Shown here in pieces: positions 1 through 64,000 of a stretch of DNA of 64,000 nucleotides. The stretch comes from Sphingorhabdus lacus (GTDB taxonomy: Bacteria > Pseudomonadota > Alphaproteobacteria > Sphingomonadales > Sphingomonadaceae): positions 1,984,001 through 2,048,000 of the forward strand of contig NZ_CP035733.1 in the NCBI RefSeq assembly GCF_009768975.1, given 5' to 3'. The translations under genes and the position numbers were made by a program. The stretch's first letter is position 1. Each line of letters begins with the position of its first letter. The notes beneath the pieces were generated by a model. It did no database searches. It had not been told where the DNA came from and saw only the letters and a list, made by a program, of their open reading frames with translations.

Positions 1-3000
1 GGAGTCGCTCGCGTTTTGGCGATGCCAGCGCTTCGGCGGTCTCGGCGCGCCAGCCATTCTCAAACTGTTCGCGCCCGACCGGTTGCCAGTTGCTTGTCCC
101 AAGCTGCTCGGATGTCAGATATTCGGCGCGCAAGGGCCGGACGAGTTCAAATCGTTCGATGCGCTCGCCGTCATCGGTGAGAAGCCCGCGCGCACGCACG
201 GCAAGCGCGACGCGCCCGGACCGTTCGTTTTGCATCGGACGGGCATGAACAGCCCCTAGATCATGGATTTTGGCGAGATCGTCAAAGCCGAGCGGCCGCT
301 GGCGGCGCGCAATCTCGATCTCAAGCAAATGGGTCGTGGCACCCGATGCAGTGTCGGTGCGCAGGACTTGATCCGAGACTATTTGATAATCCTCGACAGC
401 GATAGTTTCGACGCCAAGATCGAGCATGCCTGCAGCACGCGCGGCATTGACGCAGGCTTCGACAAGGCCCAGATATTCATCGAATATGCCATTTTGCAAA
501 TGGATCGGAAAGGCAAGGATACGATTGAGCCATCGCTGGATCGTCGGTAGCTCATCCAGCAAGCCGCCATCTTCGGCTTCAATCTTGAGGCCTGACAATT
601 TTTGAAAGCGGTCAAGACTGACGGCTTCGAGTTTGCCCTGAAAGAGCAGATGAAACCAGCGGATGAGCGCGTCTTTTGCGTAATTGCTCTCAAGATTGTC
701 GGCAGGATTGAACAGATTCTGCCCGCCGGTTTGGCGCTGGCCGCGCGTGAGCGCACCCAGACTGTCAAGGCGCCGCGCTATTGTCGAAATGAAGCGCCGT
801 TCGCCCCGAACATTGGTTGTGACGGGGCGGAACAACGGCGCTGATGCCTGATTTGTCCGATTGGTGCGGCCGAGACCTTGAATGGCAGCATCGGCACGCC
901 AGCCTGGCTCGAGCAGGAAATGGATCCGGCGCTCCTGATTCTTCGCATTCAGATCGGCATGATAACTGCGCCCTGTGCCACCGGCATCGGAGAAGACAAG
1001 GATGCGCTTGTCGCCGTCCATGAAGGCCTGGGTTTCGAGGACATTGGTGCGGGGCGAACGCGACTGAAGCTTTTGACTACCGTCGGTTCCGACCACCAAA
1101 CGCCGCGAGCGTCCTGTGACCTCGGCCACTGCATCGACACCAAAGCGTTCGATGATGGCATCAAGCGCGGTGGCGACAGGCGGAAGCGCGCACAGTCGTT
1201 CGATCATCGCGTCACGGGCAGCGACGGCCGCACGGCACAAGACAGGATTGCCGTCGGCATCGCTCATTGGCTCGGAACGCGCATCGCCATTTTCATCGAC
1301 GAACACCTGCATCAACCGGACCGGGAAGCTTTGCAGCAGATAGTCGACCACATATTCGCGCGGCGAGAGATCGATTTCGAGATGCTCGCGCTCTTCCGGG
1401 GTCAAATCGGCAAGTCGCCGGTCAAGCATGGCTTCGGCCGTCGAGACGAGCTGGATCACCGCCGAATTCCCTTCCGCCAGCACCGTATCGATCGCTGGCA
1501 ACAGGCTTGGCAGCTTCATCGAGAGAAGAAGCTGCGCGAAGAAACGCTGCTTGGTGCCTTCGAAGATCGAAAGGGCTGCAGCCTTGGCACCCCTGTTGAG
1601 CGTAATGCCGCTATCTGCATCGACGATGCGGGTGGCTTCGAGCACTTCACCCAGATTGCTATGAATGATCGCCCATGCTTCAGCATAAGCATCATAGACC
1701 CGGATCTGTACCTCAGTTAGTTGGTGCTCCAGTATGTCATATTCGACACCGGCAAAGGACAGCGCACGTGCTGTATAAAGGCCCAGCGATTTGAGATCGC
1801 GGGCGACCAGTTCCATTGCAGCAATTCCGCCTTTGCGAATATCATCGACAAAGCGCTCGCGGGTCGCAAAGGCGGTTTCCGGGCCCCACAGGCCAAGCCG
1901 CGCTGCATAGGCCAGATTATTCACATCGGACGCGCCGGTGGCGGAGACATAAAGAACTCTAGCACGCGGCAGCAGATTTTGGAGGCGTACGCCAGCAATG
2001 CCCTGCTCACTGCCTTTGACCTTACCCCGGCTCCCCTCCCCACCTGCGGCATTGGCCATTGCATGGGCTTCATCGAAGGCGATCACACCGTCAAAGTCAT
2101 CGCCAGCCCAATCGAGGATTTGCTGCAGCCGCGTCGCATCGGCGCGGCCCGACCGGAGCGTCGGATAGGTCACGAACAAGATGCCTTCGGCCATCGTGAC
2201 TTTATGCCCGAGTTTCCATTGCGAAAGCGGCTGGACGTCGAGCGGCAGCCCGCCAAGCGAACTCCAGTCGCGTCGTGCGTCCTCCAATAGCGCTTCGTTT
2301 TTCGACAGCCAGATATGACGACGTTCGCCGCGCAGCCAACGGTCGAGGAAAATGGCTGCAACCTGCCTGCCCTTTCCCGCACCCGTACCGTCGCCCAGAA
2401 AATAGCCGCAACGATAGACTGAGCCTTCTTCATGCGGCTGCAAACTGCATCCATTGTCATGGGGCAGATAGAGGCCGGGAAGATCGCGCTCGAAGGCATT
2501 TGCTGCATAGACCAAGGTTTCGAGCTGCGCGTCGGACAGAAGTCCGTCAGCAACACAATTTGCCATAACCAGCGGCTGGACATGGGGAATGGGTGCAGCA
2601 ATCGAGCCCATCGCGACCGATTCCACGAGCGGCGTTGGATGATTGCGCGCGCCGGTGATGATCATCCGGCTGGGCCGATATGGGAGATAGTGACCCACCT
2701 GCTCGGAAATGGGAGCCGCTTCATCGAGCGGCACAAACTCGAGCGCATGCAGTTCAGCAGCGTTGGATGAGATCGAAGGAACCGGCGCGATTGGGCGGCT
2801 TATCGTTCGCGGCGCTACTCGCAGAGCGGGCCTTAAGGGTCGGGCGGGCACAGGCAGCGGCTGGTGCGATGCACGGATCGGCAGGGCATCAACGAGCGAC
2901 ACAAGCTCGCTGAGATCACCGATATGGTAGGTCACAGGAGTCCGATTATCGTCAACCTTGTCGAGAACGATAAGCCGCGTTGAAATCGAGGTCCCGGCAC

Positions 3001-3814
3001 GCGCAAAGGCGCGGTCCATTGAAACATTAAGGCGGACGGCGAGCGGCATCCGTGAGCGCTCAACAAAGGCATGGAGGTCGAACCATTCGGGCATGATCGC
3101 AACGGCTCTGCCGCCAGTTGCCAATCTGGCCAGCGAAGAACGTAAATGGCGAGCACCTGTGCGGCCATCTTCGCCGCGCTCAAGCCCCACCGAATAGGGC
3201 GGATTGATCAGGACGGTGTCAGGCAAGATCGCAGGATCGAGCAGCTCGTCGATCAGCTCACCATCGTGCATCGAAGTCCTTACATCAGGGAAGAGCGTAT
3301 GGAGTGCGTCGCGCCGCAAGACATGGATTTCATTGAGCGCAAGTTTGGAGCCGCTCTGCTGCGCCCAATAGGCCAGCATGCCGGTTCCGGCCGACGGTTC
3401 GAGGGTCAGGTTACGGCTCGACGATCCAGCCGCACGCGCCGCGATCCAGGCTAGGCGCAACGGTGTCGAGAATTGCTGAAATCGAACCTGTTCTTCGGAC
3501 CGGTAATACTGGATTGGCGTAAGGCTTTCGATTCTGTCGAAGCAATCAAAGGCTTCCGCCATTTCGCTGGCAGGAGTGATCTTGGATAGAGCTTGCAAGT
3601 AGAGAAGTTGCGCCAGCTCCACTGCGGCATGGGTATCAGAAAGCGACCAGCGATTGTCAGCATCGGTAGCGCCCGTCAGTCGGGTAAAGGTCTCTGAGAG
3701 ATGTTTTCGCGTGATCGGCACATTGGCAGCAAGATCGCCCGCTAGGCTACGCGCAGCAGCGATCGCAGGGACTTCGTTGGGCGAGAATTCGAGAATGAAT
3801 GCGGGCTGGTTCAT
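1..3814 (-). CDS. Strawberry-notch-like methyltransferase-helicase (3' end outside window)
   Basis: A single open frame of about 1271 codons runs off the left edge, so the C-terminus is missing. The start ATG at 3814 is preceded by a strong AGGAGG. The N-terminal part is an adenine-type methyltransferase: a motif I-like segment (EPSAGTGM) is followed by the catalytic NPPY near residue 203. The helicase part follows, with Walker A GDGTGAGKG near residue 472, the DEAH box (FDEAHAM) near 578, SATG as motif III, and a motif VI-like QGLGRTNRTNQ further on. This matches the bacterial strawberry-notch family (P-loop pore plus SNO helicase C). Such proteins are carried by large plasmids and integrative elements. 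Their cellular role is not settled; anti-restriction or DNA modification during transfer is only an inference. No frameshift was seen on reading the frame through. Confidence 0.85.
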   Translation of the reverse strand, partial: MNQPAFILEFSPNEVPAIAAARSLAGDLAANVPITRKHLSETFTRLTGATDADNRWSLSDTHAAVELAQLLYLQALSKITPASEMAEAFDCFDRIESLTPIQYYRSEEQVRFQQFSTPLRLAWIAARAAGSSSRNLTLEPSAGTGMLAYWAQQSGSKLALNEIHVLRRDALHTLFPDVRTSMHDGELIDELLDPAILPDTVLINPPYSVGLERGEDGRTGARHLRSSLARLATGGRAVAIMPEWFDLHAFVERSRMPLAVRLNVSMDRAFARAGTSISTRLIVLDKVDDNRTPVTYHIGDLSELVSLVDALPIRASHQPLPVPARPLRPALRVAPRTISRPIAPVPSISSNAAELHALEFVPLDEAAPISEQVGHYLPYRPSRMIITGARNHPTPLVESVAMGSIAAPIPHVQPLVMANCVADGLLSDAQLETLVYAANAFERDLPGLYLPHDNGCSLQPHEEGSVYRCGYFLGDGTGAGKGRQVAAIFLDRWLRGERRHIWLSKNEALLEDARRDWSSLGGLPLDVQPLSQWKLGHKVTMAEGILFVTYPTLRSGRADATRLQQILDWAGDDFDGVIAFDEAHAMANAAGGEGSRGKVKGSEQGIAGVRLQNLLPRARVLYVSATGASDVNNLAYAARLGLWGPETAFATRERFVDDIRKGGIAAMELVARDLKSLGLYTARALSFAGVEYDILEHQLTEVQIRVYDAYAEAWAIIHSNLGEVLEATRIVDADSGITLNRGAKAAALSIFEGTKQRFFAQLLLSMKLPSLLPAIDTVLAEGNSAVIQLVSTAEAMLDRRLADLTPEEREHLEIDLSPREYVVDYLLQSFPVRLMQVFVDENGDARSEPMSDADGNPVLCRAAVAARDAMIERLCALPPVATALDAIIERFGVDAVAEVTGRSRRLVVGTDGSQKLQSRSPRTNVLETQAFMDGDKRILVFSDAGGTGRSYHADLNAKNQERRIHFLLEPGWRADAAIQGLGRTNRTNQASAPLFRPVTTNVRGERRFISTIARRLDSLGALTRGQRQTGGQNLFNPADNLESNYAKDALIRWFHLLFQGKLEAVSLDRFQKLSGLKIEAEDGGLLDELPTIQRWLNRILAFPIHLQNGIFDEYLGLVEACVNAARAAGMLDLGVETIAVEDYQIVSDQVLRTDTASGATTHLLEIEIARRQRPLGFDDLAKIHDLGAVHARPMQNERSGRVALAVRARGLLTDDGERIERFELVRPLRAEYLTSEQLGTSNWQPVGREQFENGWRAETAEALASPKRERL

Positions 3815-3905
3815 GGGTTCGGCCTCCTGAAAGAGGCCAGCGATCTTCGCAGGATTGCCGACCGGGCCTCAAAGGACCTAGAGCCTCCTCCCCTCCAGGC
3901 TGCCT

Positions 3906-4814
3906 TCAGGCAGCCGCCGTCCTGCCAAGCCGATCCAGAAGCTCATCGTTCCAGTCATTGCCGGGACGATCTGGCTGGTGCGGAATGATCGTTCGTCCTG
4001 GGTGCGCATAAGCCTCCATCCCGCGCTTCAGCGCCAGCTCGCCTCCCTTGTCGTTGTCGACAAACAGGTGCAACTCGGTGACGCTTTCAGGAAGTGAGAC
4101 GATGCCGAACCGCTCATTTCCGAGCGTGGCCCAGCAAGGAATGCCAAACAGAGTTTGCGCCGAAAGCGCGCTCTCTGTTCCTTCAGCCAATCCGAGCTTC
4201 CCATTCAACGGCTCCGACAGGCGAACCGCCCCTGCCCCCAATTGCCCTAGCGCGCGCTTTGGTTTGAAGAATGCGGCTTTCATCGCAGTTGCTGGATCGA
4301 GAAACGTGCGTTGGATCGCGACGATGCCGATATCCATGCGCACTGCCGCAATGAGTGCAGGCAGAAAGCGAACGTTGGGCTTTCGTCCCAACGGCGTTCG
4401 GTCGAGATACCGCAATTCAGATGAACGAAGTGGTGTGGATCGATTGACGAGATAGCGCTCGGCGAGCGTGTCTGCGAGCGGAACAGCTTCGCGCCAAAGC
4501 CTGCAAGCGTTGGCATCTGGTCCGAACGGCTTCGCGGCCATAGTGATCGGTCCGCCCTTCCCATCGAACAGATCGCGCGGTTGGATGCCGTGCCGCTTGA
4601 AGCCTTCAAGAACTTCGTCGCTCGTGCAACCCGCGAAGCAGTGGAACAGGATCGCATTGCTTGTCAGCCCGACGGAAAGCGACGGGGTCTGATCGTCGTG
4701 GGCCGGACAACAGCACATGCCCTGCCGACCCGTCCAACGGCCGCCAAGCGCGTCAACAATCTGTCGTGCGCGTCTTTCGAGGGCAATGGGCACATGCTTT
4801 GCGGTCTTCGTCAT
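3906..4814 (-). CDS. CHC2 zinc-finger/Toprim domain protein (primase-like)
   Basis: 302 aa. The N-terminus has a DnaG-type zinc-binding pattern (CCCPAHDD..TPSL, then HCFAGC, about residues 33-63). The C-terminal half has a Toprim fold: LAEGTESALSA supplies the conserved glutamate, LHLFVDNDKGG the DxD-like acidic pair, and GNDWND lies close to the C-terminus. This is the layout of plasmid- and ICE-borne Toprim proteins related to DnaG, thought to make primers during element replication or transfer. It lies about 90 bp downstream of the strawberry-notch start on the same strand and is probably transcribed with it. Primer synthesis is inferred from the family. Confidence 0.82.
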   Translation of the reverse strand: MTKTAKHVPIALERRARQIVDALGGRWTGRQGMCCCPAHDDQTPSLSVGLTSNAILFHCFAGCTSDEVLEGFKRHGIQPRDLFDGKGGPITMAAKPFGPDANACRLWREAVPLADTLAERYLVNRSTPLRSSELRYLDRTPLGRKPNVRFLPALIAAVRMDIGIVAIQRTFLDPATAMKAAFFKPKRALGQLGAGAVRLSEPLNGKLGLAEGTESALSAQTLFGIPCWATLGNERFGIVSLPESVTELHLFVDNDKGGELALKRGMEAYAHPGRTIIPHQPDRPGNDWNDELLDRLGRTAAA

Positions 4815-4941
4815 CGATCATTCCTGTTGCCTAAGGCTCGCTGTGGCCTTGGCCGCCTCCACTCTGCACCGTGTGGAGTTTTCCTACACATACATGTTCA
4901 TTGTATGTTCTCGCATCAACAATCGCGAGAAGGAATAAGTG

Positions 4942-5628
4942 ATGAGATATGTTGCCCTGGGACTATTGGCCGCAGTGCCGCTTTCAGCGGCTTTCGCGAG
5001 CGAACTACCGGATGAACCACAGGCTATAGTTTCGAGCCCAACGCCCAACGAAGCCTCCGAAACGTCCTCGATCGGCTACCGAATCAATGACGAGTCGGGA
5101 TTTCAGTTGATTGAACACGGCCACTGGAAGGCGGGGTCTCGGTACGAAGCGGCCGAACAATCGGCCACTGAAGGCAGTCAGGCAGGTCAGTTGCAAACGA
5201 GTCCTCAGCTCAAACCAAAAAAACGTCCGACAAATTTCCGAAGAGCGGCATTTCTGCCGCACGTCTATGCCGCCGAAACCCGGTTTGGATTACCCGCAGG
5301 GCTACTCGATGCGCTGATCTGGACTGAGTCGAGGTACAATCCGATAGCTGTGAGCCATGCAGGTGCCGGCGGCTTGGGCCAGTTAATGCCTGCAACTGCA
5401 AAGGAGCTGGGCGTCGCAAATCGCTTCGACCCATACACCAATATTACCGGTGCAGCCCGGTACCTAAAGCAGATGTTTGACCGTTTCGGTCAAATCCATC
5501 TGGCACTTGCTGCCTATAATGCTGGACCAGGAGCAGTGTCTCGTGTGAAGGGGATTCCCATGAATGGTGAGACGCCAGCCTATGTCCGGAGCATTCTGTC
5601 ATTTTGGCGGGGGAATTTGGGAGACTAA
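4942..5628 (+). CDS. Lytic transglycosylase (SLT domain, VirB1-like)
   Basis: 228 aa. The ATG at 4942 follows GAAGGA by about 7 bases; a GTG directly before it (4939) is a less likely start. The N-terminus is a signal peptide ending near AFAS, so the protein should be periplasmic. After a spacer of about 90 residues comes a family 1 lytic transglycosylase domain: the catalytic Glu in IWTESRYNP, then [10 protein letters not shown], and [10 protein letters not shown] near the end. It cleaves peptidoglycan glycan strands. In conjugative elements such enzymes open the wall for the secretion channel; a housekeeping role is possible but less likely here. The stop codon overlaps the next start (TAATG). 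Confidence 0.85.
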
Positions 5629-5855
5629 TGAGCACCGCGGAGAGATTGCGCGTTACCGGCCATATCAAGCAGAGTCGGCGTGGAACGATCATCACAACCG
5701 CTGATAACAGCGTATGGGTGCTGCAACCTACCGAGGGTGTCCAGTTGCCATCAAGAGGCATGGTCGTGGTCGAAGGATTCAAAATTGGATTTGATCGACT
5801 TGAAGTGAATTGGTCGTCACAAATACCTTCGAAGTTGACTGCCCGAAACCAGTAG
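5628..5855 (+). CDS. Small DUF5818-like protein
   Basis: 75 aa, starting at the ATG that shares one base with the transglycosylase stop, which implies translational coupling. The sequence shows a small beta-rich domain (RLRVTGHIKQSRRGTIITT, then VVVEGFKIGFDRLEV) resembling DUF5818, a family seen in sphingomonads often near element genes. No catalytic motif is visible. An upstream in-frame start at 5604 would overlap the transglycosylase and is rejected. The function is unknown; the tight overlap suggests it is made with the transglycosylase. Confidence 0.6.
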   Translation: MSTAERLRVTGHIKQSRRGTIITTADNSVWVLQPTEGVQLPSRGMVVVEGFKIGFDRLEVNWSSQIPSKLTARNQ

Positions 5856-5868
5856 GAGCGAAACCAAA

Positions 5869-7101
5869 TTAGTGCCGCTCACTTTGCAGGATACGCTGTA
5901 CCTCATCCGCCCAAGCATCCAAAGCAGATCGCTTTTCAGACGAAAAACTGTAGCGCTGGTAGACGCCAACAATGCCTGCTTGGCTTCCGGACACATGGTT
6001 TAATACGGCTTCCGTCACCTCCAACCTTACACCAATTCTTTGCAAGCCGGTTGCTACAGTGCGTCTCAGATCGTGAAGTCGCCATTCATCTACATTCCCA
6101 AGCTTTTTCTCAACAGCCGACCGAAGCCGCGCCTGAACTTTGCTGAACCCGCTGGCGCCGTTATGAGGACTAGATTTGGCAGGAAAGAGCTTTGAACTCG
6201 TGCCTGTTCGCTCCAGCTTTTCGATGATATTCAGCGCAAAATCGGAAAGCGGCACAATGTGGGTTTTGCCATTTTTTGCTCTCGCGGCAGGAATTGTCCA
6301 AATGCGTTGCTTTGTGTCGAATTCGACCCATTCCGCGCAGTACACCTCGTTCCTTCGCTGACCGGTCAAAATCAAAAGTCTGATTGCCGAGGTCCAAGGC
6401 TCGTGCTCATTGCCCAGGGCATCCCACAATACTGCCAATTCACGATCCGAAAGCACACGGTCGCGAGCCTTTGGCGCAGGCGGCCGACCAGCATCGCGAC
6501 AAGGGTTTGAATCTAAGCGATCAAGACGCGGCAGCGCCCATGTGTAAAACGCGCTGAGCTGGGCGCAAACATTTCGGGCTTGGACCGGCGCCTTACGTGC
6601 AACTTTATCCACCAGCCGCGTCACGTCCCCTCGCGTCACACTGTCTGCCAAGCGATCACCAATTTCAGGCAAAATGTTTCGGTTAAATATTCTCTCGGTT
6701 TCATCAATACGTCGGCGACCAGCTTTGAAGGCAAGATAGTCAGGCAACATGTTCCGAACAGTTAAGGCAGCAACCTGCCTGCTCTTTTTTGTCTCTTTGC
6801 TGGGGTCGCTGCCTGCCTCGATATCGTTGATCATTTGCCGAGCTTTGCGGCGGGCATCGACCAACCCGCATCGAGGTCCAAAGCGACCAATCGTGATGTT
6901 TCGTGACTGACCGCCAACTCGTTTCCGCAAAATGAATGTTTTTGCGCCCGATGCACCTACTCGCAACCTTAACCCAGGGACGGTTTGGTCTGCATACTCC
7001 ACTTGACCATGGAGCGGCTTCGCCAAGCCCTTAATCTTGGCGTCCGTGAGCCCAATTTTTAAGCGCTTCTGAAACTCCAAATCTTGCCTCTGACCGCTCA
7101 T
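5869..7101 (-). CDS. Tyrosine recombinase integrase of element 1 (P4 type)
   Basis: 410 aa, the usual length for P4-type integrases. The N-terminal DUF4102-like arm-binding domain spans about residues 15-100 (VPGLRLRVGASGAKTFIL, ITIGRFG). A SAM-like core-binding domain covers about 115-200. The catalytic domain has Arg249 (TGQRRNE), Lys near 277, His343 and Arg346 (HDLRRT), His369 (LNHVSG) and the nucleophile Tyr381 (VYQRY). All catalytic positions are present, so it is probably active. It integrates and excises DNA at a tRNA 3' end; the matching site lies 142 bp upstream of its start, at 7244-7293. Confidence 0.93.
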   Translation of the reverse strand: MSGQRQDLEFQKRLKIGLTDAKIKGLAKPLHGQVEYADQTVPGLRLRVGASGAKTFILRKRVGGQSRNITIGRFGPRCGLVDARRKARQMINDIEAGSDPSKETKKSRQVAALTVRNMLPDYLAFKAGRRRIDETERIFNRNILPEIGDRLADSVTRGDVTRLVDKVARKAPVQARNVCAQLSAFYTWALPRLDRLDSNPCRDAGRPPAPKARDRVLSDRELAVLWDALGNEHEPWTSAIRLLILTGQRRNEVYCAEWVEFDTKQRIWTIPAARAKNGKTHIVPLSDFALNIIEKLERTGTSSKLFPAKSSPHNGASGFSKVQARLRSAVEKKLGNVDEWRLHDLRRTVATGLQRIGVRLEVTEAVLNHVSGSQAGIVGVYQRYSFSSEKRSALDAWADEVQRILQSERH

Positions 7102-7243
7102 AAAACTACCCAGAATTGTCCGTTACCTAGGTAACATTTGGCGTTACCTACTAGTGAACATTACAAGAACAATGGAGACAGCGCAAGATAGATATTTACT
7201 ATTTTTCAGACGTTTATGGACACATGGGGAACCATCGAAATCC

Positions 7244-7293
7244 AACTCTTAATCAGCGGGTCGTGGGTTCGAACCCCTCAGCGTCTACCATTT
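7244..7293 (+). repeat. att site: tRNA-Lys(CTT) 3'-half fragment, copy 1
   Basis: A 50-bp sequence identical to 21416-21465. It begins at the anticodon loop (CTCTTAA, anticodon CTT), includes the T-loop GGTTCGAACC, and ends with ACCA and three T residues. The 5' half of a tRNA is absent, so this is an attachment-site remnant, not a tRNA gene. It marks the junction of elements 1 and 2. The flanks 7102-7243 and 7294-7436 hold no recognisable gene and are AT-rich. Confidence 0.9.
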
Positions 7294-7436
7294 TTTGTTT
7301 ATTTATCATATATTTGTAAGCTAAAAATCGTTATCGCGTACGATGTCGGTGTCTCGAACACCGCATAGATACCGTAAATACTTTTGCCGCGTTGAGCGAA
7401 CTCCTATACAACAACTCAAGTGTAAGGGGGTTGAGA

Positions 7437-8198
7437 ATGAAGTACGACGATAAAGAGGTTCGATCGCTTTCAGATTTGATTGAATTTCTGAAGGAAGACC
7501 TGCCTAAAGGACAGCCCACTTGGTACAGAGGTCAACGCGACGCCTCATGGGATCTTCAGCCAAACATTACTCGACATGGTGGGGTTGATGCCGAAAGGGC
7601 GTTATTTAAGCGTTTTAAGCAAAATGCGTTCTCTCACGTACCTTCACGTCCTGCGACAGAGTGGGAGTGGCTTTTTATTATGCAGCATCACGGTCTCCCC
7701 ACGCGTTTGCTTGATTGGACTGAAAGCGCTCTTGTTGGTTTGTACTTTGCGTTGGATGGCGACAGTCCGGTAGATCCAAAGTGTGCGGCGGCTCTCTGGG
7801 CCATGGATCCCATTGGTCTAAACAGGGCTTCCAAATGGGCAGGTGCTCATGAAGCAGATATACCAGGTTTTGACGATGATGAGGATTTGAAATCCTACCT
7901 GCCCTCACAATTTCTGCGCACAGGTTTTGCATTGGAACCCATTGCAGCTATTGCTGCTCGCAACAATGCGCGGATACAAGTCCAGCAAGGTGTGTTCACG
8001 CTACATCATAAAAATCTCGATCCCCTTAATGAGGGAGCTCGGTTAGATCATATTTGGCGTTATATCATACCTGGCGACGTGGTCGCCGAATTGCGAACAG
8101 GCTTAGAAATGCTTAACGTCAATCGCCTATCTCTTTTTCCAGAATTGCAAAACGTGGCAAACCACGCTCGCGACCAAATTATCGGTGGTAATCAATGA
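7437..8198 (+). CDS. FRG-domain protein
   Basis: 253 aa from the ATG at 7437, which sits about 8 bases behind AAGGGGG; an upstream in-frame start at 7392 has no comparable ribosome site. FRG-domain hallmarks are present: WYRGQ at residues 29-33, QHHGLPTRLLDWT at about 83-95, ALVGLYFAL just after, and VQQGVFTLHH in the C-terminal third. The family is widespread in bacteria, often in defence islands, but its biochemical activity is not established. The stop overlaps the next start (ATGA), so the FRG and DUF262 proteins are probably made together. Codon use is AT-rich compared with the flanking chromosome, consistent with transfer. Confidence 0.85.
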   Translation: MKYDDKEVRSLSDLIEFLKEDLPKGQPTWYRGQRDASWDLQPNITRHGGVDAERALFKRFKQNAFSHVPSRPATEWEWLFIMQHHGLPTRLLDWTESALVGLYFALDGDSPVDPKCAAALWAMDPIGLNRASKWAGAHEADIPGFDDDEDLKSYLPSQFLRTGFALEPIAAIAARNNARIQVQQGVFTLHHKNLDPLNEGARLDHIWRYIIPGDVVAELRTGLEMLNVNRLSLFPELQNVANHARDQIIGGNQ

Positions 8199-9241
8199 AA
8201 AGCTTTCACATTCACGAGATGCCAGATTCTTCTGTACTGGCTCTTAACGATATTCGAGAGTCTGTAGAGCTGTCACCTGATTATCAGCGTCCAGGTGGCG
8301 TTTGGTCACTCAAAAATAAGCAATTGTTCATCGACTCCCTTTTAAACGGTTACGATATTCCCAAATTGTATTTTCATTATTTGACCGGTGTCCATGCACG
8401 CGCGGGGAAAGATTACGCGATCATCGACGGCCGCCAACGGCTAGAAACAATCTGGGAATTCATCGACGGAAGTTTTGCGCTTTCCACTGATTTCAAGTTT
8501 TACGAAAATGAAGAATATAACGCAGCTGGGATGACCTTTTCGGATATCGAAAAGGAATATCCGCGGTTGCTAATAAAGCTCCATGCCCGCAGCTTATCAG
8601 TGATGGTCGTGACGGCCGACGACCTCGATTTCATCGAGGACATGTTTTCTCGACTGAATGAGGCTGTTCCACTGAACGCGGCTGAGAAGCGCAATGCCTT
8701 TGGTGGAGCATTACCTAACATCATTCGAAATTTAGCTGGCCACAGATTCCTCACGGACAAAGTTGCCTTCCCCCCAACCCGCTATCGACACTACGATGTG
8801 GCAGCAAAGCTACTCATTGAGGAATACTATCCGACTGTCGTTGATACGAAAAAAGCTCGATTAGATGATTTCGTCAAATCAAATCGGCTTCGACCAGAAA
8901 GCGCTTTTTCGCAAGTTGTCGAACGCACTAAGGCAACTTTAGAAGATATGACAGCCGTGTTCGCAAACAATGACCCACTGCTAAAATCAAGTGGTATGGT
9001 TGTTGTTTATTACGTGCTTTTCTCAAAACACCCGCAAACAAACTTAACTCGACAAAAGCTACTAAACTTTGAGCGCGCGCGAGAAGCAAACCGTGATGCC
9101 TTTGCGTCCGAAGACACAAGCATCAATTTTGATTGGATCGAGTACGACGAGCTTGCTCGATCATCAAACGACGCGGCTTCAATTCGCAGTCGGGTCGACA
9201 CGCTAATAACCTATCTCAGTTCTGAGGAATCTATAGCTTGA
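8195..9241 (+). CDS. DUF262 (GmrS-type N-terminal domain) protein
   Basis: 348 aa, starting inside the FRG stop codon. The DUF262 signature is clear: YQRPGGVW near residue 30, SLLNGYDIPKLYF, and DGRQRLETI at residues 78-86, which corresponds to the DGQQR motif used for nucleotide binding and hydrolysis in GmrSD- and BrxU-like enzymes. The C-terminal half (about residues 190-348) is helical and has no visible DUF1524/HNH nuclease motif, so this is not a complete single-chain type IV restriction enzyme. The coupled FRG protein may supply the effector. A role in defence is inferred from domain and location. Confidence 0.85.
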   Translation: MKSFHIHEMPDSSVLALNDIRESVELSPDYQRPGGVWSLKNKQLFIDSLLNGYDIPKLYFHYLTGVHARAGKDYAIIDGRQRLETIWEFIDGSFALSTDFKFYENEEYNAAGMTFSDIEKEYPRLLIKLHARSLSVMVVTADDLDFIEDMFSRLNEAVPLNAAEKRNAFGGALPNIIRNLAGHRFLTDKVAFPPTRYRHYDVAAKLLIEEYYPTVVDTKKARLDDFVKSNRLRPESAFSQVVERTKATLEDMTAVFANNDPLLKSSGMVVVYYVLFSKHPQTNLTRQKLLNFERAREANRDAFASEDTSINFDWIEYDELARSSNDAASIRSRVDTLITYLSSEESIA

Positions 9242-9273
9242 GCTGCCAAATGTTTGATGCAACTGTGTGAGGT

Positions 9274-9951
9274 ATGCCATCTAAAAAACAAAGCTCTTTA
9301 GACACTGACTTTAACCCTTTCGATCCGCTTGCTGTTGAGAACGTAGGTGTAACTCTTGCGGTTGAATTGCTCGAACAGCCCCTTGTACAAATGCCTCCCC
9401 AAACCCCTTTCCGAGGTGCAGGTATTTATGCATTGTATTATCGCGGGGCACACCCTGCTTATGCTGACTTAATCGCTTATGACGCCGGGAGAGCCAAGTA
9501 TCCCGTTTACATAGGGAAGGCTGCCGGAGAGAGCGCGAAGCAAGGGTTCAATCCTAAGTCCAGTTCGAAACAAAAATTGTTTGACCGCATAGACCAACAC
9601 GCCAAATCAATTGATTCAGTGCAAAACCTCTCGATAGAGGATTTTTCGTGTCGTTACCTGGTATTAAACGACGCCTATATTGCTCTCGCAGAGTCAGTGA
9701 TGATACGGGTTTTTAGGCCACCTTGGAACGGCATGAGTTTTGGTAGTAAAGTTGTGGGTGTGCACCGGATGGGTGGCAAGCCACCCTTGTGGGATTCATT
9801 ACATCCCGGGAGAGGCGGTCGCCCACAAGGTTCAACTGAACGAGCGACTGTGGCTGCTGACTTGATCGCAAAGCGAGTCGCCGAACTCAATGATCAAATT
9901 CACGATCCGGTTTTAAAGCGGATGCATGATCGAATTACAAATTTCATTTGA
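9274..9951 (+). CDS. Eco29kI-family restriction endonuclease (GIY-YIG)
   Basis: 225 aa. The GIY-YIG motifs are GIYALYY at residues 50-56 and YIGK at 79-82. The remaining catalytic layout of the Eco29kI family can be placed: Arg105 and His109 in DRIDQHA, Glu140 in ALAESV, and Asn152 in PPWNG. The protein should cut DNA as a type II enzyme; Eco29kI itself recognises CCGCGG, but the specificity of this homologue cannot be read from the sequence. The gene converges on the cytosine methyltransferase and the two reading frames overlap by 8 bases at their ends, the expected partner arrangement. Confidence 0.88.
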   Translation: MPSKKQSSLDTDFNPFDPLAVENVGVTLAVELLEQPLVQMPPQTPFRGAGIYALYYRGAHPAYADLIAYDAGRAKYPVYIGKAAGESAKQGFNPKSSSKQKLFDRIDQHAKSIDSVQNLSIEDFSCRYLVLNDAYIALAESVMIRVFRPPWNGMSFGSKVVGVHRMGGKPPLWDSLHPGRGGRPQGSTERATVAADLIAKRVAELNDQIHDPVLKRMHDRITNFI

Positions 9952-11092
9952 TAGATTTCAAAACACTCTCGATTACAGTCTTAGCTAGATCTGAAGGGAC
10001 AGCATTACCTAGTTGCCGCATGGCTTCAGACCACGATCCGTGTAGAGCCATTTCATCTGGAAAAGTTTGTAGTCGAGCAGATTCGCGCACCGTGAAATAT
10101 CTAACAGTACCATCTAGGCGGCGAAGCATATTTTCTCCGCCGGGCACACCGTGCACTCCGGCCTTTAGAGTTTTTGCCGGCTCGTCTAATGGACTTCCAG
10201 TATGCCCTGGATAAGATCGCGCCCCGGGTTGGAACCGGTGATTTAATATCTGCTTGCAACGTTCTGGATCTCTTTCGGGATCGGGTAAGTCAGCTAAAGC
10301 TTCTCGCACTGTTCTCCATGCTTTAATCCCAGCTCGAACCTTGCTCCGCGTAGGCAATTTATTTGGCGCAGCACCCTGCCGTTTCTTGTCGACCCCGTTG
10401 CGTTCCCAATAATCTCCCGTTATCCACTTTTCGACGGCTAATTGCTCACGCGAGTGCGTAGACTTAGGGAAATGCCAAGCAGCTTTCAGATCGCTTCTTA
10501 TGCCAACGAAGAAAACCCGCTCTCGTCTCTGCGGGACGCCAAAGTCAGCAGCGTTCAAAACCTCCGTTAAGACCTGATAGCAAAGCCCGCGGTCCGCGTT
10601 AGCAGATTCAAAGTCTTCTAACCGACGAAGATGATCGGTCCAATCTTCCTCTTGAGATTGCACAATTTCCGGGTGCTTTAGTTGCAACCGAATATATTCA
10701 AAATAATTTCTAAATGTTGTCCTTGTGAGCCCTTTTACATTTTCAAATACGAACGCTTTCGGTTGCAATTCCCGGACTGCGCGCACGGCTTCTGGAAACA
10801 TATCCCTAGAGTCGGACGATGACATATGACGGCCACCAAGTGAAAATGGCTGACATGGTGGGCCGCCGGTTACTACGTCGATTTTGGAACCAATTTGGTC
10901 ATAACGAAATTGGCGCACATCGCATTCGTGCAGTGGCCAGCGGGAAAAGGGAGCGATCCCAGCACGCGCATTTTGTCTGATTGTTTCGCAAGCCCATTTG
11001 TCCCAGTCAACAACGGCCCTAGGTTTAAGGCCTGCCTTACTGCCGCCGAGTGCCATGCCGCCCGCACCCACAAATAATTCTACGGCGTTCAT
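9944..11092 (-). CDS. DNA (cytosine-5-)-methyltransferase of the restriction-modification system
   Basis: 382 aa from the ATG at 11092 behind GAGAGG; a start 12 codons earlier (11128) lacks a ribosome site and precedes the usual N-terminus. Motif I is LFVGAGGM (6-13), motif IV GGPPCQPFS with the catalytic Cys80, motif VI ENVKGL (117-122), motif VIII QRRERVFFVG, motifs IX-X RESARLQTFP and RQLGNAVP near the C-terminus. A target-recognition region of about 100 residues lies between motifs VIII and IX. It methylates C5 of cytosine at the host copy of the restriction site, protecting it from the convergent Eco29kI-like nuclease. Confidence 0.93.
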   Translation of the reverse strand: MNAVELFVGAGGMALGGSKAGLKPRAVVDWDKWACETIRQNARAGIAPFSRWPLHECDVRQFRYDQIGSKIDVVTGGPPCQPFSLGGRHMSSSDSRDMFPEAVRAVRELQPKAFVFENVKGLTRTTFRNYFEYIRLQLKHPEIVQSQEEDWTDHLRRLEDFESANADRGLCYQVLTEVLNAADFGVPQRRERVFFVGIRSDLKAAWHFPKSTHSREQLAVEKWITGDYWERNGVDKKRQGAAPNKLPTRSKVRAGIKAWRTVREALADLPDPERDPERCKQILNHRFQPGARSYPGHTGSPLDEPAKTLKAGVHGVPGGENMLRRLDGTVRYFTVRESARLQTFPDEMALHGSWSEAMRQLGNAVPSDLAKTVIESVLKSIK

Positions 11093-11325
11093 ATCGAAAC
11101 CTCTCGTTAATCTAATCGCGTATGGCACACAACTTTAGGGAACAAAATAGCAACTCAGCTCTACCCGCAATATTTTTAATGGGAAGAAATCGCGCCGGCT
11201 CGAAATGGTTAAAGCCTTTCGTTCGACTTAAGGAAAAGGATGCCGAGCGTGAAATACAAAATCAACGAAATCCGTCATAAAACCGCACAATTGGGGTTGC
11301 GAGGCCTCCATTCAGTGCCTCTTGA

Positions 11326-11496
11326 TTAGGCAATATCGATTTCGGCGTCATCAACTAACTTATCGTGTGAAAAGTTTAGCTCGAGGCGCAATCTTGTGAC
11401 ATTTTCACCAATGAATCCGCTGAATAGTCTTACAACAGGTGTGCGCACGTTCCCTGCATCGCTCGCTGATTGGCAAAGTGGCGTTTCATGATTTGG
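11326..11496 (-). pseudogene. Possible gene remnant in a 524-bp gap
   Basis: Bases 11093-11616 carry no complete recognisable gene. On the minus strand an open stretch ends at TAA (11326-11328) and reads like protein sequence (for example RTPVVRLFSGFIGENVTRL) but is bounded upstream by an in-frame stop at 11497-11499 and has no ATG behind a ribosome site. It may be the C-terminal end of a decayed gene or chance. I do not recognise the family. Confidence 0.25.
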
Positions 11497-11616
11497 CTAT
11501 CAAAATTGAAGCGCCCTGAGCAAACTGATTGACTATAAATCCGTTATAGTTTTTATGTACTTTTTATTGACAATATATTTTGATCTATTAGTAAGGACCG
11601 TGCCAGACAGAGGAAT

Positions 11617-12159
11617 ATGAAAATGCACGACGGAGCTTTAATTGTTTTCACGGCCAAAACGGTGGATGCCATCTTGGAGGCAGGAGGCACGCAGTCATGG
11701 GTTCTCAACCCAAGCAGCATGAACCACGTTAAATATGTGGTTTGCACACGCAATGCCGACAGAAAGTACGACGAAGAATGCGGAGTGAGACCGGAACCAC
11801 ACCGATCAGCTTTCCTTGTTGGTAAAGTATCCGGAATAAGGAAGGTTGATAATCGCAACGACCGCGACCGATACATAATTCTATTCAGTGAATATGCAGA
11901 GGTTTCAATTCCTGAATTTCGCGGCATGGAACGAAACCCAGTAACCTATTCCGACACCTCAGCCATGAAATCAATGGGCTTGGATATTGCAAAACTAGTT
12001 TTCAAACCAATGCCAAAGTCTACCGAAGGTCTCGCAAACGTTTCAGAGCCAGAAGCCAAAAACAACGATGCAGGATTCAATATCGCCGAAGCAAAAAAAG
12101 GCTTAGCAATTTATTTTGGCGTTCCTGTCGAAAGCATTCAAATCACAATCAGCGGCTAG
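11617..12159 (+). CDS. Hypothetical protein of the satellite
   Basis: 180 aa, ATG preceded by an AGAGGA site. Not recognised. The sequence is soluble, mixed alpha/beta, without signal peptide or membrane segment. An N-terminal domain (about 1-125) with KYVVCTRNADR and DRYIILFSEYAEV resembles a beta-rich ligand or nucleic-acid binding fold only in general terms. A short low-complexity linker follows. The C-terminal 25 residues (AEAKKGLAIYFGVPVESIQITISG) look like a small helix-strand module. It stands alone on the plus strand between the methyltransferase and a minus-strand pair. Accessory cargo of the island is the safest description. Confidence 0.6.
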   Translation: MKMHDGALIVFTAKTVDAILEAGGTQSWVLNPSSMNHVKYVVCTRNADRKYDEECGVRPEPHRSAFLVGKVSGIRKVDNRNDRDRYIILFSEYAEVSIPEFRGMERNPVTYSDTSAMKSMGLDIAKLVFKPMPKSTEGLANVSEPEAKNNDAGFNIAEAKKGLAIYFGVPVESIQITISG

Positions 12160-12198
12160 TACGTTGGCCCGGTCAGTCTTGCCGACCGGGTGGTTTTG

Positions 12199-12501
12199 TT
12201 ACTTTTTGACGTCGAAGGCAGCAATCCAGGTTTCTTTTTCCCCGGAACTGAGAAAGTCGGCAGGCCATGGGTTTCGCGCCCACATTAGGCTTACGTCATC
12301 GCCTTCTTTCGTACCTGCCCACTGCTCTTTATATCCAAGAAATGTGAGCAACCTTACCAGGTTCTTACGCATCTCGACAGGCATCATGTCTGGATCGCCA
12401 GTGCCACCAAGGAGCCGATAAGCTTCATAGAAACCTACGATCTGATAACCTGAGAAGCGTTCTATGGCGCCTGCAATAAAGCATGGGTCAAAATCAGTCA
12501 T
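12199..12501 (-). CDS. Hypothetical protein, downstream partner of 12517-13356
   Basis: 100 aa, not recognised. It is compact and globular, with an N-terminal helical stretch (FIAGAIERFSGYQIVGFYEAY) and aromatic residues towards the end (MWARNPWPADFL). It starts 16 bases after the stop of the upstream gene, so the two are probably co-transcribed. No catalytic motif is visible. Confidence 0.55.
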   Translation of the reverse strand: MTDFDPCFIAGAIERFSGYQIVGFYEAYRLLGGTGDPDMMPVEMRKNLVRLLTFLGYKEQWAGTKEGDDVSLMWARNPWPADFLSSGEKETWIAAFDVKK

Positions 12502-12516
12502 GACCTATTCCGTCCT

Positions 12517-13356
12517 TTATACAGGGTTAGCAGGAGTTGAGCCGGGATTCCGTCTGGACTGCAGACCAGACTCGATGCGGCCAGTTGGCGTGTCGTCAAT
12601 CAGTGCAGCATCGTCGTTTGCTGCCCCTTCCTCTACTTCGTCATCAGCCTGATATGCTCCAACTTCTTGCTCGCGCTTTTTCAACATCGCGATCTCCACC
12701 GAACGCTGCGGATTGGGCTTTCCAGTTTCGAACTCGGTATCTTCGTTGAGTGCCTCTAAAACACGCCGCTCGGCCTCCAGAATGGCCTGCCCGAGCTCTC
12801 GGTGAAGCTCGCCACATAGTACGTTAGCCAGATCTACCGATGAGAACGGTCGATCAATCCGGTTAAGGTCAGAGACGCGGCTGCAAAGCGCAGCGGCCAG
12901 TTCCTTATCAGACGTTGCAGCAGCGAACTCGGCCAAGCTCGCAAGCTCCACAGGGCCGGAGTTGGCGATCTGCTGCATGATGCGGCTGCGACGTTCGGAT
13001 CCAAGGGTATCGCGCATCAACATTTGCACAGGGCTTTTGTAATGTATCGCTGCCGACTTGATGCGGTCTGACAGCGCAACTAGCTCGCGAGTGTGGGCCA
13101 GTCTTTGGTCGGCAGTTTCCCGCACTAATTCCAAACGCTTGCCGCTTACTGATTTCGCCACAACAGATGGGCGATCTTTGGCGTCAAGGCTACGGAGCGA
13201 CTCTGAAACCTGTTGCCTATGCCGTTCGACATTTTCGGTCAGTCGGCGAAGCAAGTTTGAGTGGGCATTACGGTTAGTATGAATGCTGTCTAGTGTTGAC
13301 CTGATATCGGTCGGGCTCAGCCATTTGACGCCGAGCTTTGCAGTGGGTGCGGGCAT
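12517..13356 (-). CDS. Hypothetical, helix-rich protein
   Basis: 279 aa, with AAAGGAGT about 7 bases before the ATG. The sequence is almost wholly helical and rich in Arg, Glu and Ala, with probable coiled-coil segments (about residues 30-110 and 185-225). It ends in an acidic patch (ADDEVEEGAANDD) and a Pro/Arg tail. No enzymatic motif is seen. Such proteins in satellites and prophages can be scaffold-, head- or DNA-associated, but nothing here decides that. It is the first gene of a probable two-gene operon with 12199-12501. Confidence 0.6.
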   Translation of the reverse strand: MPAPTAKLGVKWLSPTDIRSTLDSIHTNRNAHSNLLRRLTENVERHRQQVSESLRSLDAKDRPSVVAKSVSGKRLELVRETADQRLAHTRELVALSDRIKSAAIHYKSPVQMLMRDTLGSERRSRIMQQIANSGPVELASLAEFAAATSDKELAAALCSRVSDLNRIDRPFSSVDLANVLCGELHRELGQAILEAERRVLEALNEDTEFETGKPNPQRSVEIAMLKKREQEVGAYQADDEVEEGAANDDAALIDDTPTGRIESGLQSRRNPGSTPANPV

Positions 13357-13686
13357 GTTTTACTCCTTTGAAGGTTCTCGCGTCTCGCTCGAAGCTTCTG
13401 GGATCGACCATGCCCGGGCGCAGCCCAAGCTTTTACCTGCCATCGCAGGATATGGCCGAGACGCATTTGCCTCGGTGCAACACACAGATGATGGAATGGG
13501 CTGGTCGGGGAAAATTCGGGACCAACATTAGCGCCGGGTGACCTATTTTCGGTGTCTGCCACGGTGCTTGATAAACACCGAGGCGAACATCCGATTGGTA
13601 CTAATGGGCAATTTGAGTTCTGGCTTACTTATCTTCGGTTAGACGAACTTGCACTTTGATTGCCTACTTCACGAAGTTGGTCCAAT
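13357..13686. other. 330-bp gap without recognisable gene
   Basis: Overlapping short frames occur on both strands, but none has a plausible ribosome site or a recognisable protein. The left edge carries the upstream region and promoter of the 13356 gene. Confidence 0.4.
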
Positions 13687-13914
13687 TCAGGCTCTCCCAA
13701 GGCAGCCGGTGCCGCTTTTCAAACGCGCAATGGCGGCGGATTCAATCAGGTCTGCTATAAAAGCTTGGATCGTCGGCGTCATTGGAATGTCAATATCGCA
13801 TGTGACCGGCATGCTTTGACCAGCCAATAGTGCCTTTGCTTCAAAGTCCGTATCAAACTTCACTGCACATTCCATTCTGTCGCCAGGGGCTGCATTAAAA
13901 CTAACGTATATCAT
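13687..13914 (-). CDS. Small hypothetical protein
   Basis: 75 aa from the ATG at 13914, which has AGGAGA six bases upstream; an earlier in-frame start (13950) lacks a site. The sequence opens MIYVSFNAAPGD and has a beta-rich first half and a helical C-terminus (TIQAFIADLIESAAIARL). It is divergent from the ribbon-helix-helix gene, with 66 bp between the two starts, so both are likely controlled from the same short region. The pair could be regulator and target, or a toxin-antitoxin-like pair. I do not recognise the family. Confidence 0.5.
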   Translation of the reverse strand: MIYVSFNAAPGDRMECAVKFDTDFEAKALLAGQSMPVTCDIDIPMTPTIQAFIADLIESAAIARLKSGTGCLGRA

Positions 13915-13980
13915 CTTGCTTCTCCTACACTCATTCGCTACGAGCATCACAGTGATGCAACGTGAGGGAGCAGATAAGTG

Positions 13981-14343
13981 ATGACAAGTGATGCGTCAAG
14001 CAGCAAAATGCAGAAACGTATAACAATTAGTCTGCGTGAAGATCAGTATGCCGGTTTGGAGGAGGTCGCGGAGGATCTCGGCGTCAATCTGTCAGACGCT
14101 GCCAGAGAGGCTATCAACACGTTTCTGCTCAAAGAGCACTGGGGCCGTACGATAGGCACGCTAGCGGAATCAGAGATCAAAAAGGGGATGACAAACGAAG
14201 AGGTGCTAGCAAGGGTGATGGATAAGTTCCCCCATGCACGAACAACTAAGGACTCAATCGCTTGGTATCGGTCAAGGCTACGCCGGGAAGATCCTGAAGT
14301 CCCTACTGATCGAGAAGCAAAAGTCCGGCGCGGGGCTGTTTAA
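13981..14343 (+). CDS. Ribbon-helix-helix (CopG/Arc-like) DNA-binding protein
   Basis: 120 aa from the ATG at 13981, about 10 bases after GAGGGAG; a GTG directly before it is the alternative. Residues about 12-50 form an RHH domain: a short strand (KRITISL), helix 1 (EDQYAGLEEVAEDLG) and helix 2 (SDAAREAINTFLL). The C-terminal half is a second helical region (NEEVLARVMDKFP, then DSIAWYRSRLRRE) that recurs in element-borne regulators. RHH proteins bind operator DNA as dimers through the strand; autoregulation of the divergent promoter is likely but inferred. Confidence 0.7.
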   Translation: MTSDASSSKMQKRITISLREDQYAGLEEVAEDLGVNLSDAAREAINTFLLKEHWGRTIGTLAESEIKKGMTNEEVLARVMDKFPHARTTKDSIAWYRSRLRREDPEVPTDREAKVRRGAV

Positions 14344-14486
14344 CAAGCGCCAAGCAGTGCTCAATTCGGTGTCAGTCAGGCCTGACACCGGATAAGATAC
14401 TAGAATATAATTATTAACTGAGCGCAGATCGCCAGATACGCGATTTGAGGTTTTGAATTCTTGATACAGTGGATTTCCGAGCAGCC

Positions 14487-15071
14487 TCAGTTTAAAATTT
14501 GGCTGATCTCCGCATCAAATCTGTCGGAGAGCAAATTTTGCGCTTGTTTAAGGGGTATATTGAGAATTTCGGCGACCTGTTCTGGTGGCGTTTTGTCCAT
14601 TAAATATTTTTCTCGGATGTGTGCAGGGCAAATCACACCAAGTGCCATCCAAAGGGCCATACCGTCTGCCTGAACATGCTTTGAGCGCTTTCCGCTACCA
14701 TATTCGTCAAACATCTGAGACATATGGTTTTCCAGTGCGACGGCACTGTCTGTGGCATACGAAACGTCTTCGGGATCAAAGTAACCATGCATGATCTCTT
14801 TGATTGCGACAAAGCGTTCTTGCGGTTCTAATAGATCACCCGCCAATATCACGTTATAATCGTAATATTCTAATCCACCGTGAGAAATAAGGCCTGATCT
14901 ATAAACAAAGCCAGTCAAAACACTTTTTTTGAGTGAATCTTCGATTTTAATCGAAATATCATTCACCCACGGAAGCCCTTTTAACTGATCAACATACCAC
15001 TCACGTGGTACCTTTTCAGCTTCCTTTTGTCGCGCATTATAAAGTGCTTTGTAATCCAAAACCGCCCCCAT
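14487..15071 (-). CDS. ImmA/IrrE-like protein with degenerate zinc motif
   Basis: 194 aa. A central segment (RFVAIKEIMHGYFDP, about residues 85-99) aligns with the HExxH region of ImmA/IrrE (DUF955) metallopeptidases, but the first His is replaced by Lys (KEIMH), as in some element-borne homologues. Flanking features fit this family: a basic N-terminus, a tyrosine-rich strand region (GGLEYYDYNVILAG) and a C-terminal helical part (CPAHIREKYLM...TPPEQVAEILNIP) that looks like a small HTH. It starts 29 bp after the 60-aa gene. If the family assignment holds it may act on a repressor, but zinc-dependent activity is doubtful. Confidence 0.5.
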   Translation of the reverse strand: MGAVLDYKALYNARQKEAEKVPREWYVDQLKGLPWVNDISIKIEDSLKKSVLTGFVYRSGLISHGGLEYYDYNVILAGDLLEPQERFVAIKEIMHGYFDPEDVSYATDSAVALENHMSQMFDEYGSGKRSKHVQADGMALWMALGVICPAHIREKYLMDKTPPEQVAEILNIPLKQAQNLLSDRFDAEISQILN

Positions 15072-15100
15072 CGCAAATTCTACGACGAGGGCTAGGTGGA

Positions 15101-15283
15101 TTAGATGCTTAGGTCAATAGGACGACCGCCACCATTTTTTACTGAGGTTATTGCGGCACGTATTGACGCAGCAATTTCCTCAATCGAGTGTTCACGGCTT
15201 TCGCCGGGGTAAAACTTGATATCGGAAATAGCGTTGTCCGGATTGCCGAACAACTCTTGCTTTAAGAGATCTAGTTCGCTCAT
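15101..15283 (-). CDS. Small protein upstream of the ImmA/IrrE-like gene
   Basis: 60 aa from the ATG at 15283, with GGAG six bases upstream. A longer frame with a Cys-rich N-terminus starts at 15331 but has no ribosome site and crosses this one, so it is rejected. The product (MSELDLLKQELFGNP... GRPIDLSI) is acidic, mostly helical, with no transmembrane part. It is the first gene of a probable operon with the ImmA/IrrE-like gene. Function unknown. Confidence 0.5.
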   Translation of the reverse strand: MSELDLLKQELFGNPDNAISDIKFYPGESREHSIEEIAASIRAAITSVKNGGGRPIDLSI

Positions 15284-15507
15284 GGTCAACTCCATATTGC
15301 TACAGCATCCGCCGCAGCAACTTCCTTTCAATTGGCCTTCGAGAAAACATCCGCTCTCTCGTTTCCCAGCGGATCGGCCGTTGCCGCTGGGTATGCACTC
15401 AATCGTTTAAATATGTTAAATTCACGTTAGTAGGGCCCACCTGAATGGGCGCTGAGTGTGAATCACAACACAAAGGATATCTAACACACTTGACAAACCC
15501 CCTGCAA

Positions 15508-15539
15508 CAATATTACCGCCCTTGCGCGCGGTAATATTG
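15508..15539. repeat. Perfect 12-bp inverted repeat
   Basis: CAATATTACCGC at 15508-15519 and its exact complement at 15528-15539 are separated by 8 bases. It lies in the 411-bp gap 15284-15694, which has no recognisable gene. No T-run follows, so it is not a typical intrinsic terminator. It may be an operator, a cruciform-forming site or part of a replication origin. Confidence 0.8.
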
Positions 15540-15694
15540 CATGAAGTCGCCGCTGTCATTTTTTTCAGACACTGTATCATTTCGACGTTACGCTCCATAT
15601 ATGGGGGCTAAACCATCGCCAATCAAGATTGGTTCCGCTGATTTTCCACGGACACACTGCTCTATCGCTCCGCGACCTGAATGACTTTGCCGCA

Positions 15695-16354
15695 TCAGAC
15701 ACACCGTTCCATGCTCATCCCATCACTCAAGATCGTGCGAGTCCTTAGGGCATGACGTTGAGCCCGATCCGCAAGTTCCTGTGCTCCTGGTGCAAAGGCG
15801 CTAGTAGTTGGATCGCCTTCCCTGAATTGAGCTTGTTGTGCAGCAGTTGAAGCACTCCAATCATCAAAAGACATCGGTGCTGGCATAAGCATTACCCCGA
15901 ATTTCTTACCCTCATCTCGCTTCTGGTTGGCATCGTCGCGATCACGATAGCCATGGCGCGCCTTGAGCAAGAACATGGCCGCAGCACTGTCTCCTCGCCG
16001 GGCATTGGCTGTGAGCAGGTCGCATAACTCTGCCTCTTCTAGATCCTTGCGTGCAGCAACAGCATCCATCAACACCTTGTCATCGGTGATCAGCCGACGC
16101 AGCGTGGTGACGTTGACACCTAATGCAACGGCGATCTCTGCACGCGGGTAACCACCCAAGAGTGCAACACTGACAGCATCTCGTTCCTCGATTGTAAGGA
16201 CAGTCTTGTTCCATGGGATTGGCTTGAGACTAACCCGCGTTTGCACAGGCTCATCAAGAGGATCGAGGCCACGCGGTTTGGCTACAGTTGCCCTTTCGGC
16301 AGCATGCGCTTGCCGATTGAGAATGGACTTTTCGCTGCGTGTCAGTTTTGTCAT
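15695..16354 (-). CDS. HTH protein resembling a terminase small subunit
   Basis: 219 aa from the ATG at 16354 (MTKLTRSEK); the frame extends upstream, but that part is not protein-like. Residues about 60-90 form a helix-turn-helix (GGYPRAEIAVALGVNVTTLRRLI). They are followed by a helical segment (AEAELCDLLTANARRGDSA..., then MFLLKARHGYRDRD) that resembles the C-terminal half of phage small terminase or Nu1-like proteins. No large terminase is present. In satellites, small-terminase homologues can redirect packaging of a helper phage; here this is a hypothesis. A plain transcription regulator is the alternative. Confidence 0.55.
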   Translation of the reverse strand: MTKLTRSEKSILNRQAHAAERATVAKPRGLDPLDEPVQTRVSLKPIPWNKTVLTIEERDAVSVALLGGYPRAEIAVALGVNVTTLRRLITDDKVLMDAVAARKDLEEAELCDLLTANARRGDSAAAMFLLKARHGYRDRDDANQKRDEGKKFGVMLMPAPMSFDDWSASTAAQQAQFREGDPTTSAFAPGAQELADRAQRHALRTRTILSDGMSMERCV

Positions 16355-16596
16355 GCGGGCGTAATTGCACGCGGGTATTGATCCAAGAAACCAGCATAGC
16401 CGGTACTGTGATCGGTGCTTGGGAGTACAACCAGCGGTTAAGCCGTTGATCGGCAAAGCTTGGATTGAGCCATATCCCCTAATAGATACTCAGTTGGTCT
16501 GATTTTGGTTGTGCATGGGTCTGGATTTTGAAGACTAACCCTATCGTTATTCAGCCGCCGCTCCTATGTGGCCACCACAAAAGAATTGGAGACTAC

Positions 16597-16848
16597 ATGC
16601 CCATTTTGAGAGAAAAACTAGGTTCGAGGACAAGGGGCCCCATGGCCGAGAATGAAGACTGGTGGTGGCTGTGCTATGACACCGACGCAAAAGAGTTCTA
16701 CGTGCTGCACCAATGGGATCATGTGCAGATCAACGGGCTTCGCCAGGACGCCGACGAAGAAAAGCATGATGTCGATACATGGCGCGGCGAGGGTGCTGAA
16801 AAGATCGCGGAAGCGAAGGAGCGACTGCTGGAGCATGCCAATACATAA
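16597..16848 (+). CDS. Small hypothetical protein
   Basis: 83 aa from the ATG at 16597, six bases after GGAG; an earlier in-frame ATG (16528) has no site. The sequence is aromatic and acidic (DWWWLCYDTDAKEFYVLHQWDHV) and ends in an amphipathic helix (AEKIAEAKERLLEH). No family recognised. It is alone on its strand. Confidence 0.5.
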   Translation: MPILREKLGSRTRGPMAENEDWWWLCYDTDAKEFYVLHQWDHVQINGLRQDADEEKHDVDTWRGEGAEKIAEAKERLLEHANT

Positions 16849-16900
16849 GTTCCATGTAACGATAGGCTCGTCGAGGGTTTGAACCCTTCCTCGTATTCTA

Positions 16901-16938
16901 AGGACCCGCTCTGATCGATGAATCGTTGCGCGGGTCCT
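16901..16938. other. Hairpin AGGACCCGC/GCGGGTCCT in gap 16849-17233
   Basis: A 9-bp perfect stem with a 20-base loop lies 52 bases after the 16848 stop. It may end that transcript, though there is no T-run. A smaller palindrome (AGGGTT TG AACCCT) lies just before it. The rest of the 385-bp gap contains an alternating purine-pyrimidine tract (around 16949-16970), the palindrome GTCTTGACAAGAC and the TCTAATC repeat cluster. Confidence 0.5.
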
Positions 16939-17075
16939 CTAGTATTGGCGCACGCACGCGTGCGCGCGCGTTTTAGAAATTAAGCAACAGGCATATCAGC
17001 GCCGGTTGTCAATTTGCCTTCGACACATCGGGCCAGTTTCAGTCACTTCCAGCGTGTCTTGACAAGACGACACCC

Positions 17076-17168
17076 TCTAATCTGAATTTAAAAAAAAGTA
17101 GCTGTTTCTAATCATCTCTAATCCCTTTCCTGCTCAATAACGTGAAATATGGATTAGAAACGATTAGA
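17076..17168. repeat. Cluster of five TCTAATC/GATTAGA repeats; candidate origin or operator
   Basis: TCTAATC occurs at 17076-17082, 17107-17113 and 17117-17123, and its complement GATTAGA at 17152-17158 and 17162-17168. The last two copies in each orientation are exactly 10 bp apart, about one helical turn, so bound proteins would lie on the same face. A run of A residues (around 17089-17097) lies between copies 1 and 2. The cluster is 66 bp beyond the 3' end of the primase-helicase gene. A further GATTAGA, on the minus strand, overlaps the primase ribosome site (19609-19615). P4-type satellites replicate from iterons bound by the primase protein; a similar function here is inferred. Confidence 0.6.
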
Positions 17169-17233
17169 AAACGAGCATATGCAAGAATAGTTGGCTCGAT
17201 CATGTCTTGTCCCCGGACACAGCGTGTCTTGGG

Positions 17234-19606
17234 TCAGTGAGCTCGAAATAGGTACTGACGCTCACGCTCAGCAGGTCCTATATTTGACCACTTTTCATCG
17301 TTGATCGGCGAATACAAAGTGATTGATGCACCATTGGTATTTCGCGAGTGCTTTTTATAGCCGACCGCGTTCAACCATTTACGGATCGCAAGCAGAAGCT
17401 GTTCGTCTGTCGCATCGAGCCTATCGAGGTGGTTTTCTTTGACAAGCGTAAGCACGTCGTCTGCCGCAAACAGATCGAGTTTTTTTATGACATTCTCAAG
17501 CTTCGAATAGTCCAATACATCATTACCATCGGCATGAAAGCTATCACGTATCAGCTTACGCTTGGCCTCAGTCATCGGCGGGTCTTCATCAAAGCGAACA
17601 GACCCGACACCTGCAATGCTTACGCCATCGTCGGACATCACAATCCGCTCACGCGCCCAAACATTTATCAACCACCAACGGACAGCAGCCATATCCTCCT
17701 TACTGGAGTAATGCTTTGCAAGCTGCTGGTTGTGCCTGCCTTTCTCATCAATCTCTTCAGGGCATGGCTGTAAATAGCAAATGCGTCGATCATCATCAGG
17801 GCAGTAAAACTTATAGCCGGGGTTGCGATGAACGATATAATTCGTACCATTCGGCACACGTACTTGGCTTTCTCGCTGCATCGGGCGGACAGCAATAAAG
17901 TCGTCAGTGATCGGCGCCTTCATATTTTCATACGCGGCCTTTGCTTCTTTCCACGTACCAAACCCAATTTCCTCACCAAATAAATTTGCCGACGAGACCT
18001 GCCAGTTATTGTATTTATCCAATATCTGGGTCACACCAAAGGTTCCGCAATTGCTCCAGCCAAAAAGAGTATTGAAGCCATTTTTCATCTGGCCTTTGCC
18101 AATACCTTGCGCACTTTCGATTACCAGTTGCCAGCGCACTTTACGACCGGGTTCCATACAACGAGCTGCCCAATAATCGAGCAGTATCGACTGCTGGTGC
18201 TTATCGTCGGGAAATAGACGCTCTACTTCGTTCTCGAACCACTCATGATTGCCTTCGACAGGCGCGAGAGTAGTGTCATACCAGACATTAAGCGCGTGAT
18301 CCTCATGCGTGCCCATATCGATTGCTACAAAGCGCTCTCGCCCCGGGAACCATGCAGCCATCTTCACTGAGCGCAGATTTATTCCCGCCTTACCTGTCTT
18401 GATAGCAGTCAGCAGCGAACCTTTACCGCCCGATCTAGCCCAACCGGGGCCATTTTCATTCTCGAACACGCGATCATCGAAGACTTCACCTGTTTCGACG
18501 TTTATGCGGTTGCCAGTAGCTCGGTCATACACAAAAGTTGCATTTAGCCAGTTTGCATAGTCTTCAAGGCTGGCGGCGGCTTCCAATTTGCGAAGCTTGC
18601 CTTTTTCAGCTTTCACTTCCCGCGCCTTCTGCGCGTTAGCCTGTCGCTTTGCCTTCGTATCGCTGACTGCATGAAGGAGTAAAGGTTCGTCCAATGGGTC
18701 AACGTCGTCGAAATCATTCGCTGCTTCTTCAAAATCAGGCTTAATCAAGTGCGCAACACCCGCGTCTGACAAATGTTTATAAAGAGTACCCGCGGTAATA
18801 CGCACTGTAGCATCTGAACTGAGACCATCCCAACGACGAGCTATCACCTCTGCTTGATCTGCATATGCAGAGTCACCAATCGACCATAAGACGAATTCGT
18901 CACAACCTGCTCCAGAGGTTGCGTCATGACAGGCCATCATCAACTCCAGCCATCTGTCATGGTCACCGCTATAAATTGAAACATCCAGATGCTCTAATGC
19001 ATCCGCCAGCCATTCGGGTGATTTATTACCGCTGCCACAAGCGGAAGATGCGACATTTTTTTCACCAAGCGCAATCAACTCGAATGGGGCAAATGGCAGT
19101 CCCAAATCGTCTTCAAGCGGATCAATATCCCGAATTACAACATATTCCCGACCCGTATCAGGATGACATGAGCCGGGGGCCACGACTTGGCGGCCAATGC
19201 ATTTGAGTTCGACGCCGGGGTAGCCTTCTTTGCTGAGGTCATTCTTCAAAGGACCTACGCCAACGGGTAAACGCATATAAACGTGCAACCCGCCTGAGCC
19301 AGTTTGAACGGTTGGAAAAGCAGAAGCATCGATAGCTAAATCGGCCTGCAAGCGCTGCCATGAATCATCGCCACCATTGCGAGGATCAACATCGACAACA
19401 AGGTCATATGCACCAAGCACGACCCCTACATTCTTACCCTCAAGCAATCGCTTTTCAGCTTCATCGGCGTCGAACCTTACTCTTAAATCGGTAGTCCAGT
19501 TTTTGTGAACTGGCCGCTTACCTGCAAGGGCGATAAAGTCGGCACTGCGAAGGAATGTTGGCTGCTTGGCAGCGATTTTTGACGTAATTCTAGTGTCATC
19601 AGACAT
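17234..19606 (-). CDS. Primase-polymerase/helicase replication protein
   Basis: 790 aa. The N-terminal bifunctional primase-polymerase domain has VGVVLGAYDLVVDVD, with acidic residues at 72 and 74, and QTGSGGLHVYM with His108, then IGRQVVAPGSCHP (about 137-149). A PriCT-like helical domain spans about 200-290. A charged linker (about 310-345) leads to a DUF5906-like superfamily-3 ATPase with Walker A ESAQGIGKGQ (497-506) and an acidic segment (LFGEEIGFG) after it. This is the usual replication protein of satellites and plasmids: it makes primers and unwinds the origin. The start ATG follows AGGATTAGACT, where the AGGA ribosome site coincides with a GATTAGA repeat. Confidence 0.88.
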   Translation of the reverse strand: MSDDTRITSKIAAKQPTFLRSADFIALAGKRPVHKNWTTDLRVRFDADEAEKRLLEGKNVGVVLGAYDLVVDVDPRNGGDDSWQRLQADLAIDASAFPTVQTGSGGLHVYMRLPVGVGPLKNDLSKEGYPGVELKCIGRQVVAPGSCHPDTGREYVVIRDIDPLEDDLGLPFAPFELIALGEKNVASSACGSGNKSPEWLADALEHLDVSIYSGDHDRWLELMMACHDATSGAGCDEFVLWSIGDSAYADQAEVIARRWDGLSSDATVRITAGTLYKHLSDAGVAHLIKPDFEEAANDFDDVDPLDEPLLLHAVSDTKAKRQANAQKAREVKAEKGKLRKLEAAASLEDYANWLNATFVYDRATGNRINVETGEVFDDRVFENENGPGWARSGGKGSLLTAIKTGKAGINLRSVKMAAWFPGRERFVAIDMGTHEDHALNVWYDTTLAPVEGNHEWFENEVERLFPDDKHQQSILLDYWAARCMEPGRKVRWQLVIESAQGIGKGQMKNGFNTLFGWSNCGTFGVTQILDKYNNWQVSSANLFGEEIGFGTWKEAKAAYENMKAPITDDFIAVRPMQRESQVRVPNGTNYIVHRNPGYKFYCPDDDRRICYLQPCPEEIDEKGRHNQQLAKHYSSKEDMAAVRWWLINVWARERIVMSDDGVSIAGVGSVRFDEDPPMTEAKRKLIRDSFHADGNDVLDYSKLENVIKKLDLFAADDVLTLVKENHLDRLDATDEQLLLAIRKWLNAVGYKKHSRNTNGASITLYSPINDEKWSNIGPAERERQYLFRAH

Positions 19607-19674
19607 AGTCTAATCCTCTTAGTTAAGTTGCAATGTCTGTCTGGCGGATGAGCCCAATCCATTCCGGCTCATAC

Positions 19675-19717
19675 GTGGGGCGCTTTCAACTACGGTTGAT
19701 AGTGCCCCACTCTTTTT
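19675..19717 (+). terminator. Hairpin with T-run between primase and regulator genes
   Basis: GTGGGGC (19675-19681) pairs with GCCCCAC (19704-19710), and an inner TCAAC/GTTGA stem extends the structure; TCTTTTT follows on the plus strand. It reads as a plus-strand intrinsic terminator, although no plus-strand gene precedes it. It may block transcription from outside or be a regulatory structure in the leader of the primase gene. Confidence 0.5.
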
Positions 19718-19744
19718 GGCTATCAGCTAGAGCTGTCTAGAAAG

Positions 19745-19969
19745 TTAATTGGTCACAAAGGCGTCTAGATCGTCTCGATGGTAGCGGACCAAGCGATCTT
19801 GGATGATGTGATATTTGGGGCCCTGTCCCCTCGCCCTCCAGTTCCTAAGGGTTCCCGAAGTCGAGCCGAGATAGGCAGCGGCTGCGTCCGGATCCAACCA
19901 AGGGGTCGAAATTTGATTTAGCTCTTCCCGCACAACGGTGCGGATCGCGTCAATTGTGAGTTCTTGCAT
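19745..19969 (-). CDS. AlpA/excisionase-like MerR-type HTH protein
   Basis: 74 aa from the ATG at 19969, seven bases after GGAG; the longer frame from 20080 runs through the terminator hairpin and is rejected. The C-terminal 50 residues form a winged HTH of the helix-turn-helix 17 type (WLDPDAAAAYLGSTSGTLRNW, then GPKYHIIQDRLVRYHRDDL). Such proteins act as excisionases or as activators of integrase in satellites (AlpA in P4-like elements). It lies between the integrase terminator and the primase gene, which suits a lysogeny/excision switch. Confidence 0.75.
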   Translation of the reverse strand: MQELTIDAIRTVVREELNQISTPWLDPDAAAAYLGSTSGTLRNWRARGQGPKYHIIQDRLVRYHRDDLDAFVTN

Positions 19970-19981
19970 TTGCCAGCTCCA

Positions 19982-20014
19982 GAAAAAGTAAGGCCGGGCA
20001 AATTGCCCGGCCTT
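19982..20014 (-). terminator. Intrinsic terminator of the integrase gene
   Basis: On the minus strand a 10-bp GC-rich stem AAGGCCGGGC/GCCCGGCCTT with a 5-base loop is followed by ACTTTTTCT. It lies 52 bp after the integrase stop and overlaps the leader of the downstream regulator gene, so some read-through may be controlled here. Confidence 0.85.
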
Positions 20015-20066
20015 AGTTGGGGACTTACCCACTCTTGCTAGTTCAGGTTGATGGAACAGGAACCCA

Positions 20067-21263
20067 TCATTCAGGAGCACTCAGCGCTAATTTGAAACCC
20101 AAAGGATCGACGTAGTCAGTTTCCCTCACAGCTTGAATTTTGGGCACTGCGTGGGAAAAGATGAAGTCCTCCAGTGCCTGAGTGTGAACCCGCAGGTGTT
20201 CGACAAGATGTGAAGCATGTACGTAGCCACCTGAGGCTCCCGGTAGCTTCTGGCCGAGTAGCAGCGCACTTTCTGCATAGGGCACTCCAGAAGCAATATA
20301 GAGCGTCCTGGCATGGTGGCGATATTCATGTGGACTGGGCAGATTATCCTCCCTTGGTTCCATGACGTGGCCGCATTTGCTGCTTGCTGACGGCCACAAC
20401 CATTCACTGCCGAGCGGTTCGTCAGTATCCATCCTCACGCCGAGAATCTGGGCGAGCCTCCGACCCATTGGCAGCTGCAAAGCCTCATCACTTGTCTTCA
20501 TGTGGGTAAGCGTCAGGATCGCCTTTTCGACATCTACCTCGGATCTTTTTACCTGAAGGATCGAAGATCGGCGTGCGCCAGTCAGCAACATGGCAACATG
20601 CAAATCGCGCCGCATCGGTGCCAGCTTCATCACCTTCTGCCACCAATCGCTAATGTCCAACGGCGCGACCTTACGACGCTTCGTTGATGGAACGTGCAAG
20701 GCAGCTACCGGATTGCCAGTCAATGTCTCATCGATGCGCATGGCTGTATTCACGACTGCCCGAAGCGTCCGCATGACACTCGCAGCAGTTGTCTCGCCGT
20801 GCTTGCGCTTCAACTCCGCATACAGGTCACGCACCATTTGACGCGAGATGTCGGCAATAGCTTTCTTTCTCCAATGCTTCAGATAATGATCAAGGTGGTA
20901 GCGATAGCCTTCCTCTGTACGAGGGCGATGCGTCTTTTCCTCAAGGTGGGCATCCAATGCCTTTTCGAGGGTAATACCTGTTTCGGCAGGGCCTTCAGTC
21001 GGGTCAATGCCTGACTGTATCTGAGACATGATGGACTTCGCTTTATTGCGGGCATCGCGAAGGCCAATCCTGTCCACCCGATCAATTTTGACCCGGACAG
21101 TTCGGACATGGCGGCCATTGCGCCTTACGTCGCCTTGGCAAGAATATGTCTTTGTGGTTTTGTGGCAAACAACCATCAACCCCTTCACTTGGGCATCTCG
21201 ATGTATACCTGATCCCAAGGGCATCTCCCGGATGCGGGCTTCAGTTAGATTGGATACGGACAT
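20067..21263 (-). CDS. Tyrosine recombinase integrase of element 2
   Basis: 398 aa. The N-terminal arm-binding domain (about 5-85) is DUF4102-like, the core-binding domain covers about 97-190, and the catalytic domain follows. Catalytic residues that can be placed are Arg231 (TGARRSS), Lys256 (THMKTSD), His312 and Arg315 (SPHEYRH), and the nucleophile Tyr347 (GGYVH). The usual third-motif His appears to be Gln338 (LLLGQKLPG), a substitution seen in some recombinases. It lies 152 bp from the att copy at 21416. It shares only general family features with the element 1 integrase, so the two elements use different recombinases for one site. Confidence 0.9.
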   Translation of the reverse strand: MSVSNLTEARIREMPLGSGIHRDAQVKGLMVVCHKTTKTYSCQGDVRRNGRHVRTVRVKIDRVDRIGLRDARNKAKSIMSQIQSGIDPTEGPAETGITLEKALDAHLEEKTHRPRTEEGYRYHLDHYLKHWRKKAIADISRQMVRDLYAELKRKHGETTAASVMRTLRAVVNTAMRIDETLTGNPVAALHVPSTKRRKVAPLDISDWWQKVMKLAPMRRDLHVAMLLTGARRSSILQVKRSEVDVEKAILTLTHMKTSDEALQLPMGRRLAQILGVRMDTDEPLGSEWLWPSASSKCGHVMEPREDNLPSPHEYRHHARTLYIASGVPYAESALLLGQKLPGASGGYVHASHLVEHLRVHTQALEDFIFSHAVPKIQAVRETDYVDPLGFKLALSAPE

Positions 21264-21415
21264 TCAACACTCTCCTTCAAGTACCGCGTCAAACACCGAA
21301 CGGCCGCCATCCTTGGCTGCCTCTGAATGACGCTGAGTGATTGGAATGTCGTGGTTTTACTAGCTTGCGAGCCCTAAAGTGACCATCAGTTACACTGAAT
21401 TACCACTTAATGCGG

Positions 21416-21465
21416 AACTCTTAATCAGCGGGTCGTGGGTTCGAACCCCTCAGCGTCTACCATTT
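21416..21465 (+). repeat. att site: tRNA-Lys(CTT) 3'-half fragment, copy 2
   Basis: Identical over 50 bp to 7244-7293 and marks the right end of element 2 and the start of chromosomal DNA. As in copy 1, the 5' half of the tRNA is missing, so the functional tRNA should be upstream of element 1. Confidence 0.9.
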
Positions 21466-21547
21466 CCACTCCCCACCATAGTCGCGGTTCCGGGCCCCCA
21501 TATCCCTACGCTTTTAGCAATTCTTTACATGGCCTTCCGTGACTCCC

Positions 21548-21592
21548 GTTGACAGTGCATATGCTCCCGCCTAACTTGTAGACAGTGTCAAC
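21548..21592 (+). promoter_or_regulatory. Promoter and operator of the TetR gene
   Basis: TTGACA at 21549-21554, a 17-bp spacer and TAACTT at 21572-21577 form a good promoter. GTTGACA (21548-21554) and its complement TGTCAAC (21586-21592) flank it, and GACAGTGTC (21581-21589) is itself palindromic. These are candidate sites for autoregulation by the TetR protein. The remaining bases 21466-21547 show no gene. Confidence 0.55.
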
Positions 21593-21620
21593 TCATGTAA
21601 AATGAGGGGCCGGGTCGAGG

Positions 21621-22343
21621 ATGATTCATAATGTGCGCGACGTTCGCTTTGCTTTCTCCATTACAGAAAGTGCGCCCCCGGCCATGACGCCGGATGCTGA
21701 CCAACCGTCCCGGCTCGATTTGCGGGAAGCGTGCATAACCGAAGCCACCGCGATCATAGAATCGCGCGGGATCGAGAGTCTCAGCCTGCGCGAAGTCGCG
21801 CGCCGGCTTGGCGTATCCCACCAGGCACCCTATCGCCATTTCCCCAGCCGCGACCATGTTCTGGCCGAGGTCATCCGCCGGTCCTTTGCCGAGTTTGCCG
21901 CCGCATTGAATGCGCCGCCCCAAACGGACAATATCGGCGCAGATGCGCTGGCCATGGGCATGGCCTATGTCCATTTCGCCCTGTCGCGGCCGCTGCAATA
22001 CCGGCTGATCTTTGGCGGCGCGCTTCCCGATCCCCAACGTCATGGTGAAATGCTGCAGGGCGCGCGGGCGGCCTTTGGCGTGCTCCAGACGTTGTTGAAC
22101 CGCATATTCACCGAACGGGGGCAGCCCTTCGATCAGGAAGCCATTGATCGCGAAGCCCTGTTCATCTGGTCGAGCCTGCACGGCATTGTCAGCCTGATGC
22201 GCAGCGACGCGCTCGATACCCTGGAACTTAGTCCTGAAACCCGAAACGGCTTTGCAATGACCGCCTTGCAACGTGTTGGCATCGCCTTGGGGGTCGCACA
22301 AGCGCCACCCTCGGCACCGCAATCAAAGGAAATGGAACGATGA
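21621..22343 (+). CDS. TetR-family transcriptional regulator
   Basis: 240 aa as listed; an ATG at 21684 (MTPDADQPS) would give 219 aa, and neither start has a well-placed ribosome site. The N-terminal HTH is typical: ACITEATAIIESRGIESLSL, then REVARRLGVSHQAPYRHFPS. The C-terminal ligand-binding region resembles the WHG-type TetR domain (MAYVHFALSRPLQYRLIF, and IWSSLHGIVSLM). It probably represses its own operon with the DUF4188 gene, which it overlaps by four bases. The inducer is unknown. Confidence 0.88.
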   Translation: MIHNVRDVRFAFSITESAPPAMTPDADQPSRLDLREACITEATAIIESRGIESLSLREVARRLGVSHQAPYRHFPSRDHVLAEVIRRSFAEFAAALNAPPQTDNIGADALAMGMAYVHFALSRPLQYRLIFGGALPDPQRHGEMLQGARAAFGVLQTLLNRIFTERGQPFDQEAIDREALFIWSSLHGIVSLMRSDALDTLELSPETRNGFAMTALQRVGIALGVAQAPPSAPQSKEMER

Positions 22344-22852
22344 ACGAGATTTACGAAGGTCGCTGGATCGCTCGCCTTGATGAGCCCTTTGTCGTGCTGC
22401 TGATCGGCATCCGCATCAACAAGCCATGGCACATCCACCGCTGGCTTCCGCTGGTGTTCCAGATGTCGCAAATGCTGCGCGAACTGAACGACAACGGGGA
22501 CCCCGGCTTTCTGGGGGGCCAGACCTGGTTCGGCCGCACGACGGTTCTGATCCAATATTGGCGGTCAATGGAGGATTTGGAGCGTTATTCGACCGCGAAG
22601 CTCCCGAACCGGACCCCTGCCTGGGCCACATTCAACGAAGCGGTAAAGGCGACGGACAGCGTTGGCGCCTATCATGAACTTTATGCCATCGAGCAGGGCA
22701 GTTACGACAACGCGTTCATCAATATGCCGCGCACCTTGTTCAGTTCGGTGGCCCCCATCCGCGCGGTCGACGATGACAGCCCTTTTTCGGGCCCCTCAAT
22801 GGCACATGGGTCGCGGCTCAGCGGTCCAGCCCCACGCTTTTGGGGCTTTTAA
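22340..22852 (+). CDS. DUF4188 family protein (monooxygenase-like)
   Basis: 170 aa, starting within the TetR stop (ATGA). It matches DUF4188: FVVLLIGIRINKPWHIHRW near residue 18, GGQTWFGRTTVLIQYWRS in the centre, and WATFNEAVKATDSVGAYHE after it. The fold is a dimeric ferredoxin-like alpha/beta barrel related to small haem-degrading or antibiotic monooxygenases; catalysis is not shown for the family. Coupling to TetR suggests induction by a small hydrophobic compound. Confidence 0.82.
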   Translation: MNEIYEGRWIARLDEPFVVLLIGIRINKPWHIHRWLPLVFQMSQMLRELNDNGDPGFLGGQTWFGRTTVLIQYWRSMEDLERYSTAKLPNRTPAWATFNEAVKATDSVGAYHELYAIEQGSYDNAFINMPRTLFSSVAPIRAVDDDSPFSGPSMAHGSRLSGPAPRFWGF

Positions 22853-22886
22853 AACCGGATCATAGGGCGCCGTTCAAAGGGCCAAA

Positions 22887-23378
22887 TCACCCTTTCCCGA
22901 ACTTCGCCCCGAACGGCCCGTTCAACCGCACGATCATCAGGTTCAGGATCGCTGCAAAGCTGACCCACGCCAGATAGGGCACGATCAGCCAGCTCGCCAA
23001 CAGCGAATAGGGCGTAAGCCCGATGCAGAGCGCGAGCACCGACCCCCAGAGGAACACCACCTCGAACAAGGCCCAGTCCGGACGGCGCATCGTGAAGAAC
23101 AGCGGCGACCAGAGCAAATGGCAGACAAAGTTGACACCATAGAGGATCAGGATCGTCCTGCGCCCGTCGGCATCCGCCGCCCCTTCCCAACCAAGGACCG
23201 CGGCCCATGCGGCAAGGCCGAGGATCACCGTCCATGCGGGCCCGAACAACCAGTCGGGCGGTTGCCAGCGCGGTTTTTTGAGATTGCGGTACCACAGACC
23301 GATGGTGGTCAAGGCACCCCCCGCCCCGCCCAGCACGATGGCCCAGGCTATTGCGGCGATGATATGGGTTTCCGGCAC
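22887..23378 (-). CDS. tspO: TspO/MBR family membrane protein
   Basis: 163 aa with five transmembrane helices. Family signatures are visible: WYRNLKKPRWQPPDWLFGPAW (about residues 29-49) and WSPLFFTMRRPDWAL (about 90-104). TspO proteins bind porphyrins and related tetrapyrroles in the membrane and, in alphaproteobacteria, modulate tetrapyrrole metabolism and stress responses. It is convergent with the DUF4188 gene and appears monocistronic. Confidence 0.88.
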   Translation of the reverse strand: MPETHIIAAIAWAIVLGGAGGALTTIGLWYRNLKKPRWQPPDWLFGPAWTVILGLAAWAAVLGWEGAADADGRRTILILYGVNFVCHLLWSPLFFTMRRPDWALFEVVFLWGSVLALCIGLTPYSLLASWLIVPYLAWVSFAAILNLMIVRLNGPFGAKFGKG

Positions 23379-23573
23379 TCCACGCTTATGGCCGTTAGCG
23401 GCCCGGCTTACAACCGGCGATTATCGCGTTTGTTAACTCGGCTGAAGCCTGCACAGCCTTTTTGTAAAGAAAAGCTAACATCCCGACACACGCCAACGCA
23501 ATGGCTGAAACCCCCAAAAAAAATGACATTCCATCCCTCAACGCAGGAAAAAATCCCGCACATTTTCATTAAT

Positions 23574-23626
23574 TCCCAATTTCAAAGAGCGCGCCCTTTT
23601 CCCGTTGGGAAAAGGGCTCATTGGGA
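23574..23626. repeat. Nested inverted repeat in gap 23379-23746
   Basis: Inner arms GCCCTTTTCCC (23593-23603) and the exact complement (23607-23617) enclose a 3-base loop. Outer arms TCCCAAT (23574-23580) and ATTGGGA (23620-23626) extend the symmetry. It lies in a 368-bp stretch with no gene, between the tspO promoter region and the convergent end of 23747-24451. No T-run follows; it may be a dispersed repeat rather than a terminator. Confidence 0.7.
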
Positions 23627-23746
23627 GTGGCAAATGCGATCCTACATTTCAATGGCTTAGTATCCCAATGCGCCTTAAATGAGTGGGGTAAATATCCAGC
23701 GTTAATGCGCCAAGTAAGGGCCTCCCAAAAACGATCTTTTAGGAGC

Positions 23747-24451
23747 TCAAAGTCGACCTTTTGTTTTAGGCTTGGCGTTCACTTTGTTTTCCGGAGTTCT
23801 GTCTTCTAAAGCCAACTGAGAGTCTTCCATAACCGTAAGCCAATTCTGACTGGTGATGATTTCATCCGCAATTTTGCGTGCACCTTGTTGCCAAAAAATA
23901 GTAACTCTAAAGAAGCGACAGTTTTCAATGTCGCAGTCGACAAACCCGATAGCATTGGAAGGCTTAGCATCATTCCGTATTTCAACGGAATCAGATTGGT
24001 CAAATCGATTGCCTGTGAACTTCCCGTTTCCTAACATTGGGATGATATTCGCTGGTCCTATCAGCTCACAATTGATGAATTTCTTTCCTATGATGATTTG
24101 ATCATAAGGGTTTATTAGGTCAGCAATTTTTATCCGTTTATCTACAAAGATGCTCTCCATTGGGTCAAACGGAGAGCTCTCACCTATAAGTCGCTTTGCG
24201 GTATCCACCTGCAGCCGCCAAAGTCTGTTCTTAGTTATTGCGGCTAGACCCAAGGACGACAAGAAAAAGCCCATTAGACCTGCTGAAAAAACACCGAATG
24301 GGCCTAAGGCAGCGATCCAGCTAACACCCGAAGATAAATACCCACTCATTAGGGCGACGGCACCCGCAGGAAGAGCCGTCCAAAAAGTGACAATTTCTGA
24401 CAGCCGTGTAACGCCTGACCCGAGTGATTTCTTTATCTTTTCCATAGCCAT
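23747..24451 (-). CDS. Hypothetical membrane protein, AT-rich
   Basis: 234 aa from the ATG at 24451 behind CAGGA; the track of codons upstream is not protein-like. Two transmembrane helices lie near residues 23-45 and 50-75 (LPAGAVALMSGYLSSG, FGVFSAGLMGFFLSSLGL). The remaining 150 residues form a cytoplasmic beta-rich domain (VDKRIKIADLINPYDQIIIG, FINCELIGPANI) with alternating strands, resembling a short right-handed beta-helix. Codon use is more AT-rich than its neighbours, so it was probably acquired. Function unknown. Confidence 0.65.
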   Translation of the reverse strand: MAMEKIKKSLGSGVTRLSEIVTFWTALPAGAVALMSGYLSSGVSWIAALGPFGVFSAGLMGFFLSSLGLAAITKNRLWRLQVDTAKRLIGESSPFDPMESIFVDKRIKIADLINPYDQIIIGKKFINCELIGPANIIPMLGNGKFTGNRFDQSDSVEIRNDAKPSNAIGFVDCDIENCRFFRVTIFWQQGARKIADEIITSQNWLTVMEDSQLALEDRTPENKVNAKPKTKGRL

Positions 24452-24634
24452 AATCCTGCCCCATCCGGATCCGAATGTGGAGTCGAATTGTCCTACATTG
24501 TTCAAAACAGGACATCGCTAATTTTACAGTTAATTAAGCCCCATCTAAAACGCCGGCCACGACCAGTGGCCGTCATTTTCTACCGCAAAACGCCCTAACT
24601 GACAGGGCGGGGGACTTGGGATAGGTCTGGCCCC

Positions 24635-25834
24635 ATGAAACCGTCCCCCCGTTTTCCGGCAACACGCGAAGATGCCCTGGACCGGCTGGACCATTTCGCG
24701 CCCCATGCCGCGCACGCCTATGCCACCGGCCGCAACACCGATTTCGGACCGGATCAGCCGGGCGCCGTGTCGCGCCTGTCGCCCTATGTGCGGTACCGGT
24801 TGATTACAGAGGAAGAGGTCGTCGCCGCCGTGCTGGACCGCCATAGCCTGGCCGCGGCGGAAAAATATGTGCAGGAGGTGCTGTGGCGCACCTATTGGAA
24901 GGGATGGCTGGAAATGCGGCCGTCGGTGTGGACCCGCTTTCGTGCGGGGCGCGACCGGTGGCGCGACAGTTGGACCGACCACGCCGGTCTGGCGGATGCC
25001 GAAGGCGGGCGGACCGGCATTGACGGGTTTGACCATTGGGCGCGCGAGCTGGTCGATACGGGGTATCTGCACAACCATGCACGGATGTGGTTTGCGTCCA
25101 TCTGGATTTTCACGCTGCGCCTGCCGTGGGAATTGGGGGCGGATTTCTTTTTGCGGCACCTGATCGATGCGGACGCCGCCAGCAACACGCTGTCGTGGCG
25201 CTGGGTGGCGGGGTTGCAGACCGCGGGCAAAAGCTATCTCGCCACGCGGGAGAATATCGCGCGGTTCACCAATGGCCGGTTCGCGCCGGATGGGCTGGCA
25301 ACGCAAGCCTTTGACCTGAGCGAGGAGCCCGCGCCGCCTGCCCTGCCTCTGCCGCCGGTGGAGCGGTTCGACCCCGCGCAACCCGCGCTGTTGCTGGTCA
25401 CGCATGAGGATATGACGCCGGAGAACCAGTTGGCCCCAAGCGCGCGGATCGCAGGGGCGGTGATGTCGGGCGGGAACAATAATTTGTGGGGCGCAAAGGC
25501 ACAGGATTTTGTGGACAGCGCGTTGAGCGACACCGCGGCGCGGGTGGGTTTCCAGATGGGATGCGACGTTGCGACCTATCCGCACATTACATCGGAACAG
25601 GTGATTGCATCGGCCCATTTTGCCGGGGTCCGGCAGGTCCTGACCGCTTATGCGCCGGTGGGGCCGATGGCGGACGATCTGGCGCAGATGGGCAAGGATT
25701 TAAAGGCGGCGGGCATCACCCTGTGTCCGGTCCGCCGCCAATGGGACGAGGATTTCTGGCCCCATGCGACCAGGGGTTTCTTTCCGTTCAAGGAACAGAT
25801 TCCGGCGATCCTGCAAAAACGCCGGATGCTTTAG
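24635..25834 (+). CDS. Photolyase/cryptochrome-like FAD-binding protein with unusual domain order
   Basis: 399 aa. The first 230 residues match the FAD-binding domain of DNA photolyases: RLSPYVRYRLITEEEV, WRTYWKGWLEMRP, DTGYLHNHARMWFASIW, and NTLSWRWVAGLQTAGK with FTN following. The usual N-terminal antenna-cofactor domain is absent before it. Instead residues about 245-399 form an alpha/beta domain (PALLLVTHEDM, VRQVLTAYAPVGPMADDL, FWPHATRGFFPFK) placed after the FAD domain. The order therefore looks swapped relative to canonical photolyases. Repair or photoreceptor function is inferred only from the FAD domain. Confidence 0.78.
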   Translation: MKPSPRFPATREDALDRLDHFAPHAAHAYATGRNTDFGPDQPGAVSRLSPYVRYRLITEEEVVAAVLDRHSLAAAEKYVQEVLWRTYWKGWLEMRPSVWTRFRAGRDRWRDSWTDHAGLADAEGGRTGIDGFDHWARELVDTGYLHNHARMWFASIWIFTLRLPWELGADFFLRHLIDADAASNTLSWRWVAGLQTAGKSYLATRENIARFTNGRFAPDGLATQAFDLSEEPAPPALPLPPVERFDPAQPALLLVTHEDMTPENQLAPSARIAGAVMSGGNNNLWGAKAQDFVDSALSDTAARVGFQMGCDVATYPHITSEQVIASAHFAGVRQVLTAYAPVGPMADDLAQMGKDLKAAGITLCPVRRQWDEDFWPHATRGFFPFKEQIPAILQKRRML

Positions 25835-26283
25835 GGGCGGGGGGCCGCTTTGATCAGGCCCGCCTTGGTCAGCGCGTCGCGCATCTTTTTGGAAAGCGTT
25901 GCAGGCGGGCAGAGCCGGACCGCGTCGGTCCATTGCACGCCCTGGCTGGGCGAATTGGCGCGGACAACCGCCTGGCCATTGGGGCGCGGCGCCACTTCCA
26001 ACGGGCCTTCATTCACCATGACAAAGCCGCCTGCGACCTTGCTGCTGCGGACCAGTGGTTCGGTTTCATTGGCGGGGCCCATGCTTTGTTTGGGGCCGTA
26101 GAAATAGAAGGTGCCGAACCGTTTCCCGCCAAAGACATGCGCGGTGGTGGCGGTTTCGCATTTGGTGTCGGTTTTGACCCAGACACCTTCGGCGATCGGC
26201 AATTTCGCAGTTTGCGCCGCGAGTGGAACCGCGAGGCCCAGACCAGCCATGACGCCCAAGATGCACCCTGTTGTTCGTGCCAC
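25831..26283 (-). CDS. Exported small protein of unknown function
   Basis: 150 aa from the GTG at 26283, with AGGGGGA seven bases upstream. A 382-aa open frame on this strand passes through the next gene and is not real beyond this start. The N-terminus is a signal peptide (cleavage near LAAQ). The mature part is beta-rich (AEGVWVKTDTKCET, GTFYFYGPKQSMGP) with two cysteines. No family recognised; periplasmic location is likely. The stop overlaps that of the photolyase-like gene. Confidence 0.65.
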   Translation of the reverse strand: MARTTGCILGVMAGLGLAVPLAAQTAKLPIAEGVWVKTDTKCETATTAHVFGGKRFGTFYFYGPKQSMGPANETEPLVRSSKVAGGFVMVNEGPLEVAPRPNGQAVVRANSPSQGVQWTDAVRLCPPATLSKKMRDALTKAGLIKAAPRP

Positions 26284-26353
26284 GGCAAGTCCCCCTATTT
26301 CCCGAAGGCCCGAGCATAGCGCATTTTTGTCGCGCCCACAATCGCGGGGGGGT

Positions 26354-27589
26354 TCAGGTGAAGTGGAGCCGCCGGTATTTCCCGCGAAAATAGAGCAGCG
26401 GATCGCGGCGGGGTTCAAAGCTCGCCTTTTCAACCTTGCCGACCAGCAGGAAATGGTCGCCCGCCTCATGCAGGGCATTGCGCGTGCATTCGAAGATGCC
26501 GAGCGAGCTGGGCAGGATGGGGGCGCCATATTCGCCCACTTCCCAACGGGTTCCGGCAAAGCGGTCCTCCCCTTTCCCTGCGAACAGGTTTGACACCGGC
26601 TGCTGCCCGATTTGCAGCACGTTGACCGCGAAGCTTTCGGCCGAGCGCAAGGTCTCCGCACTGCCCGCATTGTTGGCGATGCAGACGAGCAGGAGCGGCG
26701 GATCGAGCGATACGCTGGTAAAGCTGTTGGCGGTGAGGCCAATGGGTTTGCCGTCGGCGGCGTGCGCGGTGATGATGGTGATGCCGGTCGCAAAGCAGCC
26801 CATCGCGTCGCGCAAGGTGCGGGCGTCGGAGCCCGAGCGATATTCGGGAATGAAGCGCGGTTGCTTGCGCTCCAGAAAGTCGATGAGCAGGCCGTTAAAG
26901 GCTTCGGTGCGTTCGGCGTTGACGAGCAAGCCGCCGCCATCGACGTCAATAGCCTCCACATCGGGAAAGGCCGCCACAAAGGCAGGCGACGCGGTATCGG
27001 GCTCCACGCTGCCCAAGGCCCCGCGGATCAAGAGGACGGGGATATTGATATGCGGTGCCGCCACCGACAGGCGCTCGCCCGTTCCGTCGACATGGAACAG
27101 ATCAAGCAGCTTCGTGTCATAATCGGGCTTTGCCAGACCCTGCAGCAGCGAGGCCGACACTGTCTCGGCCGCGGCGCGAACGGTTTGCCCGCCCTTCTCC
27201 GCCGGGGGATCGACAAGGATCAGGCCCGAGGCGAGCGTTGCGGCATCCTCGGCGAGCGCGGCGGTCGCGATCCAGCCGCTGTGCATGGCGGCCACGACCA
27301 CTGGCCGGGTCCGCATCTGTCCCAGCACGGCGCGCAGATCCTCGACATAGGCGTCAAAGCCGTAGCGGCTGTCCGATGACCAGTCGCTGCCGCCATGGCC
27401 GCGCAGGTCGACATTGATGACATGGCGTCCGGCCTGTTCCAGACCGACGGCGACATCTTCCCACACTTTGCGGGTTTGCCCGAACCCGTGCAGCAGGATG
27501 ATCGACGGATCGTCCGCCGTGCCGATATCATCCGATTCGAGCCGGATGCCGGCAAATCCCTTGAATTCACGGACATATCTGATCGTCAT
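26354..27589 (-). CDS. Alpha/beta-hydrolase fused to flavin reductase-like domain
   Basis: 411 aa. Residues 1-240 are an alpha/beta-hydrolase: oxyanion segment LLHGFGQTRKVWED, INVDLRGHGGSD, and LILVDPP. At the nucleophile elbow, where GHSMGG-like sequence is expected, it reads AAMHSGWIA, so the Ser is kept but the flanking glycines are changed. Residues about 250-411 are a flavin reductase-like FMN-binding domain (RDAMGCFATGITIITA, GLTANSFTSVSLDPPLLLV, GDHFLLVGKV). Such reductases supply reduced flavin to two-component monooxygenases. The fusion suggests coupled hydrolysis and reduction on one substrate, or a degenerate hydrolase used for binding. Confidence 0.85.
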   Translation of the reverse strand: MTIRYVREFKGFAGIRLESDDIGTADDPSIILLHGFGQTRKVWEDVAVGLEQAGRHVINVDLRGHGGSDWSSDSRYGFDAYVEDLRAVLGQMRTRPVVVAAMHSGWIATAALAEDAATLASGLILVDPPAEKGGQTVRAAAETVSASLLQGLAKPDYDTKLLDLFHVDGTGERLSVAAPHINIPVLLIRGALGSVEPDTASPAFVAAFPDVEAIDVDGGGLLVNAERTEAFNGLLIDFLERKQPRFIPEYRSGSDARTLRDAMGCFATGITIITAHAADGKPIGLTANSFTSVSLDPPLLLVCIANNAGSAETLRSAESFAVNVLQIGQQPVSNLFAGKGEDRFAGTRWEVGEYGAPILPSSLGIFECTRNALHEAGDHFLLVGKVEKASFEPRRDPLLYFRGKYRRLHFT

Positions 27590-27678
27590 CTGTCTGTTTC
27601 CAATATCTGTCCAGCGGTGTCATATAACCGATAGCAGGACATCCCGCGCACGGCAATTGTCTGGGTCCTCGCGTCTTA

Positions 27679-28116
27679 TTACGCCCTGTCGGTCGGAATA
27701 ACAGCCATAGTGATACGCGAAATGCAGACCAGTTTGCCCGCCTCGTCCTCGATCCGGATCGACCAGATCTGCGTGGTGCGGCCAATCGATTCCGCGCGCG
27801 CGGTTGCCGTGACGAAGCCGTCCTTGACCGGGCGGATATGGTTGGCGTTGATCTCCATCCCGACGGTTGCAAATTTGCTGCGATCGACGGTCATCGCCGC
27901 GCCTGTTGAACCGATGGTTTCGGCAAGCACCACCGACGCGCCGCCGTGCAAGCGGCCATAGGGCTGCTTCGTCCGCTCGTTCACCGGCATACGGGCCTGA
28001 AGCCAGTCATCGCCATAAGCGGTAAATTCAATCCCGACATAGCCGGGCATACAATCGCTGCTGCCTTTGGTCAGGCCTTCAAGGTCAAGCGTCTCGTCAA
28101 ACCAGATTTTTGTCAT
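27679..28116 (-). CDS. PaaI/YdiI-like hotdog-fold thioesterase
   Basis: 145 aa from the ATG at 28116; a GTG eight codons earlier is possible. The hotdog signature YGRLHGGASVVLAETIGS (about residues 61-78) contains the general base Glu in the central helix, as in EntH/YdiI-type enzymes. It should hydrolyse an acyl- or aryl-CoA thioester in the cytoplasm. The substrate cannot be read from the sequence. It stands downstream of the phytase gene on the same strand with 47 bp between. Confidence 0.83.
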   Translation of the reverse strand: MTKIWFDETLDLEGLTKGSSDCMPGYVGIEFTAYGDDWLQARMPVNERTKQPYGRLHGGASVVLAETIGSTGAAMTVDRSKFATVGMEINANHIRPVKDGFVTATARAESIGRTTQIWSIRIEDEAGKLVCISRITMAVIPTDRA

Positions 28117-28163
28117 GCCCTGCCCATAACCCGCAGGCACGCCATTGCAACACCGTCTTTTGC

Positions 28164-29198
28164 CTATAGCCCCAATGCCTTGCGGATTTCGGCCCAGCCC
28201 AGATATTTGAAATTCTGGGTCTGCGGCCGGTTGTCGCCATCTTGCGCGACGAACAGTCCGTCGGGAAAGGCGGGTCCGAAATCGCCGGGCATCAGTTCGA
28301 TGCCATCGGTTTCCTGCACCCCGTCGAGCGCGCCATCGCCAATGCGGAAGCGTCCGACATAGGTGACGGCGGGCAAGCGATAGACGGCATAGGCGTTATC
28401 GCCCTGGCTGGAGACGAGCAGATAGCCGCCATCGGCTCCTTCTGGAGCGAGGGCCACACCTTCGGCGTCCATGACGATTTCCTTGCCATCGGCCTTGGCG
28501 AGTGCCGTGGCGGTGACCGGCGCGTCGGGCGCGGCGTCGAATTTCCACAGGCCCACATCTTCTTCGGTCACGTAAAGGATACCCGTGCGGTCATCGACGA
28601 CGCAGCCTTCGGACTGGGTCGCAAGCTTCATGCTGCGCACGACCTTGCCGGTGGGGACAGGACCGCTGAGGTCAAGCGCGACCTGATCGATACGGCCATC
28701 TTTGAGGACGAGGAAGCCGAACAGCGCCTTGTCCGACGCCCGTTGCCACAGGCACATGCCATAGGCTTCGCCGGTGCCGACGGCGATGCTGCCGATGGGA
28801 ACCAGTTGCCGGGCAGTGGTGTCGAGCCGGAACAGCGCCATCTTGGCGTTGGCAATATCCTGCCGGTCGCTGGCGGCCACGAGCACACCGGTCGTGCCGC
28901 CCATATCGTGCAGGTCGACATTGTTCAGCCGGGGCGACGGGGCGGAATGGAGCCGCTTGCCCTTCAGGTCATAGACATGGATCGCCGCCTGCTTGTCGGT
29001 CGCAACCACAAGACTTGCCGCCGGGTCAGCCGCATTGCGCCAGATGGCGGGATCGTCAGCGGCATCGTCGGCCGTTCCGACAGGATCGGTTTCGACCGAG
29101 GCGGTGACCGGCGCGGTGGGCAGCGGGCTCATCACCGGTTGCGGCGTGGAGGCGCAACCGGCGAGAAGCAGGGTCCCCAGGACAAAGACAGCGCGCAT
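28164..29198 (-). CDS. Beta-propeller phytase (3-phytase), lipoprotein
   Basis: 344 aa from the ATG at 29198, which overlaps the receptor stop (TGATG). The N-terminus is a lipoprotein signal (MRAVFVLGTLLLAGC). Phytase signatures follow: DDAADDPAIWRN, ATDKQAAIHVYDLKGKRL, AYGMCLWQRA, SEGCVVDDRTGILYVTEED and DAEGVALAP, which hold the Asp/Glu/Arg residues of the calcium and phosphate sites. The enzyme removes phosphate from phytate, calcium-dependently, at the outer membrane or periplasm. The overlap with a TonB-dependent receptor gene is a recurring pairing and points to coupled uptake and hydrolysis. Confidence 0.9.
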   Translation of the reverse strand: MRAVFVLGTLLLAGCASTPQPVMSPLPTAPVTASVETDPVGTADDAADDPAIWRNAADPAASLVVATDKQAAIHVYDLKGKRLHSAPSPRLNNVDLHDMGGTTGVLVAASDRQDIANAKMALFRLDTTARQLVPIGSIAVGTGEAYGMCLWQRASDKALFGFLVLKDGRIDQVALDLSGPVPTGKVVRSMKLATQSEGCVVDDRTGILYVTEEDVGLWKFDAAPDAPVTATALAKADGKEIVMDAEGVALAPEGADGGYLLVSSQGDNAYAVYRLPAVTYVGRFRIGDGALDGVQETDGIELMPGDFGPAFPDGLFVAQDGDNRPQTQNFKYLGWAEIRKALGL

Positions 29199-32014
29199 CA
29201 GAAGTTGACGCGGATGCCGCCCGAATAGCGACGGCCAAATTGCTCCCACTCGATGGTATACTGCCCATTGCGCACCGCCGGAATACCGCTGGCGTTCAGC
29301 AGGTTCGACGGGTCGGAATAGCGACGACCCGGGTTGTTGAGCAGGTTGGACGCATCGAAATAGACTTCAAAGCCCTTCGAAATTTCATAACGTGCCGAGA
29401 AATCGAGCTCGTCATCATCGGCCCAATAGGTGTCGCCTGCATCCGCCAGATCATCGGCAAAACCGTCTGCCCAGGTCGTGCGGTTCTGATATTGCAGACG
29501 CAGCGACAGACCGTATTTTTCGTAATAGGCGCCGACATTGTAAACAACCTGCGAAGTGCCCGGCAGCGGCACGCGGCGTTCCGGCGACGTGATGACACCC
29601 GCCGCATTGACGATGGCAGGCTTTTTGACTTCACTGTCGTTATAGGTTGCGTTCGCGGTCAGGCCAAAGCCGCCCATCCAGTCGGGCAGCCCCAGATCGG
29701 CCACATAAGGTTCAAGCTGGATCTGGGCGGCAGCCTCAAAACCGAAAATGCGCCCGGAACCACCATTGGTAATCCCGCTGAAGGCATATCCGGAGCGGTC
29801 AATACCGTTGGTATCCAGGGCGTTTGAACCGAATGTACGGCGCGAATTGTACAGCACATCTTCCACGCGCTTGTAAAACGCGCCGAGCATGAAATAGCCC
29901 TGTGGCTGGACATAATATTCATAATAGGCATCAACGCCATAGGCGCGTTCCGGCTTGACCGCAGGGTTACCGCCGGAAATGGATTGGTTGGCATCGTTGA
30001 CCACAACATTGGGACGCAACTGGTCATAATCGGCGCGCGCAGCCCCGCTGGTGAACCCGATGCGCAGTTTCTCGTCATCGTTGACATCGAAATTCATGTG
30101 CAGGCTGGGGAAGGCCATGGTTGTGCTGCTAGACGCCTCAATCTCGCCGACCACGCCCGGAATTGTCGCAAGCGAACGGCCCCTGTTGGTCACCTTTTCC
30201 ACGCGAACGCCGCCCACGACATTGCCCCAATCGAACTTGCTGTTCGCCATGATATATCCAGCCAGGACACGTTCGCGGACATTATAGTGGTTACCCGACA
30301 CCGGCGTAAAACCGCGAACCGTTTTTGCACGTTCAAGATAATCGCGCATCGCGTCGAGATCAAAATAGCGGAATGTGTAGCCCAAAGGTATTTCGCCCCG
30401 GAACGGGATATCCAGTGAGAATTGGTCGTAGGTGGTACCAATACCTGCGGCCGTAAACTGTGCCGCAGAATTGAGCAGCAATTCACGCTCGCGGTTGATC
30501 TTGGTGCGTTGATCATATTGGAAGCCAGCGCGGAAAGTTGTTTCGCCGCCGAAGAGGTTAGTGTCGTGCGACAACTCGCCCTTGAACGTATAGGCTGAAG
30601 TAGGATCGACGGCATCGAGCGAGCGGAACGACGTCAGCGGCTTGGTAAAAGTGTCGATCGCCGTAACAGGCGTACCTGCCGAAAAGCGCGTTGGCAAAGT
30701 GAGCTGGTTGGTCGTGAACAACTGCACACGGGCAAGATTGTTATTGGTAAAATCATAAGCGACCGTTGGACGCAGGGTGCGGGTCGACGGGCTGTCCCAG
30801 CGGGTCTCGCCCACTACGGAGCGGTCGTCTATCGACTTGGTGTAATTGGCGACCCATTTCAGTCCCCAATTTTCACCAAGTTCATGCTTGCCCTCAATTG
30901 TATTTGTGAAAACCGATTGGCGGAACGCGCGCAATGTCGAACGCTGGTTGATGTCGACCCCGTAGACGGTTCCGGCAAAAGGACTGTTGATACACGCATC
31001 GGCATAGGCAGATGTCGTCGGCGTTGTTGTTCCGCCGGTGCAAGCTGCGGTATTTGCGACCAGATCGCCCTGACGGTCATCCAAGTCGAAGATATAGTTA
31101 TCGCGCGCCTCATCATCGGTGAAGATGGTGTAGAGCGAGCGGACAGAAATCACATTGCCGGGGTCGGGACGAAAATCAATACGGCCGGAAATCGAATAGT
31201 TTTTACGGGTCAAACGATAGAGTTTGTTTTCCGTTTCGCGGGCCCAGAAGCGCGATTCAAAACCGGGCCGACGATCATTGGAAACCTGCTCCCAATCAAT
31301 TTCAAAATTGTCGGTCAGCATGTTGCGTTCATAATAGCTGCCCGAAACAAGGATCCCGATTTCGCCAATATTGGTGTCAAACTTATTGGAAAGGGTTAGC
31401 GAACCTTCATATTCGCCACGCTTGCCCAATTCTGTCTGTCCAGCGCCCAGTTTTCCCGACAGATGGAAGCCATCATAATCGAGGCCCGAGCGGGTAATGA
31501 TGTTTACATTGCCCGAAATTGTTTCGCCCGGCATGTCGGGGGTTACCGCCTTGGACACGATAATCTGCGCCGCCAGAGCTGACGGAATGGAATCAAACCG
31601 CACATCGCGGCCTTCGGGGCTGACGACGTTGATGCCGTCAAACGACAGGGTCGTCCAATAGTTCGGTGCACCGCGCAAGGAGATATAGCGCGCCTGACCC
31701 TGGTCACGCTCGACCGCGACGCCCGGAAGGCGGCCTGTGGCCTGCGCGATATTCTGGTCCGGCAGACGGCCAACCGAGTCCGATGCAACGACCGTGACGA
31801 GAGAATCGGAATTGCGCTGCACTTGCAAGGCGGCGGCTTCGGATTCGGCAATCGGGCGCGAACCGGTGACGACAATCGCCTCGCCTTCGTCGGCCGCGTC
31901 AGCGGGAGGAGCCTCTTGTGCGGCAACGGTCTGTGCCGAAAAGGCCACAATTGCGGCGCTTACCAGCATGGATGCTTTCAAAAGACGAACGGATGCGAAT
32001 GTATGCGATTTCAT
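29198..32014 (-). CDS. TonB-dependent receptor linked to phytase
   Basis: 938 aa with a signal peptide ending at TVAAQ. A TonB box-like segment (GEAIVVTGSRP) follows, then the plug domain (about 55-170; VGRLPDQNIAQATGRLPGVA, YISLRGAP) and a 22-strand barrel ending in Phe (IRVNF). It belongs to the CirA/IroN-type receptors with the DQNIAQATGRLPGV plug common in Sphingomonadales and Caulobacterales. The imported ligand is probably phytate or its products, by inference from the coupled phytase gene. It is divergent from ppk1; the 179-bp gap contains both promoters. Confidence 0.9.
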   Translation of the reverse strand: MKSHTFASVRLLKASMLVSAAIVAFSAQTVAAQEAPPADAADEGEAIVVTGSRPIAESEAAALQVQRNSDSLVTVVASDSVGRLPDQNIAQATGRLPGVAVERDQGQARYISLRGAPNYWTTLSFDGINVVSPEGRDVRFDSIPSALAAQIIVSKAVTPDMPGETISGNVNIITRSGLDYDGFHLSGKLGAGQTELGKRGEYEGSLTLSNKFDTNIGEIGILVSGSYYERNMLTDNFEIDWEQVSNDRRPGFESRFWARETENKLYRLTRKNYSISGRIDFRPDPGNVISVRSLYTIFTDDEARDNYIFDLDDRQGDLVANTAACTGGTTTPTTSAYADACINSPFAGTVYGVDINQRSTLRAFRQSVFTNTIEGKHELGENWGLKWVANYTKSIDDRSVVGETRWDSPSTRTLRPTVAYDFTNNNLARVQLFTTNQLTLPTRFSAGTPVTAIDTFTKPLTSFRSLDAVDPTSAYTFKGELSHDTNLFGGETTFRAGFQYDQRTKINRERELLLNSAAQFTAAGIGTTYDQFSLDIPFRGEIPLGYTFRYFDLDAMRDYLERAKTVRGFTPVSGNHYNVRERVLAGYIMANSKFDWGNVVGGVRVEKVTNRGRSLATIPGVVGEIEASSSTTMAFPSLHMNFDVNDDEKLRIGFTSGAARADYDQLRPNVVVNDANQSISGGNPAVKPERAYGVDAYYEYYVQPQGYFMLGAFYKRVEDVLYNSRRTFGSNALDTNGIDRSGYAFSGITNGGSGRIFGFEAAAQIQLEPYVADLGLPDWMGGFGLTANATYNDSEVKKPAIVNAAGVITSPERRVPLPGTSQVVYNVGAYYEKYGLSLRLQYQNRTTWADGFADDLADAGDTYWADDDELDFSARYEISKGFEVYFDASNLLNNPGRRYSDPSNLLNASGIPAVRNGQYTIEWEQFGRRYSGGIRVNF

Positions 32015-32193
32015 GTACCTTGCCCCTGGCTAACCAACATGGTTTCCGGCGCATTAGGCAGGGCTTGTGACTCGACCGCTTATAAGCGATGACAAAATAG
32101 GGACGGAAATATTACATTTTTTATCGACCGATGCCGTAAAAACGTAATGTTTCCATGCCACCGCTCGGTGACCCGTAATAAAGGACGATATTC

Positions 32194-34344
32194 GTGAAGC
32201 CCGCGCCCGGTTTGAACACTCTCGAAGCCCAGAAAAACCTGGCCGCCAGCCGCTATTTCAACCGCGAATTGTCCTGGCTGAAATTTAACGAGCGCGTCCT
32301 CGAAGAAGCCGCCAATCCCGCACACCCGCTTTTGGAGCGGCTGCGTTTCCTGTCGATCTCGGGAACGAACCTCGACGAATTCTTCATGGTGCGCGTGGCG
32401 GGCCTGCGCGGGCAGCAGTCGCGCAAGATTGAAGAGCTATCTATTGATGGCCGCACGCCGTCTGAACAGTTGGCCGCCACGGTCGCCGCCGCCGACGCCT
32501 TGATGGCGGAGCAGCAAAAGCTTTGGAAGAAACTGCTCAAGGAACTGGCCACCGAAGGCATCAAGGTCGTCGAACCTGCCGCCATCGGCAAAACCCATGC
32601 CGCCGAAGTCGAACGCTATTTCCGCGAACAGATATTGCCCGTGCTAACACCGCAGGCGCTTGACCCGGCCCACCCCTTTCCGTTCATTCCCAACCAGGGC
32701 ATCAGCCTGATATTCGACATGCGCCGCAAGGATGATGGCGAAGTCGTCCGGCAACTGGTGATGATCCCGTCGTCGCTGCGGCGCTTTGTGCGCCTGCCGG
32801 GTGCCGGAACCCGCTTTGTGACCATCGAAGATTTGATCCGCCATTTCGTCGGGCAGATGTTCCCCGACTATATATTGATCGCCGCCGGCGCGTTCCGCAT
32901 CATCCGCGACAGCGATATCGAGGTGGAGGAAGAGGCCGAAGACCTCGTCCGCTATTTCCGAAGCGCCATCAAACGGCGGCGGCGGGGCAAGATTATCCGG
33001 TTGAAACTGGAAAAGGGCCTGCCCGCCGAACTGTCGACGCTGATCCGCACCGAACTCGGCGCGGGATCATCGCTCGTTGCGGAAACCGTCGGCTTTCTGG
33101 GGATCGGCGATTTGGCGCAACTGGTCGAGGAAGACCGCCCCTCGCTCAAATTCCCGCCCTATTCGCCGCGTTTTCCCGAACGCATCCTGGAACATGATGG
33201 CGATTGCTTTGCCGCCATCCGCCAAAAAGACATCGTCATCCACCACCCGTATGAAAGCTTCGACGTGGTGCTCGCCTTCCTGCAGCAGGCGGCGCGCGAT
33301 CCCGATGTCGTGGCGATCAAGCAGACGCTCTACCGCGCAGGCAAACAATCGGCGGTCATCCGGGCGCTGTGCGAAGCCGCCGAGGCCGGCAAATCGGTCA
33401 CCGCGATTGTCGAGCTGAAAGCCCGTTTCGACGAAGAACAGAATCTCCATTGGGCGTCGCAGCTTGAAAATAGCGGCGTGCAGGTCGTCTACGGCTTTGT
33501 CGACATGAAAACCCATGCCAAGATTTCGCTGGTCGTACGCCGCGAAGCCGATGGTTTTCGCACCTACTGCCATCTGGGCACGGGCAATTACCACCCGATC
33601 ACCGCCAAGATATACACCGACATCAGCTTCTTCACCGCGGACCCGCGCGTCGGGCATGATGCGGGGCAGATCTTCAACTATATCACCGGCTATATTCCGC
33701 CGAGCAATCTGCAACTGCTGACGATGAGCCCGCTGGGCCTGCGCGAAAAGGTGATGGCGCTGATCGATCAGGAAATCGCCAATGTGCAGGCGGGCAAACC
33801 TGGTGCCGTCTGGGCAAAGCTGAATTCGCTGGTCGACAAGGAGGTCATCGACAAGCTTTACCAGGCGAGCGAGGCCGGCGTCGAAATCGACCTGGTGGTG
33901 CGCGGCATCTGTTGCCTGCGGCCGGGGGTCAAGGGCATGTCGTCGCGCATCCGTGTCAAATCGGTTGTGGGACGTTTTCTGGAACATAGCCGCATCTGGG
34001 CCATGGGCAACGGCGCGGATCTTCCCAATTCCAAGGCGAAAGTCTTCATCTCGTCGGCGGACTGGATGTCGCGCAATTTCGACCGGCGCGTCGAATATAT
34101 GCTGCCCATCGAGAACCCGACGGTCCATGACCAGATTCTCGATCAGGTAATGGTTGCAAACCTTCTCGACAATCAGCAAAGCTGGATGTTGCGGTCCGAT
34201 GGCCGTTATGAAAGGTTAAAGGCTGGCGATATGCCATTCAATCTGCACCATTATTTCATGACCAATGCGTCCTTGTCCGGTCGGGGCGGCGCTTTGGCCG
34301 ATGAAAAGAAGGTGCCGACGCTTAGCCTCGTCCGGCGGAGATGA
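32194..34344 (+). CDS. ppk1: Polyphosphate kinase 1
   Basis: 716 aa from the GTG at 32194, seven bases after AAGGACG. It transfers the terminal phosphate of ATP to polyphosphate reversibly. Family features: N-terminal FNRELSWLKFNERVLEEA, then HHPYESFDVVLAFLQQAA, AIKQTLYRAG, and the phosphorylated His441 in THAKISLVVR; the second histidine is His598 in HSRIWAMG. Their spacing matches the E. coli pair 435/592. It overlaps ppx by four bases, so synthesis and breakdown of polyphosphate are translationally coupled. Confidence 0.96.
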   Translation: MKPAPGLNTLEAQKNLAASRYFNRELSWLKFNERVLEEAANPAHPLLERLRFLSISGTNLDEFFMVRVAGLRGQQSRKIEELSIDGRTPSEQLAATVAAADALMAEQQKLWKKLLKELATEGIKVVEPAAIGKTHAAEVERYFREQILPVLTPQALDPAHPFPFIPNQGISLIFDMRRKDDGEVVRQLVMIPSSLRRFVRLPGAGTRFVTIEDLIRHFVGQMFPDYILIAAGAFRIIRDSDIEVEEEAEDLVRYFRSAIKRRRRGKIIRLKLEKGLPAELSTLIRTELGAGSSLVAETVGFLGIGDLAQLVEEDRPSLKFPPYSPRFPERILEHDGDCFAAIRQKDIVIHHPYESFDVVLAFLQQAARDPDVVAIKQTLYRAGKQSAVIRALCEAAEAGKSVTAIVELKARFDEEQNLHWASQLENSGVQVVYGFVDMKTHAKISLVVRREADGFRTYCHLGTGNYHPITAKIYTDISFFTADPRVGHDAGQIFNYITGYIPPSNLQLLTMSPLGLREKVMALIDQEIANVQAGKPGAVWAKLNSLVDKEVIDKLYQASEAGVEIDLVVRGICCLRPGVKGMSSRIRVKSVVGRFLEHSRIWAMGNGADLPNSKAKVFISSADWMSRNFDRRVEYMLPIENPTVHDQILDQVMVANLLDNQQSWMLRSDGRYERLKAGDMPFNLHHYFMTNASLSGRGGALADEKKVPTLSLVRRR

Positions 34345-35807
34345 GATCAACACGCAAGGCCGTCATCGATATCGGCTCCAACACGATCCGTCTGGTCGTC
34401 TATGACGGCCTGCCGCGCGCGCCGATGCCGATTTACAATGAAAAAAGCCGGGTAGCGCTGGGCGCCTGCCTTGCGGGCGACGGCGTCATCAACAGCGCGA
34501 CAATGAAAAAGGCGCTGGCCGCGCTTGGCCGGTTCGAGACGCTGGCCCGTGCGATGAAAGTGGACACGCTGCGCGTTGTCGCCACCGCGGCCACGCGCGA
34601 AGCCAAGAACGGCCAGCAACTGGTCGAAGGTGCTGCGGCACTGGGTATCCGCGTCGAAGTACTCGATGGCGAAACCGAAGCCACGGCGGCCGGCCTTGGT
34701 GTCATCAGCGACAATCCGCACGCCAATGGCTATGTCGGCGATCTGGGTGGCGGAAGCCTCGAATTGATCCGGGTTGCAGATGGCAAATTGCACGAACGGG
34801 TTTCCCTGCCGCTCGGCACGCTGCGGCAGGAAGCCCTCAAAGGCAAAACGACCAAGCAGATTACGCAGATGCTGCGGCAGGAAATTGCCGTCCTGAAGGG
34901 TGAAGACGGCTTTCCGTACGAACCCAACCTGCCCTTTTACATGATCGGCGGGTCGTGGCGGTCCTTTGCGCGGCTACATATGCATGACGCCGGTTATCCG
35001 CTGACCATCTTGTCCAATTACCAGATTCCACCCGATGCGCCGACGCGGCTGATGCCGCTGATCAACGACGAAGCCGCGCTTGCCCAGACCAAGGTCATTG
35101 CCTCTGCCCGTATGGCGGCGCTGCCGGGCGCCACAGCCTTGCTGGCGGCGGTCGTGCGCCTTCTGGAGCCGCGCGAGCTTGTCACCAGCGTCTATGGCCT
35201 GCGCGAAGGTTTGCTGTTCGACCAATTGTCCGATGCCGAACGCCGTGAAGATCCCCTGATCGCCGCGACCCGTTTTGAAGGCGAACGCCTCGCGCGTTTC
35301 CCCTTCCATGGCGATGCGCTGGCCGACTGGATTGCCCCCGTGTTCGCCGGACAAAGCGATGGCGATGCGCGTCTGTGCCGCGCCGCTTGCCTGCTGTCGG
35401 ACAGCGTGTGGAATGTGAACCCCGAATATCGCGCCGATCATGCGCTTGATCTGGCGCTCGACGGAAACTGGCCGGGTGTCGTCGCCAGCGACCGTGCGAT
35501 CATCGCCGCCGCTTTATGGACCGTGCATGCGGGCAAGCGGACGCTGCCGGAAATGCTGGCTAATCTCGCCAAGCCGGGTGCGCTGGCGCAGGCAGTAATC
35601 TGGGGCTTGGCGATCCGTCTGGCCCAGCGGCTCGACGGCGGCACCGGACGCGCCTTGTCCGACAGCCGGATCGAAGGCGACGACGCCATATTACGCCTGC
35701 GGTTGAGCGGTCAGGCAACAAGACTGCGTTCCAACTCGGTCCAGCGCCGGTTGCAGGCACTGGCCGAAGCCTTGGGCTATGGTCGTTCGGAGATTGTGAC
35801 GGGCTGA
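34341..35807 (+). CDS. ppx: Exopolyphosphatase (Ppx/GppA family)
   Basis: 488 aa. The ASKHA-fold signatures are present: VIDIGSNTIRLVVYDG (about 8-23), VVATAATREAKNG, the catalytic Glu in LDGETEATAAGLGV, and the glycine-rich phosphate loop YVGDLGGGSLELIRV. It removes terminal phosphates from polyphosphate, or pppGpp in the GppA branch; the operon with ppk1 favours polyphosphate. The C-terminal 180 residues form the HD-like helical domain of long Ppx proteins. Confidence 0.93.
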   Translation: MRSTRKAVIDIGSNTIRLVVYDGLPRAPMPIYNEKSRVALGACLAGDGVINSATMKKALAALGRFETLARAMKVDTLRVVATAATREAKNGQQLVEGAAALGIRVEVLDGETEATAAGLGVISDNPHANGYVGDLGGGSLELIRVADGKLHERVSLPLGTLRQEALKGKTTKQITQMLRQEIAVLKGEDGFPYEPNLPFYMIGGSWRSFARLHMHDAGYPLTILSNYQIPPDAPTRLMPLINDEAALAQTKVIASARMAALPGATALLAAVVRLLEPRELVTSVYGLREGLLFDQLSDAERREDPLIAATRFEGERLARFPFHGDALADWIAPVFAGQSDGDARLCRAACLLSDSVWNVNPEYRADHALDLALDGNWPGVVASDRAIIAAALWTVHAGKRTLPEMLANLAKPGALAQAVIWGLAIRLAQRLDGGTGRALSDSRIEGDDAILRLRLSGQATRLRSNSVQRRLQALAEALGYGRSEIVTG

Positions 35808-35876
35808 TCGGGCGGGCAAAGCTGCGTGAAAAAGCCTTCGGTGTTGTTGAAGTTAAACATCCCGTCACCCTAACCA

Positions 35877-36896
35877 CTACCCCATTGGGTACAGAATTTC
35901 TTTCGTAACCTTGTGCACCGCCGACATCACTTCCTTGCTCAGCTTCAGGTCAATCGCCGCGAAAATCTCGTCGAGTTGATCTTCGCGGCTGACGCCCACG
36001 ATGGTCGAGGCCACAAAGTCATTCTGTTTCGACCAAGCCGTCGCTAGGGTGATGGGCGACATGCCCGCCTCTTTCGCAATGGCGACAATCCGCGCCGTTG
36101 ATTCCAGCGCCCTTGGTCCGGCAAAACGCTGCGCCATGTCGAACTGGCGTTCCCCTTGCATTTCCAGATAGCGCGAGAAGCGGGCACCTTCCGGGCGCTG
36201 GTTGTCGAGATATTTGCCCGAAAGCACGCCGCCACCCAAGGGGGAATAGGGCAGCAACGACACGCCTTCCTGACGGCAGACCTGCTTCAGTTCATCTTCG
36301 AACCGGCGGTTGTTGATCGAATAATTATTCTGGATCGTATGGTAGCGCGCCGTGCCCAGCCGCTCCGAGGTCGCAAGCGACTTCATCAGGCCATAGCTGG
36401 TTTCATTCGAGCAGCCCAGCACGCGCACTTTTCCGGCGCGCACCAGTTCATCCAGCGTTTCCATGGTCTCGTCATAAGCGGTGTCATGGTCGGGCCAATG
36501 GGTTTGGTAGAGGTCGATATAGTCGGTCTGCAACCGGCGCAGGCTGTCTTCGACCGCGACGGTAATATTATGCCGGTCCAGCGCCGTCATGCCGCCGCGC
36601 TTGGGGGATTTGAACCACACATGGCTTGGGCCGGACACCTTCGTCGCCATGATGATCGCGTCGCGGTTCTTGCCCTTCATCCAGCGCCCGACAATTTCCT
36701 CGGTCCGGCCGACCCATTTGGTGTCGGGCGGAACAGGATAGCCCTCTGCCGTGTCGAAGAAGTTGATTCCGGCATCGAGGCATTTGTCCAATATGCGATG
36801 CGCCTCTGCCTCTTCGGTTTGCGATCCGAAGGTCATTGTTCCCATGCAGATGTCGGAAACAACAACAGCGCTTTTGCCCAGACGGCGATGTTCCAT
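35877..36896 (-). CDS. Aldo/keto reductase (Tas-like)
   Basis: 339 aa. The catalytic tetrad can be placed: Asp in FFDTAEGY, Tyr in the same motif, Lys in IIMATKVSG, and His in YQTHWPD. The NADP-binding C-terminal motif is STIVGVSREDQLDE. The VPPDTKWVGRTEE insert is typical of Tas-like members. It reduces small aldehydes or ketones in the cytoplasm; the physiological substrate is not evident. It begins 10 bp before the ubiA end on the same strand. Confidence 0.9.
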   Translation of the reverse strand: MEHRRLGKSAVVVSDICMGTMTFGSQTEEAEAHRILDKCLDAGINFFDTAEGYPVPPDTKWVGRTEEIVGRWMKGKNRDAIIMATKVSGPSHVWFKSPKRGGMTALDRHNITVAVEDSLRRLQTDYIDLYQTHWPDHDTAYDETMETLDELVRAGKVRVLGCSNETSYGLMKSLATSERLGTARYHTIQNNYSINNRRFEDELKQVCRQEGVSLLPYSPLGGGVLSGKYLDNQRPEGARFSRYLEMQGERQFDMAQRFAGPRALESTARIVAIAKEAGMSPITLATAWSKQNDFVASTIVGVSREDQLDEIFAAIDLKLSKEVMSAVHKVTKEILYPMG

Positions 36897-36905
36897 ATTA
36901 CTCTC

Positions 36906-37817
36906 CTAAAATGTCCCTGCTGCCCCGACGACCAGAAAGGCCAGGGCTGCCAGCAGCCCCGCCATCCGGTTGGACCGGAAATGGCCAAGCGCATTGCTGC
37001 CATCACGTTTGAGCGAGAAAAGCTGAAGCATCAAGTGAATAGCAACGGGCACCAGCGCGACGAGCGCCTGCTTTTCGGGGCGGATGCTCCAGATCGCCAT
37101 GCCCCAGCCTGCAATCGCCAACGCATAGAAGACCGCCACGCCGCTGCGGATGTAACCGCCCAACCGCAAAGCGCTCGACTTGATGCCAACGAGCGCGTCA
37201 TCTTCGCGGTCCTGCATGGCATAGATGGTGTCGTAGCCGATGACCCAGAAAATGGTGCCCGCATAGAGCCACAGCATCGTCGCATCGATCTGGCCAGTAA
37301 TCGCGACCCATCCGACCGGCGCGCCCCAACTGAACACCAGTCCGAGCCAGAGTTGCGGCCACCATGTGATACGTTTCATGAAGGGATAGGCCGCAACGAG
37401 CCCAAGGCTGGCCAGGGAAACCAGTTGCGCCTCCCACCGCAGTTGCATGAGCACGGCGAGACCGACGAGGCAAAGGGTGAGCAGCCACGCCCACGCCGCC
37501 TTCACATTGACCGCGCCGCTTGGCAAAGGCCGCAGCGCGGTGCGCGCGACCTGCGCGTCGAGGTCGCGGTCGACGATGTCGTTATACACGCACCCGGCGC
37601 CGCGCATCGCAATGGCGCCGAGCAGCATCCACAGCGCCAGATCCCACTGCGCAATCAGTCCGCCCGACAGCGCCAGTCCATAAACGCAAGGCCAATAGAG
37701 CAGCCACCAGCCAATCGGCCGGTCAAAACGGGCAAGTAACGCAAAGGCGCGGAGCCTTGGAGGCAACAGGCCCATGAAGCCGCTATATTCACTGTCCGGA
37801 ACCGTTTGAATCGCCAT
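36906..37817 (-). CDS. ubiA: 4-hydroxybenzoate polyprenyltransferase
   Basis: 303 aa from the ATG at 37817; the open frame continues upstream through non-coding sequence and crosses rsmE. It is a multi-helix membrane protein with two Asp-rich prenyl-diphosphate sites: NDIVDRDLDAQVART in loop 2-3 and YDTIYAMQDREDD in loop 6-7. It joins the polyprenyl tail to 4-hydroxybenzoate in ubiquinone synthesis at the inner membrane. It is divergent from rsmE with 93 bp between the starts. Confidence 0.94.
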   Translation of the reverse strand: MAIQTVPDSEYSGFMGLLPPRLRAFALLARFDRPIGWWLLYWPCVYGLALSGGLIAQWDLALWMLLGAIAMRGAGCVYNDIVDRDLDAQVARTALRPLPSGAVNVKAAWAWLLTLCLVGLAVLMQLRWEAQLVSLASLGLVAAYPFMKRITWWPQLWLGLVFSWGAPVGWVAITGQIDATMLWLYAGTIFWVIGYDTIYAMQDREDDALVGIKSSALRLGGYIRSGVAVFYALAIAGWGMAIWSIRPEKQALVALVPVAIHLMLQLFSLKRDGSNALGHFRSNRMAGLLAALAFLVVGAAGTF

Positions 37818-37910
37818 GGCACCGCTCTGCACAAAAATCCGCCCGTCGTCACGCCGAACTTGTTCCAAAAGCAGGATGACGCGCGGTCTATTTGGGGTTA
37901 GGGAACCGTC

Positions 37911-38651
37911 ATGCCCGCAACCCCCGCCTGGCCCCCGAAATCCACTCCGCGCCTGTTTGTCGAACAGCCGCTGGCCGAGGGGCAGGATGTCGCCGTGTCC
38001 GGTGGCGCGGCGCATTATCTGATCGGGGTCATGCGGCTGAAAGTGGACGCGCCCGTTGTCCTGTTCGATGATCAAACCGGCGAATATCTCGCCTATGTGG
38101 CGAGCGCGGGGAAGCGCGACCTGACGCTGCATGTGGCGCAACGCTTGCGCCCGCGCGAGGCTGTGCCGGATGTCTGGCTGTGTCAGGCGCTGGTCAAAAA
38201 GGACCGGTTTGACTGGATCGCGGAGAAAGCCTGTGAATTGGGCGCGGCGCGTTTTGTGCCCTTGCTGACGGCTCGCTGCGTCGTGGACAAGGTCAAGGAG
38301 GACAGGCTGCGCGCGCATATGATCGAAGCGGCCGAACAGTGCGAGCGGACGGCCTTACCGGAGATTGCGCCGCTGGCAAAACTCGACGCCCTGCTGCGCG
38401 AATGGCCGGCGGAACGCGCGCTCTATTTCTGTGACGAACGCGGGGGCGTGCCGTTCGGATCGGCTATCAAAGCCGGACCAGCCGCGCTGCTGATCGGGCC
38501 GGAAGGTGGCTTTACCGATGCGGAGAACAGCGCAATCCGCGCGCATCCGGCGGCGGTGGCCGTCTCGCTTGGCCCGCGGATATTGCGCGCCGATACGGCG
38601 GCGGTGGCGGCGCTATCGGTCTGGATGGCGGCGCAGGGCGACTGGGCCTAG
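37911..38651 (+). CDS. rsmE: 16S rRNA m3U1498 methyltransferase
   Basis: 246 aa, SPOUT-class. The N-terminal PUA-like domain (PRLFVEQPLAEGQ, HYLIGVMRLKVDAPV) is followed by the knotted methyltransferase domain with KDRFDWIAEKACELGA, EAAEQCERTALPEI, LLIGPEGGFTDAE and LGPRILRADTAAVAAL, the SAM-binding knot. It methylates N3 of U1498 in the 30S subunit. Its TAG stop overlaps the stop of the convergent adhesin-like gene. Confidence 0.95.
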   Translation: MPATPAWPPKSTPRLFVEQPLAEGQDVAVSGGAAHYLIGVMRLKVDAPVVLFDDQTGEYLAYVASAGKRDLTLHVAQRLRPREAVPDVWLCQALVKKDRFDWIAEKACELGAARFVPLLTARCVVDKVKEDRLRAHMIEAAEQCERTALPEIAPLAKLDALLREWPAERALYFCDERGGVPFGSAIKAGPAALLIGPEGGFTDAENSAIRAHPAAVAVSLGPRILRADTAAVAALSVWMAAQGDWA

Positions 38652-40534
38652 TTCAGGCGCCCGACAAAGGAGATCGAAAAGCTGGATGGCCCCGTGGCGT
38701 TGGCGCCCTGCATCGTCCCCGTCGGCGCGTAACGGAACGCGCGGATGGCGGCGTTATAGCCACTGCCCAACGGCGCCGTAAAAGGCGCGCTTCCCGTGTT
38801 GGAATAGGTCACCATCGTGCCCTGGTTAAACGCATTGAGATTGCTGGGCCTTGCGCCTTCGGTAAAGGTGAAGGGCGTCGAGGCGTCGAGTGTGAAATTC
38901 GGCGGAAATGCATCGACGATGACGATGCTGTTGGCATCGACCGACAAATTGCCGGTATTCTGCACCGTGATGGTATAGCGCACAATCGCGCCGGGAATAG
39001 ATTTGGGATTGGCCGCGCTGACGCCATCGGACAGCACCGTCGATGTCTTTGACACCACCAAAGTCGCATTACCCGCCAGCCGCGTGTTGGTTACGACGCA
39101 ACTGATAACATCACCCAAGACCGGCGTGATATTCCCCGGCACGGTCGTAGGGAAAGTCGTCGTGACCCCGTTGGTCGCGTTCGTGCAGGCGAGAGTGGAC
39201 GTATATTGCGACAGGCTGCCCGGGCCGGACATGATTTCATCCAAGGTGTAGGCGGTCCCCGGCGTGACCTGCACCAAGCCGGTATTTCCGCCGGTCACCG
39301 TGGTGCCAGTGCCGGTCGTTGTAGCCGACGCCACAACGGTCGATGCCTGGTTGATCCGCACGGTAAACTGGTCGGTATTAAATCGCCGTCCCCCTGCGCC
39401 GAGTGCCTTGCTGATCCGGATATGCGGAAAGGCAGCGTTGTTGAACACGCAAATCACCGCATCCCCGAACTGCAACGCGCCAAAATTGTAGCTGGTGGTC
39501 AGCAGGTTGGTGGGCAACGGCGTGGTCGAGCTGGTTGTGGTATTCGTACAGGTCAGCCGGCTTTCATATTTTGCCAGCGTACTAACGCTGCCTGCGGCCA
39601 TGGCCTCGGACAAGGTCAACGGTATGCCGGACGCCAGCGAAAGCGGCGTGGCGGAAAATGGTCCATTTCCGGTCCCGGTCGTGGTGCCGGATGCCAGCGT
39701 CGTTCCCGACGATGTTGCGGACACGCGAAAGGTGAACTGGTCCGCCGCGTTGACGCGTGCGCCGGTGATCGTCTTGCGCAGACGGATCGAGGCGAAGCGC
39801 ACCGCGAACATCGCGCCTTGCAAGCCACCCGCCTGCATATTGGTGGTGACTGTGGTCGGGCTGTTTGACCCGACAATATAGCCCCCGACCGTGCCCGGCA
39901 CGCCCGTTTCGGTGAATGTCGACGTACCGGTTCCGGTGATCGTCGGATAGTTATTGCCGCTGATCGGGTTGACCTGATCCAGGATCTGCCACCCCGTACC
40001 GTTGGTGACGAATTGCAAGTTCTCGCCATCATTGGTGGATTCCGCATCCGCGGCCACAAAAGAGTAAGCAGTCACCGCAGGCGCACCCGGCGGTGGCGTG
40101 ATCGTTATCCCTGAAAAGGTGATCGATTTACTGCCCGCCGCCGAAGTATAGAGCACGGGCCGGCCGGGAATACCGAGAAAGGCTGTGTTGCCGACGGCGG
40201 CCCCGGTCCAGGATGGCGCAGCGATCGAGTTGAACGCAGCCGCGGTCGTCGGTGTCACCTTCAGGTTGAACGACAGCGTCGATCCATCATTCAGGTTGAA
40301 CGAGAAATTCTGACCCGCCGCAGAGCGCGCGGTCGCATCATTATAGGTCGAAAAATCCAGCCAGCAGTAAGTTTCCCACCCCTGCGGCGCGGTGCCTTGC
40401 GACGCAGCGGGCGCACAGCTCTGCGCTTGGGCGGATGTCGATCCGAAGCCCATCAAAAGGACGAACAAAGTCGCCAACAGTAGCCGAAGCCTTTGGGTCA
40501 AAAGTCTTTGCAATGGAGGTCCTGGTCGTAACAC
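38648..40534 (-). CDS. Secreted repeat protein with SpaA/prealbumin-like and DUF11 domains
   Basis: 628 aa with a signal peptide ending near AQAQ. After an N-terminal domain (about 40-245; WETYCWLDFSTYNDATARSA) come two homologous beta-sandwich repeats of about 115 residues (IRLRKTITGARVNAADQFTF and IRISKALGAGGRRFNTDQFT), resembling prealbumin-like folds of surface adhesins. A DUF11-type domain follows (VVSKTSTVLSDGVSAANPKS). The C-terminus ends ISFVGRLN. There is no sortase motif or transmembrane anchor. It is related through the DUF11 part to the two plus-strand genes at 40701 and 42696. Confidence 0.8.
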   Translation of the reverse strand: MLRPGPPLQRLLTQRLRLLLATLFVLLMGFGSTSAQAQSCAPAASQGTAPQGWETYCWLDFSTYNDATARSAAGQNFSFNLNDGSTLSFNLKVTPTTAAAFNSIAAPSWTGAAVGNTAFLGIPGRPVLYTSAAGSKSITFSGITITPPPGAPAVTAYSFVAADAESTNDGENLQFVTNGTGWQILDQVNPISGNNYPTITGTGTSTFTETGVPGTVGGYIVGSNSPTTVTTNMQAGGLQGAMFAVRFASIRLRKTITGARVNAADQFTFRVSATSSGTTLASGTTTGTGNGPFSATPLSLASGIPLTLSEAMAAGSVSTLAKYESRLTCTNTTTSSTTPLPTNLLTTSYNFGALQFGDAVICVFNNAAFPHIRISKALGAGGRRFNTDQFTVRINQASTVVASATTTGTGTTVTGGNTGLVQVTPGTAYTLDEIMSGPGSLSQYTSTLACTNATNGVTTTFPTTVPGNITPVLGDVISCVVTNTRLAGNATLVVSKTSTVLSDGVSAANPKSIPGAIVRYTITVQNTGNLSVDANSIVIVDAFPPNFTLDASTPFTFTEGARPSNLNAFNQGTMVTYSNTGSAPFTAPLGSGYNAAIRAFRYAPTGTMQGANATGPSSFSISFVGRLN

Positions 40535-40614
40535 TCGCGACCATATGTAGCGGGCTAAGGTTAACGACCCGTAATTGTGTTAACTTTTGCCGCAAAATGA
40601 CCAGATTTTACAAA

Positions 40615-40690
40615 TTGGATGTGGGGACTTCTGCCGTTCTTTATTATTAATTAAGTCCTATGCTTTAGCCGTTCCGTTGGATGTGGGGAC
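40615..40690 (+). repeat. 14-bp direct repeat in a divergent promoter region
   Basis: TTGGATGTGGGGAC occurs at 40615-40628 and 40677-40690, the second copy just before the ribosome site of the 40701 gene. The 166-bp region 40535-40700 separates two divergent genes for secreted proteins. The repeats may bind a regulator or reflect local duplication. Confidence 0.5.
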
Positions 40691-40700
40691 CGGAGCGAAA

Positions 40701-42635
40701 ATGAAAATGGGATCGCTTCCTGTTTGGAATGCAACCTTGTTGCGCGCGGTCAGTGCCATTGTGGTGCTGCTGATGATGGCGTGCGGCCTACCCGCATCGG
40801 CTGTCGCGCAGACGGTAACCCAATATACGAATACGACCACCGGAAATATCGTCGACTCGACCAATTGCGCGACCACAGTGACGCGAACATTCACAGTAGG
40901 AACAAGTTTCCTCGTCGCCGACGTCAACCTCGGCGTTTTGCTGAGCCATACCTACCGATCCGATTTGCGTATCACGCTGACCTCGCCGCTGGGAACCAGT
41001 GTCCAGATCATGACCAATGTCGGTGGCGCGGCGGACAATTTGAATGTCCTGTTTGACGACGAAGCGGCTGCGGCGATTTCATCCCATAGTGTGGACGATA
41101 CGACAGGAACAGTTCCCCCTTATTTGCGCACATTCCGGCCGACGGCGGTAATGACCGCATTTGACGGACAAAATGCGCAAGGCGCATGGACCATGGTCAT
41201 TTGCGATTCCGTATCGATAGATGTCGGCACATTCACCCGTGCCGACCTCTATTTGACGAGCGCCCCCGCCAGCTATGCCGATCTTTCGCTCACCAAGACC
41301 GTCAGCAACGCCAACCCGGCGAGCGGCGGCGCGATTTCCTATACTTTGGCCGTCACCAACGCCGCGGGTTCGACGTCCACGGCTTCGGGCGTGACGGTGT
41401 TGGATATCCTGCCCGCCGGGGTTTCCTTTGTCAGCGCCTCCGGCTTTGGCAGCTATGACAGCGCCACCGGAGTCTGGACTGTCGGCAGCATCCCTGCAGG
41501 AACCACCCGGACGTTGACGATAAACGTAACCGTGACGGCAGGGCTTGGAACCACTATCCAGAATGATGCCGAAATCAGCGCATCGTCCGTAGCGGATCTG
41601 GATTCGACGCCGAACAACGCATCCGTAAATGAAGATGATGACGCGGCTGTCAGCTTTACTACGACTGGCACCCGTACCGCCGGTACGCCGCCGACGCTGG
41701 TCTGCCCAAATGGCACGACCCTGCTGGACTGGAACGCGCAAAGCTGGACCAGCGGCAGTTCGACCGGGACCGCGACTGTGGCCAATATCGGCACCATCGG
41801 TTTCAATGTGACCACGCAAGGCACGTTCACCATCCCGTTGCAACTCAACGCGACGATCACGGGCGGATTACCGGGCCAGAACTCGCTGTACCAGAATGTC
41901 GAATATACCACGCGCACGCAAACGACGACGACCGTTGTCACCTTGCCGACCGCGGTGCCCGGCACACAGTTTACGATCTTTGATGTCGACTATGCACCCA
42001 ATGACTTTGCCGACAAGATGACCATCACGGGCAGTTACAATGGTTCGTCGGTTACTCCGACGCTGACCAATGGCATCACCAACTATGTCTTCGGCAATGT
42101 CGCCATCGGCGATGTCACCGCGTCAGACACCACCAGCCAGGGCACGGTCGTTGCAACCTTCGCATCGCCCGTCGATACGATCACGATCGTCTACGGCAAC
42201 CACACGACAGCCCCCGCCGATCCCGACGGGCAAGCCATTGCCATCAACGACTTCACCTTCTGCAATCCGCAAACCACGCTCAGCGTCACCAAGCTGAGCA
42301 CCGTAGTGAGCGACGGTGTCAGCGGCAGCAATCCCAAGTCCGTTCCCGGTGCCATTGTCCGCTATTGCGTGCTCGTGTCCAATTCGGGCAGCGCCACCAG
42401 CAGCAATGTCGTTGCCACCGACAGCATTCCGGCCAATCTGACGTTCGTTCCGGGCAGCATGCTCTCCGGTACATCCTGCGCGGCAGCGACCACGGCAGAG
42501 GATGACAATAATAGCGGCGGCGATGAAACCGACCCGTTCGGTATGGATTTTGCCGGGAATGTCGTGACCGGCCGGGCCGCATCGCTCGGTCCAGCGGCCA
42601 GCTTCGCCATGGTTTTCAATGCAACGGTAAATTAG
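40701..42635 (+). CDS. Secreted P-domain and DUF11 protein
   Basis: 644 aa from the ATG at 40701 (GGAG five bases upstream); the frame begins earlier at 40587, but that part is not a signal sequence. A signal peptide ends at AVAQ. Residues about 35-190 form a proprotein-convertase P domain: DVNLGVLLSHTYRSDLRITL, NLNVLFDDEAAA, and NAQGAWTMVICDS. A DUF11 domain (about 195-315; LSLTKTVSNANPASGGAISY) follows, then a middle beta-rich region and a second DUF11 domain near the C-terminus (SVTKLSTVVSDGVSGSNPKS). No subtilisin-type protease domain accompanies the P domain. Confidence 0.82.
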   Translation: MKMGSLPVWNATLLRAVSAIVVLLMMACGLPASAVAQTVTQYTNTTTGNIVDSTNCATTVTRTFTVGTSFLVADVNLGVLLSHTYRSDLRITLTSPLGTSVQIMTNVGGAADNLNVLFDDEAAAAISSHSVDDTTGTVPPYLRTFRPTAVMTAFDGQNAQGAWTMVICDSVSIDVGTFTRADLYLTSAPASYADLSLTKTVSNANPASGGAISYTLAVTNAAGSTSTASGVTVLDILPAGVSFVSASGFGSYDSATGVWTVGSIPAGTTRTLTINVTVTAGLGTTIQNDAEISASSVADLDSTPNNASVNEDDDAAVSFTTTGTRTAGTPPTLVCPNGTTLLDWNAQSWTSGSSTGTATVANIGTIGFNVTTQGTFTIPLQLNATITGGLPGQNSLYQNVEYTTRTQTTTTVVTLPTAVPGTQFTIFDVDYAPNDFADKMTITGSYNGSSVTPTLTNGITNYVFGNVAIGDVTASDTTSQGTVVATFASPVDTITIVYGNHTTAPADPDGQAIAINDFTFCNPQTTLSVTKLSTVVSDGVSGSNPKSVPGAIVRYCVLVSNSGSATSSNVVATDSIPANLTFVPGSMLSGTSCAAATTAEDDNNSGGDETDPFGMDFAGNVVTGRAASLGPAASFAMVFNATVN

Positions 42636-42695
42636 GCGCGCGAAAAACTCCAAAAACAGGGGTGAATTTTGTGCGGGAGATGATAATCTATAACT

Positions 42696-43631
42696 ATGGT
42701 TATAGATTTGACCCGTCGCACATTATCCGGATGGCTGACCAAGGCCGTGATTTGCGCTGCCATGTTGCTGTGTACGATCACCCCTGGTTTTGCGCAGACC
42801 GCGATCAATTATACCAACACAATTGATGCCGCCATTTCGGAAACCCTGTCCCCCTGCGCAAACCCGTTAAATCGTATTTTCAACGTTCCGGAGACGTATA
42901 CGATAGCCGACGTCAACATCGGGGTTCTGCTTGGCCACACACGGCGGAACAATTTGATCATAACGCTGACGTCCCCTGCCGGCACCAGCGTCACCTTGTT
43001 CCGAAATACCGGGGGATCACGCAGTAATCTCAATGTGCTGTTCGACAGTGCAATTCCGACCTCCGTGAACACGCATACCGCTGCGAACGATACGGCAGTC
43101 GCGACAACGATAGCACCCCCCTATCAGCGCAGCTTTGCACCGGTGCAAAGTTTAAACGTGTTTAACGGCCAGAATGCGAACGGGCCGTGGACATTGAGCA
43201 TTTGTGATAATGCGACGGGAAATGCCGGAACATTTTTCCATTCCACCTTGTCGATCATTCCGCTCCGCGCCACGCTCAGTGTAACGAAGATAAGTGTTGC
43301 GCAATTTGACTCTGTAAGCGCCACGAACCCGAAGTCCGTGCCCGGTGCACGCGTCCGCTATTGCATTACCATTTCCAATAATGGCCCGGGTCTGGCGACG
43401 ACGATCGCAGGCACCGACATCATCCCCCCCAACACAAGCTATGTCCCGAATTCATTACGCTCGGGCAACGACTGCGCGAGCACGTTAACTGCGGAAGATG
43501 ATGACGCCGTGGGTGCCGACGAATCCGATCCGATGGGTGCATCGGTATCGGGATCGGTACTCTCCCTCTCGGCCCCGACAATGGCGAACGCCGCCAGCTT
43601 TGCCCTTGCCTTTCTTGTCACGGTCAACTGA
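42696..43631 (+). CDS. Shorter paralogue: P-domain and DUF11 protein
   Basis: 311 aa with a signal peptide ending at GFAQ. It has the same P domain (DVNIGVLLGHTRRNNLIITL, NLNVLFDSAIPTS, NANGPWTLSICDN) joined directly to a DUF11 domain (VTKISVAQFDSVSATNPKSV, ISNNGPGLATTIAGTD). It corresponds to the two ends of the 40701 gene with the middle part missing, so one arose from the other by duplication and internal gain or loss. The genes are 60 bp apart and probably co-transcribed. The sequence ends in FLVTVN, like FNATVN in the neighbour. Confidence 0.82.
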   Translation: MVIDLTRRTLSGWLTKAVICAAMLLCTITPGFAQTAINYTNTIDAAISETLSPCANPLNRIFNVPETYTIADVNIGVLLGHTRRNNLIITLTSPAGTSVTLFRNTGGSRSNLNVLFDSAIPTSVNTHTAANDTAVATTIAPPYQRSFAPVQSLNVFNGQNANGPWTLSICDNATGNAGTFFHSTLSIIPLRATLSVTKISVAQFDSVSATNPKSVPGARVRYCITISNNGPGLATTIAGTDIIPPNTSYVPNSLRSGNDCASTLTAEDDDAVGADESDPMGASVSGSVLSLSAPTMANAASFALAFLVTVN

Positions 43632-43680
43632 CGCAATGAAATTGCTGGCAATACAGCCGCGACATTTCTAAACCCCCGCC

Positions 43681-45054
43681 ATGAGCACAAAAACAGTTTC
43701 GAATCGCAACGAACCCGTCATCGAAAGCCGCGACCAACTCGTTGCAGCGATCGCCAAGGGAGAGAAACCTAAGGACCGGTGGCGCATCGGGACCGAGCAT
43801 GAGAAATTCGTTTATTGCCGCAAGAATTTCAACGCCCCCTCCTATGACGAACCCGGCGGAATTCGCGACCTGTTGATGGCGCTAACTGAATTTGGTTGGG
43901 CGCCTGTGATGGAAGGCGACAATGTCATCGCGATGAGCGGCCCTGACGGTACAGTCAGTCTGGAACCTGCGGGCCAGTTGGAACTGTCCGGCGCGCCGCT
44001 TGAAAATCTGCACCAGACCTGCGCCGAAACGGGGCGGCATCTGAAACAGGTGAAAGCCATTGGCGAAAAGACTGGCAAGGGCTTTCTGGGTCTAGGCCTG
44101 TGGCCCGACAAGACCCGTGAAGAGCTGCCCATCATGCCCAAGGGCCGCTATGAAATCATGCTGCGCCATATGCCGCGCGTCGGCAGCATGGGTCTCGACA
44201 TGATGCTGCGCACCTGCACCATCCAGGTCAATCTCGATTTTTCGAGCGAAGCCGACATGGCGCACAAATTCCGTACCTCTTTGGCGCTCCAGCCGCTGGC
44301 AACCGCGTTGTTCGCCAACTCACCCTTTCTGGAAGGAAAACCGAACGGTTTCCTGAGCTATCGCAGCCATATCTGGTCGGACACCGATCCACACCGCACC
44401 GGCATGTTACCCTTCGTGTTTGACGACAATTTCGGCTATGAACGTTATGTCGATTATATGCTGAATGTGCCGATGTATTTCGTCTATCGCGACGGTAAAT
44501 ATATCGATGCCGCGGGCCTCGATTTCAAAGATTTCCTGAAGGGTGAATTGTCGGTTCTGCCGGGTGAAAAGCCCACCGTCACCGATTGGGAAGACCATAT
44601 GTCGACCGCCTTTCCCGAGGTCCGGTTGAAAAGCTTCCTCGAAATGCGCGGGGCCGATGGCGGCCCGTGGAACCGCATCTGCGCCCTGCCCGCCTTTTGG
44701 GTCGGATTGCTCTACGATCAGGGCGCGTTGGATGCAGCCTGGGACGAGGTCAAGCATTGGACGATGGAAGAGCGCGAGGCGCTGCGCTCGGCCGTGCCTG
44801 CGCAAGGGCTCAACGCTGCGCTCCCCGGTGGCGGGAAGCTGCTCGACCTTGCAGGGCGCATCCTCGACATTTCCTCGGCAGGCCTGACAGCGCGCGATTG
44901 CCTGAACAGCAGCGGCGACAATGAAACCGGTTTCCTTGATCCGCTGCGCGAAATCGTGGCGTCGGGGAAGACGATGTCGGAACAATTGCTCGACAAATAT
45001 CATGGCGAATGGGGCGGCGATGTGCGCCGTGTCTATGACGAAATGAGCTTCTGA
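43681..45054 (+). CDS. gshA: Glutamate-cysteine ligase, plant type
   Basis: 457 aa. It makes gamma-glutamylcysteine, the first step of glutathione synthesis, using ATP. Family-typical segments: DRWRIGTEHEKFVYC (about 37-51), SLEPAGQLELSGAPL, GRYEIMLRHMPRVGSMGLDM, TCTIQVNLDFSSEADM, and EMRGADGGPWNRICALPAFWVGL. This is the plant/alphaproteobacterial class, with conserved cysteines that may form a redox-sensing disulfide in plants. It is followed by a 152-bp gap with no gene before the receptor. Confidence 0.95.
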   Translation: MSTKTVSNRNEPVIESRDQLVAAIAKGEKPKDRWRIGTEHEKFVYCRKNFNAPSYDEPGGIRDLLMALTEFGWAPVMEGDNVIAMSGPDGTVSLEPAGQLELSGAPLENLHQTCAETGRHLKQVKAIGEKTGKGFLGLGLWPDKTREELPIMPKGRYEIMLRHMPRVGSMGLDMMLRTCTIQVNLDFSSEADMAHKFRTSLALQPLATALFANSPFLEGKPNGFLSYRSHIWSDTDPHRTGMLPFVFDDNFGYERYVDYMLNVPMYFVYRDGKYIDAAGLDFKDFLKGELSVLPGEKPTVTDWEDHMSTAFPEVRLKSFLEMRGADGGPWNRICALPAFWVGLLYDQGALDAAWDEVKHWTMEEREALRSAVPAQGLNAALPGGGKLLDLAGRILDISSAGLTARDCLNSSGDNETGFLDPLREIVASGKTMSEQLLDKYHGEWGGDVRRVYDEMSF

Positions 45055-45206
45055 CCAGCAGTGCAAATCGGCCACAGTAGTGGCAAAAATTGTCGCAAAA
45101 CTGCAATGTGAGGTTGACCCTTTAAACGGGAAGAATGATGGCGCGATTAACGGTGCCGGAAGTGCACCGATTCTTCTTCGATCCATTGACTTTCAGGGAG
45201 TCTCCC

Positions 45207-47447
45207 ATGCGTTCTATCCATTCTACAATCGTATCCGGCGTCGCCATCGCCATTGCCTCCACCAGCCTGTTCGTCGCGCCTGCCGCCGCGCAAGACGCTG
45301 CTGCTGCCGAAGATGAAGGCCTGACCGAAATCGTCGTGACCGCGCAGCGTCGCGAAGAAAATCTGCAGGACATTCCCTTGTCCGTCGACGTTGTTTCGGG
45401 CGAAAAGCTTGATGCGATCAACGCAGGCGGCGGCGACATCCGCGCCTTTGCCGGCCGCGTCCCCAGCTTGAACATCGAAAGCTCGTTCGGCCGCACCTTC
45501 CCGCGCTTTTACATCCGCGGTCTCGGCAACACCGACTTCGACCTCAACGCATCGCAGCCCGTCAGCATCGTCTATGACGATGTCGTTCTGGAAAACCCGA
45601 TCCTGAAAGGCTTCCCCGTATTCGACGTCGATCGCGTCGAAGTCTTGCGCGGACCGCAAGGTACTCTCTTCGGCCGCAACACCCCTGCCGGTATTGTGAA
45701 GTTCGACAGCGTGCGTCCTGACAAGGAAGGCGCCAACTATCTGAAGGCATCTTTCGGCCGGTTCAACACCGCCGGTATCGAAACCGGAATTGGCGGCAAG
45801 GTCACCGACAGCCTGTCGATCCGTGGTTCGCTCTCTTGGCAGCGCCGCAGCGACTGGGTCGACAATATCGACAATTTCAACAATGGCAGCGATCTGGAAG
45901 GCTATGCCGACCTCGCCGCCCGTCTGCAGGTACAATATGCGCCCGCCGACAATGTGAAGCTGCGCGTTACGGGCCAGTATCGCGATTTTGACGGCACCGC
46001 CCGCGTCTTCCGCGCCAACCTGTTCGCACCGGGCACCAACAATCTGGTCGGTCTGGGCGGCGTCAACACCCCGTTCCGCCGGGATCAGGTGCGCGCCGAT
46101 GGCCTGAACTTCCAGAAACTGAAACTGTACAGCGTCGCCAGCAACTTCGAATATGATTTCGGCCCTGCGACCCTGACCTCGGTCACCTCGTGGTGGAGCG
46201 GCAAATATACCAGCCGTGGCGATATTGACGGCGGTGTGCCTGCTGGCCCGGGTTTCATCCCCTTCTCCGCCAACTCGCAGGACGATGTTCCCGATCTCGA
46301 CCAGTTCACGCAAGAACTGCGCATTTCCTCGAACAATGACGAAGGCCTGAAATATCAGGCAGGCGTGTTCTACTTCGACGAAAGCCTCGCCATTGCGTCG
46401 TTCAACTACGATACGCCCACCGGCACCCGCCCCAGCGTAACCGCGCTGCAGCAGCAGGATTCCAAGGCTTGGGGCGTGTTCGGGTCGCTGACCTATCCGG
46501 TAACCGAGCAGCTCTCGCTGACCGCTGGTCTGCGTTACAATGACGACAAGCGTCGTCTGGACGTTGGTCGCGGCGGCTTCTTCGGCGCCATCGGCAATGG
46601 CTTTGCCAAGGTTCAGGACAACAACCTGACCTGGGATGTCAGCGCCACCTACGAAGCGTCGGACGCCGTGAACGTCTATGCCCGCGTGGCCAAGGGCTAT
46701 CGCGCGCCATCAATCCAGGGCCGTGCGCTGTTCGTCTTCACCACGGTTCAGGACGCGATCAGCACCGCCGATTCCGAAACGATCATGTCGTACGAAGCCG
46801 GTATCAAGACGCAGTTCTCCAACCGCCTGCGCTTCAACCTGTCGGCGTTCAAATATGATTTGAACAATGCGCAGTTGACCGCCGTCGGTGGTGCCAGCAA
46901 CGCAGCCCGCCTGATCAACGTCGACAATGTCGCTGGCTATGGCTTCGAAGCCGAGCTGGAGGCACGCCCTGTCGACAATCTCAGTCTGACCGCAGGGATC
47001 AGCTATAACAATGCCGAAATCGACGACGCCAACGCGTTCATCACCGGCTGCGGCGGCGGTTGCACCGTGACCGACCCGGTCCGTCCCGGCAGCCCCGGCA
47101 TCTTCTCGATCGACGGCAACCAATTGCCGCAGGCACCGAAATGGTCGATCAACTGGACCGCAGGCTATGGCGTGCCGGTTGCGGGCGGCGAAATCTATGC
47201 CTTCACCGATTGGGCGTACCGGTCGAACGTCAACTTCTTCCTCTACACCTCGGCAGAGTTTAATGACGACCATATGCTCGAAGGCGGCCTGCGCCTCGGC
47301 TACCGCACCGACCGTTTCGATATTGCCGGCTATGTCCGCAACATCACCAACGACGCGTCGGCCGTGGGCGGCATCGACTTCAACAACCTGACCGGTTTCG
47401 TCAACGAACCGCGGATCTACGGTCTGGAAGCATCGATCAAGTTCTGA
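45207..47447 (+). CDS. TonB-dependent receptor
   Basis: 746 aa from the ATG at 45207, six bases after CAGGGAG; the frame opens at 45135, but the signal peptide starts here and ends at AAAQ. The TonB box-like LTEIVVTAQRREENLQDIP leads into the plug (VDRVEVLRGPQGTLFGRNTPAG, about 115-140). The 22-strand barrel ends with a terminal Phe (LEASIKF). It belongs to the ferric-siderophore/pesticin-type receptors abundant in sphingomonads. The substrate is not indicated by neighbours. Confidence 0.92.
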   Translation: MRSIHSTIVSGVAIAIASTSLFVAPAAAQDAAAAEDEGLTEIVVTAQRREENLQDIPLSVDVVSGEKLDAINAGGGDIRAFAGRVPSLNIESSFGRTFPRFYIRGLGNTDFDLNASQPVSIVYDDVVLENPILKGFPVFDVDRVEVLRGPQGTLFGRNTPAGIVKFDSVRPDKEGANYLKASFGRFNTAGIETGIGGKVTDSLSIRGSLSWQRRSDWVDNIDNFNNGSDLEGYADLAARLQVQYAPADNVKLRVTGQYRDFDGTARVFRANLFAPGTNNLVGLGGVNTPFRRDQVRADGLNFQKLKLYSVASNFEYDFGPATLTSVTSWWSGKYTSRGDIDGGVPAGPGFIPFSANSQDDVPDLDQFTQELRISSNNDEGLKYQAGVFYFDESLAIASFNYDTPTGTRPSVTALQQQDSKAWGVFGSLTYPVTEQLSLTAGLRYNDDKRRLDVGRGGFFGAIGNGFAKVQDNNLTWDVSATYEASDAVNVYARVAKGYRAPSIQGRALFVFTTVQDAISTADSETIMSYEAGIKTQFSNRLRFNLSAFKYDLNNAQLTAVGGASNAARLINVDNVAGYGFEAELEARPVDNLSLTAGISYNNAEIDDANAFITGCGGGCTVTDPVRPGSPGIFSIDGNQLPQAPKWSINWTAGYGVPVAGGEIYAFTDWAYRSNVNFFLYTSAEFNDDHMLEGGLRLGYRTDRFDIAGYVRNITNDASAVGGIDFNNLTGFVNEPRIYGLEASIKF

Positions 47448-47456
47448 TTAGGGGTT

Positions 47457-47484
47457 GGGGACAGTCCCTGATGGGACTGTCCCC
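47457..47484. other. Strong hairpin after the receptor gene
   Basis: GGGGACAGTCCC (47457-47468) and its complement (47473-47484) are separated by TGAT: a 12-bp perfect stem. It lies 9 bp beyond the receptor stop, in a place expected of a terminator, but has no T-run. It may also be a dispersed palindromic repeat. Confidence 0.6.
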
Positions 47485-47572
47485 GACACATAGGCCGCAA
47501 GCCCCACATTGATACTTGCCCCGCCACGCCAACAGCGTTAAGGGCGCATCTCTTCGCGGAAACGTGAAGTGC

Positions 47573-47648
47573 AGGAGTTTAGCTCAGTTGGTAGAGCATC
47601 GGTCTCCAAAACCGAGGGTCGTGGGTTCGAGTCCCCCAACTCCTGCCA
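47573..47648 (+). tRNA. tRNA-Trp (CCA)
   Basis: 76 nt including an encoded CCA. The acceptor arm AGGAGTT/AACTCCT, D-arm GCTCAGTTGGTAGAGC, anticodon stem TCGGT/ACCGA with loop CTCCAAA (anticodon CCA) and T-arm GTGGGTTCGAGTCCCCC all fold. In many proteobacteria tRNA-Trp directly precedes secE; here they are separated by three minus-strand genes. Confidence 0.97.
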
Positions 47649-47692
47649 TTTTTCAATGGTTTTGCTGGTTTTAAGGCTCGGGCTGCAATAGC

Positions 47693-48052
47693 TCACCTTC
47701 CGTGGATCATGCCCAGCACCTCGCCATTGGCGGCGGATATCCTGATTTCAAACACGCCCCCTTTAAGATTAGGATCGTCGGGAAAACTGCCTTTTACGAT
47801 CCAAATCGTGCCTGCTTTCGAAACCAATAATGGTTTTTGCTCGTCAATGGTTTGCTGGCCATAATATTCCACACCATATATCCCGGCGATTTTAGCGGCC
47901 ATCTCGGGCGTCCGCACATAGCCACCCGCGGGTTTATATGTTTCCACCATTTCCTTCGATGGTTCGCTTTCCGCCCCGTCATACCGGTAATCGGCAGGTG
48001 CCTGGCAGGAGGATAATATGACCAAGGGGATGATGCATCTAATCGAGACCAT
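47693..48052 (-). CDS. NTF2-fold immunity-like lipoprotein
   Basis: 119 aa. The N-terminus is a lipoprotein signal (IPLVILSSCQ). The rest resembles the YbbC/YhhH NTF2-fold immunity family: PEMAAKIAGIYGVEYYGQQ, LLVSKAGTIWIVKGSFP, and GGVFEIRISAANGEVL at the end. Immunity proteins of this type neutralise polymorphic toxins. No toxin gene is adjacent, so it may be an orphan or have another envelope role. Confidence 0.65.
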   Translation of the reverse strand: MVSIRCIIPLVILSSCQAPADYRYDGAESEPSKEMVETYKPAGGYVRTPEMAAKIAGIYGVEYYGQQTIDEQKPLLVSKAGTIWIVKGSFPDDPNLKGGVFEIRISAANGEVLGMIHGR

Positions 48053-48126
48053 AAGTCTGCTCCTCCGCCAACCAGGCTCGTGTTGACTGACAGCTTATCA
48101 GTCGGCTTTCGGTCACATAGCTCCGC

Positions 48127-49032
48127 TCAATGCCCCTTCGCACCCGCGACCTTGTGATGCACCCAGACAATGATCGCACCCAACGCCAGGCCGAACACGC
48201 CGCAGAGCGCCGCGTCGACAAACCACGCCAGCGCGCCTTCGTGCAGGCCGACATATTCGGCGGGGTGAATGTGGAAACCGTGGATGATGATCTGGCCGCC
48301 GACCCACAGCATCGCCGCAGTGCCGATGGTCGACAGTGCCGTCAGAAGCTTCGGCATCCCGCGCACCATGGCGCGGCCGATGGCGCGGGTGGCGCCGAGC
48401 TTGCGTTGCGCCATGTTCAAGCCAATGTCATCCATCTTAACGATCAGCCCGACCACACCATAAACCGCAATCGTAATGGCAACGGCCACCACGGCCAATG
48501 TCGCTGCCTCCAGCCAGACCGAGGTTTCGGCAAGCTGCTTCACTTCATTCAGGGCAATCGCCATGATTTCCGCAGACAGGATGAAGTCGGTGCGCACCGC
48601 GCCCTTGACCATCACCTCCTCATGCTCCGCGCTTGTCAGTTCGGCGACCTCTTCCGCCAAGGTCTCTTCCTCATGCGGGCTGAGCTTTTCGATAACTTTC
48701 TCCGCCCCCTCAAAACACAGATAGGCCCCGCCCAGCATCAACAAGGGCGTAATCGCCCATGGCAGGAACAGGCTGAGCACCAGCGCCACCGGCAGGATGA
48801 TCACAATCTTGTTGAACAGCGACCCCTTGGCGATGCGCCAGATGATCGGCAATTCGCGGTCGGGGGTGAAGCCGGTCACATATTGCGGCGTCACGGCGGT
48901 ATCGTCGATCACAACACCCGCGGCCTTGCTGCTTGCCTTACCAGCGGCGGCGGCGACATCGTCTACCGACGCGGCGGCGACTTTGGTGATGGTGGCAATA
49001 TCGTCGAGTAAGGCGGCGAGACCGGATGGCAT
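48127..49032 (-). CDS. DUF808 family inner-membrane protein (YedI-like)
   Basis: 301 aa. The DUF808 start (PSGLAALLDDIATITKVAAAS) and KASSKAAGVVIDDTAVTPQYVTG are typical. Several transmembrane helices follow (IVIILPVALVLSLFLPWAI, AATLAVVAVAITIAVYGVV, AALCGVFGLALGAIIVWVH), with a charged cytoplasmic loop (KLSPHEEETLAEE). The family's role is not known; it is an integral inner-membrane protein. It forms a minus-strand group with the immunity-like lipoprotein gene. Confidence 0.85.
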   Translation of the reverse strand: MPSGLAALLDDIATITKVAAASVDDVAAAAGKASSKAAGVVIDDTAVTPQYVTGFTPDRELPIIWRIAKGSLFNKIVIILPVALVLSLFLPWAITPLLMLGGAYLCFEGAEKVIEKLSPHEEETLAEEVAELTSAEHEEVMVKGAVRTDFILSAEIMAIALNEVKQLAETSVWLEAATLAVVAVAITIAVYGVVGLIVKMDDIGLNMAQRKLGATRAIGRAMVRGMPKLLTALSTIGTAAMLWVGGQIIIHGFHIHPAEYVGLHEGALAWFVDAALCGVFGLALGAIIVWVHHKVAGAKGH

Positions 49033-49117
49033 GGGCGAGAGATTCCTGTTGCAAAGACCATGTTGGAAATAGCCCAGAGGGGCGGTGCGTCAAGGCATTA
49101 CGGTGGCGGAGGGGGCT

Positions 49118-50341
49118 TCAGAAATTCCGCCCGAACGAAACCAGATCGCTGTCCGGATCACCATCACCGCTAATCATGCCACGCAACATCTGACCGGCCA
49201 TCATCGAAAAGGTGATGCCATTGCCGCCATAGCCCATTGCCGCAAAGCAGTTGGGCATCTTGGGAATGGGACCAATCGTGGGCGTGCCTGTCTCTGAATC
49301 GCCGAAACTGCCGCTCCAGCTATAGGCGGGCGTGGGGTCGATCATCGGCAGCAGCTTGGCCAGTTTTTCCGTCAACCTGGCCGTCTTTGCCTCGTTCAGG
49401 GCATCGCGTTCATCGGCATCGGCAATTTCCGCATCTTCGCCGCCGCATATGACATGCCCTTTGGGCGTCGTGCGGATGTAGAGATAGGGGTCCGCCGCTT
49501 CCCAGATGATACAGCCTGTCGGCCATATTTTGCGCGGCTGCGCCTTGGTCGCAATGACCCAGGTGGAAATGATCTTGTTTCCCTTGCGCGGAATGCCTTT
49601 CAGCATTTCATATCCGGTCGCAATGACCAGCGATGCGCACTGGATTTCCACGCCGTCCGCGGTCTGGACGACCACACCCGCTTTTGATGACTCGATATCC
49701 GTCACCTCGACCGGCGCGTACAATTTGGCTCCCTTGGCTATCGCGCTTTTCAGATAGCCAGCCGCCAGCAAGCGCGGGTCCGCCATATAGTTGTCGCGCC
49801 CGACAATGGCGGATCGCCCCTTGATCCCGTAATTTTCCAAAACCTCGGCGGGCTTGAGAAAGCTGACCTCGAAACCGGCGCGCCGCCTGGCATCGGCTTC
49901 GCGCGCCAAACCTTCGGCGTTGAGGACATTGCCCGACAAATAGAGCGAATCGCGCGTTGCCTGCTGGGCCTTTATGCCCAGCGCGCGTGTTCGTTCGCGC
50001 AACGCATCCACCGCCAGCCGTGACCGGCGCCACAACCGTTCGGCACGGTCCAGCCCGATGCGGTCGGACAGGTGCGACAAGGGCGTATCAATTTCATATT
50101 GCAGCAGGGCGGTGGACGCCGACGTGGAACCGCGCACGGGTCCGCGACGGTCGACAATGACGGTCTTCAATCCCGCATCGCTCAGCGATTCTGCGATAAT
50201 CGAACCGGAAATACCCGCGCCCACCACCAGAACGTCGCAACTGACCTTTCGCGTCAATTGCTGGGTAGGAATGGACGGAAGACGCTGGTCGAGCCACAGC
50301 GGACGACCCGTCCGTAAATCGCGTTGAATGGTTGCTGACAT
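49118..50341 (-). CDS. FAD-dependent oxidoreductase (DAO family)
   Basis: 407 aa from the ATG at 50341, six bases after AAAGGGG. The dinucleotide-binding fold is near the N-terminus: DVLVVGAGISGSIIAESL with VIVDRRGPVRGSTSASTA. The C-terminal FAD contact is NCFAAMGYGGNGITFSMMA. It resembles D-amino-acid dehydrogenase- and GlpD-like enzymes that oxidise amines or amino acids. The substrate is not evident. It lies divergent from secE with a 221-bp gap that must contain the secE promoter. Confidence 0.87.
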   Translation of the reverse strand: MSATIQRDLRTGRPLWLDQRLPSIPTQQLTRKVSCDVLVVGAGISGSIIAESLSDAGLKTVIVDRRGPVRGSTSASTALLQYEIDTPLSHLSDRIGLDRAERLWRRSRLAVDALRERTRALGIKAQQATRDSLYLSGNVLNAEGLAREADARRRAGFEVSFLKPAEVLENYGIKGRSAIVGRDNYMADPRLLAAGYLKSAIAKGAKLYAPVEVTDIESSKAGVVVQTADGVEIQCASLVIATGYEMLKGIPRKGNKIISTWVIATKAQPRKIWPTGCIIWEAADPYLYIRTTPKGHVICGGEDAEIADADERDALNEAKTARLTEKLAKLLPMIDPTPAYSWSGSFGDSETGTPTIGPIPKMPNCFAAMGYGGNGITFSMMAGQMLRGMISGDGDPDSDLVSFGRNF

Positions 50342-50562
50342 AAATATCCCCTTTGCGCGATACTGAACACCGCAGAAGGGCATGGGTTCCGCCTGCTCCA
50401 GCGCGATGTTTGCGTGGGCATGGGGGTGCCTAATGCTACTTGCCTCCGCGCGAATCTCTGGCTAAAGGCCTAGTCTTTCCGAAATCGGAACCTATATCGC
50501 TCTCGACCCCGCAGGTCGGAGCGCTGGCGGCTACCCTCGGAAGTGAAACAGGAAGAAGTGAT

Positions 50563-50763
50563 ATGGCAAAAACAAGCCCCGGTGAGTTCATCCGTCAGGT
50601 ACGGACCGAAATCGGCAAGGTAGTATGGCCCACGCGGCAGGAAACCGTGCAGACCGCTATCATGGTGCTGATCATGACGATCATACTTGCCTTCTTCTTC
50701 CTGGGCGTCGACGCGGTTTTTGCCGCGATTGTGAAGGGGCTGCTGTCGCTGGCCCAAGGCTAA
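50563..50763 (+). CDS. secE: Preprotein translocase subunit SecE
   Basis: 66 aa from the ATG at 50563; the frame opens earlier, but that part is not SecE-like. It has the amphipathic helix EFIRQVRTEIGKVVWPTRQE and a single transmembrane helix (IMVLIMTIILAFFFLGV), the minimal one-span SecE. It clamps SecY in the Sec channel. It is followed by nusG after 27 bp. Confidence 0.96.
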   Translation: MAKTSPGEFIRQVRTEIGKVVWPTRQETVQTAIMVLIMTIILAFFFLGVDAVFAAIVKGLLSLAQG

Positions 50764-50790
50764 GCGCGGCAAGAGAAAAGAATAGAAGAT

Positions 50791-51327
50791 ATGGCACGCT
50801 GGTACATCATTCACGCTTATTCGGGTTTTGAAAACAAGGTCCGTGACCAGATACTCGCCGAAGCGGAGCGCATTGGCCTCTCGCAACTGGTCGAAGCCGT
50901 CGAGGTTCCGACCGAACAGGTCACCGAAGTGCGCCGTGGCAAGAAGATCAAGGCGGAACGCAAGTTCTTCCCTGGCTATGTGCTCGCCAAGCTGAACATG
51001 AATGACGATGTCTATCACCTTGTGAAGAACACGCCAAAGGTCACCGGTTTCCTCGGTGCGGGCAACAAGCCGCAGCCGATCAGCGAAGCCGAAGCCGCAC
51101 GCATTCTGAACACGAAGCAGGAACTGGAAGCTGCGCCCAAGAAGCGCGTTTCGGTCGATTACGAAATCGGCGATCAGGTCAAGGTATTGGGCGGCCCGTT
51201 CGCAAGCTTCAACGGTCTGGTCGAAGAACTCGACTTCGACAAGAACCGCGTCAAGGTATCGGTATCGATCTTCGGCCGCGCAACACCGGTCGAGCTGGAC
51301 TTCGAAGAAGTCGAATTGATGAAGTAA
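50791..51327 (+). CDS. nusG: Transcription termination/antitermination protein NusG
   Basis: 178 aa. The NGN domain starts [19 protein letters not shown]; the RNA polymerase-binding loop is [20 protein letters not shown]. The C-terminal KOW domain has [20 protein letters not shown] and [16 protein letters not shown]. It increases elongation rate and links RNA polymerase to Rho or the ribosome. It is co-transcribed with secE. Confidence 0.97.
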
Positions 51328-51345
51328 CAGACGCGGGGAACCATT

Positions 51346-51366
51346 ACCCTGAAACAAGTTCAGGGT
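51346..51366. repeat. Small palindrome after nusG
   Basis: ACCCTGAA, a 5-base loop and TTCAGGGT form an 8-bp stem 18 bases beyond the nusG stop, followed by GACGAG. It has the form of the short CCCTGAA-TTCAGGG palindromes scattered in many sphingomonad genomes. A weak terminator role is possible; no T-run follows. Confidence 0.5.
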
Positions 51367-51376
51367 GACGAGTTTG

Positions 51377-51405
51377 TTGATTTAAGCGTCGTGTTAGACT
51401 ATGCG
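51377..51405 (+). promoter_or_regulatory. Candidate rplK promoter
   Basis: TTGATT at 51377-51382, a 17-bp spacer and TATGCG at 51400-51405 precede rplK by about 130 bp. The untranslated leader that follows could carry L1-dependent control of rplKA, as known in other bacteria, but no L1 site was identified. Inferred from spacing and position. Confidence 0.4.
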
Positions 51406-51535
51406 CGCTCCTTCCTTGATGAGAATCAGGGAAAAACCGTGCGGGAGGCTTTCTTCGGAATCGCCGTTTGACCGCTTAATTTGATCCGCCAATGCGCGCG
51501 CGCAAAGGCGGAGAAAGAATGAAAGGAGGCCACTC

Positions 51536-51967
51536 ATGGCCAAGAAGATTGACGGCTATATCGGCCTGCAGGTTCCTGCAGGTTCTGCCACCCCCTCCCC
51601 GCCGATCGGCCCTGCATTGGGTCAGCGCGGCGTGAACATCATGGAATTCTGCAAGCAGTTCAATGCCGCCACCGGCGACATGGAAAAGGGCACGCCGATT
51701 CCAACCAAGATCACCGTTTTCGCGGACAAGAGCTTCACCTTCGTAATGAAGTCGCCGCCAGCAACCTATCTGATCAAGAAGGTTCTCGGCCTGAAGTCCG
51801 GTTCGAAAGAACCCGGCAAGGTTTCGGCAGGAAAGATCACCCGCAAGCAGCTTGAAGAAGTCGCCACGTTGAAAATGGCTGACCTCAACGCGAACGACAT
51901 GGACGCGGCTGTAAAAATCATCGCAGGCTCGGCTACCGCCATGGGCCTCGAAATCGTGGAGGGCTGA
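51536..51967 (+). CDS. rplK: 50S ribosomal protein L11
   Basis: 143 aa, ATG behind AAAGGAGG. Starts [16 protein letters not shown] and has [20 protein letters not shown], the conserved proline-rich L11 N-terminus; the C-terminal RNA-binding domain includes [20 protein letters not shown]. It is part of the GTPase-associated centre on 23S rRNA. rplA follows after 4 bp. Confidence 0.97.
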
Positions 51968-51971
51968 ACCA

Positions 51972-52667
51972 ATGGCCAAGCTGACCAAGAAAGCAAAGTC
52001 GCTCGCACATCTCGATGCTGACAAGCTGTATGGCGTTGACGAAGCGCTGAAGACCATCAAGGAACTGGCAACTGCCAAGTTTGACGAAACCATCGAAGTT
52101 GCGTTGAACCTGGGCGTTGATCCTCGTCATGCCGACCAGATGGTCCGTGGCATGGTTTCGCTTCCTGCCGGTACCGGTAAGGAAATGAAGGTTGCCGTGT
52201 TCGCACGCGCCGACAAGGCCGCTGCTGCGACCGCTGCTGGTGCCGACAAGGTAGGTGCCGAAGACCTGATGGAAGACATGCTGGCCGGTAACCTCGATTA
52301 TGACCGCGTTATCGCAACGCCGGACATGATGGGTATCGTTGGCCGTCTCGGTAAGACATTGGGTCCCAAGGGCCTGATGCCAAACCCGAAGCTGGGCACG
52401 GTTACCATGGACGTTGCCGAAGCAGTCAAGGCTGCCAAGGCTGGCCAGGTTGAGTTCCGCGTTGAAAAGCAGGGCATCATCCACAGCGGCATTGGCAAGA
52501 AGAGCTTCTCCGACGCCGATCTGCGCAAGAATTTCGACGCGCTGGTCGATGCGGTTATCAAGAGCAAGCCAAGCGGTTCCAAGGGCAAGTACCTTCGCAA
52601 GGTCGCGATCAGCTCGTCAATGGGCCCTGGCCTGAAGGTCAATCTGGCCGACGTTGCTGGCGCATAA
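51972..52667 (+). CDS. rplA: 50S ribosomal protein L1
   Basis: 231 aa, the usual length. Typical segments are [49 protein letters not shown] and [19 protein letters not shown]. It binds the L1 stalk of 23S rRNA and, in most bacteria, represses its own rplK-rplA message. An intrinsic terminator follows at 52693. Confidence 0.97.
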
Positions 52668-52692
52668 GCCTGCACATTTAGATTAGAATAAG

Positions 52693-52721
52693 GGGCCGGA
52701 GGGAAACTTCCGGCCCTTTTT
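52693..52721 (+). terminator. Intrinsic terminator of rplKA
   Basis: GGGCCGGA and TCCGGCCC form an 8-bp GC stem with an 8-base loop (GGGAAACT), followed by five T residues. It ends the secE-nusG-rplKA transcription unit ahead of the minus-strand block. Confidence 0.9.
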
Positions 52722-53629
52722 CATTGCCCGCTGTTCGCGGTGCTCCGCTTTGCGGCAAAACGCGGCCAGAGCAGGCTGAGCGCCAGACCGCCCATGACCA
52801 GCGCGGCAGCCAATAGCTTCCAGCTCTGCAAGGGTTCGCCAAGAAATAACGCCGAGGCCCCCATGCCGAACACAGGCACCAGCAGCGCCATCGGCGCCAC
52901 CGTCGCCGTCGGATGCCGCGCGAGCAGCCATCCCCAGACGCCATAGCCGAACATCGTATTGCCCACCGCTTGCCACACCACAGCGGCCCAAGTCGTCACA
53001 GTCGCCTCCTGCGCACCGGCGATCAAGGCGGGTGCGCCTTCGAACAGCAGGGCGAGGAGGAGCAAGGGCGGGACCGCAAAGATGCTGGCCCAGACCACAT
53101 AGGCGAGCATGTCGACCTTGCCCGCGGCCCGGGACACCATATTACCACTCGACCAGCAAAAGGCGGCGGTGACAACAAGGCCCAGCCCCAAGGGCGTGGC
53201 GCTGCCGTCCGAATGGGTCAGGATAACGGCGAGCCCGCTGGTCGCCAGCGCGAGCGCGGCCCATTGAAACCCGCGCACCCGCTCGCCGGTCAGGCGCATC
53301 GACAGGGCGATGGTGAAAAACACCTGGATCTGCACAACCAGTGAGGCGAGGCCCGGCGTAATGTCGCTTTTCATCGCCAGAAAAAGCAGCCCGAACTGCC
53401 CCGCGCCGATCAGCACGCCATAAGCGGCGAGGTTGCCCAGAGGCACTGACGGGCGCTTTAGAAAGAATGCGGCGGGTAGAAAGGCGCAGGCAAAGCGCAA
53501 GGTGGCGAGCCACAGGGGCGGCAGATGCGCCAGCGCCAATTTGATAACGACGAAATTCGTGCCCCATACCGCCATCACCGCCAGGGCGAGCAGCAGATGC
53601 AGGCGTGGCAGGGCGGAATTGTGCGGCAT
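52721..53629 (-). CDS. EamA-family (DMT) transporter
   Basis: 302 aa with ten predicted transmembrane helices in two EamA repeats (LHLLLALAVMAVWGTNFVVI at the start of repeat 1; GLVVTAAFCWSSGNMVSRAA at the start of repeat 2). The repeats end with PVFGMGASALFLGEPL. Such proteins export amino acids or metabolites; the substrate is not predictable. Its stop lies in the T-run of the rplKA terminator. Confidence 0.9.
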   Translation of the reverse strand: MPHNSALPRLHLLLALAVMAVWGTNFVVIKLALAHLPPLWLATLRFACAFLPAAFFLKRPSVPLGNLAAYGVLIGAGQFGLLFLAMKSDITPGLASLVVQIQVFFTIALSMRLTGERVRGFQWAALALATSGLAVILTHSDGSATPLGLGLVVTAAFCWSSGNMVSRAAGKVDMLAYVVWASIFAVPPLLLLALLFEGAPALIAGAQEATVTTWAAVVWQAVGNTMFGYGVWGWLLARHPTATVAPMALLVPVFGMGASALFLGEPLQSWKLLAAALVMGGLALSLLWPRFAAKRSTANSGQ

Positions 53630-53668
53630 CCCAGCGCCCTAGCCGCTCCGTCCCGATTTGCGAACAGT

Positions 53669-54589
53669 TTAATCCAGCGGGACAATCTCGACGGGAAGGT
53701 CTTCGGCCTTGGCCCCACAATATTGTTCGGGCCAATGCGCAAAAGGACGCACCGATCCTTGGGTCCGCCACCGCTCGACACGGGCCAGATCCGCGTCGGC
53801 AACCACCCACGCCCCCTGCCCTTCGGTGCCGATCGCAACCACACCATCGTCGGGGCTGTCCCCGTCAGGGGGAACGAAAATCCCGGCTGCGCCAAAATTT
53901 TCATCGAGCGCGGGGGACCAGGGCGCCATGCCGACGGTCGGAGCCTGCACCACGAAAATCTGGTTCTCCAGCGCCCGTGCCTGCGCCCCGATCCGGACGC
54001 GGTAATAGCCCTGCAGACTGTCGGTGCAGGATGGACAAAGGACCACCTGCGCGCCGGCTATGGCTTGAGTGCGCGCTATCATCGGGAATTCAACATCATA
54101 GCAGGTCGAAATGCCCAGCATCCCCAGAGGCGTCCGGAACACACGCAGGCGGGTACCGCCCTTTATGTCCCAGGATTCCCGTTCAAAGCGCGTCATCATG
54201 ATCTTGTCCTGATGCCCGCTTTGCCCGTCGGGTAGATAGAGTGTTGCCCGGTTGACGATCCGCCCGTCGTCCACCTCATGCGGCCGCGTCCCGCCAAGCA
54301 GCGTGAGGCCAAAGCGCCGTGCCAGATCGGCATAATGGGCATCGATCTGCGGTCCGAGCGCAACCACAGCCCGCAGGGACGCATGCAGGTCGCTCGCCGT
54401 CGCGCTATTGATCGCGGCCAGTTCCATCGCCGCATATTCCGGAAACACCAAAAGCTGCGCACCCTGCCCCGCCGCATCGGCCACCCATTGCGCCACTTTG
54501 GTCTGCCAAGCGGCAAAGCTGTCGGGCTGCCCGATGGTATATTGGGCGGCGGCGATGCGGACCGGCGCGGTCACAGGTTGCGCATCCAA
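53669..54589 (-). CDS. Carbon-nitrogen hydrolase (nitrilase superfamily)
   Basis: 306 aa. The catalytic triad is visible: Glu in LLVFPEYAAME (about residue 52), Lys in HQDKIMMTRFE, and Cys in GISTCYDVEFP. The enzyme hydrolyses a non-peptide carbon-nitrogen bond, an amide or nitrile. The start overlaps the end of the GNAT gene by 19 bases, showing that these minus-strand genes form an operon. Confidence 0.9.
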   Translation of the reverse strand: MDAQPVTAPVRIAAAQYTIGQPDSFAAWQTKVAQWVADAAGQGAQLLVFPEYAAMELAAINSATASDLHASLRAVVALGPQIDAHYADLARRFGLTLLGGTRPHEVDDGRIVNRATLYLPDGQSGHQDKIMMTRFERESWDIKGGTRLRVFRTPLGMLGISTCYDVEFPMIARTQAIAGAQVVLCPSCTDSLQGYYRVRIGAQARALENQIFVVQAPTVGMAPWSPALDENFGAAGIFVPPDGDSPDDGVVAIGTEGQGAWVVADADLARVERWRTQGSVRPFAHWPEQYCGAKAEDLPVEIVPLD

Positions 54590-55161
54590 AATTGCATCTG
54601 GTGCGCGCTTTCAGACGTATCACCCACATCCTGCCATTCGAGCGTTCCGGTCAAACCGGGCACCGGCGCATAGCCGCGGGCGCGCCAGAAGGGATGCAGA
54701 TCGCGGGGGCTAGCGGGCCGCATCGGATGATCGTCGGGACGGATCACCGCACAAAAAGCCGTCTGAACCGCCCCTGCCGCCCGGGCAGCAGCTTCGCGGG
54801 CGTCGAAAAAGCGATGGCCGATGCCCTGCCCCTGATAGGCGGGCAGCAAGACCGACTCCCCGAAATAGAAGATGCGCGCGATATCCAGCCCTTGGCGCCT
54901 CAACGGTTCCTGAAACTCGGGCTTTTGTCCCGCCATCGGGGATGCCGTCGCCGCACCGACAATCGCGTCGCCATCCTGTGCCACAACCAACGCCGAGCCG
55001 GGTTCGCGGATGAATTCAGCGAGATATTCCGCCTCATAGTCCGCCGTCCCGTCATAGAGATACGGCCAGCCCCGAAAGATACGGATACGCAGATCGGACA
55101 ACGCCGGAATGGCGGCATGCCGCTCCTCTGCATCCGTCAACGTGCGGACGACGACGGTCAT
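54571..55161 (-). CDS. GNAT-family N-acetyltransferase
   Basis: 196 aa. The acetyl-CoA-binding motif A is SVLLPAYQGQGIGHRFFDAREAA split over about residues 112-134, with QGQGIGH as the pyrophosphate loop. The preceding strand is IVGAATASPM. It acetylates an amino group on an unidentified substrate. Its neighbours are a nitrilase-type hydrolase and an NTF2-like protein with overlapping ends, a grouping that may act on one small molecule. Confidence 0.87.
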   Translation of the reverse strand: MTVVVRTLTDAEERHAAIPALSDLRIRIFRGWPYLYDGTADYEAEYLAEFIREPGSALVVAQDGDAIVGAATASPMAGQKPEFQEPLRRQGLDIARIFYFGESVLLPAYQGQGIGHRFFDAREAAARAAGAVQTAFCAVIRPDDHPMRPASPRDLHPFWRARGYAPVPGLTGTLEWQDVGDTSESAHQMQFWMRNL

Positions 55162-55571
55162 GAAACCTGGGCGATCCAGTCGGCAAGGTTATAATAGACC
55201 GAAACACGCGCAATCTTTCCGTCGCGGATTTCGAAGAAGCCGCCAGCAGGTAGAGTATAGCTTTGGCCGTGCGCCGCCGGGAAACCTTCGTCGGCAACCT
55301 TGTAGATGCCGTGCACCATGAATTCGGCGGCCGCACGTGCGCCGTCCGGGCTGGTCATGATGACGATATCCTTCAGCTGCTCGCTATAGGCATGGTCCAT
55401 CCGGCCCAGAAAGGCGCGAAATGCATCCTTGCCGCTTTCGCGATCGCCCTGATTGATGTCATGGGCAACATCATCGGTAAGGCAGGCCAAAATGCCTTCA
55501 ATGTCCATGGCATTGAACGCGGTATAATAGCGTTCGATCAGGGCCATAGAGGTTTCACGGACATCTGGCAT
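55158..55571 (-). CDS. NTF2-like (ketosteroid isomerase-related) protein
   Basis: 137 aa from the ATG at 55571 behind AGGAGC; ten more codons are open upstream. It has the SnoaL-like fold: ALIERYYTAFNAMDIEGILA, LTDDVAHDINQGDRESGKDA, AAEFMVHGIYKVADEG and GGFFEIRDGKIARVSVYYN. It resembles the steroid delta-isomerase-related family of about 135 residues. First gene of the minus-strand block (four-base overlap with the GNAT gene). Confidence 0.85.
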   Translation of the reverse strand: MPDVRETSMALIERYYTAFNAMDIEGILACLTDDVAHDINQGDRESGKDAFRAFLGRMDHAYSEQLKDIVIMTSPDGARAAAEFMVHGIYKVADEGFPAAHGQSYTLPAGGFFEIRDGKIARVSVYYNLADWIAQVS

Positions 55572-55714
55572 ATCTGCTCCTATCTTGCCTTGGCTGTTCA
55601 ACGTGACCGGATTAGGTCAGCGCGACAAAGCTTGTCCAGTAAGATAAATTGTCCAAAGCCGCACGAGATTTCGGGATTCGCACGGCCGGAAACAGCGCGG
55701 AATTCCCCAACGGC

Positions 55715-56016
55715 CTTGACTCTGCCCCTGATCCTGCTAGTGGCGGCGACGTTCGGCAAGGCGACGGCCTTTCCGGACAACCGTCCGAGACAGTTGGTGA
55801 TGGGAATTTGCCCATCTTAATGTCCAGCCTAGACGGGGATAGAGATTTCAGGTTTGGCCCTTGTGCCTGCCTTCGCCAATTGCTCCCGACGTTCATTGTC
55901 GCGAGTTCGGCATGAAACTTCCCCACGGACTAAGCTACGGGTCACGCATCTGCGTGGTTCGAATTTCGTGTTGGGTTTGTCCGGCTCGCCGGAAAGACCC
56001 GAAAAAGGAGTAATGC
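55715..56016 (+). promoter_or_regulatory. Candidate rplJ promoter and L10 leader
   Basis: CTTGAC at 55715-55720 and TAGTGG at 55738-55743, 17 bp apart, are a plausible promoter. The following leader of about 270 nt before rplJ is long and contains local pairings (for example AAGGCGACGGCCTT at 55758-55771). Many bacteria have an L10-L7/12-binding leader here for autogenous control. The 445-bp gap 55572-56016 has no other gene. Position-based inference. Confidence 0.45.
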
Positions 56017-56532
56017 ATGAACCGTTCTGAAAAGACCGAAACAGTTGCATCGCTGAACGCCACTTTTAACGAAGCGGCGGTTGTTGTCGTTACCCGGAAC
56101 CTCGGGTTGACGGTTGCACAATCGACCGACCTTCGTTTGAAGATGCGGGATGCCGGCGCAAGCTACAAGGTCGCCAAGAACCGTCTTGCCAAGATCGCCC
56201 TTGAGGGAACGCAATATGGTGCGGTAGCAGAATTGCTCACCGGACCTACGGCGCTCGCCACATCGTCGGACCCGGTCGCCGCTGCAAAGATTGCGGTCGA
56301 GTTCGCCAAGACCAATGACAAACTTGAAATTGTCGGCGGTGCGATGGGTGACACCTTCCTCGATGTAAACGGTGTGAAGGCGTTGGCTTCGATGCCCTCG
56401 CTCGACGAACTGCGCGCTACCATTGTCGGCCTGGTACAGGCACCGGCAACGAAGATCGCCCAGCTCTCGACCGCACCTGCTGCGAAACTGGCACGGGTAT
56501 TTGGTGCCTATGCTGCGACAGAAGCAGCTTAA
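56017..56532 (+). CDS. rplJ: 50S ribosomal protein L10
   Basis: 171 aa, ATG six bases after AAGGAG. Starts [17 protein letters not shown] with [34 protein letters not shown] and the C-terminal helix that anchors L7/L12 dimers ([18 protein letters not shown]). It forms the base of the ribosomal stalk. Confidence 0.97.
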
Positions 56533-56607
56533 TTTTTTTTGGATTAACCGGCTGCGTCCATCCGGACGGGCCCTACAGATAGACTAGAAAATCGGAGTGT
56601 TATTTTT

Positions 56608-56982
56608 ATGGCTGATATTGAAAAGCTCGTTGAGCAGCTCTCGTCGCTGACCGTTCTTGAAGCGGCTGACCTTGCAAAGGCTTTGGAAGAAAAGTGGGGC
56701 GTTAGCGCCGCTGCTGCAGTTGCTGTTGCAGCACCTGCTGCTGGTGCCGCTGCACCGGCTGCTGAAGAGCAGACCGAATTTGACGTAATCCTGACCGGCG
56801 ACGGCGGCAACAAGATCGCCGTCATCAAGGAAGTCCGCGCCATCACCGCGCTGGGTCTGACCGAAGCCAAGGCTCTTGTTGAGTCGGCTCCGAAGGCCAT
56901 CAAGGAAGGCGTTAACAAGGCTGAAGCCGAAGAAATCAAGGCGAAGATCACCGCTGCTGGTGGTACTGTCGAACTGAAGTAA
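56608..56982 (+). CDS. rplL: 50S ribosomal protein L7/L12
   Basis: 124 aa. The N-terminal dimerisation domain ([20 protein letters not shown]) is joined by an Ala-rich hinge ([17 protein letters not shown]) to the C-terminal factor-binding domain ([39 protein letters not shown]). It recruits translation GTPases. A strong terminator follows. Confidence 0.97.
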
Positions 56983-57010
56983 TTCGGTTTTCCTTCGGGA
57001 ATATGAAATA

Positions 57011-57038
57011 GGGCGGCCTAGCGATAGGCCGCCCTTTT
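57011..57038 (+). terminator. Intrinsic terminator of rplJL
   Basis: GGGCGGCCTA and TAGGCCGCCC form a perfect 10-bp stem with loop GCGA, followed by TTTT. Convergent with the gene at 57059-57955. Confidence 0.92.
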
Positions 57039-57058
57039 CGTTTGCGGATCAAACTCGA

Positions 57059-57955
57059 TCAGGAAACGAGTGCTGGCTTCCGCGGTTCGATATCGCTTTG
57101 GTGACGCGCCCGACCGGTGAAGCGGTCATGATTGGCGAACAGCGGATCGGTAATCGGCGGTTCCACCGCGTTACGGGGCGCAAAGAGCGGATCGGTAATC
57201 GGTCCGGCGACAAATGGTGTCGAGAACAGCGGATCAGTGACCGGAATATCCGATCTTCCTTGTATCGGCATGCGTGGCGCGATCGCCTGTGGTGCTGGTG
57301 TACGGTCGAACTGCTTAAAGACGCTTGCTTCCCGAATGGGTTGCGGTGCCACAAAAGCAGGCGCGGCATCGACCGGTGTAACGCGGTCTACATCCGCCGG
57401 CTTACGGCGGCGGCGTGCGAAAAACGCTGCACCTATACCAAGCGCTGCCAATGCCGCAGCCATGCCACCGATCAAGGTCACATCTTCGCCCGTCGTGGCG
57501 TCTTGCTCGGCGACACTGTCATCTGCAAAAGCTACCGTATCGGGTGTCTGCTCCGTTGATGCTGCTGACGCAATGGGGTCGGTCAGCGGCGGTGTAGCCA
57601 CCGGCGTTTGCGTCACATCATTGTCCGCGATGACGGGTGCGGGTGCCACCGCATTAGTGGTCCGGACCGGTGCGTCATTGCGCACTCTGGCAGGTGCAGC
57701 AACTGCGGGTTTCGGGGTCGGCTTCACCACCTTTTCCTGGGCTGCCTGCTCCGCTGCAGCGGGGTTCACCACATCATTTTCTGTCGGCATGGTGCGGACC
57801 ACTGGTGGAGGCGCAAAGGTTGCTTCCGCCGCCGGTGTGGGGGCGGGTGCCGCAGGCGCGGCGGCGTCCTGCGCCCAGACGAGGGACGAACCGCTCATCA
57901 GCGCTGCGACGACTGCCGTTTTCCCGGCTAGGGCGAGCTTATGTTGGTGTGTCAT
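57059..57955 (-). CDS. Pro/Ala-rich membrane protein with TDPLF repeats
   Basis: 298 aa with a signal peptide (cleavage near VWAQ). A Pro/Ala/Thr-rich low-complexity region (about 30-155) leads to one transmembrane helix (LIGGMAAALAALGIGAAFF) followed by RRRRKP, so the C-terminal 115 residues should be cytoplasmic. They contain three TDPLF motifs, in PVTDPLFSTPF, PITDPLFAPRN and PITDPLFANHD, spaced about 16 residues apart. No family recognised. The repeats look like short linear binding motifs. Confidence 0.7.
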   Translation of the reverse strand: MTHQHKLALAGKTAVVAALMSGSSLVWAQDAAAPAAPAPTPAAEATFAPPPVVRTMPTENDVVNPAAAEQAAQEKVVKPTPKPAVAAPARVRNDAPVRTTNAVAPAPVIADNDVTQTPVATPPLTDPIASAASTEQTPDTVAFADDSVAEQDATTGEDVTLIGGMAAALAALGIGAAFFARRRRKPADVDRVTPVDAAPAFVAPQPIREASVFKQFDRTPAPQAIAPRMPIQGRSDIPVTDPLFSTPFVAGPITDPLFAPRNAVEPPITDPLFANHDRFTGRARHQSDIEPRKPALVS

Positions 57956-58117
57956 TTCAATCTCCTGTCGTTGGGACAGGGGGAAAACGGTTCATCGCAA
58001 AATTCGGGCATTGATGATGGGGTGCATCGTGCCGCCACAACGGCGAGTTGAGGATCATAGGCCCGGGTTCATCTGGGGTTCACGCCCCGGGCGGGTTTTT
58101 GCCGCAATCGGACGATC

Positions 58118-58150
58118 AATAAAAAGAGACGCAGCCAACTGAGCGGCTGC
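58118..58150 (-). terminator. Terminator of the DUF2975 operon
   Basis: On the minus strand GCAGCC/GGCTGC (loop GCTCAGTT) is followed by GTCTCTTTTTATT. It lies 25 bp after the stop of the 28-codon gene and so supports that gene being the last of the operon. The sequence between 57956 and 58117 shows no gene. Confidence 0.8.
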
Positions 58151-58174
58151 GCCTTGTTCCTTTCTTGTCGGTGC

Positions 58175-58261
58175 TCAGCTTAAAAAGAGAGCCGTTAAAC
58201 CTATCAGCGCCGCGATCAGGAGAATTCGGGGCGGGATCGAAATTTTGAACGCGAGTTGCAT
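58175..58261 (-). CDS. 28-residue hydrophobic micropeptide
   Basis: 28 aa (MQLAFKISIPPRILLIAAL, then IGLTALFLS). The ATG shares a base with the HTH gene stop (TAATG) and GGAGAG lies seven bases upstream inside the HTH gene. A basic, proline-containing start is followed by a hydrophobic stretch of about 15 residues that could span or dip into the membrane. A terminator follows. Gene order, coupling and hydrophobicity together suggest a real product; no homologue is known to me. Confidence 0.55.
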   Translation of the reverse strand: MQLAFKISIPPRILLIAALIGLTALFLS

Positions 58262-58473
58262 TAATTCTCTCCTTCTTCAAAACCCAGCAGGTCGCCGGGT
58301 TGGCATTCCAGAACCTTGCAAATCGATTCGAGCGTGGAAAAACGGATTGCCTTGGCTTTTCCCGTCTTCAGGATCGAGAGGTTTGCGAGTGTAATATCGA
58401 CCCGTTCGGCCAATTCGGTCAGCGTCATGCGCTTGGCGTAGAGTAGGTCGTCCAGTTTAACGGTGACAGGCAT
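58261..58473 (-). CDS. XRE-family HTH regulator (YozG-like)
   Basis: 70 aa, almost entirely one Cro/C1-type HTH domain: MPVTVKLDDLLYAKRMTLTE, LAERVDITLANLSILKTGK and TLESICKVLECQPGDLLGF. The start overlaps the DUF2975 stop (TGATG). DUF2975 membrane protein and YozG-like regulator pairs are widespread; the membrane protein may control the regulator. Confidence 0.88.
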   Translation of the reverse strand: MPVTVKLDDLLYAKRMTLTELAERVDITLANLSILKTGKAKAIRFSTLESICKVLECQPGDLLGFEEGEN

Positions 58474-59003
58474 CAGACCGTACCCTCCAATTCTTCACGC
58501 ATTTCTGCGCCGCGTTCAAAGATTCCCGCCAGGATGAATACCAGAAGGATCGCCAATATGCCGTTGAGCGACATGTCCCAGCCGGTATCGGATTCACCGA
58601 ACATATCGGCCGCCTTTCCGGCAGCAATGGCGAGCGGGACGCCCACGATCTGCAATCCGACCATCAGCCAGCCAATAGCTTTCAACCGGATGGCGTTGGC
58701 GCGGACGAAGGGATTACCTTCTTCAACACTTGCTATGATCGCGAGCAATTTGCGCATCATGGTCCAGAGCAGACCCAGTGTCAGTATGCCCAATGCGAAC
58801 ACCGACAGCAGATGCGGAAGCAGGGTTGTCGGATCAAGGTTAGGATGGGCCGTATTCAATTCGGCCATCGCCTCGGTCCAGTAGAAAGGCAAGACGACGC
58901 ACACCAATGCGAGCACGGAACCGGCAAATGCCACCAACCCCATGATCAGGTACACGAGCAATCTTGTAACCCGCAAAATGCGGTTATCAGCAATTTCAGT
59001 CAT
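58473..59003 (-). CDS. DUF2975 membrane protein
   Basis: 176 aa from the ATG at 59003 with GGAG six bases upstream; the longer frame begins with TTG. Four transmembrane helices are visible (LVYLIMGLVAFAGSVLALVC, LLSVFALGILTLGLLWTMM, IGWLMVGLQIVGVPLAIAAG, LNGILAILLVFILAGIFE). The conserved EEGNPFVRANAIRLKAIGW loop is the DUF2975 hallmark. First gene of a three-gene operon with overlapping stops and starts. Confidence 0.87.
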   Translation of the reverse strand: MTEIADNRILRVTRLLVYLIMGLVAFAGSVLALVCVVLPFYWTEAMAELNTAHPNLDPTTLLPHLLSVFALGILTLGLLWTMMRKLLAIIASVEEGNPFVRANAIRLKAIGWLMVGLQIVGVPLAIAAGKAADMFGESDTGWDMSLNGILAILLVFILAGIFERGAEMREELEGTV

Positions 59004-59144
59004 ATCGATCTCCAATGTTGTGCTTATTGTTTTTCAATAAGACTTGCATTGATTCGCGTCAATAGTTTTATTGTTTTACGATAATACCCCGAAAAGCTGC
59101 GCTTTTCCTTTGAAACTTTCAGATGTTCAAGGCACTCCTTGCCC

Positions 59145-59681
59145 ATGACAGACAATGCCGACCTCGCAGCCCTGATTCGGACGATCCCCGATTATCCAAA
59201 GCCGGGGATATTGTTTCGCGATGTTTCCACATTGCTGCTGGATGGCCCGGGTTTTCGCGCGACGATCGACCGGCTGGCGGCGTTGGTGGCACCGGACACC
59301 GAGCTGATCGCAGGGATAGAGGCGCGCGGCTTTGTCGTTGCTGCGGGGCTTTCCTATGCGCTTGGTCTCGGCAAATTGATGCTGCGCAAGCCAGGCAAGT
59401 TGCCGGGCGAGAAAATCGGTGCGGACTATGCCCTGGAATATGGCACCGACCGCATCGAAATGCATGTCGGCCATGTCCGGCCGGGCCAGAAAGTGCTGCT
59501 CGTTGACGATCTGATCGCGACAGGTGGAACCGCATCGGCCGGTGTCGAGCTTATCCGTCAAGGTGGCGGCAAGGTCGAGCAGGCGTTGTTCATTGTCGAC
59601 CTTCCCGATTTGGGCGGCGCAACCCGCCTGCGCAATCAGGGTATCGAGGTGAAATGCCTGATAGATTTTGAAGGCGATTGA
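59145..59681 (+). CDS. apt: Adenine phosphoribosyltransferase
   Basis: 178 aa from the ATG at 59145; a TTG two codons earlier is the other option. It joins adenine and PRPP to make AMP. The phosphoribosyltransferase motif is VLLVDDLIATGGTASAGVEL (about 120-139); the N-terminal IPDYPKPGILFRDVSTLL and GIEARGFVVAAGLSYALG are typical of Apt. Monocistronic, with a terminator downstream. Confidence 0.96.
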   Translation: MTDNADLAALIRTIPDYPKPGILFRDVSTLLLDGPGFRATIDRLAALVAPDTELIAGIEARGFVVAAGLSYALGLGKLMLRKPGKLPGEKIGADYALEYGTDRIEMHVGHVRPGQKVLLVDDLIATGGTASAGVELIRQGGGKVEQALFIVDLPDLGGATRLRNQGIEVKCLIDFEGD

Positions 59682-59833
59682 ACGAAATTACCGTCGAACC
59701 AAAAAACAGTCCATTTTGGACTTAATCGGATTCTGCGTAATTTGTCAGCGGTGACGCAAAAGAGTAAAATCCATGTGCGAATTTAGCTCGACTCGGATGG
59801 CCAACCCCCGAACCCAACCGGCGATCCGTATCT

Positions 59834-59872
59834 GACCCTCAACCCTTTACAGGGTTTGGGGGTCATTTTTTT
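59834..59872 (+). terminator. Terminator downstream of apt
   Basis: GACCC..AACCCT and AGGGTT..GGGGTC form a long stem around loop TTAC, followed on the plus strand by ATTTTTTT. It overlaps the stop codon of the convergent methyltransferase gene. Bases 59682-59833 show no gene. Confidence 0.85.
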
Positions 59873-60612
59873 GGGGGTGTACCGCATGTCTTGATGGCAG
59901 CGGGTTCAGGGCGCGGACCCGACAGGGTAAACCGCGCGATATATCCGCCAAGCTTCAGCTCCTCGCTAAAACCCGTCAAACGGTAGCCGACCGCTGCAAA
60001 TTCGCAGAACAGCAGTTTGGGCGGAATGCCGTGCTGATCGGTTGCACGGTCGCGGTCCACGACGATGACCTCCCCTCCCTTGGCAAGGGCGGGGCGGAGG
60101 CGCCAGAGGAACGCGTAAGGTTCGTCAACCTCATGGTACATATGCACCATGAAAATACGGTCGAAGCTTTTTTCCGGCAGGCGCGGATCGTCGATTGCGC
60201 CTTCCTTGATCGCCACATTGTCCAGTTGTTCGCGCGTCACACGCTCGCCGAGCCGATCCAGTGCGCCGCGATTGATATCCTGCGCCAGAACCCGTCCCTT
60301 GGGTCCAACCCGTTCGGCGAGGCGGATGGTATAATAGCCTTCCCCTGCCCCGATGTCGGCCACCGTGGTCCCGAGTTTGATACCGGCCCAGTCCATGACA
60401 AATTTGGCTTCACCAGCCTCGTCGCGGGCAGCTTCTGTCGAGAATTGCGTATCCCCGGCCTCGGATACCGGGCGATACGGGCTTGGGAATTCCAGCGATG
60501 TGGCGGGACGATTGCTCGCCTCTTCCACCGGTTTGCACGCCATGACGCCGGCACCAAGCGAGGCCAGTAAAAAGACAGCGTGCGTACGGCGACCGAAAGC
60601 GCTGCTCGTCAC
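59863..60612 (-). CDS. Methyltransferase-like lipoprotein
   Basis: 249 aa. A basic start (MTSSAFGRRTHAVFLLASLG) and a lipobox-like AGVMAC predict export and lipid attachment. Residues about 60-200 form a class I SAM-dependent methyltransferase: motif I TTVADIGAGEGYYTIRLAE, motif II VLAQDINRGAL, and FDRIFMVHMYHEV with GGEVIVVDRD. SAM is not expected in the periplasm, so either the protein has another ligand there or is retained in the cytoplasm. Similar exported methyltransferase-fold proteins are seen in other Sphingomonadales, but none is characterised to my knowledge. Confidence 0.78.
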   Translation of the reverse strand: MTSSAFGRRTHAVFLLASLGAGVMACKPVEEASNRPATSLEFPSPYRPVSEAGDTQFSTEAARDEAGEAKFVMDWAGIKLGTTVADIGAGEGYYTIRLAERVGPKGRVLAQDINRGALDRLGERVTREQLDNVAIKEGAIDDPRLPEKSFDRIFMVHMYHEVDEPYAFLWRLRPALAKGGEVIVVDRDRATDQHGIPPKLLFCEFAAVGYRLTGFSEELKLGGYIARFTLSGPRPEPAAIKTCGTPPKK

Positions 60613-60613
60613 C

Positions 60614-61084
60614 TTAAACTCCGCTCGTTTCCAGATTCGCCACAGCAGCGGGCGCTTGCTTGTCGAAATCCGCGAAAGCTGGCGCTACCCACTCCGGCAA
60701 TGGCATGGGCCGGTGCGTTTCCAGATCGACATAGACGCTGACCAGATCCACGGTCGCCCGCAGGTCATCCGCGCCATCGTCGCGCGCGCCGTGAATTTCC
60801 ACAATCTGGGTCATGCTCGTCCGGCCGGTCGCAATGGTGCGGGCCATGACGTCGATCAGTTCGTCCGGCAGGATCGGCGCGAACCAGGTTACCGTTGCCT
60901 TTTTGACATGGAATTCGAGCGGCTCGCCCCCCGCCATTTCCCGAAACTTGGCTTCGCGCCAATATTCGGTGATCGCGACATCGGCATAATCCAGATAGCG
61001 GGCGTTGAAGACGACGCCTTGCGCGTCGGTCTCTGACCAACGCACGCGGAAGCGGTGGCTGAAGGCAAAATCGCTGCGTGCCAT
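60614..61084 (-). CDS. Acyl-CoA thioesterase, YbgC/4HBT type
   Basis: 156 aa. The hotdog signature VRWSETDAQGVVFNARYLDY (about 14-33) has the catalytic Asp in ETDAQGVV. VTWFAPILPDELIDV and TSMTQIVEIHG follow as the central strands. It hydrolyses acyl-CoA esters in the cytoplasm; the substrate is unknown. It is one base apart from both neighbouring genes, so it is in an operon with the aminotransferase and the methyltransferase-like gene. Confidence 0.86.
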   Translation of the reverse strand: MARSDFAFSHRFRVRWSETDAQGVVFNARYLDYADVAITEYWREAKFREMAGGEPLEFHVKKATVTWFAPILPDELIDVMARTIATGRTSMTQIVEIHGARDDGADDLRATVDLVSVYVDLETHRPMPLPEWVAPAFADFDKQAPAAVANLETSGV

Positions 61085-61085
61085 A

Positions 61086-62297
61086 TTAGATTGCTTTCGA
61101 CTGGCTGGGTGTGTTGACGCCCATCGATTGCAGGTATCGCTTCACATTGCGGGCTGCCTGCCGCAACCGGTGCTCATTTTCGACCATGGCGATACGCACA
61201 TAGCCTTCGCCATCCTCCCCATAGCCAACGCCCGGTGCAACAGCGACCTTGGCATGGGTCAGCATTTGCTTCGAAAATTCGAGGCTGCCAAGATGTGCGA
61301 GCGCGGGCGGCAATGGGGCCCATGCGAACATCGATGCGCGGGGCGGCGGAATGTCCCAGCCTGCACGCCCGAATGCCTCGACCAATATGTCGCGGCGCTT
61401 ATGGTAAAGTTGCCGGTTCTGCTCGACAATGTCCTGCGGTCCGTTGAGCGCAGCACAAGCAGCGGCCTGTATCGGGGTGAAGGCACCATAGTCCAGGTAG
61501 CTTTTGACCCGCGTCATCGCAGCAATCAACTGCCGGTTGCCCACGGCAAAACCAACCCGCCAACCGGCCATGGAATAAGTTTTGGACAAAGAGGTAAATT
61601 CCACCGCGACATCTTTACCGCCCTTCACCTGCAAGATGGAGGGCGTGGGGTTGCCGTCAAAATAGAGTTCGGAATAGGCAAGGTCGGACAGGATCCAGAC
61701 CTTATTCTCTTTCGCCCATGCGACCAGCCGCTCGTAAAATGCCAGATCGACGGTCTCGGCCGTCGGGTTTGACGGATAGTTCACGACAAGAATAGACGGG
61801 CGCGGCACGGTGAAGGCCATGGCCCGCTCCAGAGACCGGAAGTAATTCTCATCGGGCGTTGTTGGCACCGACCGGATTGTCGCGCCCGCGATGATGAAGC
61901 CGAATGTGTGAATGGGATAGCTGGGGTTCGGGGCGAGCACAACGTCACCCGGCGCCGTGATGGCGGTCGCAAGGCTTGCCAAACCTTCTTTCGAGCCCAT
62001 GGTCACGACGACTTCATGTTCGGGATCGACATCGACACCGAAACGGCGGCCATAATAATTGGCCTGCGCCTTACGCAAGCCCGGGATACCTTTGGACGCG
62101 GAATAGCCGTGTGCATCGGGCTTCTGCGCCACTTCGCACAGTTTTTCGATCACATGGGGCGGCGGCGGCAGATCGGGATTGCCCATGCCAAGGTCGATAA
62201 TGTCCTCACCCGCCGCACGGGCGGCCGCGCGCATCGCATTGACTTCGGCGATGACATAAGGCGGCAAACGCTTAATGCGGTAGAATTCTTCGGACAT
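61086..62297 (-). CDS. PLP-dependent aminotransferase (AlaC/LL-DAP-AT-like)
   Basis: 403 aa from the ATG at 62297 behind GGGAG. It is a fold-type I class I/II aminotransferase: GMGNPDLPPPPHVIEKL, GYSASKGIPGLRKA, VNYPSNPTAETVD and the PLP lysine in SLSKTYSMAGWRVGF. It resembles AlaC-type alanine transaminases and LL-diaminopimelate aminotransferases in length and motifs; alanine synthesis is the more likely role. The substrate was not determined. Confidence 0.88.
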   Translation of the reverse strand: MSEEFYRIKRLPPYVIAEVNAMRAAARAAGEDIIDLGMGNPDLPPPPHVIEKLCEVAQKPDAHGYSASKGIPGLRKAQANYYGRRFGVDVDPEHEVVVTMGSKEGLASLATAITAPGDVVLAPNPSYPIHTFGFIIAGATIRSVPTTPDENYFRSLERAMAFTVPRPSILVVNYPSNPTAETVDLAFYERLVAWAKENKVWILSDLAYSELYFDGNPTPSILQVKGGKDVAVEFTSLSKTYSMAGWRVGFAVGNRQLIAAMTRVKSYLDYGAFTPIQAAACAALNGPQDIVEQNRQLYHKRRDILVEAFGRAGWDIPPPRASMFAWAPLPPALAHLGSLEFSKQMLTHAKVAVAPGVGYGEDGEGYVRIAMVENEHRLRQAARNVKRYLQSMGVNTPSQSKAI

Positions 62298-62378
62298 GGG
62301 CTCCCGTTTCCGGTTTGAGGTTTCAAGTCCGACCTTCATGGTCGAACTTTCCGCCCATTTCCAGAAAAACTATACCGA

Positions 62379-64000
62379 TTAACGCGGACGGTTGCCCTTC
62401 GCCTTGTGCTTGACCCCATGTTTCGACGGTGCAGGACCGTCTTTGCGGAACGGACGAGCGCCGTCGCGCGGGGGCGGGCCGCCGCGTGGGCCATCGCCGC
62501 GCGGACGATCGCCACGCGGTTTATCGCCAAAGGGACGGTCGCCGCGAGGCTTGTCACCGCGCGGATTGACGCCCAACTGGGCGCGTTGCGGACGGTCACC
62601 GTCACGGCCACGGCGCTTGTTTTCGCGCGCGGCTTCGCGGGGAGGGCCGCTGGCCTGCACGATCTCGACATCATTGTCTTCATCATGCCCCGGTTGCGCT
62701 ATTGCCTTGGCAAATTTCGCAACGGCGGCGGCCGCGATCCCGACATGGGTTTCATTGGCAGCAATGCGGATCGCGCCAATGTCGTTCTTGGTCACACCGC
62801 CACGGCGGCACAGCAAAGGCAAAATCCATTTGGGATCGGCATTGTTGCGCCGACCAATGTTGAGCGTAAACCAGACCGAGTCATCAAAACCGGCGCGATG
62901 GTTGTCCCGCGGTTGTTCGCGGCTGCCGTCATCGAGCATATCGGCGGCTTGCGGCATACGGGCACGGTGCACGCGGACCAAAGCGGCGGCAATATCTTCC
63001 GCCGACATGGTTTCCAGCAGACGAGCACCCAGCGTCCGGTCTTCGTCCTCGACTTCGACCGGGGTCAGAAGCGTTTCCAGCAGGCGGTCATGATCCTTTG
63101 CCCGGATGTCGGCGGCGGTCGGAACCTTGATCCAGTCCGCCTCGATCTTCGCGCCGCGCAGCATCGATTCGACGCGCTTGCGGCGCTGATACGGCACGAT
63201 CAGTACGGCGGTGCCTTTGCGTCCGGCGCGACCGGTGCGGCCTGAACGGTGTTGCAAACCTTCGGCATCGCGGGGCAGTTCGACATGGACCACCAATGAC
63301 AGGTTGGGCAAATCGATACCGCGCGCGGCGACATCGGTTGCGACACATACGCGCGCACGACGGTCACGCAGCGCCTGAAGCGCCTGGTTCCGTTCGCTCT
63401 GGCTATGCTCACCTGAAAGCGCGACCACATTAAAACCACGCTCGGTCAGATTGGCGTGCAAATGGCGAACATTTTCGCGCGTCGCGCAAAACAGGATCGC
63501 CGTTTCCGCTTCGTGCAGGCGGAGCAGGTTGACCACAGCATTCTCGATGTCAGGCGGGGCAACCGTGACCACCTGATAGCTGATATCGCCATGTCCGCGA
63601 TCTTCGCCGACAGTCGAAATGCGCAGGGCATCGCGCTGATAGCGCTTGGCCAGCGATACGATCGGCTTTGGCATCGTCGCCGAAAACAGCAGTGTCCGGC
63701 GGCCTTCCGGTGTGGCGTTCAATATTTCTTCAAGCTCTTCACGGAATCCCATGTCTAGCATTTCGTCGGCTTCATCCAGAACCGCGACCTTAAGTGCCGA
63801 CAGGTCAAGCGCGCCACGTTCCAGATGGTCGCGCAACCGTCCCGGCGTCCCCACCACGATCTGTGCGCCTTGGCTCAGGTTGCGCCGTTCTTTCGAGGCA
63901 TCCATGCCGCCAACACAGGTCGCAATGCGAACCCCGGCTTTTCCATAGAGCCACATCAGTTCGCGGCTAACCTGCAAGGCCAGCTCGCGCGTTGGCGCAA
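62379..64000 (-). CDS. DEAD-box RNA helicase (5' end outside window)
   Basis: 540 codons present; the start lies beyond the right edge. Motif Ia APTRELALQ opens the fragment, then TPGRLRDHL (Ib), LDEADEMLDMG (II, DEAD), LFSATMP (III), ILFCATRENV (IV), ATDVAARGIDLP (V) and HRSGRTGRAGRKG (VI). A DbpA-like RNA-binding domain occupies about 150 residues after this (NADPKWILPLLCRRGGVT). The C-terminal tail has RGD-K/P repeats (PRGDKPRGDRPFGDKPRGD) and a basic end. It should unwind RNA in ribosome assembly or cold-induced mRNA decay, like DeaD/CsdA. Confidence 0.93.
   Translation of the reverse strand, partial: APTRELALQVSRELMWLYGKAGVRIATCVGGMDASKERRNLSQGAQIVVGTPGRLRDHLERGALDLSALKVAVLDEADEMLDMGFREELEEILNATPEGRRTLLFSATMPKPIVSLAKRYQRDALRISTVGEDRGHGDISYQVVTVAPPDIENAVVNLLRLHEAETAILFCATRENVRHLHANLTERGFNVVALSGEHSQSERNQALQALRDRRARVCVATDVAARGIDLPNLSLVVHVELPRDAEGLQHRSGRTGRAGRKGTAVLIVPYQRRKRVESMLRGAKIEADWIKVPTAADIRAKDHDRLLETLLTPVEVEDEDRTLGARLLETMSAEDIAAALVRVHRARMPQAADMLDDGSREQPRDNHRAGFDDSVWFTLNIGRRNNADPKWILPLLCRRGGVTKNDIGAIRIAANETHVGIAAAAVAKFAKAIAQPGHDEDNDVEIVQASGPPREAARENKRRGRDGDRPQRAQLGVNPRGDKPRGDRPFGDKPRGDRPRGDGPRGGPPPRDGARPFRKDGPAPSKHGVKHKAKGNRPR

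Follow-up and report, generated by a model that had tools for sequence, protein, structure and literature searches.

The window analysed here, a stretch of 64,000 nucleotides from Sphingorhabdus lacus, carries a tRNA-Lys-bounded island of 14.2 kb with the following main features (L numbers denote homologous loci):

7244..7293 (+), left att repeat, 50 bp, tRNA-Lys 3' end
15695..16456 (-), HTH protein, weak match to a terminase small subunit; 53% identity over 150 residues with its L030 counterpart
17234..19606 (-), primase-helicase (putative initiator) with Prim-Pol, PriCT_2, DUF5906/SF3-like helicase, C-terminal helices and beta-hairpin
19745..20080 (-), AlpA/excisionase-like HTH_17 protein
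20067..21263 (-), tyrosine integrase; 76% identity with that of L030
21416..21465 (+), right att repeat, identical 50 bp

The att repeats comprise the tRNA-Lys 3' end only; the intact tRNA-Lys gene is found ~234 kb further left. Integrase, HTH_17 protein and primase are all encoded on the minus strand. The protein at 15695..16456 gives a partial match to phrog_309 (E 2.3e-8) as well as HTH-like matches. Defence-like cargo occupies positions 7392-11128 and includes an FRG-like protein (read from the sequence), a DUF262-like protein (NsnA/PD-T4-2 matches), a type II restriction enzyme and a cytosine methyltransferase. Another tyrosine-integrase-like gene (5869-7101) is located directly outside the left att repeat, and the island is probably a tandem insertion next to a larger element.

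A repeat array is found 66-158 nt 3' of the primase-helicase stop codon. It consists of five copies of the heptamer TCTAATC/GATTAGA (the inner repeat) in 93 bp (17076-17168), together with an A/T-rich stretch:

17076..17082 (+), inner repeat on the far side of the A/T-rich stretch
17080..17099, A/T-rich stretch (85% A+T) including A8 (~17090-17097), candidate melting site
17107..17113 (+), inner repeat, 10 bp from the 17117 copy; extended form TTTCTAATC from 17105
17117..17123 (+), inner repeat; TCTCTAATC, one mismatch relative to the extended form
17152..17158 (-), inner repeat, 10 bp from the 17162 copy; TTTCTAATC reaches 17160
17162..17168 (-), inner repeat; extended form TTTCTAATC reaches 17170
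17105-17124 and 17151-17170, arms of a 20-nt inverted repeat built from the two pairs (26-nt spacer, 90% complementary)

An earlier, sequence-only reading of this DNA had described three forward and two reverse copies, a 10-bp spacing in each close pair and an A-tract between. The number and orientation of the copies as well as the spacing of both close pairs are confirmed by position. The A-tract is present as A8; it does not lie within a close pair but between the copies at 17076 and 17107. The extended form TTTCTAATC is exact in three of the five copies and has one mismatch in a fourth.

The clustering greatly exceeds chance, and the array is unique in the genome. Between 17040 and 17240 the heptamer is observed 5 times against an expectation of 0.043, and the genome-wide count that the same reading had proposed yields 71 copies in 3.46 Mb, with the 10-bp-spaced pair (TCTAATC-N3-TCTAATC) occurring at this array and nowhere else in the genome. 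The best of 60 dinucleotide-shuffled windows held 4 copies of any 7-mer per 100 bp (5 here), and none of 2000 intergenic shuffles gave more than 3 copies of one 7-mer. Shuffling of both the window and the intergenic stretch rules out chance clustering. Plasmid records contained no match to the putative origin DNA or to the primase, and a search of RNA families returned sub-threshold matches only.

The inverted pairs could in principle represent an intrinsic transcription terminator that ends the primase transcript. As RNA, the strand encoding the primase forms a hairpin of 20 bp (-29 kcal/mol, z -5.9) and has T8 downstream of it, and L031 behaves similarly (z -5.9). The stem is A/T-rich, however, the T-run is several bases away from it, and a terminator scan lists nothing at the array; in L030 the folding is barely above that of its shuffles (z -1.6). 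A terminator would also not explain why the arms contain a tandem duplication, why there is a fifth copy and why other relatives have their arrays arranged differently. We regard a terminator as very improbable.

Homologous loci were gathered from viral contigs and from genomes within the same family, order and class. Each 320-bp segment of a locus was scored blindly for the best 9-mer copies, with one mismatch allowed. Ten homologues have a similar helicase half (L015, L019, L020, L021, L022, L023, L024, L030, L031 and L128). In seven of them (L128 included) the 320 bp directly 3' of the gene is the sole most repeat-rich of ~85 segments; in L031 and L023 this segment is tied for best, and in L021, which has no array, it is ordinary. 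L016 and L017 carry no array 3' of the gene. Judged from the sequence, they appear to have another C-terminal half, an ATPase of RecA type. The placement of the origin appears to depend on the type of helicase. Within the viral set, 15 of 76 loci (including L128) score at least 6 downstream versus 2 upstream, several of these contigs being near-duplicates; the scores of tailed-phage homologues are often ordinary. In several of the phage contigs L051-L067, the primase gene is followed by weak repeats of the GGCTTAGAT type, which may be degenerate origins of this kind.

The repeat word differs among loci while the position 3' of the gene is kept: TTTCTAATC in this island, TTTCTATG in L030, TTTCTAAG in L031, TGTCTCCCG in L015, ACCGCTTT in L019 and L128, GGTAGGTC in L020, GGTAGACAG in L022 and L024, and TGACACTTT in L023. 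The closest relatives (51-53% identical) retain the inverted TTTCTA arrangement. In L031, TTTCTAAG/TTTCTATG is found at +100 and +110 (forward) and at +149 and +159 (reverse), compared with +64, +74, +111 and +121 here, i.e. the same geometry of two 10-bp pairs, inverted and ~38 bp apart. L030 has a simpler inverted pair, and the putative origins of L030, L031 and this island can be aligned. The sequence-only reading called the array "helically phased"; same-strand spacing in other relatives is often 8-9 or 11-12 bp, so that 10-bp phasing is no general rule.

If the C-terminal half of the primase-helicase recognises the repeats, the repeat word is predicted to go with this half and not with the N-terminal one. 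Recombinant proteins among the relatives allow the two halves to be separated. The Prim-Pol half of the present protein is 60-61% identical to those of L015 and L048; their helicase half is only 20-21% identical, and their repeats are different. L030 and L031 are 43-47% identical to the present protein in the Prim-Pol half and 55-56% in the helicase half, and their repeats share the TTTCTA core with those of this island. When L030 and L031 are compared with L128 and L023, the Prim-Pol half is 67-70% identical, the helicase half 20-21%, and the words are unrelated. Partial Mantel tests on 14 loci point the same way (repeat similarity against the C half with the N half controlled for, r=0.29, p=0.013; against the N half with the C half controlled for, r=0.05, p=0.31), with an effect that is modest and loci that are related to one another. 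Judged from these sequences, the repeat word tracks the C-terminal half of the primase-helicase and not the Prim-Pol half.

The primase-helicase comprises 790 residues. A structure model built from 17 sequences (mean pLDDT 59.7) is good for the Prim-Pol, moderate for the helicase and poor for the last 130 residues. The best structural match of the helicase half is the NrS-1 phage primase-polymerase (6k9c, 6a9w; Z 20.2 for its helicase), a phage replication protein that the Prim-Pol half matches as well. It is followed by the SaPI5 primase-helicase (7ola, 7om0; Z 16.4 over 224 residues, 3.0 A) and PriRep1 (7pds; Z 12.3). Similarity to the latter two extends to the sequence profile, which reaches 7ola at E 1.8e-5 and also 7pds; identity in the aligned part amounts to ~10-13% only, and, unlike them, the present protein carries a Prim-Pol of the pRN1/NrS-1 fold with PriCT_2. 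At the C-terminus, the order of helices followed by a hairpin in the model would fit a winged helix, with low confidence. No viral relative was found with the C-terminal half alone as query.

Given its position, its recurrence in relatives and a word that tracks the C-terminal half, the array is very probably the core of the island's replication origin, with the primase-helicase as the initiator that would read TTTCTAATC through its C-terminal half. The iteron origin proposed by the sequence-only reading is supported by these three observations; binding by the primase is a step that we infer. According to the mechanism we propose, the primase-helicase encoded immediately upstream of the array would act as initiator, its C-terminal half (the SF3-like helicase and the domain after it) recognising the TTTCTAATC repeats. 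Initiator molecules would assemble on the two inverted pairs, the adjoining A/T-rich stretch would melt and allow the helicase to load, and the Prim-Pol half would lay primers for a host or helper polymerase. The relatives form a natural series, in which the word changes with the initiator's C-terminal half and the Prim-Pol half is freely exchanged, and which makes the origin-recognition rule of a large primase-helicase family testable.

The core is flanked by a second class of repeats (CAAGACA; 3 copies versus 0.05 expected around the array) and, further 3', by a noncoding block:

16920..16974, divergent version of the GCGCGCGC block that relatives retain 3' of their putative origins; a 9-bp inverted repeat adjoins
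17055..17061 (-), outer repeat CAAGACACG, aligns with CAAGACAGGG in L030
17203..17209 (-), outer repeat CAAGACATG
17225..17231 (-), outer repeat CAAGACACG, adjoins the primase stop

The outer CAAGACA repeats are perhaps extra initiator sites or primer-start sites. A different assignment would make them the initiator's iterons and the TCTAATC pairs accessory elements, read by another protein or acting structurally as a cruciform. CAAGACA is indeed little changed among this island, L030 and L031, L048, L022, L024 and L015 have single-class arrays with a similar core, AGACAGG, and the TTTCTA class is seen only in the clade of this island. The inner repeats are nevertheless the stronger cluster both here and in L031, and CAAGACA-like words accompany Prim-Pol halves and helicase halves that differ considerably, so neither protein half is clearly tracked by the outer class. 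We consider this assignment rather unlikely. A little more plausible, though still tentative, is a division between separate readers in which the helicase half would read the TTTCTAATC pairs and the CAAGACA repeats would be primer-start sites or sites of a second protein. If so, origin and priming specificity would evolve separately through swapped protein halves.

A sixth copy of the heptamer is present at the primase start, as the sequence-only reading had noted:

19609..19615 (+), sixth copy of the heptamer, immediately before the primase ATG; lacks conservation and is probably incidental

That reading had also proposed that the primase represses its own expression through this copy. Its nearest base lies 3 nt 5' of the ATG, and it matches the 7-bp core only, without the extended TTT. 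The island outside the array holds 5 heptamers where 1.42 are expected, a number attained in 1.5% of shuffles, which makes a single extra copy weak evidence. When the relatives' own repeat words were sought at their primase starts, isolated weak matches were found, none of them convincing. Taken together, the core-only match, the relatives and the island background do not support autorepression. The same heptamers bear on the possibility that the array serves as operator of a regulator from the island (the AlpA-like or an RHH protein) controlling genes on both sides. Single heptamers do directly precede the primase start and lie close to the starts of two further genes (~11111, ~15099), in line with the mild enrichment of the island outside the array. 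The array, however, follows the 3' end of the primase gene and contains no promoter-like site that we could find; relatives do not carry their own repeat at the primase start, and the repeat goes with the helicase half of the primase. We regard an operator function of the array as very improbable.

The layout corresponds closely to that published for PICI origins, in which repeats lie immediately 3' of the primase/initiator gene (SaPIs, EcCICFT073 and other Gram-negative PICIs; PMC6092414). The C-terminal domain of SaPI Rep reads its iterons (PMC7581432). As in PICI origins, the repeats of the present island are located directly 3' of the primase/initiator gene, on both strands and beside an A/T-rich stretch; the same arrangement around an A/T-rich stretch is clear in L015, L019, L022 and L024. 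As in Gram-negative PICIs, the putative origin is found directly 3' of the initiator gene here and likewise in nine of the ten same-type relatives, and integrase, AlpA-like regulator and primase-initiator run in one direction. The gene content (integrase, AlpA-like HTH, fused primase-initiator) is also that of PICIs, with matching order and direction, and the gene with the weak TerS-like match takes the corresponding place. In Gram-negative PICIs a terminase small subunit gene is optional, the attachment site is one that prophages do not use, and induction and packaging depend on a helper phage. Unlike PICI origins, this island has other repeat words and two repeat classes, and its A8 stretch lies between the two pairs and a lone copy. 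Unlike PICIs, the present islands lie within one alphaproteobacterial family, Citromicrobium being a named relative, and have no known helper. The element fits a PICI-like rather than a PICI designation, and it extends the PICI-type origin layout to islands of one alphaproteobacterial family.

Other systems show partial similarity. The alpha protein of satellite phage P4, which acts with ori and crr, likewise combines primase, helicase and origin recognition in one protein and is associated with short repeats. P4 differs in its repeat word and in having two separate cis sites; its marker genes are psu, delta and sid. The present island encodes a primase-helicase fusion of the alpha type close to repeats, a character that is not specific to P4-type elements because it is common to PICIs. 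A RepA/Rep_3-type initiator, as expected beside the iterons of an iteron plasmid, does not adjoin the array; the adjoining protein is Prim-Pol/SF3-like.

The noncoding block (AAAAGGCGCGCGCGCGTGCATAATGCCCGC...CCCACTGATCGGCA, GCGCGCGC-rich) is located 300-430 nt 3' of the primase in L030, L031, L015, L022, L023 and L128, and is common to islands whose helicase halves are unrelated. It is a candidate packaging site or origin element. The GCGCGCGC block had no match in viral contigs, so that a helper cos site could not be demonstrated. In L017, a strong CATCAGTTC array is found upstream of the gene, ~600-900 nt 5' of the primase start, and adjoins the conserved GC block. The exact pattern of the GCGCGCGC block occurs in 2 of 298 genomes, in both cases at such islands.

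Follow-up and report, generated by a model that had tools for sequence, protein, structure and literature searches.

Secreted proteins of Sphingorhabdus as candidate adhesins of a proposed outer-membrane donor-strand system

In DUF11 domains, also named CLIPPER, Lys and Asn are linked by an isopeptide bond, for which an Asp is catalytic (PMC12617251, in excerpt). In the solved example, 9IFR, for which the triad is printed as K715/D748/N806 (same excerpt), the domain is complete and intramolecular, and forms part of the stalk of one long adhesin. In chaperone-usher pili of type 1 and P, which have tip, link and base subunits, an incomplete Ig-like domain is instead completed by the N-terminal strand of its neighbor (PMC9715654, in excerpt). 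The archaeal thread of Sulfolobus acidocaldarius, with its Sec-exported subunits and a candidate cap, combines such an N-terminal donor strand with an intermolecular isopeptide bond, which connects the N-terminal amine with Asn57 of the subunit after next (same excerpt). Bond-forming residues on separate chains are likewise a feature of the tag/catcher pairs, which were engineered from split CnaB-type domains (PMC5487036, in excerpt).

Here, we describe three adjoining genes for secreted proteins in a freshwater Sphingorhabdus, together with a separate operon, D1-D2-D3-OMP, whose products may complete them. The proposed arrangement resembles each of the above systems in part. Its DUF11-like domains belong to the fold family of 9IFR by profile, but the domain is apparently split between proteins. 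It would share the tip, link and base order and the donor strand with chaperone-usher pili, but its putative outer-membrane protein, OMP, is a chain of about 1,700 residues with a DUF11 domain of its own, and a covalent bond is potentially formed; PapD-like chaperone and usher families are absent from the Pfam matches of D1, D2, D3, OMP and the three secreted proteins. The archaeal thread has no outer membrane, the excerpted text of PMC9715654 names no DUF11 family, and its bond joins the N-terminal amine and Asn of subunits n and n+2, whereas the residues conserved here are Lys, Asp and Asn, and the proposed bond would link Lys and Asn of direct neighbors. In contrast to the engineered tag/catcher pairs, finally, we propose a naturally split, CnaA-like domain. 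Our search of the literature in PMC found no paper describing a split DUF11 domain or the D1-D2-D3-OMP operon; the excerpts of PMC8343143 and PMC3751524 mention other DUF numbers only and nothing on DUF11.

The three genes and their domains

The genes, referred to as A, B and C in the following, lie between rsmE-like and gshA-like genes in the window, i.e. the whole stretch of 64,000 nucleotides that was analyzed. All three products carry signal peptides, and the secreted three-gene cluster described in a first-pass annotation of this DNA was confirmed in its place, reading frames and domains:

37911..38651, plus strand: rsmE-like gene bordering the insertion site on the left
38648..40534, minus strand: gene A, 628 aa, secreted (signal peptide)
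38651..39073, minus strand: C-terminal module of A, proposed as a truncated form of DUF11; Lys496 and Asp541 kept
39080..39424, minus strand: SpaA_3 domain 2 of A; candidate triad Lys376/Glu433/Asn483
39434..39790, minus strand: SpaA_3 domain 1 of A; candidate isopeptide triad Lys254/Glu310/Asn365-366
40701..42635, plus strand: gene B, 644 aa from ATG, secreted; 682 aa if an upstream TTG is used
40917..41240, plus strand: P_proprotein domain of B, residues 73-180, Pfam E 2e-12
41280..41627, plus strand: complete internal DUF11/CLIPPER domain of B; triad Lys199, Asp235, Asn288
41661..42335, plus strand: middle domain of B, about 225 aa, conserved, 30 sequences aligned
42276..42632, plus strand: proposed acceptor module at the C-terminus of B, with Lys531 and Asp574, running up to the stop codon
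42696..43631, plus strand: gene C, 311 aa, secreted
42906..43238, plus strand: P_proprotein domain of C, residues 71-181, Pfam E 5.5e-12
43266..43628, plus strand: proposed acceptor module at the C-terminus of C, with Lys198 and Asp241, running up to the stop codon
43681..45054, plus strand: gshA-like gene bordering the insertion site on the right

A scan for promoters and terminators yielded nothing of use, with one promoter-like site (2.7 expected) and seven terminator-like sites (5.6 expected).

In A, the signal peptide is followed by a conserved N-terminal region of about 210 residues, for which Pfam gave no match, two SpaA_3 domains and a C-terminal acceptor-type module. The SpaA_3 domains (two stretches, Pfam E 2e-66), described earlier as SpaA-like repeats, each carry an invariant candidate triad (9/9 sequences; K254, E310 and N366 in domain 1), and the spacing in domain 1 matches the SpaA_3 triad printed in the excerpted text of PMC12617251. 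While the SpaA-type domain is shared with sortase-assembled SpaA pili, A ends in ...FVGRLN and has no LPXTG motif.

B and C both start with a P domain and end with an acceptor module, between which B has an internal DUF11 and a middle domain. In subtilisin-like proteases with a P domain, the catalytic domain adjoins it; by contrast, the Pfam matches of B and C include no protease domain, as had been noted before, and neither do those of A. The P domains of B and C are, moreover, the only two in the genome, just as SpaA_3 is confined to the two copies in A. We therefore rejected a protease-associated role.

The middle domain of B matched nothing in Pfam or the PDB, and phmmer searches of the PDB with the internal DUF11 of B or of OMP singly gave no match. 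The structure predictions of B and A were poor (pLDDT 40 and 51).

Origin of the adjoining genes B and C

As B and C adjoin and share the same two end domains, they might be taken for products of a recent duplication, and the first-pass annotation had read the cluster as three surface genes that were recently duplicated and shuffled, with a role in adhesion. The identities contradict this: C is 84, 80 and 69% identical to its orthologs at the same rsmE-gshA site (in genomes G016, G022 and G019, respectively), but only about 40% identical to B. The trees contradict it as well, since the P domains of B and C fall into different supported clades and each C-terminal module groups with support only with its own orthologs. 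The phylogeny of the P and DUF11 parts, by which the duplications were to be ordered, thus separates the proteins, the outcome that the first-pass annotation had itself named as refuting its view, and we rejected a recent tandem duplication; the reading as a whole appears very improbable to us.

Shuffling itself is supported, but is located in the N-terminal domain. In the B ortholog of G019, the C-terminal module belongs to the clade of the window's B (support 99), while the P domain falls into another supported clade, and relatives from the corresponding site or operon position have N-termini that are Calx-beta-like, CshA_NR2, GEVED or unrecognized. For the middle part of B, an insertion had been assumed. 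The long form, with P domain, DUF11, middle domain and module, is found in other genera, whereas the short proteins with P domain and module occur, among the fetched loci, in this genus only; a deletion in C is therefore likelier than an insertion in B.

Incomplete DUF11 domains and their candidate complements

The first-pass annotation had assigned a shared DUF11 domain to all three proteins. This holds for the NCBIfam DUF11-type repeat, which is above cut-off in A, B and C. In Pfam (PF01345, cut-off 24.6 bits), it holds for B (107.1 bits, E 8e-31, two stretches) and C (27.3 bits, E 4.8e-6), while A remains below threshold with 20.9 bits. The C-terminal domain of B and C is, however, incomplete, covering just positions 7-60 of 114 of the Pfam model in C. 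When aligned alone to the 136-column profile of the internal DUF11 of B, the modules of B, D1 and D3 occupy columns 1-88; the truncation is less clear for C and A, because hhalign extends them to columns 114 and 136. The modules end directly at the stop codon or one residue before it among the full-length matches at the loci studied. Their Lys and Asp are kept in 128 of 128 cases (B 48, C 10, D3 30, D1 30 and A 10, with 48 modules taken from 50 B proteins and 10 from 11 C proteins after a length filter and the choice of one per locus), while an Asn at the isopeptide position is absent. The C-terminal residue was rejected as an alternative bond partner, because it is variable (N, D, Q, K, E or P). 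We propose that in A, B and C alike the module represents two-thirds of a DUF11/CLIPPER domain, counted from its start, and contributes the isopeptide Lys and the catalytic Asp.

The complete Lys-Asp-Asn triad occurs within one chain in the internal DUF11 domains of B (K199 in 41, D235 in 42 and N288 in 42 of 51 aligned domains) and of OMP (K382, D417 and N480, 22/22). The OMP profile matches the CLIPPER 9IFR with an E-value of 4.2e-6, and Lys, Asp and Asn are in register with its triad. Apart from DUF11, the Pfam matches of OMP above cut-off are CarboxypepD_reg and SdrD_B only.

The missing Asn strand looks to be encoded elsewhere in the genome, about 1 Mb from the cluster, where the core operon D1-D2-D3-OMP resides (G000:C1:953885-961680). 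At their mature N-termini, D1, D3 and OMP have a strand with a candidate donor Asn in 89 of 90 sequences (D1 30/30, D3 30/30, OMP 29/30); these N-termini would represent the last third of a DUF11 domain. D1 and D3 possess both halves, OMP the donor only, and B and C the acceptor only; D2 is an acceptor look-alike that has neither the Lys nor the Asp.

In profile alignments against the internal DUF11 of B, the three donors alone land, weakly, in the last third (3/3). Once the acceptors of B, D3 and D1 are joined to the N-termini of OMP, D1 or D3, the match reaches column 134-135 of 136 and gains 14-18 score units, a value that none of 360 column shuffles attained (40 for each of nine pairs); in every pair, the control N-termini of B and D2 fall below these scores. 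Of the N-termini, 28 of 30 for OMP, 29 of 30 for D3 and 30 of 30 for D1 matched the pattern by which donors were selected for joining. With the DUF11 inside OMP as target, the gains are small and not above the D2 control; an independent DUF11 set was too small and too divergent to serve as a second target, and a profile of the last third of the internal B domain was too narrow to find the N-termini. Complementarity at the profile level is thus seen with one DUF11 target only. For single sequences in Pfam, joining clearly raised only the score of the window's C with the N-terminus of OMP (31.0 to 40.2 bits), while those of D1 and D3 added 2.1 and 1.2 bits, against 2.5 for the B control. At two further loci, the score changed by between -5.6 and +3.1, compared with +0.6 and -1.7 for the controls.

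These patterns suggest that adhesins click into place on a base in the outer membrane and may be covalently bound there. The Lys/Asp half would sit on the C-termini of tips and links and the Asn half on the N-terminus of the next link or the base, so that the donor strand of one subunit completes the acceptor of the next, and an isopeptide bond between Lys and Asn may then seal the completed domain. OMP, whose outer-membrane location and barrel we infer, would be the donor-only base, D1 and D3 the links with both ends, and A, B and C the tips, with an acceptor only and a variable, presumably adhesive N-terminal domain. Strand complementation between the halves is modestly favored in our estimation, whereas a covalent bond between them is somewhat less likely than not. 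That such a system has A, B and C as its surface adhesins, completed by a partner's donor strand, is close to evenly balanced and tips slightly towards yes. More tentative than any of these is the idea that a split isopeptide domain drives the assembly of covalent surface fibers without sortase, chaperone or usher, with D2 as a non-covalent, strand-capping chaperone. Adhesion or surface assembly, as suggested earlier, remains the best class of function and has become more specific, with adhesion itself still presumed.

Alternatively, D1 and D3, having both halves, may each fold back into a circularly permuted DUF11 domain, leaving A, B and C as ordinary adhesins whose modules are degenerate, partnerless stalk domains; DUF11 often forms stalks (PMC9210967 and PMC12617251, both in excerpt). 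This fits poorly with the donor-only OMP and the acceptor-only B and C, and full retention of Lys and Asp (B 48/48, C 10/10, A 10/10) is unexpected in degenerate domains, so that we regard it as improbable.

If donor-strand assembly holds true, Sphingomonadales would chain adhesins covalently to the outer membrane without a sortase, and there would be a precise biochemical function for the DUF ends of many secreted proteins. Such assembly would account for the C-terminus that is common, in these bacteria, to proteins with P, CshA, Calx-beta-like, GEVED and SpaA domains, provide natural CnaA-type tag/catcher pairs, and predict the exact residues to mutate.

Linkage to the OMP operon

In other sphingomonads, B belongs to the operon, in the order D1-D2-D3-OMP-B. 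In 21 fetched loci outside the genus, picked for a long module gene near OMP, an acceptor-only gene lies within the operon, with several 4-bp overlaps. B is tied to OMP by operon and phylogenetic linkage, and A, B and C are probably members of the D1-D2-D3-OMP system.

This linkage, together with the shared distribution and the varied N-termini (P, Calx-beta-like, CshA_NR2, GEVED, SpaA_3) on one common C-terminus, could also mean that the module is a sorting signal, read by OMP to export cargo in the manner of T9SS or T11SS, with the N-terminal strands of D1, D3 and OMP unrelated to it. T11SS cargo likewise combines variable N-termini with a common C-terminal domain and a nearby-encoded outer-membrane partner, but employs a DUF560/Slam barrel and a TbpB-type C-terminal cargo barrel (PMC12282271, in excerpt), neither of which was found here. 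As the Pfam matches of OMP do not include DUF560, membership in the T11SS described in that excerpt was rejected; they include no known secretion-barrel family either, and Pfam and NCBIfam scans of the cluster and operon proteins gave no match to the T9SS C-terminal domain or SprA. A sorting signal would leave unexplained why both isopeptide residues are invariant and why joined N-termini extend the DUF11 match, and we consider it unlikely, though less so than self-closing links.

Orthologs of A, aligned over 500+ residues, are present in 10 of 45 genomes of the genus. Module proteins and OMP occur in the same 25 of these 45, and across the order the module is present in each of the 109 genomes whose OMP is genuine (four weak OMP matches, in G219, G374, G298 and G244, having been set aside beforehand), an association that arises partly by construction, because D3 of the operon itself has a module. 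Three well-supported, independent losses of OMP each coincide with a loss of the rsmE-gshA cluster, a coincidence that cannot be significant with only three events (sign test p 0.25); G001 and G043, with a divergent gene at the site, were uncounted in one of two parsimony counts. G232 encodes a strong module protein without an OMP match, and G488, from another family of the class, has kept the same halves at 37% OMP identity.

Secreted proteins with a shared C-terminal module

In the genome of Sphingorhabdus lacus (G000; 3.46 Mb, single contig; the window is G000:C1:1984001-2048000), three open reading frames, each with a signal peptide, lie between an rsmE-like and a gshA-like gene, and their products share a DUF11-like C-terminal module with D3, which is encoded about 1 Mb away:

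Gene A, window 38648-40534, minus strand: two SpaA_3 domains and the C-terminal module
Gene B, window 40701-42635, plus strand: P domain, complete DUF11, conserved middle domain of ~225 residues and the C-terminal module
Gene C, window 42696-43631, plus strand: P domain and the C-terminal module
D3, G000:C1:955447-956544: 365 residues, with the same terminal module

A domain scan found no protease domain in A, B or C, and the P domains of B and C and the SpaA_3 domains of A (2 + 2) are the sole copies in this genome. In relatives, proteins encoded at the equivalent operon position or site differ in their N-termini, which comprise P domains, Calx-beta-like regions (matches below the cut-off, E 1e-5 to 8e-4), CshA_NR2 with GEVED (locus L132), GEVED and unrecognised sequences, and in the full-length matches examined the module extends to within 0-1 residues of the stop. 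Another secreted protein of G000 (L209:1870-2922; G000:C1 about 2236869-2237921) has an acceptor-like C-terminal module with the lysine and aspartate retained and an N-terminus similar to other extracellular modules; no donor was recognised in it. A TonB-dependent-receptor-like gene (window 45135-47447) follows gshA, and lies beside gshA in most of the relatives fetched early.

The D3 operon (G000:C1:953885-961680) encodes, in this order, D1 (340 residues), D2 (158 residues), D3 and OMP (1,705 residues), a large protein with DUF11, carboxypeptidase-regulatory-like and SdrD_B-like domains. Amphipathic beta periodicity is present in OMP residues 870-1705 (z 4.4 and 3.7), while a simpler count of alternation did not reach significance (z 1.5); we infer that OMP is an outer-membrane barrel. 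Its residues about 860-1180 (P0005, locus L010) recur at 28-36% identity in other large proteins of the order and class (975-1,720 residues), which may constitute a wider family of outer-membrane proteins. Apart from both clusters, G000 encodes another single-domain DUF11 protein that resembles D2 (177 residues; L011:6466-6999; G000:C1 about 624465-624998).

Two candidate halves of a CLIPPER domain

As described in PMC12617251, DUF11 has been renamed CLIPPER, a CnaA-like fold in which a Lys-Asn isopeptide bond, with a catalytic Asp, joins the first and penultimate strands (K715, D748 and N806 in structure 9IFR); SpaA_3 is listed there among the isopeptide families, its triad being Lys-Glu-Asn. 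The OMP profile matches 9IFR (E 4.2e-6) with all three triad residues in register. Complete triads are found in the internal DUF11 domains of B (Lys199, Asp235, Asn288) and OMP (22/22), and in both SpaA_3 domains of A (9/9). In all 128 C-terminal modules counted, the acceptors, Lys and Asp are kept, and the chain stops ahead of the Asn strand.

Directly after the signal peptide, the mature N-termini of OMP, D1 and D3 start with the pattern I-x-N-x-A-x-V-x-W, after which OMP and D1 have S-N-x-V. This motif resembles the last two DUF11 strands, and its asparagine, that of the putative donor, is kept in 29/30 OMP, 30/30 D1 and 30/30 D3 sequences. Against B's internal DUF11, the acceptors of B, D3 and D1 alone align over columns 1-88 of 136; with a donor joined, the match reaches column 134-135 and the score rises by 14.3-18.1 across nine acceptor-donor pairs. 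None of 360 column shuffles reached the real joined score, and control N-termini (B, D2) fell below the real donors in all pairs. Against a second target, OMP's internal DUF11, joined donors scored no better than the D2 control, and single-sequence Pfam tests of joined halves were mixed. Unlike the acceptors of B, D3 and D1, those of C and A, taken alone, align as far as columns 114 and 136, respectively, which makes their truncation less clear. D2, which lacks the module Lys and has Asn in place of Asp, stops early as well, at about column 87.

The simplest reading of these sequences is a split CLIPPER, whose halves would reside on different proteins: A, B, C, D1 and D3 would supply acceptor ends, and D1, D3 and OMP donor ends. 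The tips would be B and C, with A a less certain third, the links D1 and D3 and the base OMP, with D2 as a possible non-covalent cap. Both strand complementation and a covalent bond between subunits are predictions. The proposed system would work like donor-strand pili. For a donor strand combined with an isopeptide bond between molecules, the nearest precedent is the archaeal thread (PMC9715654). Membership in chaperone-usher, sortase, T9SS or T11SS systems is not supported by the features tested.

Linkage of module genes to OMP

Of 45 genus genomes, 25 have OMP, and exactly these 25 have the module. Order-wide, the module is found in 119 and OMP in 113 of 396 genomes; after four weak OMP matches were set aside, 109 genomes had both, 10 the module only and none OMP only, a co-occurrence that is partly by construction because D3 itself carries the module. 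Eight of the ten module-only genomes have weak matches and G202 a 123-residue frame; the real exception is G232, where a 554-residue module protein with a Calx-beta-like region (L134, G232:C7) was found and no OMP homologue. The operon placement of acceptor-only genes is more telling than these counts: at 21 loci outside the genus, selected for a long module gene near OMP, the OMP operon includes an acceptor-only gene, B-like or other, which follows OMP (at several loci overlapping by 4 bp) or precedes D1. Elsewhere, B occupies the rsmE-gshA site, as in the window.

On a three-gene tree, parsimony gives four changes of OMP, and in all three independent supported pairs that differ in OMP the cluster follows suit, a number too small for significance. 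Class-wide, matches are rare (10 each for OMP and module among 385 genomes); G488, from another family of the class, has the full D3-OMP arrangement, with 37% identity in OMP.

History of A, B and C

A search with C gave matches in 13 of 41 relatives, all inside the genus; three of the relatives recovered with C bear names, S. profundilacus, S. contaminans and a MAG labelled Sphingopyxis. C is 84, 80 and 69% identical to orthologues, versus about 40% to its paralogue B. In the fetched genus loci, B/C-type genes sit at the rsmE-gshA site wherever it is covered, and by these loci a B- or C-like module gene adjoins gshA in 21 of 45 genomes; the A homologue of G001 is located away from the site (L046). 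The site is empty in 22 genomes, 20 without OMP and two (G013, G023) with it, and in the remaining two it holds a different protein:

417-residue protein with a divergent terminal module, L187:8173-9426 and L177:7880-9133: rsmE-gshA site of G001 and G043

Because the B architecture is also present in other genera, it is more likely that C is a shortened copy than that B is an expanded one. In P-domain and C-module trees, the window's B and C each group with their own orthologues and not together. The B of G019 falls within the C-module clade of the window's B and outside its P-domain clade, a mismatch that points directly to an exchange of N-terminal domains.
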